Shown: positions 1-64,000 of the stretch, piece by piece
How the letters are laid out: each line of letters begins with the position of its first letter
Numbering within the stretch: the first letter of the stretch is position 1
Position numbers and translations under genes: made by a program
From: Exophiala sp. HKRS030
Taxonomy: Eukaryota > Ascomycota > Eurotiomycetes > Chaetothyriales > Herpotrichiellaceae
Direction of reading: 5' to 3'
NCBI GenBank assembly: GCA_023897205.1
Contig: JAHWDD010000005.1
Location: 1-64,000, forward strand
Length of the DNA: 64,000 bases
The notes under the pieces: model-generated
The model's input: the letters and a program-made list of their open reading frames with translations, nothing else
What the model was told of the DNA's origin: nothing
Databases searched by the model: none

Positions 1-150
1 AGAACGACAGGAGCAAGAACGACAGGAGCAAGAACGACAGGAGCAAGAACGACAGGAGCAAGAACGACAGGAGCAAGAACGACAGGAGCAAGAACGACAG
101 GAGCAAGAACGACAGGAGCAAGAACGACAGGAGCAAGAACGATACGAGCA
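1..150 (+). repeat. 15-bp tandem repeat encoding (ERQEQ)n
   Basis: Nine perfect copies of the 15-mer agaacgacaggagca run from position 1, followed by one degenerate copy to 150. The array continues off the left edge. In the frame starting at base 2 each unit reads Glu-Arg-Gln-Glu-Gln, so the array is an in-frame charged, glutamine-rich helical repeat in the gene that follows. Perfect identity between units implies recent expansion or homogenisation. Confidence 0.95.
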
Positions 151-868
151 GGCGAAACCAGGCCTAGAATCACTAGGACAAGAAACTACAGGTTCGAGAG
201 GAGACTCTGAGCAAGCCCCTAATCTCCCTAAGCAACTCAATTTGGAGAGTGATGCAAACTATCGTCCTCGAGAGGACCAGCGACCTAGTCCGTCGCAAGA
301 AGTTCGCCATTCACAGGTACACTTGCAGCAAGTGACCGAACGAGCTGCAAACTCGAACTTAGGGCTAACCCAGAAGAATAATGAGTCAGTGGTAATAGGT
401 GACGGAGGAAATGCCGCAAGCAGTCCTCATACTCCCACAAACAATTATTCTGCTGGATTACAGGTGCGAGCTGATCTTTCCATATTGTTTAGACTGCTTA
501 CTTTATAGGATTCCGTCGCAATCGCCCCACATACACGAGAAGTCATCCGCATCACTTATATGGTTCGGGAGCGAGGTGGGTGGAGGGCAGCACACATGCT
601 CGAAGTGGATCCTTCGGACACCTCTGAGGTTGAGAGGGTAGCAGTGAAGTATATGAGAAAGCAAATAAGGCTGTTTGATACCAACTTGAACATACTGACT
701 CCGCGAAACTGTTTCGAAGCCGCTACCGCCGATGGACAGGACACTATCCTTCTGATCCCGGAAGCGGACATTAACATTAGTAAAGAGCTTGAAGCTTCGG
801 TGACTGACCTTACGTCTAATGAAGGCCCTACTGCGGAAACGGGCACAAAGAAACGAAACCGTCGATGA
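2..868 (+). CDS. DUF3723-like protein, C-terminal part (5' end off window)
   Basis: The frame is open from base 2. It reads the ERQEQ repeat, then a low-complexity Gln/Ser/Asn-rich stretch to 463. An intron follows at 464-508 (GTGCGA donor, TTTATAG acceptor, 45 bp). The second exon, 509-868, stays in frame and ends with TGA. It encodes a compact domain with EVIRITYMVRERGGW, KYMRKQIRLFD, NCFEAATADG and DTILLIPEADI. That pattern (two strands, a basic KYMRK segment, then a Cys-Phe and an ILLIPE strand) is what I associate with the fungal DUF3723 family, whose members often carry Gln-rich repeats. The function of the family is unknown; it is one of the recurrent cargo families of Starship giant transposons. 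The family call is from memory and could be wrong. The gene structure is much safer. Confidence 0.6.
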
Positions 869-1252
869 AATGGAAAGACAAGTGTTTCTGCGAAGTTGCA
901 ATAGAGCCGAAGGGATGGGCAGTAAAATGAACACAACGCATTCCAATAGCTATAGGCTGCATTTATCACGGCCATATGGCGAAGTCAAACTGACAACTTC
1001 TGAAGGCTCCGCACTAGTAAGCCAAGGTTGGTTATTTCCTCTGGTATTTCTTCGAAGATCGAGTTAAGCTTGCATTAGTCATGTGGCCCGGGGAGTCTGA
1101 TTTAGGTCCCAACCAGTCATCATATGGGAGTTTACATACTAAATTTGGTCCTTGTGGTAAATTATTCTCATTCTATAAATCTTGTCTTTTGGCCAGCATC
1201 AGAAAATCATTCCTTGCTATCAGTCGTTTCATTTTGTTCAGCAAATAACGTT

Positions 1253-1621
1253 ATGACGGGGCAGAGAATAAGTATTCCGAAAGAAGTGATAGTCATTAGG
1301 AGGCCAGGGCTACGAGGAGCACGGTTCACTACCGAGAAAACTGAGCAAAGAATCCGCGAAGAAAACGACGAAAGAAATGCTAGGGAATCAAATCGATCAT
1401 TTCGGCGAAACAATCTGGCAAGTTCAGAACTTGATATCGATATCAGAAAGGCAGAGAGTGTGATAAACTTGAGAAGTTCTCTCTTGCGGGAGCTTGCGAT
1501 ATACGAGAACAGCTCTAGTGAATCACTTACAGGAATGAAAGCGGACAGCATCGAGAGGATGAAAAATACACTTGAAAAGACCAAATCGGAAATCGCGGAG
1601 GCTCTAAAGACTCTGGTATAG
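1253..1621 (+). CDS. small coiled-coil protein, unknown
   Basis: 122 codons from the ATG at 1253. The frame is open back to an ATG at 1124, but the extra residues are hydrophobic and AT-rich and look like untranslated sequence, so the internal ATG is preferred. The product is rich in Arg/Glu/Asn with a predicted coiled coil (TEKTEQRIREENDERNARES, then a second helix near the C terminus ending EIAEALKTLV). I do not recognise a family. It lies about 380 bp after the DUF3723-like gene on the same strand and could be an exon of a longer model or a separate gene. Confidence 0.4.
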   Translation: MTGQRISIPKEVIVIRRPGLRGARFTTEKTEQRIREENDERNARESNRSFRRNNLASSELDIDIRKAESVINLRSSLLRELAIYENSSSESLTGMKADSIERMKNTLEKTKSEIAEALKTLV

Positions 1622-2049
1622 AGGAGGGATGTTTGCGAAATGGTATCGTTAAGTTTATCCAACGGATTAGTGTGCATAACCATGTCTTATGGAGGTTGAG
1701 AAGTCTCATGGATGTGTAGGAGCTTCTCCACGCGGGAATTGATCGTTGGTTTTGTAGGGGAGTTCTACGCGAAAGTAGGGACAAATCTAGGCGTAGCTCT
1801 TGCTGATGCAAGATTTAAACCACACCAACGCGCTTTAAACATGTGCAGTACGGTACCGTAACTAATTACAGTTCTGTGGGGAAATGCTTCAAGCTACTTC
1901 AAAGGCCCGAAACCAGAACTTCATTGGGAGCCTCCGGGTAAAACCCTCTTGGCACCGGCCGGCAACAGTAATTTGAGGTTTTCGAGGTTGTTGTCTAGTA
2001 TGTAGAACTACGATTCCATTTTCTGGGATCTCTAAATTTAGCTGAATGT
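1622..2049. other. intergenic, no gene seen
   Basis: AT-rich spacer between the small coiled-coil gene and the 3' end of the LINE. I see no coding pattern, RNA gene or clear repeat in it. Confidence 0.5.
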
Positions 2050-2054
2050 ACAGT

Positions 2055-2076
2055 TATGTATGTATGTATGTATATA
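2055..2076. repeat. TATG microsatellite at LINE 3' end
   Basis: About five units of TATG/TGTA followed by TATA. On the minus strand this is a TACA-type tail about 115 bp beyond the ORF2 stop. It is the best candidate for the 3' terminus of the retrotransposon, since Tad-type elements can end in short repeats instead of poly(A). Confidence 0.6.
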
Positions 2077-2191
2077 CTGTATCATTGACCCTGTCCTCTC
2101 TCTCCGTGGGGAGTGATATGCCGGGCTACTACTATTCTAAACTACCCTATGATCCCCACTTAGTATGAAACTATACTACATGCGCGATCTT

Positions 2192-5100
2192 TCAGCCTCG
2201 TTGGGGCCTGTCGTGCTCCCTTGGCCGCACTGGCGGAGCTCGTGATTTGAACCTTCCGGATGCTTCCGCAAATTCGAGCACTGCGTTGAGAATTTTCCAT
2301 TTGATCCCGCCATTGCCTACTTTACCTTGCTCGTTCCGAGGAGTTCCTCCGAGCATGCTTGCGGTGCACCCAAGTGTACCACCTACCTGAGTTCGTAGTT
2401 CTCGTCTTGCTTCCCAGAGCCTCGGGCAGTCCACCAGTACGTGGACTACCGTTTCGATCGCTCCGCACACGCAGCGGTCGTCATCGGTGAATTTGAATCG
2501 TCGGCTATGTGGTGCGAGCCACGAGTGTCCCGTCCGCATTTGTATCATGAGGTAGGTTCGGTGTCGTGTGAGCTGACCGTAAATGCGGAAGGCCCGCCTG
2601 GCTGGGAGACTATCGTCGATTCTTTTCAGGTGTTGGCCTTTCGGGCTGGTTTTCCATTCTTCTTGCCATTCTTCTTGAATCTTCCTGCGTGCTGTTCGTT
2701 TGGATGTTGATACAAGACGACCAAAGCGGTGTTGCTTTTCAGACGTAACTGCTTGCTTTGCGAGCCGGTCGGCTAATTCGTTCCCTTCGATGCCTGCATG
2801 GCCTGGGATCCAGTGTAACCGGAGTTTTATTCGTCGATCTCGAAATGTCGAAATTCGATCCAGGATACGATGTACTATCGCTTGGCCTGGTTTATTGGAT
2901 GGGTTGGCGATCGCTTTAATCGCGGACTGACTGTCGCTAATGATAGTATAGTTCTTGTCTCTCCGCCTGTTGACTCTTTCTTGAAAGATGGCTTCGACCG
3001 CGTGATAGATAGCGATTAACTCGGCGGCATGTACCGTCCAATCACTGGCTGGTCCAATTCCGATTTGCCACGTCCGCTGTGGTCCCCCTTTCCGGTTCAC
3101 CATTACCACCCCCGCGCCGAGTTTCGAGTGTTTCTCTGAGGCGTCTGTGTAGATGACCGCCTCTGAATCTTCGATCAATTCAGCCACCTTGTCAAGTGCC
3201 TGTGAACTGTCTGGGTCGATGGTGATCTCGACTGATCCCGACCGGGTCCATGGCGGAAGCGGGGTTGGATCGATGGTCTCCAACGACTCGAGTTCCCCAC
3301 TGTCTAGCGATTTGGTGGTTTCGGCCAAGGGAAATCTGGGCTGAGTTCCCTGTCGGTTCATCCGTTGTCTGACTCGGTCCATGACTCTGGCGAGTGGGTG
3401 TGTCGGGGGCAGAGAACATAATCGCAGCACTACTTCTTGTCCTCGTTGTTTGAGCCTGAGGCGCGTAGGGAGGATATGGCACTCGACTTCTAGCACCTGG
3501 GTCGCGACAGACCTGAAGGCCGAGACGATCCGGAGGAGGGCTGCTCTTTGGACAGTGTTGAGGACTCTGAGATGTCCTTTATCCTTGTTGGGATTGTGCC
3601 ACACGGTCGATGCATAATCCAGCTTGGGTACGACGCAAGCCTGGTATATTTGTTTCATTTGGGCAGGCCGCAGATGTCTCAGCCCTCCCATCCCGAGGGC
3701 GGTGGTGGTTGCGGCTTTCACAGCTTGTTGCACGTGATCTTTCCACCGCAATTCATCGTCGAATACCACTCCGAGGAGTTTAGCTGTCCGGCTGGCAGGA
3801 ATGACCTGGCCGTCCATGGTGATACTTCCCTTTTCCCGTTCTTTCTTGCGTCGGGTGAGGTGAATCAGTTCCGTCTTTTCCGCCGCGAAACTCGATCCCG
3901 TCAAATGCGCCCATTCCGTGATTCGAGGGATGTCTTCTTGTTGAATCTTCTGGAGGTTCTCTTCTGCCGATTTTCCTACTCTCCATCGGAAATAGTCATC
4001 AATAAATGCTGATGCGCCCCCCTGAGTGTCCACCTCCTGGTTCACCAAACCTGAATTGAGGAGGGTAAACAGAATGGGCGAGAGTGGCGAGCCTTGCGCC
4101 AGCCCGGCATTTTGCAGCGCGCTGACCTTGGTGGAGAACCCGTCGAAGTGGATGCTTGCCGTCCGATCCTGCATGAAGCTCTGAATCCATCTCCTCGCTG
4201 GCGTGGGTATACCCTTCTCTAGGAGGCGGGCATCCAGTGTTGTAGCTTTGACCCCATTGAATGCTCCTTTCAGGTCGAATGCAATCAATGTGACCACTCT
4301 GCCTCTCAGCCATGCTTGATCGATCGCATTTGCTAGGACCAGGAGGGCTTGCTCTGTTGTTCGGCCTGGACGGCCCCCAAACTGAGTGTCCGGGAGCAGT
4401 TCATACTTTTCCGCGTAGTAGGAGAGGCGTCGGGCAACCACCGCTTCCAGCAGCTTGCCTAGGGTGTTCAAAAGTGAAATAGGGCGGTATGCCGCAGCAG
4501 ATGTGTAGTCTGATTTGCCTGGTTTCCTCAGAACCACTATCTTCGCCACTTTCCATTGCTGAGGGTAGTGACCAAGGTCGATGGACGCTGTGAAGATGCT
4601 GGTCACGATCGATGATATGTAGGGCCAGATCTGGAACCATACCAGGGTTGGTATGCCATCCTCACCAGGTGCAGTCCGTTTCTTCATTCGTTGGAGTGTC
4701 TTCGTGATTTCTTGTTCCGTGACTGGTTCCCATGGGATCTCCTTCGGTGGGACGATACACTCGGGTGGCGGTTGGCTGGTTGGTGGAAAGAAGGTCTCCA
4801 ATAGTACGCGTGCCTTGTCATGGTTGTCCGTCACTTCGTAGTCACCCACCCGGAGTGGCGGCAGGTTTGCGAAAGCGTCGTTCCTTTTCATGTATGGCGT
4901 CGCCCGCCACACTGTTTGCGAGGTGGCTTGGTCGAGGAAGTCTTTCCAATCTGCTGCCTTGACTTTCTCAAGTTGACGAGTCCAGTGTCTTCGTTTGGTC
5001 CGCCATGCCTTGTGCAGCTCCAATGTCCGAGGGTGTTGGCGACCATTTCTCGCGCAGCTGCGCTGGTACTTCCTGCGAGATTTGTTCACCTCCTTGAGTT

Positions 5101-6076
5101 CTGTTTTGAGTTGTCGAGTAAACCATCTCTTTGAGTATGGGCTGGGTTTCGCTATCGGGATGTGTTTGCCAATGGCGGTGGTTGTTATGTCAATGAGGGT
5201 TTTTACTGCTTGGTCCAACTCTCCTTTCGTTTGGATCTTCGGAGCACCCGACATGTGTGAGTGGATCATAGCTCCTATCTTGGCCCATTCCGCTTGTTTG
5301 TATGCTCGGCGTGGTGTGGTTTCTGGTCGCTGTTCCACCCGAATGTCCCATTCCGAGTACGTGGCGCAGTGATCGGATGCGAAATTGTCTCTGTACAGAT
5401 CACATTTTACTATCGAGTCGGGTGTGTTTGTAAGCGTCAGATCGATGGTCGACCTCTGGCCTGGTCGGCTGAGTGACCAATATGTCGGAATGCCGCTGGG
5501 AAGGCATGAAGACAATCCTTGGGCGTGGATGAAGTTGATGAGCTCCTCAGCGTGTGCCATGATACGGGCGTACACGTATGTACCGCTCCAAGCTGGGTGG
5601 TGGCGGTTGAAATCCCCAGCTATGATAAGACTGGTTGGGATTGGCCAGTTTCGCGTATGTTCTTCGATGGTCACCTCGATCTCGTTCAACGTGGTTTGCA
5701 TGCTCTGTATTTCGTGGACACGATGCAGGTCGATGGGTTCTGTGTAGACCGAGAACACTAGTATCTGCCTTTTCCCGTTCCAGATTTTGATTGCCGTGAC
5801 GTCTGGATGATTACAAGCTATTTGGCGGTGTGCCGAGGTTGAGATTCTCTTGTTGACGTAGATGAGGCTGCGTTTTCGGATATTGTCATCTTGATGGGTT
5901 GGTTGATATGTGTGCCAGAGGCGGTGGTTGACATATGTCTGGTACGAGGTGATGGACGGCTCTTGTATTAGCAGCACGTCGAGGTCCTGTGTTGCTTGAT
6001 CATTGATGAGAGCCTCCATGCCGGCGCGCGATTTCATGATGTTCAACTGCAGTATTTTCAGACTATTTTGATTCAT
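2192..6076 (-). CDS. LINE ORF2: endonuclease, reverse transcriptase, RNase H
   Basis: About 1294 codons from the ATG at 6076. Domains in order: an exonuclease-endonuclease-phosphatase fold at roughly residues 5-230 (LLIQEPS; GDFNRHHPAW; SDHCATYSEW); reverse transcriptase at about 460-740 (KKRTAPGEDGIP; YRPISLLNTLGK; AQGSPLSPILF; catalytic AFIDDYF); RNase H at about 1000-1130 (IYTDASEKHSKLGAG; ISDSQSAIKAI; LHWIPGHAGIEGNELADRLA); and a C-terminal Cys/His cluster (CVCGAIETVVHVLVDC). The protein performs target-primed reverse transcription. Its ATG shares four bases with the ORF1 stop (AATGA), so translation probably depends on termination-reinitiation after ORF1. All catalytic motifs are present. 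Confidence 0.93.
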   Translation of the reverse strand: MNQNSLKILQLNIMKSRAGMEALINDQATQDLDVLLIQEPSITSYQTYVNHRLWHTYQPTHQDDNIRKRSLIYVNKRISTSAHRQIACNHPDVTAIKIWNGKRQILVFSVYTEPIDLHRVHEIQSMQTTLNEIEVTIEEHTRNWPIPTSLIIAGDFNRHHPAWSGTYVYARIMAHAEELINFIHAQGLSSCLPSGIPTYWSLSRPGQRSTIDLTLTNTPDSIVKCDLYRDNFASDHCATYSEWDIRVEQRPETTPRRAYKQAEWAKIGAMIHSHMSGAPKIQTKGELDQAVKTLIDITTTAIGKHIPIAKPSPYSKRWFTRQLKTELKEVNKSRRKYQRSCARNGRQHPRTLELHKAWRTKRRHWTRQLEKVKAADWKDFLDQATSQTVWRATPYMKRNDAFANLPPLRVGDYEVTDNHDKARVLLETFFPPTSQPPPECIVPPKEIPWEPVTEQEITKTLQRMKKRTAPGEDGIPTLVWFQIWPYISSIVTSIFTASIDLGHYPQQWKVAKIVVLRKPGKSDYTSAAAYRPISLLNTLGKLLEAVVARRLSYYAEKYELLPDTQFGGRPGRTTEQALLVLANAIDQAWLRGRVVTLIAFDLKGAFNGVKATTLDARLLEKGIPTPARRWIQSFMQDRTASIHFDGFSTKVSALQNAGLAQGSPLSPILFTLLNSGLVNQEVDTQGGASAFIDDYFRWRVGKSAEENLQKIQQEDIPRITEWAHLTGSSFAAEKTELIHLTRRKKEREKGSITMDGQVIPASRTAKLLGVVFDDELRWKDHVQQAVKAATTTALGMGGLRHLRPAQMKQIYQACVVPKLDYASTVWHNPNKDKGHLRVLNTVQRAALLRIVSAFRSVATQVLEVECHILPTRLRLKQRGQEVVLRLCSLPPTHPLARVMDRVRQRMNRQGTQPRFPLAETTKSLDSGELESLETIDPTPLPPWTRSGSVEITIDPDSSQALDKVAELIEDSEAVIYTDASEKHSKLGAGVVMVNRKGGPQRTWQIGIGPASDWTVHAAELIAIYHAVEAIFQERVNRRRDKNYTIISDSQSAIKAIANPSNKPGQAIVHRILDRISTFRDRRIKLRLHWIPGHAGIEGNELADRLAKQAVTSEKQHRFGRLVSTSKRTARRKIQEEWQEEWKTSPKGQHLKRIDDSLPARRAFRIYGQLTRHRTYLMIQMRTGHSWLAPHSRRFKFTDDDRCVCGAIETVVHVLVDCPRLWEARRELRTQVGGTLGCTASMLGGTPRNEQGKVGNGGIKWKILNAVLEFAEASGRFKSRAPPVRPREHDRPQRG

Positions 6077-7311
6077 TGGCAACGGTTTGCTTGGGTAGGC
6101 CCATTCTGTTCGTTGAGTCGGATGCGGTCGGGTCCATAGCGGTTGGTATCTCTACCTCCTTCGTTGGATGGGCAGTCTCGTCTTTCATGATTGCCATTGC
6201 AGAGGTGGCATCCTTTTGGCTTTGGACAGTCCCTCTGGAAGTGTCCTGGCTCGCGGCAATTATAACACTTCTTCCTCTCAAGGTCATAGGCCGATACCCC
6301 TATGTGTCGTTGACCATAAACTATTCCATGCGTAATAGCTTCCTGTTGTGCCGCCTCCGTGTCAAACCATATTCCGAGAGTCGCCTGGTACCCCAGGGCC
6401 TTGCCTTTTTCAATGAGCCATGTAGCTTCGTCGATTTGGGCGTTCCTAGCCTGCATCTCGTTTTCTTCCATGAGTTGGTGAATAAATTCGTGTTCGTTGT
6501 CTGGCAGCATAATGCCGTCGGTAGGGAACCTATGGACGACCACTGGGAATCGTGGTTTGACTAGCTTGGTATTGTTGCCAAGTTCCTGCAGCCATTCCGT
6601 GTGTGCTTTTGCCGTCGCCGCTGATTGTGCATCCTTACACCGCACCACATATCCGGTGCGAGTTGTATTTACTCCTGTCACTTCAACATCTTTTGTCTTG
6701 TCTGTCTTGAGAAGGGCTCCTCGAATCAGGCCAATGGCCCTTCCTATGGGGAGGTTTCTGGCAAGGTTTTCTTCATTCACTTCGTCCCCGGTTCGGGTGG
6801 CCTTGGTGCTGATACGTAGGCAGTGAGGTTCTTTCGTCAGCTGTGAGTGGTTTGTCGGAGCGGTGGGTCCTGTGGAGGCTTGAGTTGCGCTACCTCCATT
6901 CGCAATTGACGCCCAGGAGCGTGGTGGGGTGAGGGAAGCGGTGGTCTGTCCGAGTTTGGATTCGAGAGAGCGGACCGTGCCTTGGAGTTCAAGATTTTGG
7001 CTTTTCACCTGCTGCAACTCGTCCTGTATATCGCGGAGGGTATTGTTCTGAGTTGCGATGGTTTCCTTCAGGTCCAACATAATGTTGACGAGCTCTTCTA
7101 GGGTGGTTCTCTTGGTTTCTTGGGGCCCTTGGCGCGGGGGAGACCAGGTTTCATCTCCGTCCACGGCCACCGAAATCGTCTCCGGGTCCGAGTCATTTTC
7201 AGCGATCAGTTGGGACGCTTTTGCGCTGGGTTTCCTGGCTCTTCCCGAGGGGCCTCGTCGTGGTGTTGCTGGAGTTGCTGGAGTTGCTGGTGTTCTGCGT
7301 GTGGCGGGCAA
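6073..7311 (-). CDS. LINE ORF1: gag-like zinc-knuckle protein
   Basis: About 410 codons. The N terminus is low complexity (a PAT tripeptide repeat encoded by tandem ggagttgct units near 7270-7290). A coiled coil follows (LEELVNIMLDLKETIATQN), then a nucleic-acid-binding domain and two C-terminal CCHC-type knuckles (CYNCREPGHFQRDC and CHLCNGNHERRDC). It should package the element RNA. The open frame reaches 7311 but has no ATG before the methionine near codon 77; the first sense codon used here is TTG, and an in-frame TGA lies about 45 bp upstream. Either translation starts at a non-AUG codon, an exon is missing, or a frameshift has cut the start off from the overlapping minus frame that extends to 7585. 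Confidence 0.85.
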   Translation of the reverse strand: MPATRRTPATPATPATPRRGPSGRARKPSAKASQLIAENDSDPETISVAVDGDETWSPPRQGPQETKRTTLEELVNIMLDLKETIATQNNTLRDIQDELQQVKSQNLELQGTVRSLESKLGQTTASLTPPRSWASIANGGSATQASTGPTAPTNHSQLTKEPHCLRISTKATRTGDEVNEENLARNLPIGRAIGLIRGALLKTDKTKDVEVTGVNTTRTGYVVRCKDAQSAATAKAHTEWLQELGNNTKLVKPRFPVVVHRFPTDGIMLPDNEHEFIHQLMEENEMQARNAQIDEATWLIEKGKALGYQATLGIWFDTEAAQQEAITHGIVYGQRHIGVSAYDLERKKCYNCREPGHFQRDCPKPKGCHLCNGNHERRDCPSNEGGRDTNRYGPDRIRLNEQNGPTQANRCQ

Positions 7312-7456
7312 TGTCCAATCGGGAGCAGCCGACGCTAAAGCGCGTCGGGCGCGTCAGCTTTTGGGGCCTCCCGAGACGCGTCTGATGGGCTTTCGTGCTT
7401 TTCCTCAAGGTACAGCCGTTTTCGAGTACATCAATCCTTCTGCCGCTACAGTAATC

Positions 7457-7488
7457 TCGAGAAGTATCGTAGTGTCGAGAAGTATCGT
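7457..7488. repeat. direct repeat in LINE leader
   Basis: The 14-mer tcgagaagtatcgt occurs at 7457-7470 and again at 7475-7488 (18-bp period). It lies just upstream (minus strand) of ORF1 and may be part of a repeated 5' leader of the retrotransposon. Confidence 0.6.
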
Positions 7489-7693
7489 CCTTTCTTGAAT
7501 GTACAGTTGTTCCCGAAACTGCCCTCCCCTTGCGGACACATTGCAACTTTCTTTCAATCCCAAGCCAAGACATAAGTTGCGTCATCTATTGCCTATCGGG
7601 GTATGACCAGCCAAGACCCAGCCGACGAATCACCGTTCAGATTTTTTAGTCGTAGTATCGCTGATACGGTACGAATCAACACAGCAGGTTCTC

Positions 7694-7900
7694 ATGACAG
7701 AGATCATCGCTTACATAATTAATGCCTGCATGGGTAAGGAAGGTGAACACTATAGCGGCATGAACGTCGGGTCATCGCTCGCCGGCCTAATCTCGTTGGC
7801 AGAGAGCCAACGGTGGCCAGCATATCAGGGCCCGCGCAGCAACGCACTCTACGATACAATATTTCACATATTGGGACGACCGGACGTGCTTCCAGGATGA
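7694..7900 (+). CDS. small hypothetical ORF
   Basis: 68 codons from an ATG. The composition is protein-like (AGLISLAESQRWPAYQGPRS), but no family is recognised and no introns or neighbours support it. It lies between the LINE and an NLR fragment and could be a further gene remnant. Confidence 0.25.
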   Translation: MTEIIAYIINACMGKEGEHYSGMNVGSSLAGLISLAESQRWPAYQGPRSNALYDTIFHILGRPDVLPG

Positions 7901-8126
7901 AGAGGATTGGACCAGACCGGGTTCTACAGAAATCAAGGACAGCTACCTAGGTTCAGCCTCACTTGATCTTATAAGCTCTCAGCCTTTTTGCTTACGCCTT
8001 GAACTTCGCACCGAATGCACCTCATTGTCGAGTTCGCAGCGACGCGATTCCTTGAATCGAGAGCAGCACTGTTGGCGTCGATGTGCCCTCATCCTCTTAG
8101 CGTGTCATGATTCCGGCCTCTCTTGA

Positions 8127-8342
8127 ATGACTATGTTCACCCCCCCTCCGCCTCGAAGCCGCCGAGGGTTTAAGGTGGCAATCCTATGCGCCTTGCCGTT
8201 GGAAGCTGAATTTGTCCGATCCATGTTCGATATATGTTGGGAAGACGAAGATAAGCAATATGGCAAAATGGAGGGAGATCAAAACACATATACGACCGGG
8301 GTGATTGGAAAGCGTAATGTTGTTCTGGCTCACATACGATAG
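8127..8342 (+). pseudogene. N-terminal fragment of a PNP/UDP-phosphorylase-like NLR gene
   Basis: Starts with ATG and reads a proline-rich lead, then FKVAILCALPLEAEFVRSMF and YTTGVIGKRNVVLAHI. This matches the start of the nucleoside-phosphorylase-like domain that forms the N-terminal effector module of many fungal NLR proteins. In those proteins the strand NVVLAxMPGxGK continues; here the frame meets TAG directly after AHIR and nothing similar follows. Only the first 70 or so residues of a protein usually over 900 long remain. A matching TPR-type C-terminal fragment lies about 10 kb downstream on the same strand. Confidence 0.75.
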
Positions 8343-8661
8343 TTACAAGAACAAGGGTTGGTAAGCTTACGCTGCTGCCATGCCGCTGCTTGTGTGAAGG
8401 TGTTCTTGAAAGAATGGAACATACTAGATTAGTTGACAGACGAAGGTTGAACTATTTTTGATCTTCAGTACGATTTCGTGAACAAAGCGGCGGACTTGCT
8501 TAACTCCTGAGGAGGAGCGCAACGTGCAAATAAATCGCATTCCAAAATTCATACGATCCTGTCGCGCGCGGGCACTGTGCCCAATTCTTCTCATCCCTCA
8601 TGTCCAAGCCTGGATCCTAACCTCCATCTGCAACCAAGACTAACTAAACAACACAATCCAG

Positions 8662-10895
8662 CTAGCTCTGCAATCTCCTCCTTCTGCCGCGCTTAATCAG
8701 CGCCTTGTTCGCCCACTTCACGACCAATCTGACCAGGACATCGCGCATGAGCAGCAAAAACACAACTACGCTGACCGGCACTGCAATAATCCAGAAGAAC
8801 GCGTCGCTGTGATCCTGCACGCCGGCGAACGACTCAAAGTTCATCCCAAAGTAGCCTGTTATGAAAAGTAACGGTAAAAAGAAACACGTCACCAGGCTGA
8901 GCTGTCTCATCGACTCGTTCTGATACGCGGAAACCGTGTTGAAGGTTAAGTCGACCAGGTTATCCGCCGCCCGGCGCATCTGGTCGTAGGAGTCTCGGAT
9001 CAGAAGCGCGTGGTCCTCGACGTCGCAGAGATATGTGATGGTCATCGGCGAGATCCGGACGCCGGACGCCATGGCAGACTGCTTCCGGGTGGATGGATGT
9101 GGGTTGACGTTGTTCATGGGCTTGCCTATTACTCCTGGAAGGGGGCTTGCGGTAGCCATGCGCGTTATGAACGTCGAAGCCGCCGTGGCGGCGGACTTAT
9201 GGTCCTTTAGAGCACCGATGAGCTGCACGATAGGCGCAACGGCGTTACGCAGCATGGCGATTTCGGACGTCAGGTTGTACAGCGTTGTCGACTGGTGGAC
9301 GTCTGGGTCCGTGAGGACATCGAGTTCTAGGTCACCGATGGCATCCTGGTAGGCTGTTGTGACGGGAATGGCGAGGTCAATGATGGCGTCGAGGATCGCC
9401 TGCACGAGCATCGATGCGTCGGCCGATTGGCGCAGGACGGTGCCGGCGGACTGCAGACGGCGGATGATGGGGGTCTGGACGTCGTGGCCCGAGTACTCGA
9501 AGAACGATATAACAGTGTTGTCTGTACAAAGAAAGATGGAGACTTGCTCCATGGAGACGCCGATGCCCTTCCGGCTTAAGACGGCATGTCTCTCCATATA
9601 CCCAACGCGGTCCTCGTTAGGGCCGGCGTAGTAGCGTTGCATCGAGCGGATTTTCTTCTGCGTCCAAGGAGTTTCGACCATGCCGGAGACCTTGAAGCTG
9701 TTAGATGGGTCAATCCTGTCAATGATGTCCGGATAAGATGTCTCCTGCTTCTTCTCTTTCGGCTTCCACATGTCTTCTAGAAGGGACAGGATAGCACCCT
9801 TCCTTCGTTTTTGCTCGCGCTTTCGCCTTTGGCGCTCGGTAATGATTCGGGTGTGAAATTCGGACCGTCGATCTTCGTTCGACTCTGTTTCGGAGTCTCC
9901 AGAATCCGGCTTACTATCGTCGTCGTCATCCTGTTCCTCAATGTTGACGAGTTTCTGCAAAGCCAGGACCATGTAGGTATGGTCGTTGTACCAATCCACT
10001 TTCGTACGGGTCTTGGTTTGAATGAGATCTTCAATTGCGAGTCTGTGAAGCCGCTTATGATTACTGCGATTATTAGAATTAAATACAATCAGAATCAAGC
10101 ATCGAGAAGAGACTACGGTGCGAAACGTCGCTCCAGCCGGCCAGGTTGCAAGAGTCCGACAGGGAGCCCTAGCGGACTCCAAAAGGCCGATTGCCTCGTT
10201 GCAACTGGTGTTCTTCCCACCTTGAAGACCGATGTTGAGGTTAAGCCGAGTTCTAAGGAAGGACGTACTCACCCAAGTAGTCTGATCACATCCCAGGATA
10301 GTCCGTTGACGTTGATCCACCTAACATCCGAGGATTCATCTGGAGTCTTCAGCAGGAACTCCTCTAGATTGTCGTTGCCTAGATCGGTCATAGAGATTGT
10401 GTCGTTGCTAAAATCTACCACCGTAATTTCGCATCTTTGACTGACCCTCTCGTAATGAGTGGAATCCAACCCAACAGCGGTGTATGCAGGAGCAGGCTCA
10501 CTAGTATCAACGCCGGGTTCTTGTCCTGGAGACCACCCTGTCGTTCTGCCCATTCCAGGAGCCTCATATATGATATTACATGTTGTATCTGAGCGGCCCC
10601 TTCTGCGCAACGACCTCATCGTGGACTTGGATACGTTGGTGTCAGTGCGGTTGATACATGGCGCGGGGTCTCCATTTCCAATGTGCTTGTGATTGTGCTC
10701 ATGACTGTGGAGCCTGACTTCTGGGTTCTCTTGAATCTGGACGTGTTGATGAGACATTGCAAGCGCCATTATTTGGGCTTCAACATCGGCTTCATGTGAG
10801 CGCCGATGGTATTCTCGTGAATGGTGGTCGACAGGGATTTCAGCGATATCGTCAGTCGACTTCTCGTTGGCAACGACATGACTCCCGTGCTCCAT
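8662..10895 (-). CDS. CorA/Mnr2-type Mg2+ transporter
   Basis: Two exons, 10895-10273 and 10063-8662, joined across a 209-bp intron (GTGAGT donor, CTAAT branch, CGCAG acceptor). The join restores [20 protein letters not shown], the conserved CorA core. The C terminus has two membrane segments, with the signature YFGMNF at the end of the first and a short loop before the second, plus a basic tail. This gives 674 residues. Fungal CorA proteins move Mg2+ across the plasma or vacuolar membrane. The N terminus is His-rich (HSHEHNHKH), which may bind metal. The frame stays open upstream to about 11270 without an ATG, so either the start is the ATG at 10895 or an upstream exon exists. Confidence 0.87.
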
Positions 10896-11644
10896 TGTGA
10901 CGCGGACCGATATTAAAATAGGTGACGCTTTCTGATGAGGTCGCTGTTCGCAGTCAGTAACGTATTCGACGTAGAAACCCAGGGGCCCCTCCTTATGTGA
11001 CGTACAGTGGGTTAGTCTCTTTGAGGGCACTTTGTCGTTGAGGGATAAAATTCCTCGATCAGGCTCAATGTGCTCCCGCACAGAAAGGAAAGGCTCCTCA
11101 ATATTACGCTTTGGAAGGTTCGAATGTCGGGCTGCATCCGAAGCAGCCGTCGCGATCACTGGGGTATCACATGCCGTTTCCAGGTCTGCCGTCGCAGGTG
11201 TGATGAATTGCAAAGACCAATCGATGGCTAATGTGCATGGAAGATGTGAAATGAAAGAAGAAAGTGGCAGGCTACGTTATGTCCACGCTGGAAGGATCAT
11301 GCAGCTGAAGACATGGACGCATGAGGGTAACCCTGAACTAATTTCCATTGGCGTTATGAAACGCGACGCGAGAAGCCGTTGACGGAATCTCGGGCTATTA
11401 CAGACGAAACATTGTCCCCGGAACAGGCTTATCTAGCCGGGGATTCTAGGCCCCCCTGGCCACTAGCCTCTAACGTCCGTGGGGGGTGAGTTTGCTCCTT
11501 CCTGTTGTTGTCTATCCAGGGGCGTTATCGACGATTATATCTCCCCAGCTTAAACCAACCATCGAAGCGGCTAAATATGTCGAAGTTTGCCATTTTATCA
11601 CCTCACGAATAATGTTGGAATAGGCGCGCTGGTCTAGCCACGGC
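10896..11644. other. 5' region of CorA gene and spacer
   Basis: Minus-strand sequence from 10896 to about 11270 keeps the CorA frame open without an ATG and may be 5' UTR or an extra exon. The rest up to 11644 shows no gene. No promoter element is clear. Confidence 0.4.
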
Positions 11645-12180
11645 ATGGAGGCACGAACAGGAAATTCATATCGCGCCCTGCGGCCTGTGGTCCTAGGCCT
11701 CACGAAGGCGTTTGTCCTGGGACTAGCACAATTCCCCTCTGCTCAAACTGTCCCGCGCTCCTCGTCTCTATCCTTAGCGACAGAAGAGGAGGGAACGGAT
11801 CCTGGCAATCCAGGACAACGGCTATATTTGAGTGTTGTGGCTGCACCGGTTTTGCTTGGAGGAGCATTCGCTGGTCTAACAATTGCACTGATGGGAAAGG
11901 TGAATGGTGCTTCCACCGTTGGAATAGTACATCCGCTAAGATCGAAGGATAAAATATATCTCCAGGTCATCCGAGATTCTGGAGAAGGCGCTGAGAAGAC
12001 ACCGCAACAATGTTGCGGAAACATTGGGTTTTGGTCACTCTGCTGCTGAGTAAATCGTACTTGATCGTTCACTTGGTGGATGGGCCGCCGTTCTCGGTTC
12101 TACAGCTCTCATTGGTCTTTACTGGCCCAAATCTCGTTCTTTTCTTCTGCTCTCTATCTATTCTACTACTGTTCCCTGTC
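11645..12180 (+). pseudogene. broken DUF21/CNNM (Mam3-like) metal-transport gene
   Basis: From ATG 11645 the first frame reads a signal-like N terminus, then LSVVAAPVLLGGAFAGLTIA and KIYLQVIRDSGEG, the start of the DUF21 membrane domain of Mam3/CNNM proteins. A 48-bp in-frame insert after LMGK (gtgaat...cgaag) is probably an intron. The next conserved block, RKHWVLVTLLLS, is in another frame from 12010, and the one after it (GWAAVLGSTALIG) is in a third. At least two frameshifts are therefore needed. The conserved sequence then stops; the CBS-pair region and the rest are absent. It lies between a CorA and a Fet4 gene. Confidence 0.85.
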
Positions 12181-12306
12181 GCCATTCGCATCCATGAGGA
12201 ATTGTTGAAATTCCCGATAGCCTGTCGCCATGCTCATAGTGGTCTTAATCTGTTGAAGTCCGCAAACACGCGCATCTCCGCCTTAACTCTCCCCGCTCTT
12301 CGATGC

Positions 12307-13857
12307 TCATCCAGACACGGTTGGGGTCAAAGTCGCGTCAACAGTTTCTTTGCCTTTAGAGGCGGGTGTGGACTCGTTCTGCAGCCCTTCGATCGTTTCG
12401 ACATAGCCCAAGAGTCGCAAACGCCTCTCATAGAGTATGAGAAGCTCGCTTCGCTTCTTTTCTTCAATCGAATTGTGGCCAGTGACCAAGACTATCATCA
12501 GGAAAGATTCGATGATACTCGGTGGAACGTTACACAGAAGTTGACCCGTCAGACTCCACTTCATCGCACTCGCACCTGCAATGAGACCTACTACGGTCAG
12601 AAAGCCGGCGACGACGGCGAATTGATGCGAGGTGATTCGGTCCAATGTCTGGGAGACTCGGCGAGTCACGGAGATTTTCTCTTCTGGACCCGGGATGGGA
12701 AACGGTAGACCGATGGTTTCAAAAAGAAGCCTGTCCCTCCGGTCCACGACCTGCATTGCGGTGTCTGTATACGACCTCAGGCGAGACTGCATATTGCGCA
12801 GCACAAATCCGTCGAACATGCCGACCAAACCCGCGTAAGTTCCAATAAACAGCCACCAGTTCGAGCTGAATTTTAAAGCCGGGCCGGCTGCCACCCAGGC
12901 AACGAACACCGTAAGGAGGATTGCAATCCCCACCAGGGTACCGACAAAATCAGTATAATAGAAGATGGCACGCTGGATCTTGCCGACCTTTGGGGCAGGA
13001 ATCACTACCTCAATGTTGCTTTGAACGTCGTGGGTTAAGGATCGGAGTCGAAATTCAAGCGATGAGTCTGCTTGGAAGAGGGAGTCGAGGCATTTCTTGG
13101 TGTAGACGCGGTGGCGTTCACCAATGTTGGCGATGAATATGAAAGTAAAGACCATCAGCGCGGATGATGCCGAGTTCATGTAGAGCTGCCATGTATCGCT
13201 GTAGTCGAAGAGATGGCCGATGGCGAGCCAGATAAATACCCCAACCCAAAACAACAAGATCGTGAACATGTGGCCTATGGTTAAGGCGACAAAGGTCACG
13301 AAGCGTCCCAACCGACCCTCAGATGGCAATTGGCTTGCAATACTGCCATTGTCGTAAAATGATCGATCGAGACGGGAGACCACTTTAGCTTGCTGTTCCT
13401 GAGAGGATTGATCTTTCAGTTTCGACAGCATTCGCAGATTGCTGTTCGACCGTGACTGCATCTGGGTGGCAACCGCCATTTCGTCGTCGTAAGCGTTCAG
13501 CTGCTGGCGGACCAGAAACGAATCGAAAATGTAGCAGATAATTGCCTGAGCATCTGATATGAGGATCTGCCATGTTTTATTCCTCCCAAATTTGATACCA
13601 AGCAAGGCCCATGTTAAAAGAGCGGTTAGTATGGACAAGAACACAAATTGCGAGCCAGAGACTTGGACCACCTTGTCAAGCCATCGATCAAGTCGTCTTT
13701 GTTTAGGCTTCTCAATAAACATCGTGATGTTGCGCTCTTCATCCTCTTGTGTCTTATTCCCGGCGGGGACAATCTGAGTTGGGGCGACGCCTCGAACCTC
13801 TACCTTTTCCCCGGGCTTTCGAAAGAGTTCAAAAACATTCTTCTGAGCGAATGACAT
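12307..13857 (-). CDS. FET4: low-affinity iron permease, Fet4 family
   Basis: Single exon, 516 codons from a true ATG. The sequence has the Fet4 plan: a cytoplasmic N terminus, a first hydrophobic pair (FVFLSILTALLTWALLGI) followed by the conserved DAQAIICYIFDSFLVRQQLN block, then further membrane spans at about 195-255, 300-345 and 410-460, and a charged C-terminal tail. In yeast Fet4 brings Fe2+, and also Zn2+ and Cu+, across the plasma membrane with low affinity. The length is typical of filamentous fungi and nothing looks damaged. It shares the neighbourhood with two CorA genes and a DUF21 remnant, a local concentration of metal transporters. Confidence 0.92.
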   Translation of the reverse strand: MSFAQKNVFELFRKPGEKVEVRGVAPTQIVPAGNKTQEDEERNITMFIEKPKQRRLDRWLDKVVQVSGSQFVFLSILTALLTWALLGIKFGRNKTWQILISDAQAIICYIFDSFLVRQQLNAYDDEMAVATQMQSRSNSNLRMLSKLKDQSSQEQQAKVVSRLDRSFYDNGSIASQLPSEGRLGRFVTFVALTIGHMFTILLFWVGVFIWLAIGHLFDYSDTWQLYMNSASSALMVFTFIFIANIGERHRVYTKKCLDSLFQADSSLEFRLRSLTHDVQSNIEVVIPAPKVGKIQRAIFYYTDFVGTLVGIAILLTVFVAWVAAGPALKFSSNWWLFIGTYAGLVGMFDGFVLRNMQSRLRSYTDTAMQVVDRRDRLLFETIGLPFPIPGPEEKISVTRRVSQTLDRITSHQFAVVAGFLTVVGLIAGASAMKWSLTGQLLCNVPPSIIESFLMIVLVTGHNSIEEKKRSELLILYERRLRLLGYVETIEGLQNESTPASKGKETVDATLTPTVSG

Positions 13858-15276
13858 GGTGGATAAGCTGTCCGTCTATTTTTCTCTACCACCCTTCAAG
13901 TTCCTGTGGGACGGCGAATTGTGAGACAGATGAAACGATCGCAGGAAACAAAACCACATACTCACAAATCTAGGTCGTTAACGCGTGTAGGATTGAGGGG
14001 AATATCCTGAGGCAACATGCAATCATCCCGATCCCAGAATCCTATCCAGGGTCAAGAATATCGGGCAATGCGCTGCAAATCAAGTTTCCGCAATGTCGAG
14101 GGTGGAGTGATTCACCCCCGGCACAAAAGGAGAGATCAGAGGCAACCATAAAGTGTTTCATGAATATGGTAAAATAAGACTTTCAGATTTCCAAATTGTA
14201 CTCGGTAGAAGTGACATCCAAAAGGACGGAACGTTGTGAGGGAGAAATTTTGGTAATTAGGCGGAGGAGAAACCGACTTTTGTTAAATACCCAACTCTAC
14301 CGGAGGCTCTCTACCACCCTACGTATTAGCGTATGGAATGGAGATCGTTGAAATGAGTGGGTTCGCCATTTTCGCTAATGTCGATGTTTGCATAACCGTT
14401 TACGAGAGCGGGTGGGGATAGGCGACGTAGTACGCACAGCCTGAGTCTTCCGGCATAGCGCTATCCGTATCCGGGGTAAGGAATGCTTGGCAGGATGTGA
14501 CAATCCCACTGAAAGCACAGCCTCGATGTTCCGTCTTCCCGAAGACGCACGAACCACCCGGCACGCCACTGTGAGCATGAAAGGGCCACAAATTTCGGAG
14601 AAAAACACATCTCTCTCGACGGAGACATAGTGGGCCCAAGGAAGAAATCCGGAAAGAGGCGGCAATACACGACCCTTTCCTCATTTCAGGGAGGAGACAC
14701 TCGTAAAACATGGAGCAAAAAGGGGGCCTGTGCAGAAGCAGATACCTGTGTGCTTGGCTACACTTCTCTCCCCGGATAGCAACTTATGGTGATACCTAAG
14801 CGGGCCAATTCTGTCTTCAGCACCAACAGTCACAGTAGGGAAATATTTGAAAATGCCTCATTCACCGCCTCTCCACCTTAACGACAGGAAGAAATGGGCG
14901 GTTGTGGGGTCTGATAGGTCAGCCTCGTTAATGACTCATTTTGGGCACTGCCTCCCTCACATCTGGTGTTGCGGTTTTTGACCCCTTGCAGAATCGAACG
15001 TCAGCCCCTGCAGGTCTAAGCCACGCTTCCGTTCAGAATGAGGGATTTATGTGCGAGAGAGGGGCTATCTAACTGTCAGGAAAATATTATCCCCTTAATG
15101 CTGAGGGCCCCAAAGCCCCGACAATACTTTGCTCTCCTAGTCTAGAGAGGGATATATCTATGCGGAAAGCCTAAAGGATTTGGTAAGTTAATTAGCACAT
15201 TCCCTGAACTACGAATGTCTAATGATACGACGACCCCGTCTGTCACTTAGCAGGTAGCTTAGCACCTCGATATTAG
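13858..15276. other. 1.4-kb intergenic region
   Basis: Region between the divergent Fet4 and second CorA genes, so it should hold both promoters. I find no convincing coding sequence; the minus-strand open frames near 14375-14711 overlap in several frames and look like chance. A tRNA-like word (gcagaatcgaac near 14990) does not fold into a T arm. Confidence 0.45.
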
Positions 15277-15441
15277 AGGAAAGGTCACAAAATCGGGTCG
15301 AACGAGTTATCCAGGGACGCCTACAGCACGGTCGATGAGGCCCCTGTGTCGTCCTCCCATGAGATCCGGAGCCTATCGCCCCAAGTGCCTCGCCGTCGAA
15401 AAATCTGTCAACAGTCGATTGGTTCACGCAACCGACCGAAG

Positions 15442-16665
15442 ATGCAGACTGCGCTTCCTGGAACTGGAAGCCATTCTCTTCAATTCGGGGGGTGTGCCAA
15501 TTTTCCAGCCTTGTGTGGTGCGACCTTGAATCAGACAGAGCACAGGCGCATCAGCTTCTTCTCAACGAAACTCGGTTCCTTCGTCTATACCGATGATATT
15601 AACGGTCTGTCGTTACCGGGAACATCGTTCCGCGGCTTGTCTGATACGATCCTCAATGAAGGAATATGGTGGCTAAATATCATGAATGCAACCAAAGAGG
15701 AGATTGATATTCTATCGAAAGTATTTTCATTCCATCAGCTGACCGCAGAGGATATCAAAGCCCAAGAAACTGTTGAAAAAGTGGAATCGTTCAAGCAATA
15801 CTACTTCTGTTCGATCCGGTCATTCTACAATGACGACGAAGATGGTGGGAGAGATCTCAAACCAACAAATTTATACGCTGTCGTGCTTCGCGGGGGAATC
15901 CTGAGTTTTGCTTTTGGCCCGAGTGAACACGCAGCAAATGTCCAGAAACGAATTGCCAGGCTGGGGATCGGTGCCCCTTTGAGCGGTAACTGGATCTGTT
16001 ACGCACTCATGTGAGATCTCCCATACACGTATGTCTTCCTCTTGAATCTTCTGACGGGCTATAGTGACGATATTGTCGATAGCTTCCGCCCATTCATCCG
16101 CCAAATTGAACAAGAGACTTCCGCGTTTGAAGATAGCACCTTCACCACTGCAGCCGACGATTCTGGCCCTCTCTTACAGCAGATCTATAAGTGTCGAAAG
16201 AAGATTATGGCCACTCTGAGTCTTTTGCGCGGTAAACCGACTGTCATCAAGACCTTTGCAAGACAATGCGATGATCAAACAGCCACCGGTTTTCACAGCG
16301 AAACTCACCTCTACCTCGGCGATATCCAAGATCACGTTGCTACTATGATGTCAGAACTTGATCATTTCGAGCAAATACTATCTCGCTCTCATTCGAACTA
16401 CCTTGCTCGGCTTTCCACTGACGGGATAGAAGTACGCAACCGGACTGTGACTGTCCTCGGCATGATGGCAGTCGTCGGAGGCATTGTCATATTATTAAAC
16501 CTCGTCTGCGGGCTGTTTGGGATGAATGTCCCGGTCCCGGGGGGTGATTCTGATGGGCTATATTTCTGGTTCGGTATCATCGGTGTGATGGCCATTATCG
16601 CCTCCCTGAGTCTAATTGTGGTAAGAATGATACAGATAGCCAGTCGTCCTGGGCACGTCTCTTAG
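15442..16665 (+). CDS. second CorA/Mnr2-type Mg2+ transporter; N terminus doubtful
   Basis: Exons to 16010 and 16065-16665, joined across a 54-bp intron (GTGAGA donor, CTGAC branch, ATAG acceptor). The join gives YALIDDIVDSFRPF. Conserved blocks are RRISFFSTKLGSFVY, LNEGIWWLNIM, LTAEDIKAQE and the membrane signature CGLFGMNVPVPG with a second span after it, typical of the yeast Alr/Mnr2 branch. The start is uncertain. The first in-frame ATG (15442) is preceded by an open frame without ATG to 15277. The segment before RRISFF resembles the usual GVDFSSLEEF block only in another frame (FSSIRGVCQFSSL), suggesting a frameshift near 15500-15545. The gene may be functional with a short N terminus or partly broken. 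Confidence 0.75.
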
Positions 16666-17411
16666 TACAAGATGCCCAGAGAAATCTAACCGGGCCTAGG
16701 AATCTAATCCTTCCTTTTCGTACTATATGTACTCTCTCATCGTAGAATTCCTCCGTAATCGCTACTGTAATAACAGCCGAAATTTGTTTTCTAGAGTTTA
16801 CAACTCCACCCATAGATGAGATGGGAACCTCTCGGTCGAGCTCCATCATACGATGCATGCACAGGGCAGAGACGATCAACAAGCCCTGCAAAGGGCCACG
16901 CCCCGTGGCCGGGATAGCCGTTCTGCCTGGCCAATCAGGATCCATGAATGACCTGCACTTCTGCTTCGCGAGCAGCATCATTCCGGGCGCCGAGGCGCCC
17001 CACGCCTCCACCGGGCAGACAGAACTCTGCCCTGCGCCCATACATACCCACACTTACACGACCACCGTTACTTTTCAAATAAAACATAGCTGGTTACTTC
17101 AGCTATAATTCCTCGGAGTATGGACAAGCCCTCAACCATTTTTACGGAACGCTTCTGTGAGGCGTGCGACGAGCCTGGATAAGTGCGCCGACTGGAGATT
17201 CTGCCTACTGTCACGTTTACCGCCGCCGCCGCCGCCGACGACGACGAACTGCTATCGAATCGCCCTCTCTGAAAGGGAAGACATCTATCCCTCTATCTTT
17301 GACGCAATCCAAATGCCCACGGCTTTCCCTGATGCGGGGTTTCCTTCTGGAAAAGAAACAAAATAATGATGATAAATTATAAGATACAACAAAGAAAAGT
17401 GGTCTTCTGAA
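16666..17411. other. intergenic, trinucleotide repeat
   Basis: No gene seen. It contains a GCC/GAC trinucleotide run at 17221-17248. Open frames here are short and overlap in several frames. Confidence 0.4.
17221..17248. repeat. (CCG)n/(GAC)n microsatellite
   Basis: Five CGC/CCG units merging into four GAC units. It lies outside any supported gene. Confidence 0.8.
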
Positions 17412-17621
17412 ATGTGCATGGAGAGATTTGTCAGGCTCAAGTGCAGCCACTTTCAATCCTACAAGATGGACACGCTCGGGTGCAGGTACAAGGCTGGTCG
17501 CAACTGCCCCAACTACCTTCAGGTCTGCGTCCGCGAGGACAAGGGCCGTAGCTGCCCGACCTGCAAAGCTGTGATGCTGGCGTCTTTGGGCATCGCAAGC
17601 CCTAGCCTGAGAAAGATGTGA
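17412..17621 (+). CDS. small Cys-rich putative zinc-binding protein
   Basis: 69 codons from ATG. The product has Cys/His spaced as KCSHF, GCRYKAGRNCPNY, QVCVRE and SCPTCK, seven potential zinc ligands in about 40 residues, then a short tail. The family is not recognised. It could be an intact small zinc-ribbon or RING-like protein or a fragment. A longer antisense frame overlaps it but has no better support. Confidence 0.4.
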   Translation: MCMERFVRLKCSHFQSYKMDTLGCRYKAGRNCPNYLQVCVREDKGRSCPTCKAVMLASLGIASPSLRKM

Positions 17622-17999
17622 CTAGATGGACGACCATGCATTTTCCGGAGAGGACACTCAACCAAGCCATTTTGCATCGCAACAGGAAGACGGAGAAACA
17701 AATCGGGAAGACTTTCTTGGATTAGGGCGAAGATCGAAGCGAACATAGCTTGGCTAATCGCGACAAAACCTGCACTTTCCCCCACGAGGGCTCTATCGAA
17801 TACTGTGTAAACGACCATCTTAGGACACATCTTGCCCGACCAGGTTAGCTTTATCCATATGTGTCGACCGTGGTTCCGACATCGAACATTCCCATGCCTC
17901 CACTCGTTTGGCATGACGATGTCAGCGGCTGTGCGTATTAAAACCACCACTGCCACGGCGGCAATGGGAGTTGCGTCCTATATAGAGTTATTACAGCTT

Positions 18000-18194
18000 C
18001 GTGGCAGAGGCTTGCCGGTGCTTCGACAACAGGGAAAGTACAAGGAGGCAGGAGAGATGCATCGACAGACCTTGACTCTGAAGAAGAAGGTGCTCACGGA
18101 GGAGCATCCGTCAACACTGAACAGCATGAACAACCTGGCACTGGTGCTTCAACAACAGGGAAAGTATGAGGAGGCAGAGGAGATCTTTCAATAA
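18000..18194 (+). pseudogene. TPR fragment of a fungal NLR-type gene
   Basis: Reads two degenerate kinesin-light-chain-type tetratricopeptide units: LRQQGKYKEAGEMHRQTL, then EEHPSTLNSMNNLALVLQQQ and GKYEEAEEIFQ, ending at TAA. This EHPSTLxSMNNLA pattern is characteristic of the C-terminal TPR array of fungal NB-ARC/TPR proteins. Only about 65 residues survive, with no NB-ARC sequence near it. The upstream part of the same frame from 17832 is not recognisable. It may be a leftover of the same kind of gene as the PNP fragment at 8127. Confidence 0.7.
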
Positions 18195-18765
18195 ATTTTG
18201 GTGCTGATGTGATGACTGGGTCGACTCAAGGATCGAAGTCTGAACAGCATAGTACTGGAGGTATCGCTGGCACTCTAGAAGGTAACCTGGCCCTTGAAGC
18301 TCAAGACGCTGGCCATAGAAATGCGCGGGTAAGTTTCGTTGGCATGTTGCCGCTTTTGAATTACGAAATACAGTATTCTGACCTGGAAGTGAAATGTTTG
18401 TCGAATTGGCGTCTTTACAAGCATGTGCCCACATAATACCATGGTTCTTACAGAAATATGCCTCGTTGTGATTTGCTGTACCGAAGGAAACGCTAGACGA
18501 TCTAGAGAAGTGGATCTACTAGCGTAGAGAGAAAACAATCGCAATGTGTCCGCAACGTTGATCAGTTTCGGGAAGGACTGTAAAAGAAAGAAGAACGACC
18601 TAAATTTTAGGACGAACTCTCCAAAGTAGCCCAATACTTATATGGTACATCGCTGCTAAGGGAGCCAACCTACTTACAGCTGAAACTCATGCTGGCGTTT
18701 GTATACTGACTTAAGTTTTGAGGTCGACCCTACTGGAGATCAAACCGAGCTAACCAATCTCGTAG

Positions 18766-19121
18766 AAAGTCAGCTGGGGTTATCGATCGAACCAAACATG
18801 GTTCGGCTAATTCCACCCGAAGTAGACGGATATGTATGGGCACGCATACCCGAGAGAGAACACTTGTTCGCAAAACAATTGAGTAAGCATTCGATCGGGG
18901 CTTACATGGAGCTATGTCGAGAGGTGTCTCATTCGAGGCTGTGGCTCAGGGTCACTCAATAAATAAGGCATCTGTAGAGGATGCAAAAGTAACTTCATTG
19001 CCCTCCAATCATCTACTTACATCCTGACACTCCTTAGAAAGTGTTCGTGAGCGAGTCCATTATTGACCTCCAGACAAAATTAGTTGAGGTGCAAGCGGTC
19101 AATGACAGGCTCACTAGCGAG
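18766..19121 (+). pseudogene. decayed copy of the adjacent unknown gene
   Basis: After a probable acceptor (CTCGTAG, with CTAAC upstream) the frame reads LGLSIEPNMVRLIPPEVDGY, PEREHLFAKQLSKHS and GAYMELCREV, closely matching the gene 0.8 kb downstream. It then shifts frame: the following SFEAVAQGHSINKASVEDAK lies one frame off, near 18930. A second intron (GTAACT...CCTTAG, 18989-19037) and a coiled-coil exon (ESIIDLQTKLVEVQAVNDR) match the partner. The frameshift makes this a probable pseudogene from a tandem duplication. Confidence 0.7.
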
Positions 19122-19561
19122 GTATCGTGTGAACCTCAGATCCACATGGATTTCGTAGAATCTTCGATGAGTTTAACCATGAAGCTGGTTGGGTGATTTT
19201 CTCCAATGTCCATCGGAGCAAAGAAAGCGAGGAAAGTCCCAGGAAGGGGGTCTGAACAGGTCCCCACCCCTCCTTTTAGCAAGGGAATTCTACTTTTTCA
19301 CCTCATGCATGCTGACTAGTATCCTTGAACTGGATCCCCCATGATGACCAGAGTCCGGAAACTGGTCACCCACGGGACTTTGGCATTTTTAAATAGATGT
19401 TGCGGAACCGCATACTGTCACATTTACCATATAGATTTGGTTTCTTCTTCAAGCCACCCATGCTCTAATGGAAACGCTGCGTCTGGGGAACGGCCTAAAG
19501 ACACGGTGCCACAAACTTGTATTAAGTAGACGTGCATATAACCTAATATCGCCTTACAGAT

Positions 19562-20294
19562 ATGGAGGATCGACCGGCCCCTAGACCGGGAAATGTCCAG
19601 CGTGCCGAATGGCGCCGCAAGTGTCGGCAGATCTTAGCAGATCACCTGCGTGAGAAACTTTGTTTTTGCCGAACACGGACGCCCTTGCTAATCTCACCGC
19701 AGGGGACAAACTCAGTGTGATCATCGAACCAAGCCAGGTCCGCCTTGTGCCGAATCTTCAAGATGGATACATGTGGGTGCGACAGCCGGAGAGGGAACAT
19801 CTATTCATGAAACAGTTAAGCAAACATTCTGTCGGAGCGTACATGGAGCTCTGTCGGGAAATCAATGTCTCCATTGAAGCTGTAGCAATGGTAGAAACAA
19901 ACCTTGCGGTATGTGAGTTGATCCTCTTACACTATGTAGTCATTGACTTGACCAGGAATCAAAACTTTCTACATCAGGAGTCAGCTACATTTCGCAATTA
20001 GACCGTCTCCAGTCGGAGAATGCAAGATTGACCAACGCACTCTCTCACAGTGAGGACAAGATCCGTGCTGAAATCGAAGCACGACAGCAAGCTGAGGAGA
20101 AATTTAAACAGCGGGAAGAAGACCTAGCTGCTGCCCAAATACAGGAAAATATGTTAAAACAAGAAAACATACACCTAGCTTCCAAAGTTAGGGTGCTCAC
20201 GCGTAGATTAGGGCGTTCAGATAAAGAAGTAAAGAAAGCATTGACTGTACTCCATAGATTAGGCCCTCACAGTCATGGAGCTGGAACAGAATAA
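19562..20294 (+). CDS. unknown protein with coiled coil, tandem-duplicated
   Basis: Three exons: 19562-19649, 19703-19908 and 19956-20294. The introns are 53 bp (GTGAGA, GCTAATC, CGCAG) and 47 bp (GTATGT, TTGAC, CCAG). All joins keep frame and give 210 residues. The N-terminal 110 residues form a compact domain (KLSVIIEPSQVRLVP, PEREHLFMKQLSKHS, GAYMELCREI). The rest is a long Glu/Gln/Arg-rich coiled coil (RAEIEARQQAEEKFKQREED). An AG just before the ATG (CTTACAG at 19550-19560) hints at an extra 5' exon. I do not recognise the family. A decayed copy lies immediately upstream, so it belongs to a duplicating accessory gene family. Confidence 0.7.
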
Positions 20295-20574
20295 CAGGTC
20301 CAACCACGCTGACAAGCTTCATGCTGTACAATATGACGAAGACTGATGATAAAATATGAATCGAATGCACTACAATAATCCTTGGAAATGTGCGATTCTT
20401 CAGCGTCCAGAATCCCACCTATTGATGAAAGACTCTGCGATGTATTCAAGTCCGCCGTCATCTGGTACTATCAGGAGAAGGAGAAAGCGAAGCAGCAGAA
20501 GAAGATGACAAAGACACGCTGTCCCGCCCCGGGGAGAGTGAGTATGAGATGAACCATCCCATAGGCTCATGGCA

Positions 20575-20859
20575 TCAGTCACGGTGCTCCTGATCTGTCG
20601 ATCCAGAGGCAAAGCTCCAGATATTCAACAAAGTCAACCTAAGTGAACAACGACTAGGTTCTGGTGCAGGGGTCGGAGGGTCCGAACGACCGTGCTGTAT
20701 GGAAATCATAAACACCACTTCCCGAGAGACCTTCAGCTTTCGGTAACCATTCCCGAGGAATCTGAATGACAGCTGATATACGCCATCACAGCGTCTCACC
20801 TTAACAGCTTTCTGGCTGGCGTGTTTCGGAGGGTGGAGGGCCAAAGTCGCAGTTGGCAT
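20575..20859 (-). CDS. small hypothetical protein
   Basis: 94 codons from a true ATG. The product begins MPTATLALHPPKHASQKAVK and has a beta-rich core (DGVYQLSFRFLGNGYRKLKV, SREVVFMISIQHG). It looks protein-like and intact, but no family is recognised and nothing nearby supports it. Confidence 0.4.
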   Translation of the reverse strand: MPTATLALHPPKHASQKAVKVRRCDGVYQLSFRFLGNGYRKLKVSREVVFMISIQHGRSDPPTPAPEPSRCSLRLTLLNIWSFASGSTDQEHRD

Positions 20860-21173
20860 TCACATCGAGATAGCCCGTGTAAAATGTCAGCCTCGCCGGC
20901 AGGCTTCTGTGCAGACGGGTGTTGATCGTGTTGTCAAGGCGGGAAAAGTCAACCTTTTCTTCGCGTAGAGATCGAGGTTGAAAATATCAACATGATCACT
21001 GTAGAACAGCTTGAAACTCTGACCGGCCAGGGGTGTTTGGGTCTCCCGTGACACTCTCCGACTGTGAGGCTAACAGCACTTACGGAATACACAGAAGTCG
21101 GGATGGTAGGTTAAAGCGATACCCAGCCGTGTCCTCATCCAGGAGGCTTAGATTGTGCGTTGAAGGCATTAAT

Positions 21174-22579
21174 CTATTCGCTGTGTTCAATGTTGCCAGA
21201 ATTGTCCCTAATCAACTGAAGGGCCTGTGATACCGAAATGCGATCCGACGGCAAGAGGTTTGTCAGCTCTAGAATCACAGGAAGAAAAGCCTTCAACTCC
21301 GGCTCCTGGGCATGTTTATCAAACTGCCTCTCTAGTCGCCAGTCCGAAGATTGTTTCCATTTTCCAGCCACGGGATCCCCCCTAGCTGCAGCATCAGACC
21401 TCATCTGCTCCCACTTTGACTCCCACTCCGGCGGTAGCTCCCCAAAAACGTCGATCATCGCTTCAACCAAGGGGTTGATTCCCCACCAGCTGTAGGGTAA
21501 AGCTCCGAAGATAAGATAATAAATCTGGCAGCACATTTTTATTAATAAAGTTCAAGTATAAGAAGCGGAAATCTTACCACTAAACCTATACGTCATAAGT
21601 CTTGTTTGTAATCAAACTTGCCGATAAAAATCGATTCGGGCGCTTGCAGGCCTCCAGGCTGTGCAAGGGTTTTAGGTACGGCATTGTTATCAAATGCCTC
21701 ACCTAGATCGATAATGCGAGTGTTTTCATCGTCTTCCTCGTCACCAAATGGCCAACCAGCCCACAGTGCTGATTCCACCGACTGGGTAGGGATGCCTTGT
21801 CCGAGGGATTTGCCATTCTAATCGAGCTAACTTTTCTGGATTCGGAGGCCCAAGTGCTTTAAAGAGTTCTTCTTCGGATAGGCGAGATAAGCGGCCGTTA
21901 TGAAAGGCAAGGTTTTTCGTGCTGAGATCTAATAAAGTTAGATTAAGCGATATAAATATCCTGCGAATGTAAAGTAACAAGACCACAGGCGGCTATACCT
22001 CCGTGCGCATAACCAGCCTCATGCATAATGACAACAGCTTCCAGCATTTGGGTCGATATTCTGATAATAACATCTGTATCGAGACGCTCCCCAAAGTGAT
22101 GCGCGTCATTCACCATTGTGATGACAGTAGAGCCAAGAAGTTCGAACACGAGACACTGATGACATCCATTGGTGCCTTCATGGAGGAAATCGTCTAGTAG
22201 CCGAACAATATGTTCAGAACCTGGATTGTTATTTGAGCATTGCGCCAATGCTCGTAGAATTTGAAGCTCTCGAGACTGTTTTGTCCTCTCTGCTTTAGTG
22301 ATTTTGACGGACACCTATTGCTCGAGCCTACGCACCGTCAGCAAAAGCGAAGTGAATGGTGGGCAGGTGAGCGACATGCCTATAGTCTCTGGCAACCCAG
22401 ACTGTTGAGAAGCCACCGTGGCCCAGTTTGTGGTATATTTTGTACCGGCCGTCTTTCAGAGTATCTCCAAGGGCAACAGGATGATATCCGCCTGGCCGAT
22501 AGTCAAGGAAGTTCTCCTCCTCGAATACGACGTTCGATGGGTTGTCGTAGAGCTCATGGATGTTTGCGAATCCGCTCAT
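21174..22579 (-). pseudogene. SRPK-like protein kinase pseudogene
   Basis: ATG at 22579 opens a fungal SR-protein-kinase-like sequence: HELYDNPSN; the glycine loop KLGHGGFSTVW; an intron 22315-22375; the lysine strand VSVKITKAERTKQSRELQIL; an intron 21929-21998, across which HGDLSTKNLAF (catalytic loop) is restored; then IIDLGEAF (DFG equivalent) and GALPYSWWG with GELPPEWESKWEQM. Two lesions break it. An extra T near 21825 shifts frame between KLARLE and GKSLGQGIPTQSVESALW. A TGA replaces the expected Trp of FDYKQDLW at about 21592. The donor of the first intron is GTCGCT, also poor. In an intact gene the kinase would phosphorylate Arg/Ser-rich splicing factors. Confidence 0.82.
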
Positions 22580-22620
22580 TATGAGCAGTAACCTAGTTAC
22601 AGAATTGCGTCAATCCAGCG

Positions 22621-22998
22621 TCAAAAATTGATGAGGTGTAGATATGGCAAGTTGCGATCGAGCCTAAGCCCTTGGAATTTGACTTGAAATTTGGTATTGC
22701 TGGTCGATGCCGCGGATTTGCAGCTTTCTTCGAAACACTCAAGGCAGTAAGTGTGCCTGCATGAGGTTTGAACAGGGTTTTCTGCCTCACAGAAGCAGAT
22801 GGAACAATCTCCTTCTGGTAAAGAGGGTAATGCTGAGATATCACGAATTTCCACAACGTCTTCGCTGTTCAAGATTGCCAAAGCCGTTTCGTATTGTTGC
22901 TGTGTGCCACCGACCGTAAGCGTCTTCAATACCACGTCGAGAACGGCCACATTTTTGCCTAGAGCTTGTTCAACGCACTCGAAACTACCTCGAATCAT
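22621..22998 (-). pseudogene. RBR-type RING E3 fragment
   Basis: Reads RGSFECVEQALGKNVAVLDV, then a RING core CSICFCEAENPVQTSC, RHTYCLECFEESCKSAAS and TKFQVKFQG, ending soon after at TGA. Fungal RING-IBR-RING ligases continue through a CQG Cys and the IBR; here that Cys is Phe and the rest is missing. The frame extends upstream to about 23075 without a clear start. Best read as a remnant of the C-terminal part of an RBR E3 ubiquitin ligase gene. Confidence 0.65.
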
Positions 22999-23077
22999 GC
23001 GCGAAAATTGGTCGGGATTGACCTTTCAGGACAACATCGAAGAGAGGTATAGGGCCCTGAACAAAATCTGTTTGTGA

Positions 23078-23512
23078 TTGGGCATTAACGACGATAAGTA
23101 TGGGACCTTGGACAAATCAATGTCGTTGTAGCAGCATTCAGGGTCCAACCCGCCTGTCTAGCGTTGCAGCCCCTTGGTGGTAAGTGGCTGTGTAGCTGCA
23201 GGCGTTGTCAGCGTAACTGGGTTTTGTTGATCCTTAGTTCTATAGACTGTGTATCACCCTGGTGCTGACCGCTCTGTCATGACAGGCTTGCCACTTTGCA
23301 ACGTCAGCACGACCACCCTCACTCTTTCCCTCCAGGAAAAAGTTTGGCGCAGCCGGCAGAGAGGTGTTGTTGCACAAGTTCGTGTGAGGCCTTGTAAGGT
23401 TAAGAGGTAAGGTATCAACGAGCAGGATAGTAATATAGTCGAAATAATTTACTCTAATCAGACCGCTCTACCTCCGGATGTTCTCCAGTTCCAGTCATAT
23501 GAACACCAAGTC
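23078..23512. other. intergenic, no gene seen
   Basis: Spacer between the RING fragment and the PD-(D/E)XK-like gene. Nothing recognisable. Confidence 0.5.
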
Positions 23513-25202
23513 TCATCTCTTCTTTGGTTTCTTAAATGTCGCTTGTTCCGATGTCTGGGTAAAAGAAGTTTCTGGTGTCACTTCCTGGGGATCGAGGAGC
23601 CTCAGTTCGTCGTCATCTGCAGCGCCTGACTCCGAGAGGTGATGGCTTTCCAGACCTTGTGAAAGTCCTGATGATGAAGGGAATTGCAGATCCGATTCCT
23701 CGGAGACTTCAAAATGTATATCGGGTGGTATTGCATCGATTGCCGAGCAAAGCCTTTTGAAGTGCGCAGGCATCCAGGTGTCATAGACGCTCCTAGTAAA
23801 CTTATACGCCGTCCATTTCTCTTTTCCATCAAGTGCGGTAAAGTCGAATGTATGAATGGGATGACGGTAGAACGTGGTCTTTTTGCCCTCGATCACAGGA
23901 TAATGGCCATAAATCCTGACAGATCGGTGATCGTGTGAGATGGAAAAGGCGAGGATCTCCCGATGAAGCTCTTTCTCGCGGCTCACGAGCCTGAACAGTT
24001 CCACGACTCCTCGAACAGCGAGCGTCATGCTGTGCGCGTTCTGTCGATCTGCCACGTCGAGCGCGGCTGCACCGCACTTCACTTCGCTCGAGAAGAACGG
24101 GAAGTACATGTACCAAGTACCCATGAAGAAGGAGTTGTCGGTGAGGTCGCCTACGAATGGTTGAAGTTTCTGAAGTTGAGTTTCGGTGAATGCTTCTCGT
24201 CGGAATCCCACAGAGTAGTCTGGTTGAGGTCGTGTTTTAGTAACAGGAATAGAATTGTTCCAGCCTTCGTTGGTGCTTTCAATTAAGCAATCAAGGGCAG
24301 CAGCACCATATGTTGCAAAGATTTCTGCCGAGGGCACGATCAACTGAGAAATGTCTCGGATAACCCGGGTTTCATTTCTGTTCCGTATCTTACGGAAGGT
24401 TGAGTTGAACAGGTCCTCACGAAACAGCGAGTCCTTTGGTACAGGCGGCGCTTTCTCCAGGAGCCCTCGGGTAAGAGTCTTGCTTTTATCGTCGACACCA
24501 AGGTCTGATGCGTCCATGAAACTCCCTTTTGCCGCGAGTAGAGCTTCATAACGTGCGTCCTTATAAGGAGCACTCTTCTCCTCCCTGGTCTTTTGGTCAC
24601 TCGGTGTGGTTGAGCTGGGTGCGCCAGACTCGCTATCCGATCGCTTTCGGCGAAGGGAGGTGGCGGATTTCTTTCTCGCCAATAAGTGACTCATTTCGCC
24701 ACTTTCGTTGAAGTATCCTGGCGGCCAGTGGTATGTCTGTGTCCAATATGTTACAGAATCAACGTCCTGAATAGAAGGTCTAGGACAAGATGCTCGCAGT
24801 CGTTTTGGAGTGGGCGGGTGTAATTGCGGTTCAGTTTCTCGTTTCCGCTTCAGAGGCTTCGACGGTAGAAGGGTAGATGGTGAGTGCGCACGCTGTATTG
24901 GGTCAGTCTTCTATCACAGAATAGCGCTGGCGGCTTACATTAAGACTTTTACAGTCGCTGACTGGAGATGGTAGAGACTGCTGGCTGGTTTTTGGTTGAG
25001 CCTCATCGACCTCAATCAAGCGATCCAAACGGGCGCTCCTTCGAAGAGGATTTTGCTTTTGTCCCTTCTTGATGCTTTGAGGACGTTTCCCTTCGCTGGT
25101 CAGTCGAGTACTGAAGATGGAAGCAGATAAATGACCTTGGTGTGGCAGCTTCAGGGACTGCCTTGTGGTCTTCCGAGCGGTTACACTGTCTCGTCGTGCC
25201 AT
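23513..25202 (-). CDS. PD-(D/E)XK nuclease-like fungal protein (DUF7924-like), intact copy
   Basis: Two exons, 25202-24939 and 24892-23513, with a 46-bp intron (GTAAGC...ATACAG) joined in phase 0. The product has 547 residues and starts at a true ATG. The N-terminal 240 residues are basic and disordered (NLS-like KPLKRKRE). The domain that follows has PSAEIFATYGAAALDCLIES, then RPQPDYSVGF, and 40 residues later MYFPFFSSEVKCG, followed by ADRQNAHSMTLAVRGVVELF. A Pro-Asp strand followed by an E-x-K strand is the layout of the PD-(D/E)XK nuclease fold, with D and E-V-K as candidate metal ligands and catalytic residues. I recall this as the fungal DUF7924-type family; the exact name is uncertain and no activity is known. 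A broken second copy lies at 37026-38640. Confidence 0.78.
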
Positions 25203-25755
25203 GGTTGCTCGAGATGAGGGAGGAAGGAATGGGTGGCTTCATGTAGTTGCAGGTGAAGCGCCGATACAGTCGGACCTGAAAGCGCCAGGGCTAGGTGACA
25301 TGTGACATCACACGAAAAGAGGATGGTTGGTCAGCAGCGCTTCTTGGCAACACAACTCCATGTCGCAATCAATTGGCTAACATCGGAGTACTCGCAGTAG
25401 CGCCTGCTTCGCACTCATGTGGTCGAGTAGTTGCCAGCATGATTGGATACGAAGAGGAGCTATTGCACGAAGCCCAGGCAGCCACTAGGACCCGAAAAAC
25501 GGGCTCATTGGGGAAGGAAGGTTAGCCGAGTAAGATGCATTAATACACTTGGGTGTCCGTAGCGCCCTACCATGGACGACCCATTCACCCACTTTCCCGA
25601 AATACGCCTGGGTAGGGCGTTACCAAGTTTATCGACATATAGGGTCAGGCTCGTTCGGAAAAGTATACATTGGTAGGATACGAGACACAATGAAACATTG
25701 TTTCTAACTGATCTACGCAGATTACTGTTCGGTCGCACCGTCACTCCTGCGCTAA
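25203..25755. other. intergenic, no intact gene
   Basis: Spacer upstream of the nuclease-like gene. Short open frames on both strands have no recognisable content; the part near 25700-25755 may belong to the decayed kinase that follows. Confidence 0.4.
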
Positions 25756-25957
25756 GCAATCGAGATCTATGAGGAGTTGATTGGACAGCCCAGTGCACTG
25801 AAATGGTTACCATTGTGACTTCCAGGCGATGGTGCTTGAATTGGGGCCCAATCTCTGATCCTGTGACACCAGATTCAGGACAAATTTCAGGCCGATGGAT
25901 CAACTTCTCCATCGCGACATCAAGCCCAAAAACTTCCTACTAGGCACTAGTAATTAG
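25756..25957 (+). pseudogene. casein kinase I-like kinase relic
   Basis: Three short blocks in different frames line up in order with casein kinase I: AIEIYEELIGQPSALKW (the E-x-x-IYxxL helix), MVLELGPNL (hinge strand, VMELLGPSL in intact kinases) and MDQLLHRDIKPKNFLLGTSN from 25895 (catalytic loop with H-R-D-I-K-P-x-N), ending at TAG. Stops and shifts separate the blocks and no N or C lobe remains on either side. Confidence 0.7.
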
Positions 25958-26288
25958 GGCAGTATTATCTCCATGACCGATTTCAAACTCGCCACCTATC
26001 GGAGGGATTGATACGATCAAGTTGAGTCACAAGCCTGCGGCCAGCCTCCGTAAATCCTTCCTCGGTAACTGCCGCTATGTCATCGTTTACGGCCATTTGA
26101 ACGTCGGTAAGTGCCGTGAATGTATTTCTTCGACAGCTAAAACTGGGCCCCATATAGCTCCATCGACGTGACACCTCAAGTCGCTTATCTAGGTGAGGAA
26201 AGCCAACGCCCCAGCATACATGCTCTGGAACTCCAACCCTTTTGAAAGAGACAAGCACAAGCTGTGGGAGGGACGTCGTCATGTCGTT

Positions 26289-26693
26289 TTAAACACACTT
26301 TTCATTGAACGCGATCGAATTAATGTCATCCCTCCGTCCCGGTCTGGTGTTTTTTCTTTTGTGCGGCTTACCACAACCGCCGTATCTGAAATAACCGTTG
26401 CTTCTTTCCTTCCTCAACAGATATTTCTTGGTTGTTTCTGGAAACAAGTTCTCCGTTGTGCAAATTCGATCCATGATTCCGCTGACTTCAAGGATCTCCT
26501 CTTCGGGCAAAGCAGTCCAAACCGTAGCAACGGTAGCCCATTTGGAGTCTGGGCGAGTGGAACAGTATTCATGGTGTGCACGCCGAGCACAGTCTTTCAG
26601 TTTCCGGAATTGCTCATGGCTCAAGCCGAGCTTGGTTTGTACTTCTTTGGGGGAGTCACGCAATTTAATGGCCATCGTGACGAGGTCTTGCAT
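26289..26693 (-). CDS. hypothetical protein
   Basis: 134 codons from the ATG at 26693. Charged, helical and protein-like (KLGLSHEQFRKLKDCARRAH, LPEEEILEVSGIMDRI), with a basic C-terminal tail (GKPHKRKNTRPGRRDD). An overlapping plus-strand frame of 237 codons is rich in Cys and Phe and looks like its antisense shadow. No family recognised; possibly a remnant. Confidence 0.3.
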   Translation of the reverse strand: MQDLVTMAIKLRDSPKEVQTKLGLSHEQFRKLKDCARRAHHEYCSTRPDSKWATVATVWTALPEEEILEVSGIMDRICTTENLFPETTKKYLLRKERSNGYFRYGGCGKPHKRKNTRPGRRDDINSIAFNEKCV

Positions 26694-26906
26694 GCGAAGC
26701 ACGAAGGAGAGGTATCATACTATAATGGCAATGTACGGAGGTCAAAAATTTATATATTGATGGAACCCAGCCCGGAGGTGGCGGCTTACATCGCAAATAA
26801 TCGGACCGTGGTGAAGATTATAGAATATGGATGGGGCTTCAGCAGTGAGCTAGTTAGTGTGACTCTTGTCTATCAAGTCACTATGGCAGGGGATTTCTGC
26901 AGATGA

Positions 26907-27339
26907 GAAGAAAACCTAGCGGTGAAGGGCATGGGGTAAGTTCGCTTCTCCTCGATCTCAGCTCCCTTGCGAAGGCTTGATTACTCGCGCATCTAAGCTA
27001 GACCTCCAATATGGAAGATTACATGGGAGCACCCTTGTGAGCGAAGCCTACGTCTCTGCTCGGTCAGGACATAACAATCCACCTGGATTGTTGATTTAGA
27101 CCCAAGCGATGACGTCCTGCGAAAGCTGAGATACATGCCAATCGGGCAGCGACGAAACGACGCAATGATCAAGAAATGAAAATGGGGATGAAGAAGGAAA
27201 TCCGCAGGCTTGAAAGGCCTTGTGACGTGAGTACGAAGAAAGATGATGTCGAAGCAAAAAGACGTACTGATCTGCATTAGATTAATGATGATTATACGCC
27301 ACCACTATCTCAACATCTTGTCTCGGCCCAGAGATATTT
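26907..27339. other. intergenic, no gene seen
   Basis: Open frames here are short and unconvincing. No RNA gene or repeat noticed. Confidence 0.4.
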
Positions 27340-27963
27340 TCAATAGCCCAAGTTCGTGCCAAGTGTGAGTCTTTCCATTTGCTGTCTGCGCCGAAGGGCC
27401 TGAAGACTCTTCTCGATCATCCAAGACATCGGCCCTTGAAAGCCGAATAAGCCCAGATCTTTCATCGCATCGTTGGCATCAAACGCGATGCTTTCTTCCT
27501 CCCCTGCAAAGAAGAACCATCCTTGGCCTTCGTTCACCAGCCACGTCCCGAGGCGCCCTGATATGAGCTGGCCTTCTGGATGAACCTTGGCTCCCCGTTC
27601 AGTACGAAGGATTCGTGTCGTAATATGTCCCTCATGGAGGGCTGGGTAGATATCCCACCATAACAAAGGATCTTTCATGAGATCAATCCCCTCCACAAAA
27701 CTCCAAACCACTCCTTTCAATTGACGGATGATCATCAGATCCTCGGGGATGGGGGGAACGGTTGGGGAGGCTCGGAGGTATCTTAACATGAGATGGGCCG
27801 GGATGCCTTTTCCCATGGTTGTCGAATGACTTTTCGGTATAACGTTCCCAAGGCTTTTGCAGATGGCGGAGACCCAGAAGTCATTCCTCAAATAGGCTGA
27901 AGGTGTCTTTGGTAGATGCCAGAGAAGTACCAAGCCCAGATCTTCGGCTTTCACAGCAGACAT
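27340..27963 (-). CDS. hypothetical protein, divergent partner of 28332 gene
   Basis: 207 codons from the ATG at 27963; the open frame runs further up but has no ATG there. The product reads like a folded globular protein (LGLVLLWHLPKTPSAYL, GVVWSFVEGIDLMKDPLLWW, LVNEGQGWFFFAGEEESIAF) with no signal peptide or membrane span. Family not recognised. It is transcribed away from the gene at 28332, sharing a 368-bp intergenic region that holds a perfect 28-bp palindrome, so the two may be co-regulated. Confidence 0.55.
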   Translation of the reverse strand: MSAVKAEDLGLVLLWHLPKTPSAYLRNDFWVSAICKSLGNVIPKSHSTTMGKGIPAHLMLRYLRASPTVPPIPEDLMIIRQLKGVVWSFVEGIDLMKDPLLWWDIYPALHEGHITTRILRTERGAKVHPEGQLISGRLGTWLVNEGQGWFFFAGEEESIAFDANDAMKDLGLFGFQGPMSWMIEKSLQALRRRQQMERLTLGTNLGY

Positions 27964-28162
27964 TTTGACCTCGACGTTGTTTTGAAGCGAACCACCAAGC
28001 AGAGTTATTCTTCGTCTTATAGGGCACCATATTGCCAACTATCCATCTAGATCAGTTGCAAGATCAACTTCACCACTCTACAGAACAAAGATCTCTGAAA
28101 TTTCCTCTGTGTGACACTTGTTACTACAATCGTTCACGTGCCGGTGTGGTCGTACGCCAAGG

Positions 28163-28190
28163 CGCTATCTTTGTTGCAACAAAGATAGCG
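28163..28190. promoter_or_regulatory. perfect 28-bp palindrome in divergent promoter
   Basis: The half-site cgctatctttgttg is followed at once by its exact reverse complement, caacaaagatagcg, with no spacer. It lies 200 bp from the start of the leftward gene (27963) and 142 bp from the start of the rightward gene (28332). It could be an operator for a dimeric DNA-binding protein or a cruciform or hairpin-forming site. Confidence 0.75.
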
Positions 28191-28331
28191 TCTCGGCGAA
28201 GACTGGGGAGGTTTGTTCTTCTTTCCTCGACATTAAAAATCGAACTGATTATCAACGCCCCGCGAGCATTAATGTCCCTTCCTTGCCGGATGAAGGCGAG
28301 GTACACTTTGTCGACCTCACTCAGACAAGGC

Positions 28332-29271
28332 ATGGCTGAAGAGGTGAATCATCACCTGATCAGCGTGGGCATTGGCGAGGGCGGCGAAGCTGAGGGAGAC
28401 GGGGAAATCAACATCGACGAAGTCAACGCATACCTTACACGCATTCATACACTACTGAAGCAGCGAAAGGACTTGAGTAAAAAGCTACGGTTTCGACTTT
28501 CGCCCAAAGAGGGACGGGCCGAGCAATTGTCCAAGATCTATAAGTGGACAGGTCCTGATGATCAGACGCTCGGATTACTGCAATCCAATGCCCAAAGATG
28601 GATGGACGACCCCTCCAGTTTTTGGCTTTACGCACTCTCACCCGCGGTACCCCGTGTCACACTCAGTCCTGACGCTCAGCTCGTATATTTCTGCTTAGGA
28701 GTCAGGGCTCAGAGTGCCCACACCACAGCGCTTTGGCGACTTGGCGCTCTGGCCCTGTCCGACTATCGTTCACTTCACCCAAACGTATCGGAGGCGGGGA
28801 TTGCCAAAAAGCTTTTCGGCGCCGGCGTTTTGCCCACTTTAGATATGGCAACACTTCTGGAGCAGATTAAAGAGGTCTTCAATGCCGGCAATCGTTATGC
28901 ACTGGTGGAAAAGGAGACCGGCAAAGGCATTACGATCTTGTTAGGACTAATGTTTGGTAATCAATGGTAAGGTATCTTGTTCTCCTCCACAATAGGTATC
29001 CTTGGAATGAAATCTGACACTGGTGACTAGGTGGGAAGAGCGTCTCCCTAAGCACGGTCCCAACCATGACGAAACAGTCGAACACCTAAGGATACAATAC
29101 CCCAAGATTCACAATGAACAGCAATACCGGCAGTGCTCCCAAGCACTTGTGTCATGGAAAGTGCAGTCACTGTCAGAGCAAGTGGACCCGATCTCCATGA
29201 TGGATTTCTTTTCTCCAACATCTGTGGACTTTGGACCGTTTGACGTGACACAGCCTGGATGCTACAATTGA
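28332..29271 (+). CDS. hypothetical protein, two exons
   Basis: Exons 28332-28966 and 29031-29271, with a 64-bp intron (GTAAGG donor, CTGAC/GTGAC branch, CTAG acceptor). The join gives GNQWWEERLPKHG and 291 residues. The start is the ATG opening MAEEVNHHLISVGIGEGG; an upstream in-frame ATG about 60 bp earlier is possible. The protein is soluble and mostly helical (INIDEVNAYLTRIHTLLKQR, TTALWRLGALALSDYRSL). No domain recognised. It faces the hypothetical gene at 27340 across a palindrome-bearing divergent promoter. Confidence 0.6.
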
Positions 29272-29282
29272 TGATTATGAGC

Positions 29283-30103
29283 TTAAAAACTCAGCCAGAG
29301 ACAGGCCAACCGTCCTGGACCACTCGATCGCAGTTGTGAGGCTCCCGGTATCCAATTGATCGTGCCAGGCGGACCCCAGTCAAGAGTGGTGGACTGATTG
29401 GAAGCTTGTACCGCATCGCCACTTCTCTTGATCTCGGTCCGTAAGGTGTTGATGGTGAACAAAGTGAAGACCACCACCATGGTGGGTTCCGTTCCGATGT
29501 TGATGTCCCCAGCCTGAAGCACGAACAAGGTCGGCCCGCGGTGGGGTCTGCTGGGGATGACAGGGAGGCTCGCATGCTGTCAGGCTGGTTAATCTCGACC
29601 CCGGTAAACGATGGGTAGAGGTGGAATAGACACACATTTCTTTTGTAGTCTTCAAAGAACTCTTTCAACACTCCATCCCAAGTGCCCTTTGGCTTTTCGA
29701 TCGTCTGGATGTTCCTGGCCAATACATTCTTGACATCCTCTTCCAATTCTGTTCTCAGCCCTTCTACTAAGGCGCGAAGTTTGTCGGGGGGACTGCGCGT
29801 CACTACTTCCATCCTCAAATGTTGCGTGTCGCAGGCATTGTGGCGTGGAGTCGCGGGGCAGTCCTTTGCCGTCAACCCAACCAGATAATGATCGGCCGCT
29901 CGGCTGATCACGTGCATGGCCTGCTGTCCGCCTTGCTGAGGGACCTCGGCTGTGGTTGGACGAGGGGCAATTTTCCCTCTGGGCGAAATGTTCCAGGTGA
30001 GGATGGCCAACAGATCGGTCAAGCTGCAGGTTCGAAAACCCTCCTTTATGTAAGGTGCATGAACCGGCAGGGATTCTTTCAGCCTTGTGAGAGTGATCGT
30101 CAT
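29283..30103 (-). CDS. hypothetical gene, possibly frameshifted
   Basis: From a true ATG at 30103 the frame reads a protein-like sequence (ALVEGLRTELEEDVKNVLAR, GTWDGVLKEFFEDYKRNVCL). After about residue 190 (29530) this frame becomes Ser/Pro/Trp-rich and unnatural. Another frame takes over with FVLQAGDINIGTEPTMVVVF and a plausible tail ending at 29283. Either an intron (acceptor CTTCAG near 29518) or a one-base shift connects them. Family not recognised. Confidence 0.35.
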
Positions 30104-30491
30104 CTTAAAGACCTGAGCAGCTCCTTAAGGTCTGGGCTATCGGTGATTAAGCACGGTCACACATGATGCCGGCCACATGACATTCTGCGACTGTCCTCTT
30201 CCTGTTGTTGGCCTACCGGCGCTTTGTCTCCAGTGAATAATCCATACCTTTCACCTGATCTTGAACACCATGGCCGATCTGGTGGATCATGGCGTATTGA
30301 GGGCATCAGCTAGCATCTCCACACCCTTTACCCATGCTATCTGAGCTCTCGTCCAGTGGCATGCTCTACGACATCAAACGTGGCAAACGGATTCTGAAAC
30401 GCAATGGATGGAATTTTCGTACTTCTTGAATTCTTCTTTGGCCTATCAACGGTGGCGAAATCCCGTGCGAGCTTGACCGCCATTGACGACG
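30104..30491. other. intergenic, methyltransferase promoter side
   Basis: No gene seen. The right end carries the promoter of the methyltransferase gene. Confidence 0.4.
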
Positions 30492-30497
30492 TATAAA
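30492..30497 (+). promoter_or_regulatory. TATA box of methyltransferase gene
   Basis: TATAAA 39 bp before the first ATG at 30531, the usual spacing if the leader is short. Confidence 0.5.
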
Positions 30498-30530
30498 GAC
30501 AAGGTCTAATCTTCAATCCTTACATTTCTT

Positions 30531-31564
30531 ATGATAAAGATGGCCACCGAGATCAACATTGCGCCGGATGTGGACGATGACTCGGCCCTGGGAGAGGATT
30601 TAATCTCAGAGACCGGAACCCTTTCATCCAGCGTCTACCAATATCCCATCGAGCATGGTCGAAGATACCATGCATATGCTGACGGTACCTATCTATATCC
30701 CAATGACGATGTCGAACAGGACAGACTGGATTTGCAACATCAACTCTTCCTCTGGCTACTGGATGGCCAATTCTACCTCGCTCCTATCGAGGATCCGAAG
30801 AACATCCTTGACCTGGGAACCGGAACGGGAATTTGGTCACTGAATGTTGCCGATTCGCAGCCGGAGGCGCAAGTACTGGGGATCGATCTGAGCCCGATTC
30901 AACCAAGCTTAGTCGCGCCCAATTGCTCTTTCGAAGTATTCAACTATGAAGATGTATGGCCATTCCAGCGCAAGTTTGACCTCATCGTTGGCCGGATGCT
31001 GATAGGGTCCGTCATTTCTCCAGTTCACGTCTTCCAACAAGCGTTTCAGAACTTAGTACCTGGAGGCTGGTTGGAGCTCCAAGATGCATGTCCGCCAACA
31101 TCCGACGATGACTCGATTCCCCAAAATAGTCCATATGCTGAATGGGTCGGCCTATATTGCCAGGCGTTGAAGAAGGGGGGTCGAGATCCCAACCTCGCTG
31201 AGAAATACAAAGACATCCTGCGCGATGTGGGCTTCACTAGCATCATCGAAAGAAAGTACAAGGTGCCCCAGAATACATGGCCGAAAGACCCGTCATATAA
31301 ACGCCTTGGGCAGCTTAACCAAGTGAACATCTCAGAGGGTCTTGAAGGTTTCTCCATGCGATTGTTTACGAGCTTCCTCGACTGGTCTCCGGATGAAGTG
31401 CGAATTTTGTTGGCGAGGGTGAGGAAAGATGTCGAAAATAGACGCATTCATGCCTACTGGCCAGTGTGAGTTGACTCCTATACCTCCTCTCCTCCTGCTA
31501 AACTCTCATTAGCCGCGTCGTCTATGGTCGAAAGCCGGAGGTAGCCTCGAGTAGCGCACAGTAG
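30531..31564 (+). CDS. LaeA-like SAM-dependent methyltransferase
   Basis: Exons 30531-31465 and 31513-31564, with a 47-bp intron (GTGAGT, GCTAAAC, TTAG). The join gives YWPVRVVYGRKPEVASS and 328 residues. A second ATG at 30540 (MATEIN) has the better context. The Rossmann motif I is ILDLGTGTGIW at residues 92-102, followed by VLGIDLSPIQPS (acidic residue binding the ribose) and FDLIVGRML, GGWLELQD. The N-terminal block with YHAYADGTYLYPNDDVEQDR and the C-terminal YWPVRVVYGRKP are typical of the fungal LaeA/TAM-type methyltransferases. Substrate unknown. Intact. Confidence 0.9.
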
Positions 31565-32123
31565 AGAGAATGTGAAAAGGGGGCGCTGGTGCAAGCCAGG
31601 ACTTGACAGTGCTTGGTTGGATTGTTCTCCAAGACGTCAATTCTCTTATATTGATGATCGCTAGTTCTGGACTAGATCAGAAGTCTTTGCCCTGCAAAAA
31701 GGCAGAACCCTCAATAATCGATCTCATTGCACCGCCCTTTGGGCCAAAGCTTGCCTGCAACATGATTTGTCCTTAACCAATCGCATTCGAAATAAATGAC
31801 CATTCGCTGCGAGTGTAGCACCAACCCAGCGTGCCTTTCTTGGCGGTCACCTATTGTACACGATGAGCAATAAACTCTCAGAGATCTACTGGAGAAATCC
31901 AGTGAGGTTCGAATTCCCCATCTCGGTCAAGTCTACATTCCTTGATCCTTTGAGCAGTCTTCAAAATTAATACAATAGACATATCCTTTGCTAGAGTTGA
32001 CAGTCGAAGCAAACCCAGCTTTAAACTGCTATAAAGGTCTCAACATCCTCCCTTTCTTAGTCCTTTAACGATGTCCGCTACCTCTGGCACTAGTTCATAT
32101 CTCAATAACGCCTTCTTTCTACG
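31565..32123. other. intergenic with TATA for small gene
   Basis: No coding sequence seen up to 32070. A TATAAA-like element (gctataaaggtc) near 32030 probably serves the small gene that follows. Confidence 0.4.
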
Positions 32124-32404
32124 ATGGAGTTTCTTCTCCACAATGTCGACAGAGTTCGGACATGGCTCTACGCAAAACCAGTTTCTCCGGAGCAGAGACA
32201 ACTCGTTCTTAACATTACTAAGCCCGAAGATCAGGGCCTTATCATCAAGCTGATGGATGAACCTTGGAACCTTACTCTGAAAGACAAGGAAAAGATGGCT
32301 ACGATTCTCAGTGACAACCATCGCAAATTATTCCAGCCAAAGGTGAGCACCCGTCGTTTATTTTTATTATCCATCGTGCTGAACGTCTCTAGAACCAAAA
32401 ATAA
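32124..32404 (+). CDS. small spliced protein, unknown
   Basis: Exons 32124-32342 and 32393-32404, with a 50-bp intron (GTGAGC donor, CTGAAC branch, CTCTAG acceptor). The product has 76 residues and ends LFQPKNQK. Sequence such as LVLNITKPEDQGLIIKLMDE and LTLKDKEKMATILSDNHRK is charged and helical. A different ATG at 32071 opens another frame of 60 codons with poorer composition. No homologue recognised. Confidence 0.4.
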
Positions 32405-32563
32405 GGTTCTCTCCACAGTATGGAAGAAGGATCAGTCAATAGCTATTGTGAGGAGCTTACCAGCATGTCTGCCAATTAAATCCTATCTACACTGTATTCC
32501 TCGACCCTCTAAACCAATAAAAGGACGCTCGTTATGGCCTCGGCCTCAGTACTCTAGACCCTT

Positions 32564-33620
32564 TCACATTACATCTGCAAACCACCGATGTGATAAAGCT
32601 TCGAGCGCAGTGATTCGCCTCTTCGGGTCAATATTCGTCATCTTTCCGACTAGGTCCTTGAATTCTGGGTCGATGCCTTTCCACAGAGCGAACGGCGCTC
32701 TGGGATGCTCTTGTATTGAAGCCCTCTGCGATCACAGTGAATATTTGGGCCCAAGGGCTGTCTCCTAGATGATGGAGGAGACCGCCAAAACTCTCCAGAT
32801 CAGAGAAATGGGAAAGCTGTCGTTCGAGAACGATGGCCAGTTTGTCCTCACCTTCCTTGAGTTCTTCGTCAGTAACAGCGAATATGACATTTTTCGTCAG
32901 GGCATAGATTGCACTATATTCCAGCAAGTTAGCAACGGAAGGATTTTGGTCGCACAAAACTTACAACAACCCCAAACGAGAAGATATCTGATGGCTTGTG
33001 AACGTGACCAGATGCATGGGCCTCGGGACTTCGCCACATCCAATTCCCAACCTGCCTTCCAACGATGGCGCTATGGTCCGGAACATATGCAGCGTCTTCG
33101 ATGTCGGCAATCAGGACCTGACGAACAGTAGTATTGCCATCCGCCGTGTCCCAATCCACCATGATGTTATTTGCCTTTATATCTGTATGCACGATACCTT
33201 TCTCGTGCAAGGCTGCAATGCCTCTGAGAGAGTCCCTCAATATTCGTTTTGTCAGGAGTAGTGGCACGTCTTTCTGGACGAAGGAAAGTAGATGGTCCTT
33301 GAAGTATTTCGTAGGCAAACATGGATTGGTCAGGAATTGTATCATCTGCCACACGGATGTAGGGAGACTGGCGAAGATCGTTGAACATGGCCTGAAAATA
33401 CTTAAAGTCGTTCTTTGACACACTCTTTAACACGTATTGCTGGCTACCGGCTGTATAGACCAGAAGTTAGTAGATTGTCGAGCTTTTGATGCTGAGTAGA
33501 TCAATGAAGCAAGATACACGAGTCCAAGTGGTCCTGGTTTCTCTTGTAGAATGCGTTCAACGACATATCGACAGCCCGTGTGATTGTAGCCATGATGGAC
33601 GGCTGAGAGTGGCGAGTTGT
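32564..33620 (-). pseudogene. decayed copy of atypical fungal kinase
   Basis: Mirror-image partner of the kinase at 34232. In order it reads GCRYVVERILQEKPGPLGLVY, YVLKSVSKNDFKYFQ, YFKDHLLSFVQKD, IVHTDIKANNIMVDW, DIEDAAYVPDHSA, GNWMWRSPEAH, SDIFSFGVV, IYALTKNVIF, ERQLSHFSDLESFGGLL and finally GIDPEFKDLVGKMTN, DPKRRITALEAL, HRWFADV. The blocks lie in different frames. There is an extra A before YFKDH near 33315, a shift at the intron joining GVV to IYAL, and another near 32690 before LWKGIDPEF. The first donor site is also lost. At least three lesions, so it is dead. Confidence 0.8.
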
Positions 33621-34231
33621 CGCGTGGGAGATGGGGTTACGAGGTAGTGAGACTTCGCGCACACATGCATGTCAGAAAGGTACCCGGTTCCAAGAATGGG
33701 CACGCGTCTTTCATATACCGAGCAGGGGCGTAACGACTGGCGGAGAGTGTAAGAAACGGGGACTTTACGCAAGTGTCGGCCCAAGCTCCTTTCCATCCAA
33801 TCAGAGATGAGTTTTGCCTAATTAGCGCGTGCCAACACGGCGGCTTGGTCTGCAACATTATTTGATTGGAGCCTAAAGTCCAGATATTAGTTCCCGTCAG
33901 GGGTGCACTCACAGAGGATAGTGCTTCAAGCACGTCCGGCTCTGAAGTGCATTCGGACTTAGGCTTACATATTGCCCAACATTAAGGATCCTATCTCTAA
34001 AATCGAAACTAGGTTTCGACTTTGACATGTTCCGCCGAGCGAATAAGCAGATTTCTAGCCGACCGGATATAAGATACTTCCCCCCACTTTCTCAGGATCA
34101 GACTCTGCGTATCCCCATGCCAGAAGATATCGGCAAACATACCTATCCTGGAATGACAGTTGGCCCGCGAGACCCTTAGTTGCTAGCGAACCACCTATCG
34201 AAAGACTATCATCGTCGCCTTCGCCGCCGCC
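33621..34231. other. spacer between inverted kinase copies
   Basis: Divergent spacer between the two head-to-head kinase copies. No gene seen; short minus-strand frames are chance. Confidence 0.4.
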
Positions 34232-35413
34232 ATGCTTTTGGCCCGGGCTTCGAAGCCAAAATTCGTCAGAATGTCCTCGACGCTAGTGGGTCATTCCGGC
34301 CGTGTTTATATCCGGGATAAGATTCTCCAAGCCCATCCAAAAAACCCAGGGCTTAACGTCTATCTGGCACGGTAAGCTCTAAGCTTTCATTCCCCTGACC
34401 CTTCAAATTTGGCCATAATTGTGACTGACCGGGTGGTAAATGAATTAGTTGGCAGGACAAGCCCTTTGTTTTGAAATCCGTCTCACAGTCGATATTCGAG
34501 CTCTCTCAGGAGCTTGAGCACGAGTTTGGAGACAGTCTTCGCCTTCGAACGCATATCGACTATAATGAAGAGGAACGTGTTCTCGTCTACGAGTACTTCA
34601 AGGATAATTCACTTTCTTTTGTGAAGAATAACCCAGACCTTCCAATCAAAGCAAGAAAATTCATTCTCCGAGAACTTGGACTGGGATTGAGGGATCTTCA
34701 CACCAAGCACTGGATACATTTAGGTACGTTGCGTTGAAGCCCATGGCGTTGCTCTCCATAAGCTTGAACTAATTAAAACATTCTTTAGATATAAAGCCTG
34801 ACAACGTTATGCTTAATTGGAAGCAAGATGAGAACGGCCGGTTTAGGATAGAGCGAGTTGTCTTGAGTGACCTGGACTGCGCTTTAAAATTGAAAGGCGA
34901 AAAGCTCCTCGATCATCGAATAGGAAATGTTATGTGGCGTAGTCCCGAAGGACAGGTGGGGAAGGGAGTCGGTAAACCCTCCGAGATGTTTTCTTTTGGG
35001 CTCGTGGTGAGTGAGCTTTCATCTGATAAGAACGTACTTGCTAAGCATTGCTTTAGTGCCTTTACACAATCACAGGTGTGGAAACACTACACCCAGACTT
35101 TGAGCAGCTTAGGAAAGAAGGAACCGAGCCTGAACAGGTAATTTTATATAAACTGCTGTCGATGTTCGGGCCACTTCCGCCTGGCCTTATCACCCATATC
35201 AACGACGAGTATTGGGGCGAATTATTGACGGCATTATCGCAGGTGGTAGCGGAGGAAGATCCAAGTGGGCGCTTCGAGCTGTGGGAGGAGAGCACATTTC
35301 CAAATCTCGACTCCGAGGCAAAGAGGGTGATATCGAGGATGACGAATCTCGATCCGAAGAAGAGAGCTACGATAGATCAAATGCTTGAGGACCCTTGGTG
35401 GAAATGGGTTTGA
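34232..35413 (+). CDS. atypical fungal protein kinase
   Basis: Four exons, 34232-34371, 34449-34723, 34789-35006 and 35057-35413, with introns of 77, 65 and 50 bp, all GT-AG and in frame, giving 329 residues. The N lobe is short with no glycine-rich loop (GHSGRVYIRDKIL), but the lysine strand FVLKSVS and hinge VLVYEYFKDNSLSF are present. The catalytic loop is IHLDIKPDNVML (His-Leu-Asp in place of His-Arg-Asp) and the DFG position is DLD. GNVMWRSPEGQ and SEMFSFGLV follow. The catalytic Asp, Asn and metal Asp survive, so activity is possible. Its inverted sister at 32564 is broken. I cannot assign a substrate. Confidence 0.8.
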
Positions 35414-35897
35414 AGGACAGGGAATTCCTGTACGAGTCATGCCGCCCATGTGGAGTCGCTTTTGATGGCTGTAGGACCAGTCATTTATCGCATAGCTGTT
35501 GAGGCGCTTTTAACTGCATTAAGCCACGCCATTATGAGAAGGGTAGTAGGGCACCATGTCTCCCATCAGGAGCTCATCTAACCCTGAACGCTCTCGGAGG
35601 AAGTTTCGGCGATAGATGTAGACATCATCTAGTGACGAATCTCAAGCTGTTTCAGAGAAGATCTGCTAAGCGCCAGCTTCCCAGTAGCTCGTTTTAATCT
35701 CGGCCTTCGAATGGTCATCACAACAATCCCAGCAGCGACGCGCCGGGGTCTGGCACCCCCAAAGCGCTGTATATACTATAATTGAAGCCATTTGTAGCCC
35801 GAAAATCGGCTGTATCAAACGATTAAAAGACTACATACCAGCCCAAGAGAACTAAAGCCCACCGCTTCTTTGCACAATAATCCATCGTCCACATAAG
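35414..35897. other. intergenic with possible TATA
   Basis: No gene seen. A TATATACTATAA stretch near 35770 may be the TATA region of the small gene at 35898. Confidence 0.4.
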
Positions 35898-36247
35898 ATG
35901 TCAAACCAAATCATCAACAGCGCCTTGATTAAGAACATCACCAATGGCGGCAGGACCATTACTCTCAAGTATGCGACTAAAACCGATACATGGACCCGTC
36001 CCATGCTGGGGCAAAGCGTGAAGGACGATTTCAGCAAAGCTATGGAGAAGGCTGATGTACCTGCGAAAGCTACCACTGCTATCTTGGCGTAAGTAATATA
36101 TTCTTCTATCGACGGCCGAGCGGATCGAATACTGACAAGCTTAGGGAAAAGGAACACCCAAGCCAAAATGACAGCAAGGATCACTTCACCACCGTCTATC
36201 AGGACGCGAACGGTAATCACATTTCGACCAAACACGTCTATCCTTAA
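35898..36247 (+). CDS. small spliced protein, unknown
   Basis: Exons 35898-36088 and 36145-36247, with a 56-bp intron (GTAAGT donor, CTGAC branch, CTTAG acceptor), giving 97 residues. Starts MSNQIINSALIKNITNGGRT with a beta-like segment, then a helical KDDFSKAMEKADVPAKATTA, and ends with a polar tail. No signal peptide or cysteines. The clean splice signals make a real gene likely. No family recognised. Confidence 0.55.
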
Positions 36248-37025
36248 GTCCCCCTACCGACATATAGTAGGCTGCAGAGCGACTGGAAGCAACGGGGAGT
36301 TGGAAATGGTATACTCTTTATGTTGGGAGGTGGGTGATCAAGTAGGCTACCCTTGCATTATTTTCTGTTAAAGGACCTACCAGACATGCCCCGACAACGT
36401 TGTAGGCATCCATGATGTCATTCATAGTCCATCAGTATTGTTTCAGCCAAAAGGGGGTTGTGGATGAAGTTAAATTCTCGATAACCATGACTCCCGCACC
36501 AATACTATTGTATTGGAGTAGTAACAGGTAGCATCACATTTCGAATTTGCTCGCATGCACAATCTCGTTTCACAATATTGTATCTTTCTCAATGCACTCA
36601 ATTCAGTATTGCTACATACCATTGGTGTTTTTTCACTTCCCCCGGTTAGAAGTCAGGACATCCTCCTCACCCTGAGAGTGTCCAATCTGCGTTCCATGCA
36701 CCATGAAATCGAGAGACTGGCTGAAACGGTGTGATAGAAGAATCATCAACCGGCCTATCCATCCCTTCGGACTTCCTAAATGCATCTGCATCTAGCCCAA
36801 GCGTGAACAAGAATGTCCATCGGGAGTCATGAAGAGACGATGGCATTGTCGTGATCCAGAAGAAATATAGCCAGTATTGAGGGTCAAACAGACTCCGTCT
36901 TTGGTCCTGGAGTCGAACATATTTTGTGGCGCGTGAAATATCACCGTTTCAGTGTGAGTCACCTTATCTGTTCGCTTTGCTGTTTTAGTAATTGAACAAG
37001 CTCTTTTTGCTGATCCTCAGAGTCT
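36248..37025. other. AT-rich intergenic region
   Basis: No coding sequence seen. It contains a short hairpin (caatac-tatt-gtattg near 36505) and similar CAATATTG words but no clear element. Confidence 0.4.
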
Positions 37026-38640
37026 TTACGTTGTTGTTCCAATTGTGCCGTTAACAATTTCCCTCTGTTGTTCTGACTCTTGTTTCTGTTGTTCCAATTG
37101 TGCCATTGAATCTTGCCTCTGCTGTTCCAACTGCCTTTGCAGACTTTGAATCATAGTCCGTAACTCTGGATTCAAGCCTCCAGCTCTACGGGGCTTTCGT
37201 AAGCTTTCATCCTGAGATTCAGGTGCGCTCGTATCGTCCTGCGAACTCAGGAAACTGACGTCGTCAAAACTGGTACTTGGTTCAAGTCTCTGCGAATCCG
37301 GGTCTGGAAGCTGATCAATAACAGTCTTGAGCCGTTCGAGCAGAGGTAACGCGAAATATTGACAAACGTTGAGTGTAAATTGATAACATTTCCATCTTTC
37401 TTTTCCCTTTTCATCACCAAAATTGAGCTCCTTGATCCTATCGCACCAGTAAGTCGTGTTGTCACCATTGATTTCAGGATAATGGGCACAGATGCGTGCA
37501 CTGTTGTCGTCGTGGGAAATTGAAAAACCCAGGGCCCTCCTGTGCACTTCTGATGAACGATTCGCTTTCCGATAAATGTCCACAATGCCTCGAAGCGCGA
37601 TGGTCATGCTGTGAGTGTTTGGTCGATCGGCCAAATCGAGTCCTTGTTTGCCACACTTGACTTCGCTGGTAAGGAAGGGAAAATAGATCTCTTCGCGTGC
37701 GGTAGTAAGACTTCTCGGTGGGTTCGATATTGAGTTTCCTCCGTTGTATCTCTGTGAAGTTGGACCACTTGAATCCATATGTGTGGTCCGGCTGCGGACG
37801 TGGTCCATAGAAAGGGATCGCTTTGACCCAGAGGTCATTGTGACCTTCGATGAGACCATCAAATTCTTCTCGGCCACTAAGATAGAGGTTCTCGGCCGAT
37901 GGTACAATGAGAGGATGTAGGTCGAGATAGACTCGGGCCTCAGATCGTCCTCGTAAGAGTGAGTGGAATTTTTCGAATCGCTCATCATCGAACAATGAAT
38001 CGCTAGGTTTTGGCTGGCTTGTAAGGAGAAGTTTCTCGCATAGGATCTTGTCTTCATCAACGAGCCCTATCTTCGATGGCCGCATGAAACTGCCCTTGGC
38101 CTCCAACACCACAGGATAGTTTACATCTCGATATGCAGAGTATTTCTTATCTCTTGAAACTGTGGGCTCGGTGCCGTCGCACGATTGTGATGGCCTCCGA
38201 CCCAGAGAGTCGGACGATCGAGATCTTTTCGAGGGTGGCTGGTTCATGATGTCGAGTCTGTCCAAGTTGTCGCTGGCCGGTAGCTCCACTTCTCGATGGA
38301 CGAAACGTCCTCTGCAGGTTCTGAGAGTAGCCGATCTTTCTTGGTTGATTGGGCATCGGATTCGTGGAAGTCAAGCGGCCTTGTCTTTCGTTTTCGCGCC
38401 AAAGAGTCAACTTGAGATGACTCTATATGATCCTGAATAACTCGATTAGAATTTCCTACACAGATGTGATATTTCCCTGTACTTACACAGCAAGCTTTGG
38501 TCAGCGAAGGTGACGGAAGCTGGTGGTGCCGTTCAGTAAAGCTATGTTCCTGTTTCTTCCACAAGGCTAGACGGAAATGCGAGCCGCTGTTCGGAAAGGC
38601 AGCGAGCCTTTTGAGGACGTCCAGAATCGTCGTCAAACGT
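37026..38640 (-). pseudogene. PD-(D/E)XK-like gene, broken second copy
   Basis: Paralogue of 23513-25202. From the top: an exon reading LTTILDVLKRLAAFPNSGSH; an intron (GTAAGT...ATTCAG, near 38438-38490); DSLARKRKTRPLDFHES and EDVSSIEKWS; a frame change near 38245; MNQPPSKRSRSSDSLGRRPS; PSAENLYLSGREEFDGLIEG; RPQPDHTYGF (PD strand); a second frame change near 37700; IYFPFLTSEVKCG (E-x-K strand); and ADRPNTHSMTIALRGIVD. The C terminus is a Gln-rich coiled coil absent from the other copy. Two frameshifts make it a probable pseudogene, unless the sequence is in error. A possible further 5' exon lies near 38700-38760. Confidence 0.75.
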
Positions 38641-38769
38641 GTTGCGTCGTTTGTCTAAGTAGAGTCAGTCAATCAAACTAAACAGTAGTAGTATCGCTAG
38701 GCTCACTGTTGAACCAGCCCCGGTCGTGATTCCCCTTGTTCGTAGCCAAACTCCCTAAGGCTTGCATTT

Positions 38770-39759
38770 GGTATTAGCGAGCAAGTTCAACTTAATTAAG
38801 TCAGAAGGGATACAGATATGTTTTAATGTTCTGATAGTGAAAACTTGATTTTACAAACCTGCGAAGGAATTGAGACGCTAGGCTGCCGCAGCCAAGAAGA
38901 CGCGTCCTACAACCATCAGCATCGTATGTGATGTCACATGTTACCTACGGGGCGCTAAGTTACGATTCAACAGGCGTTTCCACCCTGCATCATGAATCCC
39001 GCACAGGACTTCCCGAAGACACCAATCCAAGGTCGCCAATGACATTCCTGCTGGTAGATCAAAATCTAGACGCAGAGTGGATGGTGGCAGACAGGGATGG
39101 ATAAATCATTTACAGGGATAAACAGAGAGGTTCTAGCGCCTGTTAGCCTTTTCGACCAGGGATGTCAGCTTTGGGCAGGAATAGTTCATGCACGGAGCTT
39201 TTTCGGGTCCAAACACTCTCGGGTTGCTCAATCACGTGGCGGCCCACCAAACTTTGCGAGAGCAGACATAATTCCTCGACCTAATAGAGTGAGATGATAC
39301 GGTTCGGCACAAGCACCGTAAGCGATATCCTAAATGCACTTTTCGCCGAAGTTAGGATGGGGTATCAAAATCTTGCGGCGGACTGATTTGCAGCCCATTT
39401 TGGTTAGGTACAACCCTATTGCTGCGATTTTGCTGCCTGAACCGTAAAATCCCCAATGAAATGAAAAAGGTAATTTAGTCATGTGCAACCGCGGGGCACA
39501 CGCCACATCTAGGAAAAACACGCCTATACATCATCATAGCCCTCACTTATTGTTTCTCTCTTAATTCACTACCATCAATATTTGCCGCACTTGTCGACCT
39601 TTAAACCCATAAACTCTTCCCCGAGATTCTACGCACAAACCTTCTTTCGGAGCCCGCAACAGTCTTGCCTTACGGCTAAATCATCCTCTCACGCTGCTCA
39701 CCCTTTTGGATTACAAGAACGTGGGCTCGGGCTAGGGACTACAGATCATCTGGTCAATC
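38770..39759. other. intergenic, no gene seen
   Basis: Nearly 1 kb with only short chance frames. The right end should hold the promoter of the gene at 39760. Confidence 0.4.
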
Positions 39760-40174
39760 ATGGCCGTGGAAGATTATATTACGCTGTCAGAAGATGCGAT
39801 AGATGACGACAACAAACTCATGGATGCTGCAAAACAGGTGCGAATTTTCGAGATTTGGATGTGATGTGTCGGAGCTAACTTATGGCCTTCTCTAGTTTGG
39901 AAACAACTTCGACGAATCCCAAGTTAATATTGATAAAGACTGGAAGTACTATTATACTGAGATGGTGCCAAAGTCCCCCAAAAAGCGGCTGGTAGTCTTC
40001 AGGCCTAAGCTTCCTAGCCGAATCCTAGGCTGTGTACGGGTACGAGATGCGCAAGATCAGAAGAAGAAAGTCTGGGATGTTCACAATTGCGGTGGAATAT
40101 ATATGGGCCTTGTACCAGAAGAATGTCCCTTTGAAGCCATGGTGGTAGAGATCAGACTCATCACCCCAAGGTAG
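39760..40174 (+). CDS. hypothetical protein; coding continues past TAG
   Basis: Exons 39760-39837 and 39896-40174, with a 58-bp intron (GTGCGA donor, GCTAAC branch, TCTAG acceptor), phase 0, giving 118 residues. The product reads MAVEDYITLSEDAIDDDNKL, then a beta-rich domain (KRLVVFRPKLPSRILGCVRV, CGGIYMGLVPEECPFEAMVV). After the TAG at 40172-40174 the same frame stays open for 36 codons with natural sequence (IYIWFADQNHDQDRWHKVVA), so the TAG may be a recent nonsense change or a readthrough site. The end overlaps the convergent gene on the other strand. No family recognised. Confidence 0.55.
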
Positions 40175-41180
40175 ATTTATATATGGTTTGCAGACCAAAA
40201 TCATGACCAAGATCGATGGCATAAGGTCGTGGCATGGAAAGAGCGAGGGATGCCACACGGTCTTCGGCTGGGATTGTTAAGATAATGGTATGTGGTTCTT
40301 GCGCTGCCCATTCAGGATGGAGCTCCCATATTACTGTAAACACTTCAGGAGGAACAAGGAACGCTGTTTCGATCATAGGTTGTCCTGGCTTGAGTTAGAT
40401 TAACCATTTGGACGCGCAAGTGTTTTGCCTCACCATTAACTTCAAGAGCTCTGCCTCGCTCGAAACTTGGCTGCGGATCAATCCTCAGAGGTTCGTCCAG
40501 TCGTCTGCGTTTCGGTCGAGATGAATTCTCAATGGCTGACATCCCATTAGCGTTCAGTTGACCGACAACACTGTATAAACCTCACCTTTCAAAAACTCTT
40601 CAAACTCCTTTGACTGCCGTAGTCCTTCTTGAGTTGCTAACGCACGCAACATCCGTAAGATCTCAGGCGACCAAACCTGAATTCCGTCGGGCGCAACATG
40701 ATTGATGAGGAGGTCAAAGTGTTCGTTGGACATGGCACCTCCCGCCCAAGTCACAGGCGGGAATGACGCCGCTAATGTTACAATTCCGTCCGGGTCTAGG
40801 CCACGGATTCGCTCACATCTATCGCGGGTTACTGACTTCCTCGCTTTGGTTTGTCGTCTGTCAAAGTTTGAATCACTGGGTCCTTGAAAGAAGAGGATGA
40901 TGTTGCGTCGGAAGGTTGTGGGATTGTTTAACTTGCCGCTTGCGATAAGATCCTCGCTGCATGATTGAATTATTGAGAGATATTCGCGTTCCCGTTCAGC
41001 TTTGGCTGCTTGGGCTTTTCGAAGAGAGCCTAGGATACCCCCAGTAACCCTAATAAGACGCGAGCACAAATCTTTGAGAGTGTCCTGTTCATGGATGTTC
41101 GAATTGTCAAGTTTGTCAGCTATCTTCTCCACCTTCTCTGTAAGGCTGTTGAGCTGTGTTATGAAGGGACCAGCAGACAT
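40161..41180 (-). CDS. hypothetical protein with N-terminal coiled coil
   Basis: Three exons, 41180-40586, 40535-40434 and 40384-40161, with introns of 50 and 49 bp (both GTGAGG donors, acceptors TGTCAG and AGCCAG), phase 1 at both joins, giving 306 residues. Starts MSAGPFITQLNSLTEKVEKI with a coiled coil to about residue 75. A folded middle follows (RGLDPDGIVTLAASFPPVTW, PEILRMLRALATQEGL), then a basic NLS-like PKRRRLDEP and a C-terminal domain (FLVPPEVFTVIWELHPEW). No family recognised. Its last exon runs antisense to the tail of the 39760 gene. Confidence 0.6.
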
Positions 41181-41770
41181 GATGAGAGAGAAGAATATAG
41201 CGGGTGAAATGTTGGATTTGCTGAATCCTGTTCTTATGCCTTCTCGGGCGCCCAAATTTAGGCTTTGGAACTTATGGCTGGCCTGACTTGGGCGCCCAGG
41301 GTCTAAAGACTTCTTCGCCTGGTTTTATTCCTTGGCCCAGCCTCTGATCCAACTTGGGCGCTGCTGCATTCTGCAATCTCTGCCCACACCTGGCAACGAG
41401 CTATTCGAGCTTTCATTGGTCCAGATGCATCATCTTTCGGCAATCTTCTTGTCCCGACTGTGCGAGCTAAGGATACACCAGCGTGAGCATACTGCAGAAC
41501 ATCAAAAGTGGATCGGTCAACAACGAAATCCACTGCTAGTACAGGTCCAATGTGTTCAGTTTCACTGTACAGACTCACTAGATCGTGTACCGATAAGGGA
41601 GAAGTACGTAGCCCAGAGAGTGGGTGATCACGGCTGCTGCGTAGATATGGCATTGATGGGTATAAAAAGGCGAGGTGATCCAGAGGCAAATGCTATCGAC
41701 ATAATTCTGGGTTTCGTTCCTTCATCGACTCCTCCCGATCCAAAATTTATAATTGAAGGAAAGAACAACA
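41181..41770. other. intergenic, promoter side of AAA gene
   Basis: Only overlapping chance frames on both strands. Two copies of cttgggcgc occur at about 41290 and 41350. No gene supported. Confidence 0.4.
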
Positions 41771-44299
41771 ATGCCTACGGCACCCAAAGTCATAAAGCAG
41801 AGCAAAGGTGTTCAAGCTGATCCATCCAGATATGGCCGCCCTTATTCGCACCCAGACAGTCTCACGGCTCAATTGTCCAACCCTCTTGAGTTTGCCCGTC
41901 AAGTTATAGACACCATCAAACTCATTCAGACATCCGACTCCAAAGAGGCCGTTCCAATTGTTGGACCCCAAGTGGAGTCCAAGTCCCAAGCCTCTGAACC
42001 AATAGCCCGAGCATCGAAGTTGGAAGTCAAGGAGGTGCATGAAGTGTGAGTTCCTTTGAGTCTCAACGTTCGGCTGCACTTACCGACTATGCATAGCTGG
42101 GATTCCAAGGCGTATCAATATAAAGTTGTGGAATCGCTTCCGACCTCCGAAGTGACTGAATTGGACGCATACATATTTGTTGTTCGCACTCGCATTGGCA
42201 GGTGCTCTGGCCGTTGCACAGGAAAATGAACTGACATTCAAAATAGACAGGACAAGCCTGAAGTCCACTGCTTATGTCGACATTAAGTCAGAAGGCTTGC
42301 GGGACATTCTGAGGATCATACTCAAGGATATCAAGTGGCTCAGTCTCGGCGAAGACAAACCTGCTGTTAGTCCCATTATGCATGCCCCCCTAGGCTTTTC
42401 GCAGTTAATAGGCGCCCTAGGTTGAGCAAAATCTGCTATATCATCGCCTTCCAGAACTCGAAGCGTATCGAGCTGATGCCGCCGACGGCTCTGTCATTGA
42501 TCGCAAAGATTTCGAAGCTCTTGGCCTGTTGATTCACACTGTGAAAACTAGTTACAGGCCGACCACTGACCGTCTCATCCCACTCCTCGAAGAGGGTAAA
42601 ATCACATACGACTTGCTCTGGGCATTATTCAAGCCAAATGATCATGTCATTTCGATCTGCCCTGGAAGCGGTAAGCCGAAATGTCTCAAATACGACATTG
42701 GTGAAGAGAAAAAGACAGATCAAGGTGTGGAATACTTTGAGCTACAAGGCCAGTATCTCGATTTCGACGGTAAAGTGTTTGGTGCAGTCACTGAGAAGCT
42801 TGCCATCGAGAAATTCCGCGGAGCCAGACAGGTCAACACTTTGAAAGCTTTCCCCTTAAAATTCCATCCAGCTGCTAAGAAGATCAAGACACGTCTTGCT
42901 GCGTATGGACAGAAATTTGTCAATCTGATGGGATCTCACCACCAGTACTATGACGGACATGCCTTCTTCCAACGGAAGGAAGGACTGATCCGAGTAACTG
43001 TCAGCTCCAGGATCATGATTGATGCAGAGCAATTCCGAAAGAACATCCCCAGTTATCCGAGATTCTACACCAAAAAGTCAGACGGTCTCGTTGTTGACGT
43101 CGCTTTTGGGTTGACTTCTTCAACTGAACAGTCAGATTCTGCGAGAGTGAGGAGTAATGGTATGGATCTAGGCGAGCTGGGGGAAGGTGACCTGCTCATT
43201 TGCTCTCCAACGGTGATGGGATTTAGCCTCGGAGATAAATTCTGGGGTGAGTGCATCACAAAGCCGTTTCCCGTATATGACTTGATGTGATATGTTTTGT
43301 GCAGGCGAATATGCCGTGGAAGATATTCAACCCATTGAGTGGTCTCCCTTGCCTTTTGCCTCTCTGGAAATTCCTATTGGGAAGAAAGAGGTTATCATGG
43401 CCATCACCCAGCACCGCCTGGGTCAAGCGAGTATGGACCGTCGATCTGGCCGCCCTACCAAGGTATTTGACGACGTTGTTGAAGGAAAGGGACGTGGGAT
43501 CAATATACTTCTGCAGTGAGGGTTTCGTTGCTTTAGTCCTCCCCAGCGCTAACTAGGGGTAGTGGTTCCCCCGGGGTTGGAAAAACATTTACTGCAGAGG
43601 CGATTTCTGAGCACTTCCACCGGCCATTGTACTCGGTATGCAATATTAGTGAATGCGAGGTCTTGCAGATGCTAACTTCCTAGATTTCGGCCGGGGAATT
43701 AAGTTCCGATGCAGCAGAACTGGAAGGACAGCTTAATCGCATCTTTCAGATTGCAAGCACATGGAACGCACTCCTCTTGCTGGATGAAGCCGATGTATTT
43801 CTGGAACAGCGTTCCCATCTAAGTCTGGATCGGAATCGCCTCGTGGCGGTCTTCCTCCGCAAACTGGAGTATTTTGACGGAATCTTATTCCTGACCACTA
43901 ACTTGGTGAATCAGTTTGATGCTGCCATTCTCAATCGGATTCATCTAGTGATGAAATATGAGGATCTCGACCGAGGCGCCCGAAAGTCGATCATCACCCG
44001 CTTCGTGGGGAGTGCCAATGAGAGCCGAGGGCCGTCTGACGTCTGCAAGGAATTTATCGACCGCTTTGCTAACGTCAAGCTGAACGGTCGGCAGGTGAGT
44101 AGACCATGTGTGCGACGATGGTTCTGAACTCATGAATGGTGCGTTCAAGATTAAGAATACTATGGCCATCGCCGATGCTCTAGCCAACACAAAAAGGAGT
44201 GTTCTGTCGTCCGCACATATCTCTCAAGCTCTTGCAGCAAACAACCATTTTATTCCTGAGTCGATTAGTACATCCGGCGACGATTCTCTGTATGATTGA
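41771..44299 (+). CDS. fungal AAA+ ATPase with DUF7025-like N-terminal region
   Basis: Eight exons: 41771-42045, 42097-42201, 42251-42365, 42421-43246, 43305-43515, 43563-43635, 43684-44094 and 44150-44299. All introns are 47-58 bp GT-AG and every join keeps frame, giving 721 residues. The N-terminal half holds YVDIKSEGLRDILRIILKDI and NLLYHRLPELEAYR, as in the fungal DUF7025/AAA family. The ATPase core has LLHGSPGVGKT (Walker A, restored by splicing), LLLLDEADVF (Walker B), ILFLTTNLVNQFD (sensor 1) and an Arg before IHLVMKY (arginine finger region). A helical lid follows. These proteins are common in filamentous fungi and their substrates are unknown. No lesion seen; the best-preserved accessory gene in the island. 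Confidence 0.88.
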
Positions 44300-44855
44300 T
44301 ATCTGGATCTACCCTTCTCTTAATGAGGTGTGCGAGGTTCTGTGCAAGTTCCTCCTAGCAGGGCATTTTCATAGTAGCCAAATGGGCTCGTCAAGTATAA
44401 TTTGGTGGTGGTAGTTGGCTTGTCCGATTAAGACCGTGGTACATAACACTCCTTAGACTGCAATGAATTCTGATCAAATAAATAAGATTGCATTACCTTT
44501 GGATGAAAAGGTGCGGGTGGTGACATATCTGTTCCAATCCATGCCACTGACAACATTTATCCCATGTCTGCATTATTTCCGATCCTGTCTGTTGGTCTTG
44601 TGTCATTCATGTTGTCTTTACTCCTGCTCTTTACGTGTCGTGGTTATATCAATCTTTTGCAGCTATCATCAAGGCTTCGCCGTGTTTGCCACCTGTGGAG
44701 TCGGTTTGGGAAACCTTATATCAGGGTCAGGGAAGATCGGATGTGGAAGTGGAGGGAAAAGTGTGGGATTGAGGTCGCATCACAACTGAAAACTTGACAG
44801 ATATAACAACATACTGCGAAACGCGGTGATGAAATGAGCAATTAAACGTGATATA
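44300..44855. other. intergenic, no gene seen
   Basis: Spacer between the AAA ATPase and the DNA transposon. Open frames near 44463-44797 are Cys/Leu-rich and unconvincing. Confidence 0.4.
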
Positions 44856-44898
44856 ACGTAGATGATAAGCGAGTGAAACAGACAAGCGAGTGAAACAC
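44856..44898 (+). repeat. left terminal inverted repeat
   Basis: 43 bp beginning acgtagatgat, identical in inverse to 46675-46717. It contains two copies of aagcgagtgaaaca separated by three bases, likely transposase-binding sites. Confidence 0.95.
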
Positions 44899-44954
44899 TC
44901 CACCTAAAATTATGCACCTCTTACCTTCCACCGCGTTTTTCTCCATCACCAAGG

Positions 44955-46610
44955 ATGACAACTACTTCTACTGATCGTCAATTAAACCTCGCAATCCAAG
45001 CTATCCAATGCGACCCAAAAATTAGTATACGGTCAGCTGCACGCTTATACTCGGTCAGCCACGTCACGCTCAGTCGACGGCTTCAAGGGACCATGTCTCG
45101 ACGCGATAAGGCTCCCAATTCACGGAACCTAACGGTCCTGGAAGAATCAACGATTGTTAAGTACATCCTCGACCTTGACGCGCGATCTTTCCCTCCCCGG
45201 TTGTATAAGGTGGAAGATATGGCTAATCGACTGCTCGCGGAGCGCGACGCGCCGAAGGTCGGGAAGCGCTGGGCTGTAAACTTTGTCAAGCGACAACTAG
45301 AGCTCCAGACGCGTTTCTTTCATCAGTACGACTATAAGAGAGCTCAATGCGAAGATCCAGAGGTGATTCATGGTTGGTTTTCGCTCGTAAAGAACATAAT
45401 CACCAAGTATGGTATTGTGGACTCAGATATTTTCAACTTTGATAAGACCGGGTTTATGATGGGCATTATCTCAACAGGCATGGTCGTAACAAGCGCCGAA
45501 CGACTTTCTAACACGAAATTGGTCCAGCCTGGTAATCGGGAATGAGTTATAGTTATTCAAGGTGTCAATATATAGGGCTAGACCGTCCCTCCGTACATCA
45601 TCGTTTCCGGTAAATACTATCTCTCAACTTGGTACCAAAACAGCACTCTTCCTTATAACTGAGTAATCGCTACATCCCCTAACGGCTAGACCACTAATGA
45701 GAGAGGCCTAGAATGGATTCAGCACTTTAAGAAGTACACTCAGCCTCAAACCTTAGGTCGATATCGTCTTCTTATCCTCGATAGCCATGGAAGTCACCAT
45801 TCGACCGACTTTGAGCTCTACTGCAAGGATCATAATATTATTACTCTCTGTATACCTCCCCATTTATCTCATATACTTCAGCCTCTAGATGTTGGGTGTT
45901 TTGGCCCACTGAAATAGGCGTATGGTCGTCAAATTAAGAAGAGGATAAGAGCCGGTACCACCCACATTACCAAGGATGACTTCTTTCTAGCGTTTTTAGC
46001 GGTATTCCAGGGCTCTATGACAGAAAGCAATATTCAAGGAGGCTTTCGAGGTATAGGACTTTATCCCTAGGATCCTAAAAGTGTTATTGCTCAGTTAGAT
46101 GTAAAGCTACGAACGCCAACACCTGAGATGGGTGGTCCTGAGACCACCCAACCTTAGGTCTCTAAAACACCCAATAATTTAGTTGAGGCTAGTTCACAGT
46201 CTGAATTTATTAAGAATCGAGTCTCAGACCATCAAGGAAGCTCTCCGACACCGATTCTTGAGGCCATTGACCAGTTTACGAAGGGTACGACAGGAATTAT
46301 ACACTAGATCGCCCTTTTAAAGTCGGAGATCACTACACTTCGAGAGGAGAATGCACTGCTTAGCCGCCGGCGCCGCGCTAAAAGGACACGTCTCCGCGAG
46401 GGAGGAAGTATAACACTAGCTGAGGGATAAGATCTACAGGCTCAGAATGAGGTGGAAGTGCAGATAAAGTAGGAAACGCAGCGAAGTAGTGGTTGAAAGC
46501 CGAGGACGGAAACGCGGCCGCGAGTCTGTAGCGTCTGTGGTAAGTCGGGACACAATGCAAGAACCTGTCAAGTAGTTATGTCTTCATCTGAGGAAGAGGA
46601 TTCCGAGTAG
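44955..46610 (+). pseudogene. pogo-like transposase, decayed
   Basis: From ATG 44955 an intact N-terminal half of 196 codons gives a Psq-type HTH (SIRSAARLYSVSHVTLSRRL), a CENP-B HTH (VGKRWAVNFVKRQLEL) and the first catalytic block IFNFDKTGFMMG (first D). After a TGA at 45543 the rest is readable only through several stops: LLILDSHGSHHSTDFELYC (second D) and HLSHILQPLDVGCFGPLK followed by TAG where Gln is expected, then a C-terminal CCHC knuckle CSVCGKSGHNARTC near 46530-46570 and an acidic tail. Several stops are TAG at expected CAG codons, as produced by C-to-T change in CpA context. Confidence 0.88.
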
Positions 46611-46674
46611 TTTTAATTGATTGAGGGTGTTGTGGTTGAGTAAGGTTGCTAAATGTGGTGCTGACTCGGAAAAG

Positions 46675-46717
46675 GTGTTTCACTCGCTTGTCTGTTTCAC
46701 TCGCTTATCATCTACGT
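46675..46717 (-). repeat. right terminal inverted repeat
   Basis: Exact reverse complement of 44856-44898 over all 43 bp, followed by the TA target duplication. Confidence 0.95.
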
Positions 46718-46719
46718 TA

Positions 46720-47107
46720 TCCCACAAATGAAAAGTATTTAGGGATCTATTTTTGGATGCGGCAAGCTTTCGTATCTCGTATAATCCGTATAACGCGGAC
46801 GTATTAAACGGGGAATCTCGGGAGATCTATCAGCTAGATCTATCGGTATGATAGATGTATATTGCCAAAAAGATTCACAGCCAATGAGGGATTTGTCTTT
46901 ATACTTCGTACAAATGCCCCAAGTCATGCCTCTTGCCCAAAGCTGGTTTGTGATTTTCTGGAGTCTTGCACTTCAAGGATATCTAGGCCATTCATAAACT
47001 GCAACATGTCAATGTCCCCTTTCTGCGGGTCTCAACGGTTCCTGGAAAGATTTCCCTCTGGCAGGAGTTGTACCGTAAACTGGTTTGTCGGATGAAAGGT
47101 TCATCAC
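46720..47107. other. intergenic, no gene seen
   Basis: AT-rich flank between the transposon and the 3' end of the next minus-strand gene. Nothing recognisable. Confidence 0.5.
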
Positions 47108-48389
47108 TTAAATGAGATTGAGATCCACGGAACGGACACCCACGTCAAGAAAGAGATCTTCGTCCACTTGGCGAGAGTGATAGGTATGATTCTGGGATGT
47201 GAATGCGGATGCGGCTGTCTGAATCCTTGCCTTCTTGCGAGACTGATCAGGATTCTGGTGGCCGTCTGTCGGCATGTGCTTCTTCCGTGCTCTCAGAGTA
47301 GACAGACGTTCCTGTCGTGCCAGATCTTGCGAGACCTTTTTATCGTACCCTTGAAAGTGACGGTCGAGTTCAGAATCAGACGCTCCACCTTCTTGAGGAT
47401 ACATCCAGCATAGCACCAGGTATTGAGGCCGTTTCGCGTCTAATCGTTTGTCCACAACTCTCACAACCGAGGGATGCACTGGGCACCGCCTCTCCTCGGC
47501 CGCCGACGGCGTTTCAGGAATTTCAAAAGAACCCGTATTGCATGTAGAAGGTTGCGAAGCCAAATCAAATGCAGATCTTCCCGCGGTAATGCCCTCGGTT
47601 TTTGGACGGGTTGCGGAAGGTGCCACGCTGCGGACCACGCTGCGGACCTCGCTGGCTACGTCGCTGTCTTCGTCGAGAAGGGCTACCGGATGCTGCATTG
47701 TCGCCACAACAACATTACTGTCGGTTTCAAAATCACTCTCTGCCTCGGTGACTAATCCAGTAGCGTCCGAGCTCTGTGGACCTGATGGTCTGCCTGATGT
47801 TTGCAAGGGCCCGTTTTGAAACGCTGACCACCATGGTATTTTTTTGAACGGCGTCTTCCTAGGTGTGCGGGCTACGGAAGAAGTTGTACCTGCCATGCGT
47901 GTTGTAGAAGAGTTTAATGGCTGTGTAGGGGATGCAGGTGGTGGCAGAGCGATCGCAGAAGATAGAGGTGGCGTCGCTGGCGTGTGATCAACGGTTACCT
48001 CTGAGGCTGGAGACGGGGGGGCTGAATAGCTTGGGTCCTGTAAGAGTCAGAACCTCCGGGCATTTTTGGGTTGGCAGCACCTACCATGCTGTCCTCCGCT
48101 GTGAGGTCGATAACTTCAGGATTTCGTTTCCGCCTTCCTTCCAAGATGTCAAGGAGTGATGGAAGGTCGTCCTCGTCTGTCAAACTGTCGGCATCGCTGT
48201 GGTTCTGGTTGGATTCAGTGTCTAATCCAGGAATGAGCCGGGGTTATCCAAAAGGGGGGCTACAAGCACGCCGTCAATGGCGCTCGCACTGGAAGCCTCA
48301 CAAATCTCAGGAGTTTCAACCACGAGAGAGCTGGAACCAGACCCGACGGTAGGTGGCATTGAGTCGTCCGCGTACACGGTTTCCGACAT
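47108..48389 (-). CDS. nuclear-type protein with SUMO-interacting motif; one-base gap
   Basis: Exons 48389-48085 and 48037-47108, with a 47-bp intron (GTAGGT donor, CTTACAG acceptor). The first exon begins MSETVYADDSMPPTVGSGSS and reads to VAPLLDNP. There the frame breaks, and the continuation, LIPGLDTESNQNHSDADSLT, lies one frame over. Adding one base to the GGGG run at 48240-48243 (CCCC in the gene) restores frame through the whole exon. PEVIDLTAED is a textbook SUMO-interacting motif. The second exon is disordered and acidic, then has a compact block (CPVHPSVVRVVDKRLDAKRP, QYLVLCWMYPQEGG) and a basic tail. Family not recognised. The defect may be a real frameshift or a sequencing error. 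Confidence 0.7.
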
Positions 48390-48615
48390 GCTTCTTGGGT
48401 CAAAATGTTTTTCAGGACAGCACGAATCGTGGGTGAAATTGACACTTCACAGTGCGCGCAAAGTTAACCCAATGCGATGGTCCAAACAAGGAAGGCCGAG
48501 GTTCAACCGCTTTGAGATGGAAGAGAGACAAGCAGAAGGTTTTGGTTGAGAAGGAGCCGGGAGACTCGACCCTTAAATACCCTTTACCATCGCCCTAACA
48601 CTGCCCATGTCGCCC

Positions 48616-48619
<4 letters not shown>

Positions 48620-48649
<30 letters not shown>
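48620..48649. repeat. (CT)15 microsatellite
   Basis: About fifteen uninterrupted CT dinucleotides, about 230 bp upstream of the start of the minus-strand gene at 48389 and possibly part of its promoter. Confidence 0.95.
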
Positions 48650-48652
<3 letters not shown>

Positions 48653-50904
48653 ATGGGCTGCGGTGCGTCCAATGCCGCCCAAACTCGGCATCCGTAAATC
48701 CTGTTATTCTGTTCTCCCTTGTTTCGACTTGCTCGTGTGGTCAGATGGTTCAACCCTTCCGGAACCAGCTTAGGCGATGATGATCCGGGTCGCCGCATGT
48801 CGCTGCATGTCGCTGGGTTCCTGGATCAAGCAGCAAATGAGTACATGCTCCCTCTCTTTCTCTTGTGGTCGCTCCCCCGACTCTAACGTGAGCCTCCCTT
48901 CTCTATCGAGTGTGCGCTGATATGTCCATTCCCCTGCCTTTCCGCAGCCGTATTCTCTCGACCATCTACCCCGCCAACTTGGAAGTGCACACTTTCAAAT
49001 TCCATTAGAAAGCAGCTTGAGACCACATCGGCGAGTCCGCACGTATCACTATCCCACAAACCCCTCATCGGCATTGCGTCCGCATCCCCACCTCATTTCA
49101 TGAAGGAGACAATCCACTCTGCTCAGAATGTGGCCTGCTCCCCCCACCAGCTGTACATCCGTCGACCACTGAACCCTCGTCTCAGCTGACGTATCGCACA
49201 CCCCCCAAAGCCACATGCCGCACTACAAACCGCCGGCGAGGCAGAATTCGAGCTTGGCGGCGTGAGTCACAGCCAACGTCGCCAGGATGCCAGGTCACTG
49301 CTCGGAGCTTATGCGAGGCGACAGGCCGCGGCCGTCGATGAGTCGTGCTGATGGCCAGCCCCCTGTCTCATCCGTATGAAGATCATTTTGCGAGGGATTT
49401 CTGCCATTGGATTGCATCGAAGATCAGGCGGTTTCTCTCGACCCACGGCAGGGTGTTGTGGGGGCCGCGGCCATGCAGCCTGTCGAAACTGTGCTCGGTG
49501 TTCAATGCCCCGTCGAGGACTCGGGCTAGATCATGGGCGAGAAACGTCACATCCTTCACGAGAACCGGAAGCCCCACCCCGCCAGATCCAGGTCACCTCA
49601 ACCGCAGACTGCTCGCGGAAATCAGGGAGTGTGATACCATGGAGCCGCTATGCTGTGACTGTGCTTGGAGTTGAGTGTGGTGTTTGGCTGCGGCTCGACG
49701 CAAGCTCCATGACATTGACATCATAGTCACGACCACGGCCGCCAGTACATCAATGATGGCCGGCGCAGACAAACTGGAGGGCGCATGCGAGACGCAACGG
49801 AAGGCGAAGGTGGTAGGTAGAGGACGTGCCGGTGTAGGGGTTCGTTCGTGGGAAGGTGATCGGTGGGGCTGCGTCGGGGTTGGTCTACTCTCCCCACCGA
49901 GTGGTAATTGCACGAGCGCCAGCTTTATTGAAAAGTCGACTGAAGCTGAGAATGGAAGGGCGACAGCATTGGGAAACATTGGGAGAAGTCAGAGCTGGTG
50001 AAAGCGGCATGGGGGTTCGTCAATATATCTGCGACCGCAGCCCGGCAGAATTGGCCGCCTAGGTAGAAGCGGGAGGCGGTGAGGTCGTGACCCAGCGGCG
50101 CCTTACCTGCCGGGGCCAAGCGTCGAGCCTGAAGCCAGGTTTAGATGTGCGAGAGCAGCGCCGCCGCTTTTGGCCAACCTCACCCGTTCATTGGATGGAT
50201 GCAGGACCACGACGGCTTCCCCAGTGGACCAATCATGGCCTTCTGAAGGGTGGGCTGATAGGGTGAGCGGATTCGGGCGTCGCGCCATCGACGCCAAGGC
50301 GCCGGGGTGTTTGGCCCCCGCGAGGGTGAGTCACCGGTGCCGTCTCACCCGGCTCGCGCGAGCCGGGGGTGAGCGCAGGGCGGCGTCACCCGCGCCCCGA
50401 AGGAGGGTGAGCGGGCTGTCGAATTCCCTCGTGGTGGCGGTAATGGTAATTGATCTTTGGCTCATCTAATTACGACTCTATTTGGGTCAAAAACGCGATC
50501 CAGAAAGTCTTTGCCATCGTTGTTCTTAGTCAACGTCGCATGCATAGACCTAGTTCGAGTGCCTACGGTTGATATATCAATATGAGGTGTGGACCTGTGT
50601 AGCGTTGATTCGTTCTAGTCTTTGGTTGGTGCCGTACGCGGAGAAAGTCGCGGTAACCACATTTTTTACACGGTAAATATATTTCTCGCGCTGTCACTTG
50701 CTCGGTCCTGTCCGTTCTTACGGAACAATACCGAGCAGAGCCATCGTCTATACTTTTCACGTTGATGTAATATAAAATGACGAAGAGAACGAAACTGAGA
50801 ACATCTCAAGCCAGTCGTCTCCTCGTAGGAAAACACCCCACCGGTTCCTAAGAGCCTTCGCACAGCCTGATCTGTTTCTTTGACACCACGGGGCACCTTT
50901 CAAA
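48650..50904. other. 2.3-kb GC-rich intergenic region
   Basis: Upstream region shared by the SIM-protein gene and the dehydrogenase at 50905. Many open frames overlap on both strands because of high GC content; none has recognisable content or splice structure. It holds an inverted-repeat array at 50324-50410. Confidence 0.45.
50324..50410. promoter_or_regulatory. alternating GGGTGA/TCACCC array with 20-bp palindrome
   Basis: The hexamer GGGTGA occurs five times in strictly alternating orientation, at 50324, 50345 (inverted), 50367, 50386 (inverted) and 50405, with centres 19-22 bp apart, about two helical turns. Between the second and third copies lies a perfect palindrome, cccggctcgcgcgagccggg (50348-50367). 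It sits about 500 bp before the dehydrogenase gene. Confidence 0.55.
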
Positions 50905-51975
50905 ATGTCTACCTCACAGCAAGTGCACCAGGTCCAACCAAACGACCTCCAAAGGTTTGTCGAATCCATCCTCACGGCTAACGGGGTATCGTCCGAACAT
51001 GCCGAAATCATCGCCAGCGGCCTCGTGCAAGCGGACCTACGGGGCGTCGACACCCACGGAGCCAACCGCATCCCGTCGTACATGGAGCGCATCCGACGCA
51101 AGATCCTCGACCCGACCGCCGTGCCCGAGGTGACCGAAGCCACCCCGGTCGTCGCCTCCGTGGACGGCAAGAACGCATTCGGTTTCGTGGCGGCCGACGT
51201 GGCCATCACCCGCGCCATCAGCATGGCCCGCCAGTTCGGCATCGGGATGGTGTCGGTGAAGCACTCCAACCACTACGGCATGGCGGCGTGGGTCGTCCAG
51301 CGGGCCGTCGACGCCGACATGATGTCGCTGGTGTTCACCAACTCGTCGCCCGCGCTGCCGGTCTGGGGGGGCCGGAGCAAGTCCATGGGGGTGTCGCCGC
51401 TGGCGTGCGGCGCCCCCGGCGGCGGTCCCGCCGGGCGCCCGTTCATCCTGGACATGGCGCCCTCGGTCGCGGCGCGCGGCAAGGTCTACAAGGCCCTGCG
51501 GCGAGGGGAGAAGATCCCCACGGACTGGGCGCTGGACGGGGACGGGGCGCCGACCGACGACCCCGCCCGCGCGCTCGAGGGCGTCATGCTGCCCATGGGC
51601 GGGCCCAAGGGGTCGGGCCTGGCCATCATGATGGACGTCTTCTCCGGGGTGCTCTCGGGTTCCGCGTTCGCCGGCGACGTCGGCGGGCCCTACGATTTCA
51701 CAAAGACCGCCGACGTGGGCCACTTCATCGTGGCCATCAAGCCGGACCTGTTCATGTCCCTGGACGAGTTCAAGGAGCGCATGCAGTGCCTGTACGACCG
51801 CGTCGTCGGGAGCGAGAAGATGGCGGGCGTCGACCGCATCTACTTCCCCGGCGAGATCGAATTGCTGAACAAGGAGAAGCGAGAGCGAGAGGGCATACCC
51901 TTCACCGAAGCCGAGATTGCGAACTTGAACAAGGAGGCGGAAATGGTGGGAGTGGAAAAGCTCAGGTATGCGTAG
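50905..51975 (+). CDS. malate/L-lactate dehydrogenase family (Ldh2) oxidoreductase
   Basis: Single exon of 356 codons from ATG. Conserved Ldh2 features: RGVDTHGANRIPSYM near residue 47, then MVSVKHSNHYGMAAW with the catalytic His, VFTNSSPALPVWGG, PFILDMAPSVAARGKVYKA and MGGPKGSGLAIMMDVFSGVL. These NAD(P)H-dependent enzymes reduce or oxidise 2-oxo/2-hydroxy acids (malate, lactate, ureidoglycolate, cyclic imines); the substrate cannot be chosen from sequence. Length is normal and no lesion is seen. The gene is very GC-rich at third positions, which creates a 334-codon antisense open frame with no coding character. Confidence 0.9.
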   Translation: MSTSQQVHQVQPNDLQRFVESILTANGVSSEHAEIIASGLVQADLRGVDTHGANRIPSYMERIRRKILDPTAVPEVTEATPVVASVDGKNAFGFVAADVAITRAISMARQFGIGMVSVKHSNHYGMAAWVVQRAVDADMMSLVFTNSSPALPVWGGRSKSMGVSPLACGAPGGGPAGRPFILDMAPSVAARGKVYKALRRGEKIPTDWALDGDGAPTDDPARALEGVMLPMGGPKGSGLAIMMDVFSGVLSGSAFAGDVGGPYDFTKTADVGHFIVAIKPDLFMSLDEFKERMQCLYDRVVGSEKMAGVDRIYFPGEIELLNKEKREREGIPFTEAEIANLNKEAEMVGVEKLRYA

Positions 51976-52151
51976 GTCTGGGAAATGTACCGGAGCGTTC
52001 TCAATGTACGTGGGGCGAGAAGGAAGGAATTTATGGACCAAAGATTGTCTAATTGTTGTTCTTGGATATGTATTTCATGTTAGGAGCGTGAACTGGAATG
52101 ATTACACTCCGCTTATCCCAAATCCCATCTCATCCCCTGCTTGCTGGTCGC

Positions 52152-52962
52152 TCAGATCGGCTTCGCGTCAACATGGAAGACGACGACATTCTTCAAATCC
52201 TTTGCTCCCCTCAGATAGTGGATGTTGTCCTTGAAGGCCTGGGTCTCTCTGTAGCTCAAGTGAGCTTGCACACTTTCCCAGCCAACAAGGGCCACATAGC
52301 CCAAACAGGGTTCCGAGGTTTTAGGGTCGACGACTTCTTCCTCGATGAAGCCACCCACTGATGTCTTGTACCCTTGGGACGTCTTGGAAACGGCTTCTCC
52401 AAAGGCGCGCATTCCTTCGTCAAAGGTCTTTCGGTCCTCGGCGGAGTAGTCCTTGGGAAAGTACGCCATGATGAACTCCGTCACCTGGGGTGTGCTTCCC
52501 ACAAGCGCGGCCGTCGGTGGGTGTGGCTCGATACCGACGTGGTACATGGTCATGGAACCTTTCAGAATCCCTGCAACCTTGTCCATGAATGGCTTATAAG
52601 TTCTGCCGGGGTTTTACAGTAGTTATTAGCTTTGTGCTTTTTTGCCTTTTTTTTGCTTTTTGGCTGCATGCAACTTGCGAGTGCTTGAGCATAACTAATG
52701 GGTGAGAAAATGGTACACCATGGTAAATTACTCACTCTGAAGCAATGAATTTCTTGTGATGGTCCACACTGTCCCAGTCGATAAAGAGGGTCATAATCGC
52801 AGGGTTTTCCACTTGTTGACCCCAGAGAAGTCGCTGGCAGCCATCCTGAGCCACGATGGTCATGAGGAGTTCTTTGAACGTCTTGCCCAGTTCGCTATCG
52901 TAGTCGTCGGGTATCTTTTCGTCTGACATGGGAGCAAGAACAACCTCAGTGACCGGCGCCAT
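52152..52962 (-). CDS. dimeric alpha/beta-barrel (ABM-like) protein
   Basis: Exons 52962-52736 and 52602-52152, with a 133-bp intron (GTGAGT...CGGCAG), giving 225 residues. Start MAPVTEVVLAPMSDEKIPDD. Two ferredoxin-like repeats are visible: the first with LWGQQVENPAIMTLFIDWDS and VDHHKKFIAS, the second with CLGYVALVGWESVQAHLSYR and KNVVVFHVDAKPI. This is the pattern of antibiotic-biosynthesis-monooxygenase-type barrels common in fungi. It converges on the dehydrogenase gene with about 175 bp between stops, perhaps a small catabolic pair. Enzymatic activity is not certain. Confidence 0.72.
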
Positions 52963-53670
52963 GACTGAAGGCTTGCTGAAGTACTCTGTATGTTACCCTG
53001 ACAGCGTACATACAATGACTGTTGAAAAATGAGATTGTGGTTTTGATTAGGCCGGGGTCCAAGACGGGCGATGTGCGCGCACGATGCGGTTATAACAAAA
53101 CACGAGGAGTTCCTTGCTCAGGAACGAAGCTTGGGGTTATGGGTTGATCGGTTGATCGGTTTATATACCTTTTGGAAAGGAGCTTGTTTCAGGCTCCCAA
53201 GATCGTCGCTGCTTACTTACGATACCACTTCCTACTAAAATGTGGTTTCAGCTCCTCTGTAGCGAAGTAAGACATGCCTCGAAAACGGGTAGACTTCAAT
53301 TCGCGCACAGTCTTTGGAGTGGAAGCAAGTCAGAGAGAGGGTTGTGGGGTGGAAACCCCGCGAGTAGAATAGTGCTCGTCAGCATCGATAGGTCATCAAA
53401 GGCCGATTCAATGGGACGCTGACAGACTGTATGTAGATTCCTCTAGAACTGCGCGAATGAAAACGATCACGGATGGTCTTCGTGACTGAAAGTATAACCG
53501 GTCTCGGATCAGAAAGACGATATCTTATTTCGTGATGATGAGTCGAGGCTTCAGTGGATTGAGAAGTATTCAGAGCTCTGTGAAGCCTTGAGCCATATAC
53601 ACAGCAGTATTGTGCATTCTCTTTGCATCGCTGACCCACCTGAAAGGAACCCACAACAAACAAAAACTGG
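52963..53670. other. intergenic, upstream of ABM-like gene
   Basis: Contains a minus-strand TATATAAA at 53160-53167. Otherwise no gene seen; short frames are chance. Confidence 0.4.
53160..53167 (-). promoter_or_regulatory. TATA box of ABM-like gene
   Basis: TATATAAA on the minus strand, 198 bp before the ATG at 52962. Distance implies a leader of about 160 bp. Confidence 0.4.
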
Positions 53671-53679
53671 AAAAAAAAA
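53671..53679 (-). terminator. T9 run, likely Pol III terminator
   Basis: Nine T on the minus strand, 51 nt past the end of the tRNA and just after the extra T-arm. Between the tRNA and here only a T4 run occurs, which is usually too short to stop fungal Pol III. Confidence 0.6.
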
Positions 53680-53686
53680 TATCACG

Positions 53687-53703
53687 CTGGGAATTGAACC
53701 CAG
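53687..53703 (-). promoter_or_regulatory. downstream T-arm hairpin with intact B box
   Basis: A 17-nt perfect T arm (CTGGG stem, TTCAATT loop, CCCAG stem) including GGTTCAATTCC at 53690-53700, which matches the Pol III B-box consensus. No tRNA 5' half accompanies it. It lies 26 nt after the discriminator base of the tRNA-Ile and just before the T9 run. It may be an extragenic B box or the remnant of a second tRNA. Confidence 0.6.
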
Positions 53704-53743
53704 ACAGGAAGAGAAAATCTTGAACAAGATGGTCCATATGGGG

Positions 53744-53796
53744 CTGAACATGGAATGTTAGATGTTGTATATTGTGCAGGAGTAATGAGAGCTTAC
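53744..53796 (-). other. spliceosomal-type intron in tRNA T loop
   Basis: 53 bp, GTAAGC donor, CTAAC branch-like site, TTCAG acceptor. Splits the T loop after TTCGAC and so cuts the B box. Confidence 0.75.
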
Positions 53797-53818
53797 GTCG
53801 AACCCATGACCTTGGCGT

Positions 53819-53835
53819 ATACATAACATTGAAGT
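53819..53835 (-). other. canonical tRNA anticodon-loop intron
   Basis: 17 nt starting acttcaa, one base 3' of the anticodon AAT, where tRNA splicing endonuclease acts. Confidence 0.75.
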
Positions 53836-53847
53836 TATTAGCACCAC

Positions 53848-53901
53848 CTGGAGATATGTGAGTATAAGGGTGATCGCGTCAATAGTAGGCGAAATGCTTA
53901 C
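53848..53901 (-). other. spliceosomal-type intron between D stem and position 26
   Basis: 54 bp, GTAAGC donor, CTCCAG acceptor, branch candidates TTGAC or TACTCAC. Removal joins GAGC to GTGGTG. Confidence 0.72.
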
Positions 53902-53912
53902 GCTCTAACCAA

Positions 53913-53965
53913 CTGTTGAGAATTAGTGATTGTACAATATCACATTGTAGCAAATGTGAACTAAC
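53913..53965 (-). other. spliceosomal-type intron in tRNA D loop
   Basis: 53 bp, GTTAGT donor, CACTAAT branch-like site, AACAG acceptor. Splits TAGCTCAG from TTGG and so cuts the A box. Confidence 0.75.
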
Positions 53966-53980
53966 CTGAGCTAACAGACC

Positions 53981-54640
53981 GCAAGGCGGATTGTGGTAGC
54001 TTTTTTCACGGTCCCAACTATATTGTTATAATTTCTCAACGTTGCCCCAAGTGGCTCCACCTCCCACGGTGATTTGCTGGACTCGGCTAACAAGTACTCC
54101 ATACGAGATGGCTCTGAGGTAGTGAGCTTTTCTAGGTCAACTGAAACACATACCATAGCTTTCTCACCAAGCAGTCCTATCTCATACATACCTAGTTTTT
54201 ATTGCCACTGAGATCTAAAAGTCTATAAATCAGTGATGAAACTGAAAAAGTCCAAATGCCATGACCAGTGGAATTTGCAAGAAGGGATGCCAAGACCCGC
54301 CTCGTACGCGATCTGCACCAGCAACATACATAAGAAGTCTACGACAAGGGATTGAGGCATTGAGATGTTATTGGACACACATATTGAGAAGTTAATGATA
54401 GAAGATTTGAATACTCTTTTCACCCTCTGGCCGGGACACCTTTGCATTCAAATCAACACCAAAACTGGTAACCATCCCTGCAGCACCGTGAGAGTAGCGT
54501 GCTCCAATCAAACCACGGCCTATCTCATCGCTAAACATCCGTTGCATGGCTCAGTCTCGAAGTTGAATCAGTTGAAAGGAGAGCCCCCGGTGTCATCTCC
54601 ACTGGTTGCAGTTTCTTCCGCCCTTTTAAGAACAATGTCT
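53981..54640. other. intergenic, upstream of tRNA
   Basis: A TATA-like minus-strand stretch (attataacaatatag, about 54018-54032) lies 40-50 bp before the tRNA. A 72-codon minus frame (53971-54189) has protein-like composition but runs into the tRNA and is not supported further. Confidence 0.4.
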
Positions 54641-55385
54641 TCAATGTCTGTTTGAGGAAAGCTTGCGGCGTTTGTTGGGGCCAACCAGTGGACTATCATA
54701 GCTGCTGTCTGATTCTGGGCTTTGTTGAGCCTCGTCCTGAGCATCTGACATAGCCACTTCGCGTGATGATGGGATACCTTCATCCTGGTTCGACAGAGTC
54801 TCAGCGACTGGTCTTTTTCCCCTGGCATGATTGGTCCGGATGAAGTTCATGAATGCTTCGTCTCTGCGGATGCGGAAGGAGCCAGTATACAGAACGGCGA
54901 CTAAGTCTCCGGCGAATGTTGCCAACATGGCGGTGTCAGGATCGACAGAATCTTTTCGGAACGGATGCAAGACACCCTGAAATCTACCGGCAAACGACTT
55001 CTTCACCAAGTCATGCTCATCGTGGACGCGTGTAACTTGAGGAGGGAGTGGCCGATATGTTTTTGTTTCGGAACAAAGCATTTTCAATTGTGCCGACCAA
55101 GATGGATCCTCTACATGAGACTGGTCGTGTCGAAGTTCAACTATCTCCATGGCAGCGATTCGGAAGAAGTGGTTGTTGAAAGTGATGAGAGCCAAGAATT
55201 CTTCCATTTGTTGAGCTGTCGCATTTGCAGGGCGTATCATGGCATCATAGAAGTTTTCCACAAAGCTCTGGTAGGAGATGGCGCTTGAAGGGTTGTTGAG
55301 GTCCCAGCTGGTGGGAAGGAAGTCCAGCTCTACTCCCTGCAATTTGACATTGAACTGGCGAGCCAAAACCCGAAGTCTGGCTCAT
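54641..55385 (-). CDS. hypothetical protein; one extra base near the start
   Basis: The main frame reads 241 codons to 54641 (VKLQGVELDFLPTSW, MEEFLALITFNNHFFRIAAM, ATFAGDLVAVLYTGSFRIRR) with an acidic, basic-ended tail (NKRRKLSSNRH). It has no ATG at its upstream end. An ATG at 55385 in the neighbouring frame reads MSQTSGF. Dropping one base from the AAAA run at 55365-55368 would give MSQTSGLARQFNVKLQG and 247 residues. Either the start is elsewhere or a homopolymer error or frameshift is present. Family not recognised. Confidence 0.5.
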
Positions 55386-55533
55386 TGGACTAGGGTGCTT
55401 GCATTAGCTTGAATGTGAAGCAGTGACTGCCGTGGAAACACTTATCCCTTTGTGCATACAAATGCAGATTCAATGTTCAACCCCAGCCCTTGCTTCCTAC
55501 CTACACAAGTCTCTTCCCCTCAACTGCTCCAAA

Positions 55534-56378
55534 ATGGTTCTTCTAAACGATATTGCGAAGACTGAGCGCTGGAACTTGACGCCTTTGCCAGACGGCTCCG
55601 TTCGATGGCGTAACGACATTGACGACATCAGAAAGGGCCGACCACTTTCCCTGGAGGTAAAGACACTGTTGGCCCTGAAGGAGGCTGGACACGCTCTTGG
55701 GGAAGGCAAAGTCTACTTCACAACTGCCGGGCTTCAGACGCCAAATTTAAAAGGGGAACCAAGAAAGACTGTGGCTACGGTTCGTTTGCTCTATCGGAAA
55801 GAAAAGTGGTCGACCGAGGACAATGACGAATGGATGCGATCGTCTCACTGGGCGAGAGTGAATCAGGCCGCATCAGACGCCAAGCGGCATCCACGGGACG
55901 TGGTACTCTACCTGGACGTCGTCACTTCGACAGCACTAGATGGCAAGTGTTGATTAGATGCAATCGAAAGGCCACGGATTTGCTAACACGATGCACAGGG
56001 TTTCTCCAATTTGAAATCGCCACTGCGAGGGCTACATGTTGTAACACCTTCGTCCTCGTTCTGAACGATAATCGCCCTCATGTCGCAACCATCGAGGATT
56101 TCAGACGACATGGATCAACCCGTAGGATCAAGCGTGGACAGATCAACCTCAACGACTCAGCAGATTTCCTTCAAGCAGTACGGGTTCGAGACGGCCACAA
56201 TGGTGTCAGTCGTGCCTTGGCAGATCTCTGGAAGAGTGGAACATGCATTCATCGGTACGCGGATTTCCTGCAGGAATTGGCGTCTGAAATATCTCCACTT
56301 CCCCCAGTAACGAGTTCTTCTCATGCCTTCAGCACTCGGACACTTGAGCAATTCGGACAGCCTCGGATTTCAGAGTAA
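55534..56378 (+). CDS. hypothetical protein, two exons (second uncertain)
   Basis: ATG at 55534 opens MVLLNDIAKTERWNLTPLPD and continues VKTLLALKEAGHALGEGKVY, ATVRLLYRKEKWSTED, PRDVVLYLDVVTST. A join at 55948/55999 (GTTGAT donor, CTAAC branch, CACAG acceptor, 50 bp) keeps frame and gives 264 residues. In the second part a different frame looks more natural between about 56080 and 56310 (TQQISFKQYGFETATMVSVV, PWQISGRVEHAFIGTRISCR), so either another intron or a shift is possible. Family not recognised. Confidence 0.45.
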
Positions 56379-57514
56379 CAGCTTGCCACCTCTTCCCATC
56401 ACAAGCTGGAGGCCTCATATCACTCGACAAGAGGGTTTATGCACGGGGCTGCGGTCAACGCGCACATTGGTATCCCGTGGGTCGTTCCGACTCTCTTTGC
56501 ACTCTCAGAAGTCATGCTTTCTTTTCGGTGTAGTCGACTATTAGCTCTCCATGATCATAGGAGCTCGTTTGGCAAAGAAAAGGACATAAATCACATAACA
56601 CTTTGCATACCGAAGCTCGAGTTTACATCAAGTCCACCTGACCCTGCATCCCCAGCATTAGAGAGCACAGGTCAGTCTTTAGAAGTAACTGTAGAGCACT
56701 ATACGTGCATAGAGACTCCTTTCGCGGCACAAGAGTCGAGCATAAATACCATTTGGATAGGTGATCTGGCCTCGATAGCGAGATCTATTCTAGGACATGA
56801 GGGCAGGTCTGGTGTCGCTGCCCACAGCGTTACCTTCTGAATCTTTCCGTGCTAATTATTGTCCAAGCCCATCCTTAGTTACCCCAGAGTAACAATACAT
56901 CGGCGATCTCAGCTAGAACACATCTTTGTCACGGCCTATACCCCCATATCAAACATGGATTGATTCAAAAGAAGTTGGGTTAAAATCTCATACTTGGCAT
57001 CCTTTTTCCCCCTCTACACGCCTCCACTTTTTTTCCCTGCGATCGAGTATAATGGACTTTCTTTATGTTCTAGCAAGTATTTTCAAGTAAATAGACACGC
57101 GTGCTATGCAAGGTACAAGGCCCGATATCAGCAAATTCGTCCCGAGGACGTACGAGTAGGAAGGCTGCTGGGGCCAACTCATATTGGGTACTCCGTCGCT
57201 TAGACCCGTATGCTCCAAAGTACCATACTACGGTGGCGTAAAACTCTTCAGTGAATGTTTGCATCCCGGCTTCGTGGCCGCGGAGCGGAGAAACTTTTGG
57301 GTACATCTTCACCCTCAGTGAATTCCTCTTTCACTGTCAACACCAGCTGGCGCGCTGTGGTCGCATATTGAGAAAAATTCATGCGCGTTCATCGACAATA
57401 GTAAGGCTCATTGAAGTCTCCGCTCCTCATACCCGTCTCTGACCTCGATCCTCCTTCAAAATGTCTTGAGTCGCAAAACCACAAGAATCCCTCATCATAT
57501 TCTAAACATTCATA
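56379..57514. other. intergenic, upstream of Ctr9 gene
   Basis: No supported gene. The plus frame 56439-56840 has some protein-like parts but no start or splice context. The right end should hold the Ctr9 promoter. Confidence 0.4.
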
Positions 57515-60500
57515 ATGGCGGCAGCAGTGGCCAGAAATGGCACGACGAGCACCTCTAATGGCCTCATGGGTGGCATCACCCCAGACTCCCGCTTCGTCGA
57601 TATCCCAACAGCCATCGACATTCCTGTGTCTGGTGGCCTTGATGCAGACGAAGCCGTCGAGGTCAACCTCGAAGACCACCTGGACGATCCAACCGAATTG
57701 TGCCAATTGCTGGAAAATGAGAAGGCAGCAAAGAATTTATGGATAACAATCGCCTTGGCCTACGCGAAGCAGACTCAAATAGACCATGCTCTCGAGATCT
57801 TGGACAAGGGTCTTGGGTCGCTCGCACGTAGTGGTCCCAAAGAACGGCTGAGTCTCCTTGCCTGCGTCGCGTGGCTCGACCTCTTCAAAAGTCGACAGGC
57901 TCCTCGCGTGTTGTCTGAGACACAAGTGAACAGCGATATGAAAACCAAGGATCACTATCTTCGAGAAGCCACTACGACCATCAACGACGCTCTGCGCATC
58001 AATCCTGCCTTCCCACCCCTCTACCTCACACGAGGCGTTCTTTTCCTCCTTCGAGCTTCGCTGCAATCGTCCACAAGAGCGGGCGCTGATGCGGAAAGAG
58101 CCGAGTCCCTCAAGCAAGCCTTGAAGTGTTTTGATGATGCACTCAGATCCTCCGACGGGCGTAACATGATGGCTGCAATGGGAAAAGCTAGGACTCTATA
58201 CCTTCAAAGACAGTTCGCTCCGGCTCTTCAAACCTATCAAGATGTCCTAGCCAAAATGCCCGGTCTCACTGACCCAGATCCGAGGATAGGCATCGGGTGC
58301 TGTCTGTGGCAGCTGGGGTTCCCCGATCGTGCCAAAGCCGCGTGGGAAAGATCTCTGGCATTGACTCCCGAGTCCAAGGTCGCTCACGCCCTCCTCGGAG
58401 TGTACTATCTTCATGAAAGTGCCAAATATCCTGCGTCGGATCCTCAATTCAACATCCTCTATAAGAAAGCAATCTCCGAGCATACAAAGAAAGCTTACAC
58501 CATCGACAAAAACTTCCCGCTCAGCTGCGCGACCTTTGCGAGCTATTTCCTGTTGACTGGAAGGTATGACACTGTCGAGCCGCTTGCCCGAAAAGCAATC
58601 GAACAAACAGACATCAATGCTATTGCGAGTGATGGTTGGTATTTGTTGGCCAGAAAAGAGCATAATAAAGGCGACCTCGCCAAGGCAAATGAGTGCTACA
58701 CACGAGCAGATCAAGCCCGAGGCGGTTTGGATAAGGGCTACTTCCCGGCCAAATTTGGTCTCATTCAAATAATGGTCCAGAGTCAAGACACCCAGGGGGC
58801 CAAGTTCCGCCTAGAGTCCCTTGGCCAACTCAACAAGCATGTCGAGGCGATGACATTGTTAGGGTGTATATATGCCGAAGAGGCCTTCTCGACACAGACG
58901 GCCATTACAAAAGAGGACAGAGCAGCTTCGGCAAGAAAGGCCATCACGTTGTTTGAGAACGTGAGAAAGACTTGGAAGGACGAAAAATCTCGAGCCAAGG
59001 CGGACGAGTCCGTTTTGCTGTATCTCGCACGGCTCTACGAACAGGAGAACCCAATCGAGAGCCTCAAATGTCTACAACAAGTTGAAGCGATGCAGCTTGA
59101 AAAGTTTCCTGATGAGGACCGTCCAGAACCCAACGAAGACGAAGCTGCCTATATCGCTCAAATGCGGGAGAACTTGCCTCCTCAGCTACTCAATAACATG
59201 GCTTGTTTCTTGTACGGACAAGAGTCATTCTCCCTCGCTCGAGAGACATTCCAGATTGCACTGAACGCGTGCGTAAAGTTGACTGAAAAGCAAGAGGCCG
59301 AAAAGAAAGCGGCGGAAGAGGATAAGATGAGTTCCGAAGACGTGGACAATAGCGACACCGATGCTCTTGTTACGACAATCTCTTATAACCTTGCCAGAAC
59401 CTACGAAGCACTAGGCTTGGTAGCTGAAGCACAAAAGGTTTACGAAGGTCTCCTTGGAAGACACGCTGACTACACGGATGCATTGGCACGCCTGGCCTAC
59501 ATTGCGCTTGAAACTTCTCCACGTGACGAGGGTCCTCGCAAGATCAATGCTGTATATCAGAGTGATTATGGCAATACAGAAGTCAGAGCTTTGATGGGCT
59601 GGTATCACCATAGCGCGAAGAAGAAGACCAACAACATCGCCGAGGATGCAGAGAATCGACACTATAAGCACACTCTTCAAGGCTATGATAAGCACGATTT
59701 GTATTCGCTGACTGGAATGGGCAACGTTCATCTCACCATTGCCAGAGATATGCCCCGAAACACTGATCAGGAAAAAGAGAAGCGAAGCAAAATGTACGCC
59801 AAGGCCTACGAGTTCTTCGACAAAGCTCTACAACTCGACCCAAAGAATGCATATTCCGCTCAGGGTATCGCGATTGCCCTTTGTGATGACAAGAAGTCCT
59901 ATTCAGATGCTCTTCAGATATTCACTAAAGTCAAGGACACCCTTCGCGATGCTTCTGTCAATATCAATTTAGGTCACGTTATGACAGAGTTACGCCAATA
60001 TCAGCGTGGAATTGACAACTACGAGATTGCTTTGAGAAAAGAAACCAAAGGCGAAAATGCTCAATTACTTGCTTGTCTAGCAAGAGCATGGCTGTTGAAA
60101 GGCAAGGCAGACAGATCGATCGCATCGTTGAATACGGCACTGGATTACATGAAACGAGCACTGGCTACGCAGGAAGATTCGCCGCATCTGCAGTTCAACG
60201 TCGCCTTCATTCAGTTCCAGATCGCACAGCATGTCAATCAAGCTAAAGAGACTGATCGGACTCTGTCTGATGTGGATGCCGCGATCACCGGGCTGGAACA
60301 GGCCATTGAAACGTTTGAACAAGTGGCCCAGCATAAGCAACCCCCATACCCCCGTAGTGCACTTGAACAACGTGCAGCTATGGGTAAGAATACTATGCGC
60401 AATCAGCTTGAGCGACAACGCGCCAGGCAGGCGACTTATGAGGCCGAGAATGCTACAAGACTCCAAGAGGCAATCGAGAAACGCCAGGAGGAATTGCGGA

Positions 60501-61162
60501 GACGCGAAGAAGCCTCCAAACGTCGCAGAGAGGAGGAAGAGGAACGGGCTAAAAAGATTGCAGATGAACGGAGGAAGATTGTCGAAGAGACAGAGAAGCT
60601 CGCCGAACAACTCCGGGCTGAAGCTGCTGCGAGAGAAGCTGCCGAGTATACTGACGATGAGGAAACTGGAGAGCGTGTCAAGCGCAAGTCGAAGAAAACT
60701 AGCACCAAGCGCAAGAAGAGAGATGATGAAGACGGCTTCATCGACAACGACGGCGATGTGTCTGATGGAAGAAGCGAAAAAAGTGTTTCGAGAACTCCCC
60801 TCAGTGGCTCCGACAATGAAGCATCAACCGAGAAGCCAAAGAAGAAGAAGAGGAAGTTGGAGAGAAAGAGCAAAGCAAAGGAGCCTCGCAAGAACGACAA
60901 ATACAAGTCTGCCGCGGTGGTTGTGGACTCGGACTCGGAGCTGGAAGATGAGCCTGAAGCTGTCCCTACCCCCGATGTGGACCCTGACACTCCGGCATCC
61001 CCTGCTTCAGACAGGGACGAGGAAATGGCCGACACCAGAGACGAAGAAGAAGAGGTCAGCGCACAGCCTCCCAGACAGCGGAAACAACTTCGAACGATCG
61101 CCGACGATGATGACGATGAGGACGAGGATGAGGAAGCGATGAATGGTCATGCTGAATCCTGA
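57515..61162 (+). CDS. ctr9: Ctr9, PAF1-complex TPR subunit
   Basis: Single exon, 1215 codons from the ATG after cattcata. The first 900 residues are tandem tetratricopeptide repeats, for example NPAFPPLYLTRGVLFLLRAS, FDKALQLDPKNAYSAQGIAI and VNINLGHVMTELRQYQRGID. The last 250 residues are a charged helix (RRREEASKRRREEEEERAKK) and an acidic/basic tail with DGFIDNDGDVSDGRS. Order and length match fungal Ctr9/Tpr1. The protein is the scaffold of the PAF1 elongation complex on RNA polymerase II, needed for H2B ubiquitination and H3K4 methylation. Highly conserved and intact; marks the start of core genome in this window. Confidence 0.95.
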   Translation: MAAAVARNGTTSTSNGLMGGITPDSRFVDIPTAIDIPVSGGLDADEAVEVNLEDHLDDPTELCQLLENEKAAKNLWITIALAYAKQTQIDHALEILDKGLGSLARSGPKERLSLLACVAWLDLFKSRQAPRVLSETQVNSDMKTKDHYLREATTTINDALRINPAFPPLYLTRGVLFLLRASLQSSTRAGADAERAESLKQALKCFDDALRSSDGRNMMAAMGKARTLYLQRQFAPALQTYQDVLAKMPGLTDPDPRIGIGCCLWQLGFPDRAKAAWERSLALTPESKVAHALLGVYYLHESAKYPASDPQFNILYKKAISEHTKKAYTIDKNFPLSCATFASYFLLTGRYDTVEPLARKAIEQTDINAIASDGWYLLARKEHNKGDLAKANECYTRADQARGGLDKGYFPAKFGLIQIMVQSQDTQGAKFRLESLGQLNKHVEAMTLLGCIYAEEAFSTQTAITKEDRAASARKAITLFENVRKTWKDEKSRAKADESVLLYLARLYEQENPIESLKCLQQVEAMQLEKFPDEDRPEPNEDEAAYIAQMRENLPPQLLNNMACFLYGQESFSLARETFQIALNACVKLTEKQEAEKKAAEEDKMSSEDVDNSDTDALVTTISYNLARTYEALGLVAEAQKVYEGLLGRHADYTDALARLAYIALETSPRDEGPRKINAVYQSDYGNTEVRALMGWYHHSAKKKTNNIAEDAENRHYKHTLQGYDKHDLYSLTGMGNVHLTIARDMPRNTDQEKEKRSKMYAKAYEFFDKALQLDPKNAYSAQGIAIALCDDKKSYSDALQIFTKVKDTLRDASVNINLGHVMTELRQYQRGIDNYEIALRKETKGENAQLLACLARAWLLKGKADRSIASLNTALDYMKRALATQEDSPHLQFNVAFIQFQIAQHVNQAKETDRTLSDVDAAITGLEQAIETFEQVAQHKQPPYPRSALEQRAAMGKNTMRNQLERQRARQATYEAENATRLQEAIEKRQEELRRREEASKRRREEEEERAKKIADERRKIVEETEKLAEQLRAEAAAREAAEYTDDEETGERVKRKSKKTSTKRKKRDDEDGFIDNDGDVSDGRSEKSVSRTPLSGSDNEASTEKPKKKKRKLERKSKAKEPRKNDKYKSAAVVVDSDSELEDEPEAVPTPDVDPDTPASPASDRDEEMADTRDEEEEVSAQPPRQRKQLRTIADDDDDEDEDEEAMNGHAES

Positions 61163-61655
61163 AGACCTGTTGCAACGAGTAATGCTCATAGCGAAGAGCA
61201 CAAAGGGTTTTGAAGTGGTCAGTTGGAAAAGTACTATCATGGGTGGTGGTTCCTGGCTGGGGAACAATTTAGAGAGACTCGGGTATGCATATTGCTGGCG
61301 AGGTGCGTTCTCTTTATGCATTTGACAACATATAGCTACGGTAATTCTTGGCCTGTATAACAAGAATTATATCTACTGAGTAGCTCGAAAGCATCTTAGG
61401 ATAGCAATAAACTCATTGCGAATGAAAATATTAGCATCAAATCTTCAACCAAGTCAGAGCCAAAATTGAAGTTCCCAGCCTTTGCACATTACTTGTAGTC
61501 TTGACTAGCAAGGCTGAGGCTTTTGACTCGGCATCCGCCACTTTCTGATGCCACGCGAGTCATTTATCACTTTTGTTGCCTGCTACATTCGTGCTTCTGG
61601 AAAGTTATCCTTCGAAGCCAACACAGAGTCCTCGCAATTCCTTCACATCGCCATA
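61163..61655. other. intergenic between Ctr9 and Ess2 genes
   Basis: AT-rich spacer with the Ess2 promoter. The Ess2 frame is open back to 61548, but that part looks non-coding. Confidence 0.5.
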
Positions 61656-63095
61656 ATGGCGTCTGCAGATTCATCGACGGCGCTTGTGAGGCGCTCCTCC
61701 GCCCAAGATGTTGTCGCAATGCCGCCACCACCCTTCAAGCGGATCAAAAGGCCGCCCAAAATCCTAGACGAAGACGAGTATACCTCGGCGCTCTCGGACA
61801 TCATTGCGCGCGACTACTTTCCAGGTCTTCTCGAATCCCAAGCACAGCACGAGTACCTTGCAGCTCTCGAATCAGGCAACGACTCTTGGGTCGCAGAGGC
61901 GGCGCAGAAACTACGGGAAGCGGCCGTGCCCTCGTCCAGCGGCAGCAAGAGGAGGAGCGCACGAAATACAAGATTTGATACCCCGTCGGCGACACCACTT
62001 CGAGGACAGCCTGTCGCAGCAGACACACCCCTGGGATACACAGGCGGCCAAACGCCGTCGGCGGCGTCTGTCGCAGGAGGCTCCGTCGACGACACGGCAG
62101 GATCTCAGAATGGTCTCGACACGTCGAGTCTGTCTCTCTCTTCGTTCCAGGCGAAATACACGTCGGAGGACAACGAGTCCTTCAACGCTCTGTTGGACAA
62201 ACAGAATTTGAAACAGAGACAGAAACACGCATACCTGTGGACACAAGACCAACGGATGCCGTCGACGCGACTCCTCGAGCACCGGGCACGAGAACAGCGT
62301 CTTGTGACTGCCCATGACAAATCCTCTGCCTCCACGGGCAAGGAATTGGCATTGCACACCGGAGCCACCGACGCACGACCGGCCAAACCCGATTCATGGA
62401 CTATAAAACGACCCGACAATACATTCATGTTCCACGCCTCTTCGGTCGACGAAGACGGACTCCAGACGGTCCAGGAAGTCCGCGAACAGAATTCCAAAGC
62501 CGGGCCCAAACAGGTGGTGTATACGAATACACGGTTCCCACCGGTACAGTACGCGGACGACCCGGGCCCCGTCCCTGCCAGTCCGAGTCTGAACACGGAC
62601 ATTGTCGACAGACGTGGTCGCCTGGCCGATACCGACACGAACGCCGGCGGCGGCACCGAGTACGCGGGGGGTGAGACGCCTCGTGTCAACGGATACGCCT
62701 TCGTCGACGAGGACGAACCCGAAAACATTGCATCCACGCCCGCGGCGGGGCCGAGTTATCGAGATCTCCTGGCCGGACAGGTCGCGGACCCGACCCCGAA
62801 CCCGTTCAAGATCAACGAGATACGGAGACGAGAGGACCTCCATTATCGCATGGTGGAGAGGGTGGCACGACGGAAGAGGGACAAGGACAGACAGACCACC
62901 GTACGTCCAGGGGAAGGGACGAGTGGGGGCAAATCGTCGGGCAACATGACGCCCGCTGCCAGACGGTTGATGGAAAAATTGGGAGGGCGGGCGCCGGTGC
63001 GTGGCGGCGCATCCGGTACGAGTTCGAGCACGCCAGAGTCCAAGGAGATGTGGACGCCATTGAGGACGCCGCGAAGAAGTGACTTGAAACGCTGA
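61656..63095 (+). CDS. ess2: Ess2/DGCR14 family spliceosome-associated protein
   Basis: 479 codons from the ATG at 61656 (MASADSSTALVRRSSAQDVV); an upstream in-frame ATG at 61548 adds a poor N terminus. Diagnostic blocks are ILDEDEYTSALSDIIARDYF, PGLLESQAQHEYLAALES, SLSSFQAKYTSEDNESFNAL and KINEIRRREDLHYRMVERVA, followed by TPAARRLMEKLGGRAPVR and a C-terminal PLRTPRRSDLKR. This is the Es2 family (human DGCR14, fission yeast Bis1), a nuclear protein found in catalytic spliceosomes. Intronless and intact, directly downstream of Ctr9 on the same strand. Confidence 0.93.
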   Translation: MASADSSTALVRRSSAQDVVAMPPPPFKRIKRPPKILDEDEYTSALSDIIARDYFPGLLESQAQHEYLAALESGNDSWVAEAAQKLREAAVPSSSGSKRRSARNTRFDTPSATPLRGQPVAADTPLGYTGGQTPSAASVAGGSVDDTAGSQNGLDTSSLSLSSFQAKYTSEDNESFNALLDKQNLKQRQKHAYLWTQDQRMPSTRLLEHRAREQRLVTAHDKSSASTGKELALHTGATDARPAKPDSWTIKRPDNTFMFHASSVDEDGLQTVQEVREQNSKAGPKQVVYTNTRFPPVQYADDPGPVPASPSLNTDIVDRRGRLADTDTNAGGGTEYAGGETPRVNGYAFVDEDEPENIASTPAAGPSYRDLLAGQVADPTPNPFKINEIRRREDLHYRMVERVARRKRDKDRQTTVRPGEGTSGGKSSGNMTPAARRLMEKLGGRAPVRGGASGTSSSTPESKEMWTPLRTPRRSDLKR

Positions 63096-63461
63096 AGCAA
63101 GCGGTGTGGTCCTTACTGGATCAACTACACTGGTTGTCTGCTCAGTCCCGGCATGAACTAGGGAGAACTCCTATAGGTTTTATATTAAGAAGCACCTGTT
63201 AGGATGACACAGAGATCTATCAATTTGCCTGTTGTTACACATCTATAAACACGGTACTCCGTATCACGCATGACGATCCACCGTCGTCCCGAACGAACGC
63301 CTTCGCCCTCATATGATATTAATATTTCAAAAAGTCCAGCAAACACCCTCCACGCAAGTCCCACGACAGGACCACCTTTCAAGATCGAGTGTTCGCTTTT
63401 TTGATTCAATGGTGATTTTTTTTCGTCTTCATAATTGCCTCCCTCGACGATAAAAATTTGG
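63096..63461. other. convergent 3' region
   Basis: 3' flanks of Ess2 and Mid1 genes. No further gene seen. Confidence 0.5.
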
Positions 63462-64000
63462 CTAGAACGCATGCATGACTAAAAGTGACATTGTCAGCAA
63501 CACCACGGTGTTGATAAACGACGGCGCAAGGGACCGTGCGTCGCTCAGATAATAGGCAGCGCCGAGGTAACTGCACGTGATGATGCCCGAGTTGTTGCTT
63601 CGGACCCCGTAACTGTTTTCTAGACCTTCGCCCTTCGAAGGACAAGCGAAGCTCAAGCTCGCCGGGCAGCTCTGCACCAGGTCGTAGCACAGATCCTGGC
63701 AGGGCAAAACCTCCTTGTAAGGGCCGGGTCGGATGGTCTCATCGATGATGGCGTTTCTCGACGAGTTGGTCGCCACGGACGTCAACAGCTGTTGGTTGCC
63801 GTTCAGTTGGGCGGTGGAGATGCTGGATCCGTTCACAAACGGCTGGCCTAGATTCCGAGGCATCAACCACGCGTCGTTGTTCGAGTAGTCGGCACACCGG
63901 GGGATGGTGACGGCGCAGAGCCATTGCTTGTACGCCCGCGCGCAGTCGTCGCAGTTGCGTGCGAGAGAGTACTGCGCGCTCGAGGAGGTGTTGCAGGGGA
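63462..64000 (-). CDS. mid1: Mid1, stretch-activated Ca2+ channel subunit, C-terminal part
   Basis: The frame is open from the right edge and ends at 63462. It reads ARNCDDCARAYKQWLCAVTI, PRCADYSNNDAWLMPR, FVNGSSIST, RNAIIDETIRPGPYKEVLPC and DLCYDLVQSCPASLSFACPS, then GIITCSYLGAAYYLSD and a hydrophobic end (FINTVVLLTMSLLVMHAF). The many spaced Cys and the RPGPYKEVLPC block are typical of fungal Mid1, the Cys-rich partner of the Cch1 calcium channel in the plasma membrane. The hydrophobic C terminus could be a GPI-type signal. The N-terminal part lies beyond the window. Confidence 0.9.
   Translation of the reverse strand, partial: PCNTSSSAQYSLARNCDDCARAYKQWLCAVTIPRCADYSNNDAWLMPRNLGQPFVNGSSISTAQLNGNQQLLTSVATNSSRNAIIDETIRPGPYKEVLPCQDLCYDLVQSCPASLSFACPSKGEGLENSYGVRSNNSGIITCSYLGAAYYLSDARSLAPSFINTVVLLTMSLLVMHAF

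Follow-up and report, generated by a model that had tools for sequence, protein, structure and literature searches.

The minus strand of positions 53730-53980 of the window, the 64,000-nucleotide stretch analysed here, holds five exons that, once joined, make up a complete 74-nt tRNA-Ile(AAU). The window forms the start of contig 5 of a 59.8 Mb genome assembled in 50 contigs. In the direction of the gene, exon 1 (53966..53980, minus, 15 nt; GGTCTGTTAGCTCAG) supplies the 5' strands of the acceptor and D stems. It is followed by a 53-nt GT-AG intron (intron 1; 53913..53965, minus) that lies in the D loop and interrupts the A box, beginning with GTTAGT, ending with CAG and carrying CTAAT 11 nt from its end. 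Exon 2 (53902..53912, minus, 11 nt; TTGGTTAGAGC) is separated from exon 3 by the 54-nt GT-AG intron 2 (53848..53901, minus; GTAAGC, CAG), which is located at the border region of D stem and anticodon stem and has no CTRAY motif near its 3' end. Exon 3 (53836..53847, minus, 12 nt; GTGGTGCTAATA) bears the anticodon AAT and precedes a 17-nt ordinary tRNA intron (53819..53835, minus) at position 37/38. This insert resembles the canonical 37/38 introns and alone sits where they do, one base past the anticodon; the three GT-AG inserts lie elsewhere. Exon 4 (53797..53818, minus, 22 nt) comprises the 3' strand of the anticodon stem, the variable loop, the 5' strand of the T stem and most of the T loop, where the 53-nt GT-AG intron 3 (53744..53796, minus; GTAAGC, CTAAC 15 nt from its end, CAG) interrupts the B box. 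The 3' strands of the T and acceptor stems and the discriminator A are found in exon 5 (53730..53743, minus, 14 nt). A first-pass annotation had proposed a 74-nt tRNA-Ile(AAU) with inserts of 53, 54 and 53 nt and a 17-nt intron, and re-reading returned the same sizes and ends; the branch-like sites it had seen in two of the three inserts are the CTAAT of intron 1 and the CTAAC of intron 3.

Neither ARAGORN nor an Rfam scan reads a tRNA in the uninterrupted window sequence. The joined 74-mer folds on paper into a cloverleaf with anticodon AAT and a cloverleaf score of 33. On its own, the 74-mer does not have the cloverleaf as its minimum-energy fold, and 25 of 200 shuffled sequences fold equally well. 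For a 91-nt intermediate from which the GT-AG inserts are removed and in which the 17-nt intron is kept, acceptor, T and extended anticodon arms are predicted, with 34 of 200 shuffles folding as well.

GT-AG inserts in the tRNA genes of the genome

GT-AG inserts recur in tRNA genes throughout the sample. A total of 21 such inserts is present in 18 of 64 sampled tRNA genes, the sample being non-random and biased toward intact T arms or good overall scores. The intron-bearing genes are those for Ile (3), Asp (3), Lys (3), Leu (3), Arg (2), Ala (2), Gly (1) and Pro (1). What had been annotated as a single case is thus not alone, and the proposed search for further tRNAs that come to light only once GT-AG inserts are taken out is answered by these 18 genes. 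The sample combines 42 genes from Rfam, 19 from a T-arm pattern, the window gene and two further tRNA-Ile(AAU) genes (L077 and L079). The Rfam tRNA search of the genome identified its 42 genes among 63 scored of 1707 candidates, including two tRNA-Arg(UCU) genes with GT-AG inserts of 54 and 58 nt at an identical variable-loop site. The genome-wide T-arm pattern matched 55 places compared with 17 for its reversed control. Thirteen of these are already-known genes, one is the T-arm beneath the window gene and 41 are new places in 39 stretches; 19 of the 41 read as tRNA genes, GT-AG inserts being present in 13 of them. A second T-arm pattern gave 53 matches against 41 for its control. A whole-genome B-box pattern matched 1165 times, with 100 of the matches listed, and its reversed control 1032 times, so that it is of no use as a census.

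Four of the loci (L089, L091, L094 and L109) were parsed by hand. L091 fails the strict cloverleaf scorer even without its GT-AG insert and shows one D-stem mismatch by eye, while L094, with a low score of 25 and a degenerate T stem, was retained in the counts. Omitted as truncated or degenerate were L106 and a second copy in L086. The latter is a tandem, 5'-truncated tRNA-Asp copy (L124 / L086, C2:904900-905620) whose sequence opens with an apparent intron 3' end and whose variable loop carries another GT-AG insert. The tRNA-Lys(CUU) gene L113 (C10:880200-880612, minus) contains two GT-AG inserts with only the 2-nt exon CG between them. By our reading, an insert at or close to 37/38 is present in about 35 of the 42 genes from Rfam, and some of these inserts are 40-50 nt long (53 nt in L010, tRNA-His).

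For two tRNAs, only genes with GT-AG inserts were found. No tRNA-Asp(GUC) without an insert was detected genome-wide using a 23-nt pattern with up to three mismatches; its sole match is the L086 gene, where the two mismatches coincide with an insert end. Similarly, a 20-nt pattern with up to three mismatches returned no insert-free tRNA-Lys(CUU), matching four places compared with six for the reversed control, and ARAGORN finds no tRNA in the four. Every Asp(GUC) and Lys(CUU) gene found therefore requires GT-AG removal. An ordinary gene for either could be hidden beyond three mismatches or in assembly gaps. The fungus probably needs the mRNA splicing machinery for part of its tRNA set.

Promoter boxes and transcription of the window gene

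Of the internal A and B boxes that make up a type 2 Pol III promoter, the window gene contains no intact B box, and its A box, as read from the sequence, is interrupted by intron 1. Since introns 1 and 3 together break both internal boxes, this anatomy counts against ordinary Pol III expression of the window copy. Among the 18 intron-bearing genes, it alone has a T-loop insert. On the same strand, 26 nt past the tRNA, a free-standing T-arm-like sequence (CTGGGTTCAATTCCCAG; 53687..53703, minus) holds the full B-box consensus within a complete hairpin, and a nine-T run after this hairpin (53671..53679, minus) is a likely Pol III terminator. A TATA-like stretch (TTATA, AATATA; 54019..54031, minus) is located about 40-50 nt upstream of the tRNA. 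This possibly displaced B box lies 29 nt downstream of the gene; at least 150 nt of 3' sequence was available for all 18 intron-bearing genes, and the first 150 nt after the other 17 contain no B box, whether strict or loose. The T-arm-like element, together with the T9 run, may serve as a stand-in for the B box cut by intron 3. A plain alternative is that it represents the remnant of a second tRNA.

The interrupted boxes, and the fact that spliceosomes normally act on Pol II transcripts, would also be accounted for if Pol II made the intron-bearing genes as independent non-coding transcripts with normal spliceosome access and without any involvement of Pol III. We regard this as unlikely given that a strict B box is still present in 15 of the 18 intron-bearing genes, that L077 and L079 have an uncut one-base variant of it and that 17 of 18 have a T run of at least five, like that of Pol III genes, in the 80 nt after the gene.

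Paralogue junctions and base pairing of the joined tRNAs

Related genes show a number of the exon junctions in unbroken form. A pattern for unbroken tRNA-Ile(AAU) identified three places. One (L078, identical to L026; C4:4188156-4188253) has the ordinary intron only. The second (L079) combines the ordinary intron with a 55-nt GT-AG insert exactly at the site of window intron 1, and in the third (L077) the variable loop holds a GT-AG insert of 60 nt and the ordinary intron is missing. The site of window intron 1 is free of inserts in L077 and L078, the junction of intron 2 is contiguous in L079 and the T loop, site of intron 3, is contiguous in both L077 and L079. Overall, 9 of the 21 junctions recur unbroken in another gene copy over 7 nt or more on either side; the remaining window joints are covered, with shorter flanks, by the four Ile genes. 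In tRNA-Asp, the insert follows CATGA in two genes and TAGTG in the third, each being unbroken at the other's site, and with inserts removed from these two sites all three genes join to an identical 72-nt tRNA. The chance of finding GT-AG at nine fixed joints is estimated from equivalent sliding positions at about 1e-18, assuming random bases and independent joints, with the two Asp sites after CATGA not being independent.

The interiors of the inserts mostly differ. Among the 21 inserts, the most alike pairs have an identity of about 0.68-0.73, their shuffles averaging 0.58-0.66. Six pairs at matching sites were compared with 300 shuffles each, and four are not clearly above them (58, 17, 44 and 38 shuffles as good), indicating that insert interiors have mostly diverged while exons have been held. 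The pairs L103/L113 (0 of 300 shuffles as good) and L079/L084 (1 of 300) are more similar, and some shared insert origin is possible on this basis. A mobile introner family was rejected, four of the six tested pairs being not clearly more alike than shuffles. It had been suggested that poorly conserved GT/AG ends would weaken a spliceosomal reading; the ends do recur at the same sites in paralogues whose insert interiors mostly differ.

When joined, the four tRNA-Ile(AAU) genes have standard base pairs in 84 of 84 pair cells. Six base pairs are changed on both sides among them, with none in any of six slid controls; 4 of 500 shuffles reach six such changes, a figure that, with four related sequences, is no more than a guide. 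Two of the six changes are located in the acceptor stem, where window exon 1 pairs with exon 5 across all four introns. Differences between the joined window tRNA and L079 are confined to paired positions, and pairing is complete. Two-sided changes combined with full pairing are expected of a working spliced tRNA and unexpected of a relic. Together with the unbroken paralogue junctions, the paired base changes rule out a chance assembly of the window tRNA.

A pseudogene or intron-invaded relic that no longer supplies tRNA would fit the interrupted promoter boxes of the window copy and the existence of three further tRNA-Ile(AAU) genes, one with the ordinary intron alone. Against it stand the absence of decay, the pairing of all stems in the joined form and the two-sided changes relative to paralogues, including those that unite exon 1 with exon 5, and we hold it to be quite improbable. 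The first-pass annotation had linked a pseudogene to a lack of spliced RNA, to decay of the locus in relatives and to several normal tRNA-Ile(AAU) genes elsewhere; the gene itself is not decayed, and one ordinary gene does exist elsewhere. As this other tRNA-Ile(AAU) gene needs no GT-AG removal, the window copy is possibly dispensable.

Splice signals, processing and relation to known introns

The inserts carry the signals of short spliceosomal introns. All three window inserts and all 21 inserts of the sample have GT..AG ends, which were chosen on the GT..AG assumption, so that the weight rests on independent checks, namely the branch motif, an end-pair control and the paralogue joints. At the 5' site, 19 of 21 inserts have G at position 5; the 3' site reads CAG in 16 inserts and TAG in the other 5, and in 15 the preceding exon base is G. 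A CTRAY motif 8-20 nt before the 3' end is present in 17 of 21 inserts, compared with a mean of 1.86 and a maximum of 9 for shuffled interiors (2000 shuffles). Four inserts fail this test, and two of the three in the window gene have the branch motif. The inserts are 47-65 nt long; of the host's protein-gene introns, a few were viewed by eye. In a free-end control in which any 40-75 nt deletion was allowed, 14 of 43 loci reached the score limit; in 12 of these 14, GT-AG belongs to the top-scoring end pairs, against 9 for the next pair. GT-AG is the sole best pair in 0 of 14 loci because the cloverleaf score tolerates sliding, and another pair is best in L091 and L103. This control supports GT-AG ends without proving them. 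An alternative scoring with one long 37/38 insert and no GT-AG removal exists for L006, L077 and L103 and is 1-3 points lower. A scan for bulge-helix-bulge motifs found none in the 21 inserts and was also negative for the ordinary intron used as positive control, meaning that the scan is without power.

A similar intron is found in another Pol III RNA of this genome. The U6 gene L075 (C5:2143871-2144024, minus) contains a 53-nt intron (GTTCGT..CTAAC..CAG) in its catalytic region and has a B-box-like site 30 nt past the start of the T run, similar to the one beneath the window gene. The second U6 gene that was found (L074) is intron-free; the Rfam search for U6 scored 47 of 3456 candidates. Neither the 20 matches to 5S rRNA (120-124 nt; 47 of 2940 candidates scored) nor the 2 matches to SRP RNA (271-272 nt; 27 of 363 candidates scored) contain an insert. 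U6 introns are reportedly the subject of a paper by Canzler et al.

That the inserts are instead tRNA-type introns in ectopic positions, removed at bulge-helix-bulge sites by the tRNA splicing endonuclease and ending in GT and AG incidentally, would agree with the ordinary 37/38 introns also present in these genes and with the ectopic and multiple tRNA introns described for a red alga and for a nucleomorph, where many lack a defined bulge-helix-bulge motif (PMC3978253), but is very hard to reconcile with a branch motif in 17 of 21 inserts, with an end-pair control favouring GT-AG and with a U6 intron of the same genome that matches the inserts in size and signals.

Overall, the window locus is very probably a working tRNA-Ile(AAU) gene with three ordinary major-spliceosome introns in addition to the usual 37/38 intron, and one of a set in this genome. 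The first-pass annotation had read the inserts as spliceosomal, and the genome-level results, namely the 18 intron-bearing genes among 64, the GT/AG ends shared with paralogues and the lack of decay, support it. The natural reading is that one tRNA would be served by two splicing machineries. We infer the following route for its maturation, including the machine involved, the order of steps and the role of the displaced B box in transcription. The gene would be transcribed, most probably by Pol III. The nuclear spliceosome would then excise the GT-AG introns by intron definition, as the exons measure only 11-22 nt in this gene and one Lys gene has an exon of 2 nt. The ends would be trimmed by RNase P and RNase Z, and the tRNA endonuclease and ligase would excise the 17-nt intron after the body can fold, placing the endonuclease step second, after GT-AG removal. 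In the Lys gene whose two GT-AG inserts are parted by CG alone, stepwise splicing would be forced. More broadly, we consider it likely that spliceosomal introns have spread across the nuclear tRNAs of this black-yeast lineage, that at least aspartate and lysine AAG decoding depends on the spliceosome and that displaced external promoter elements drive a tRNA gene whose internal boxes introns have destroyed.

Introns of tRNAs and of mRNAs are taught as separate worlds with separate machines. Eukaryotic tRNA genes are described as limited to one intron (PMC8450103), and a tRNA-intron review contains no word starting with "spliceosom" (PMC4090602). Among the papers listed by our search of the open-access literature, none deals with spliceosomal introns in tRNA genes. 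One paper, which also cites earlier U6 cases, presents U3 and U6 as the only small structured RNAs in which frequent interruption by an intron is known to date (PMC5832005). The fungal U6 introns are likewise short GT-AG introns in a Pol III RNA, and one such U6 gene is present here; in contrast to them, the introns described here have a tRNA host with an internal promoter, number up to three per gene and would require a second, unrelated splicing system in addition. Fungal U3 snoRNA introns are similar as spliceosomal introns in a small structured RNA and differ in RNA class. A 57-bp spliceosomal intron of lichen rDNA, reported to be excised from Pol I transcripts also in yeast rDNA (PMC8527467), is similar in residing in a non-Pol II RNA, which is however a Pol I rRNA and not a tRNA. 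The tRNA introns of Cyanidioschyzon merolae and of the nucleomorph resemble the present ones in being several and in lying at unusual sites of eukaryotic tRNA genes; those of the alga are ectopic and tied to bulge-helix-bulge sites and the tRNA endonuclease (PMC3978253), whereas the inserts here are GT-AG with a branch motif.

If the spliceosomal reading is true, one precursor needs both splicing machines, and translation is directly dependent on the spliceosome outside mRNA. Spliceosomal introns would then be able to colonise an essential Pol III gene family, even breaking its promoter, and direct tests would become possible of how introns are gained, how the spliceosome reaches Pol III transcripts and how an internal promoter is replaced. 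Reported tRNA counts are 64, 38 and 73 for three Exophiala (PMC8709033) and 79 and 78 for Knufia obscura strains (PMC11133487). These low counts in Chaetothyriales (38-79) may partly reflect hidden inserts, as standard finders would not look for GT-AG inserts.

Further elements were observed in the genome and in the window. Three similar stretches (L101, L110 and L111), each with GATGGCTCAGG or a near match followed by a T-arm-like sequence, were read as non-tRNA and might represent either a Pol III RNA without a name or a repeat derived from tRNA. L112 (C8:1642657-1643271) consists of tandem similar units, each ending with a T-arm-like sequence and with a T run between units, and shows no cloverleaf. 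In the window, a reverse-transcriptase-like ORF of 1319 codons (2192-7353, minus) adjoins a zinc-knuckle ORF and appears by eye to be a LINE-type retrotransposon. CTR9 (57518-61162) is 100% identical to a Knufia peltigerae record, 95% to Exophiala spinifera and 55% to Knufia fluminis, both genera belonging to the order Chaetothyriales; this protein match places the genome in that order, near Exophiala. As CTR9 agrees with Exophiala and reaches only 55% with Knufia fluminis, the Knufia label of the 100% record may be wrong.
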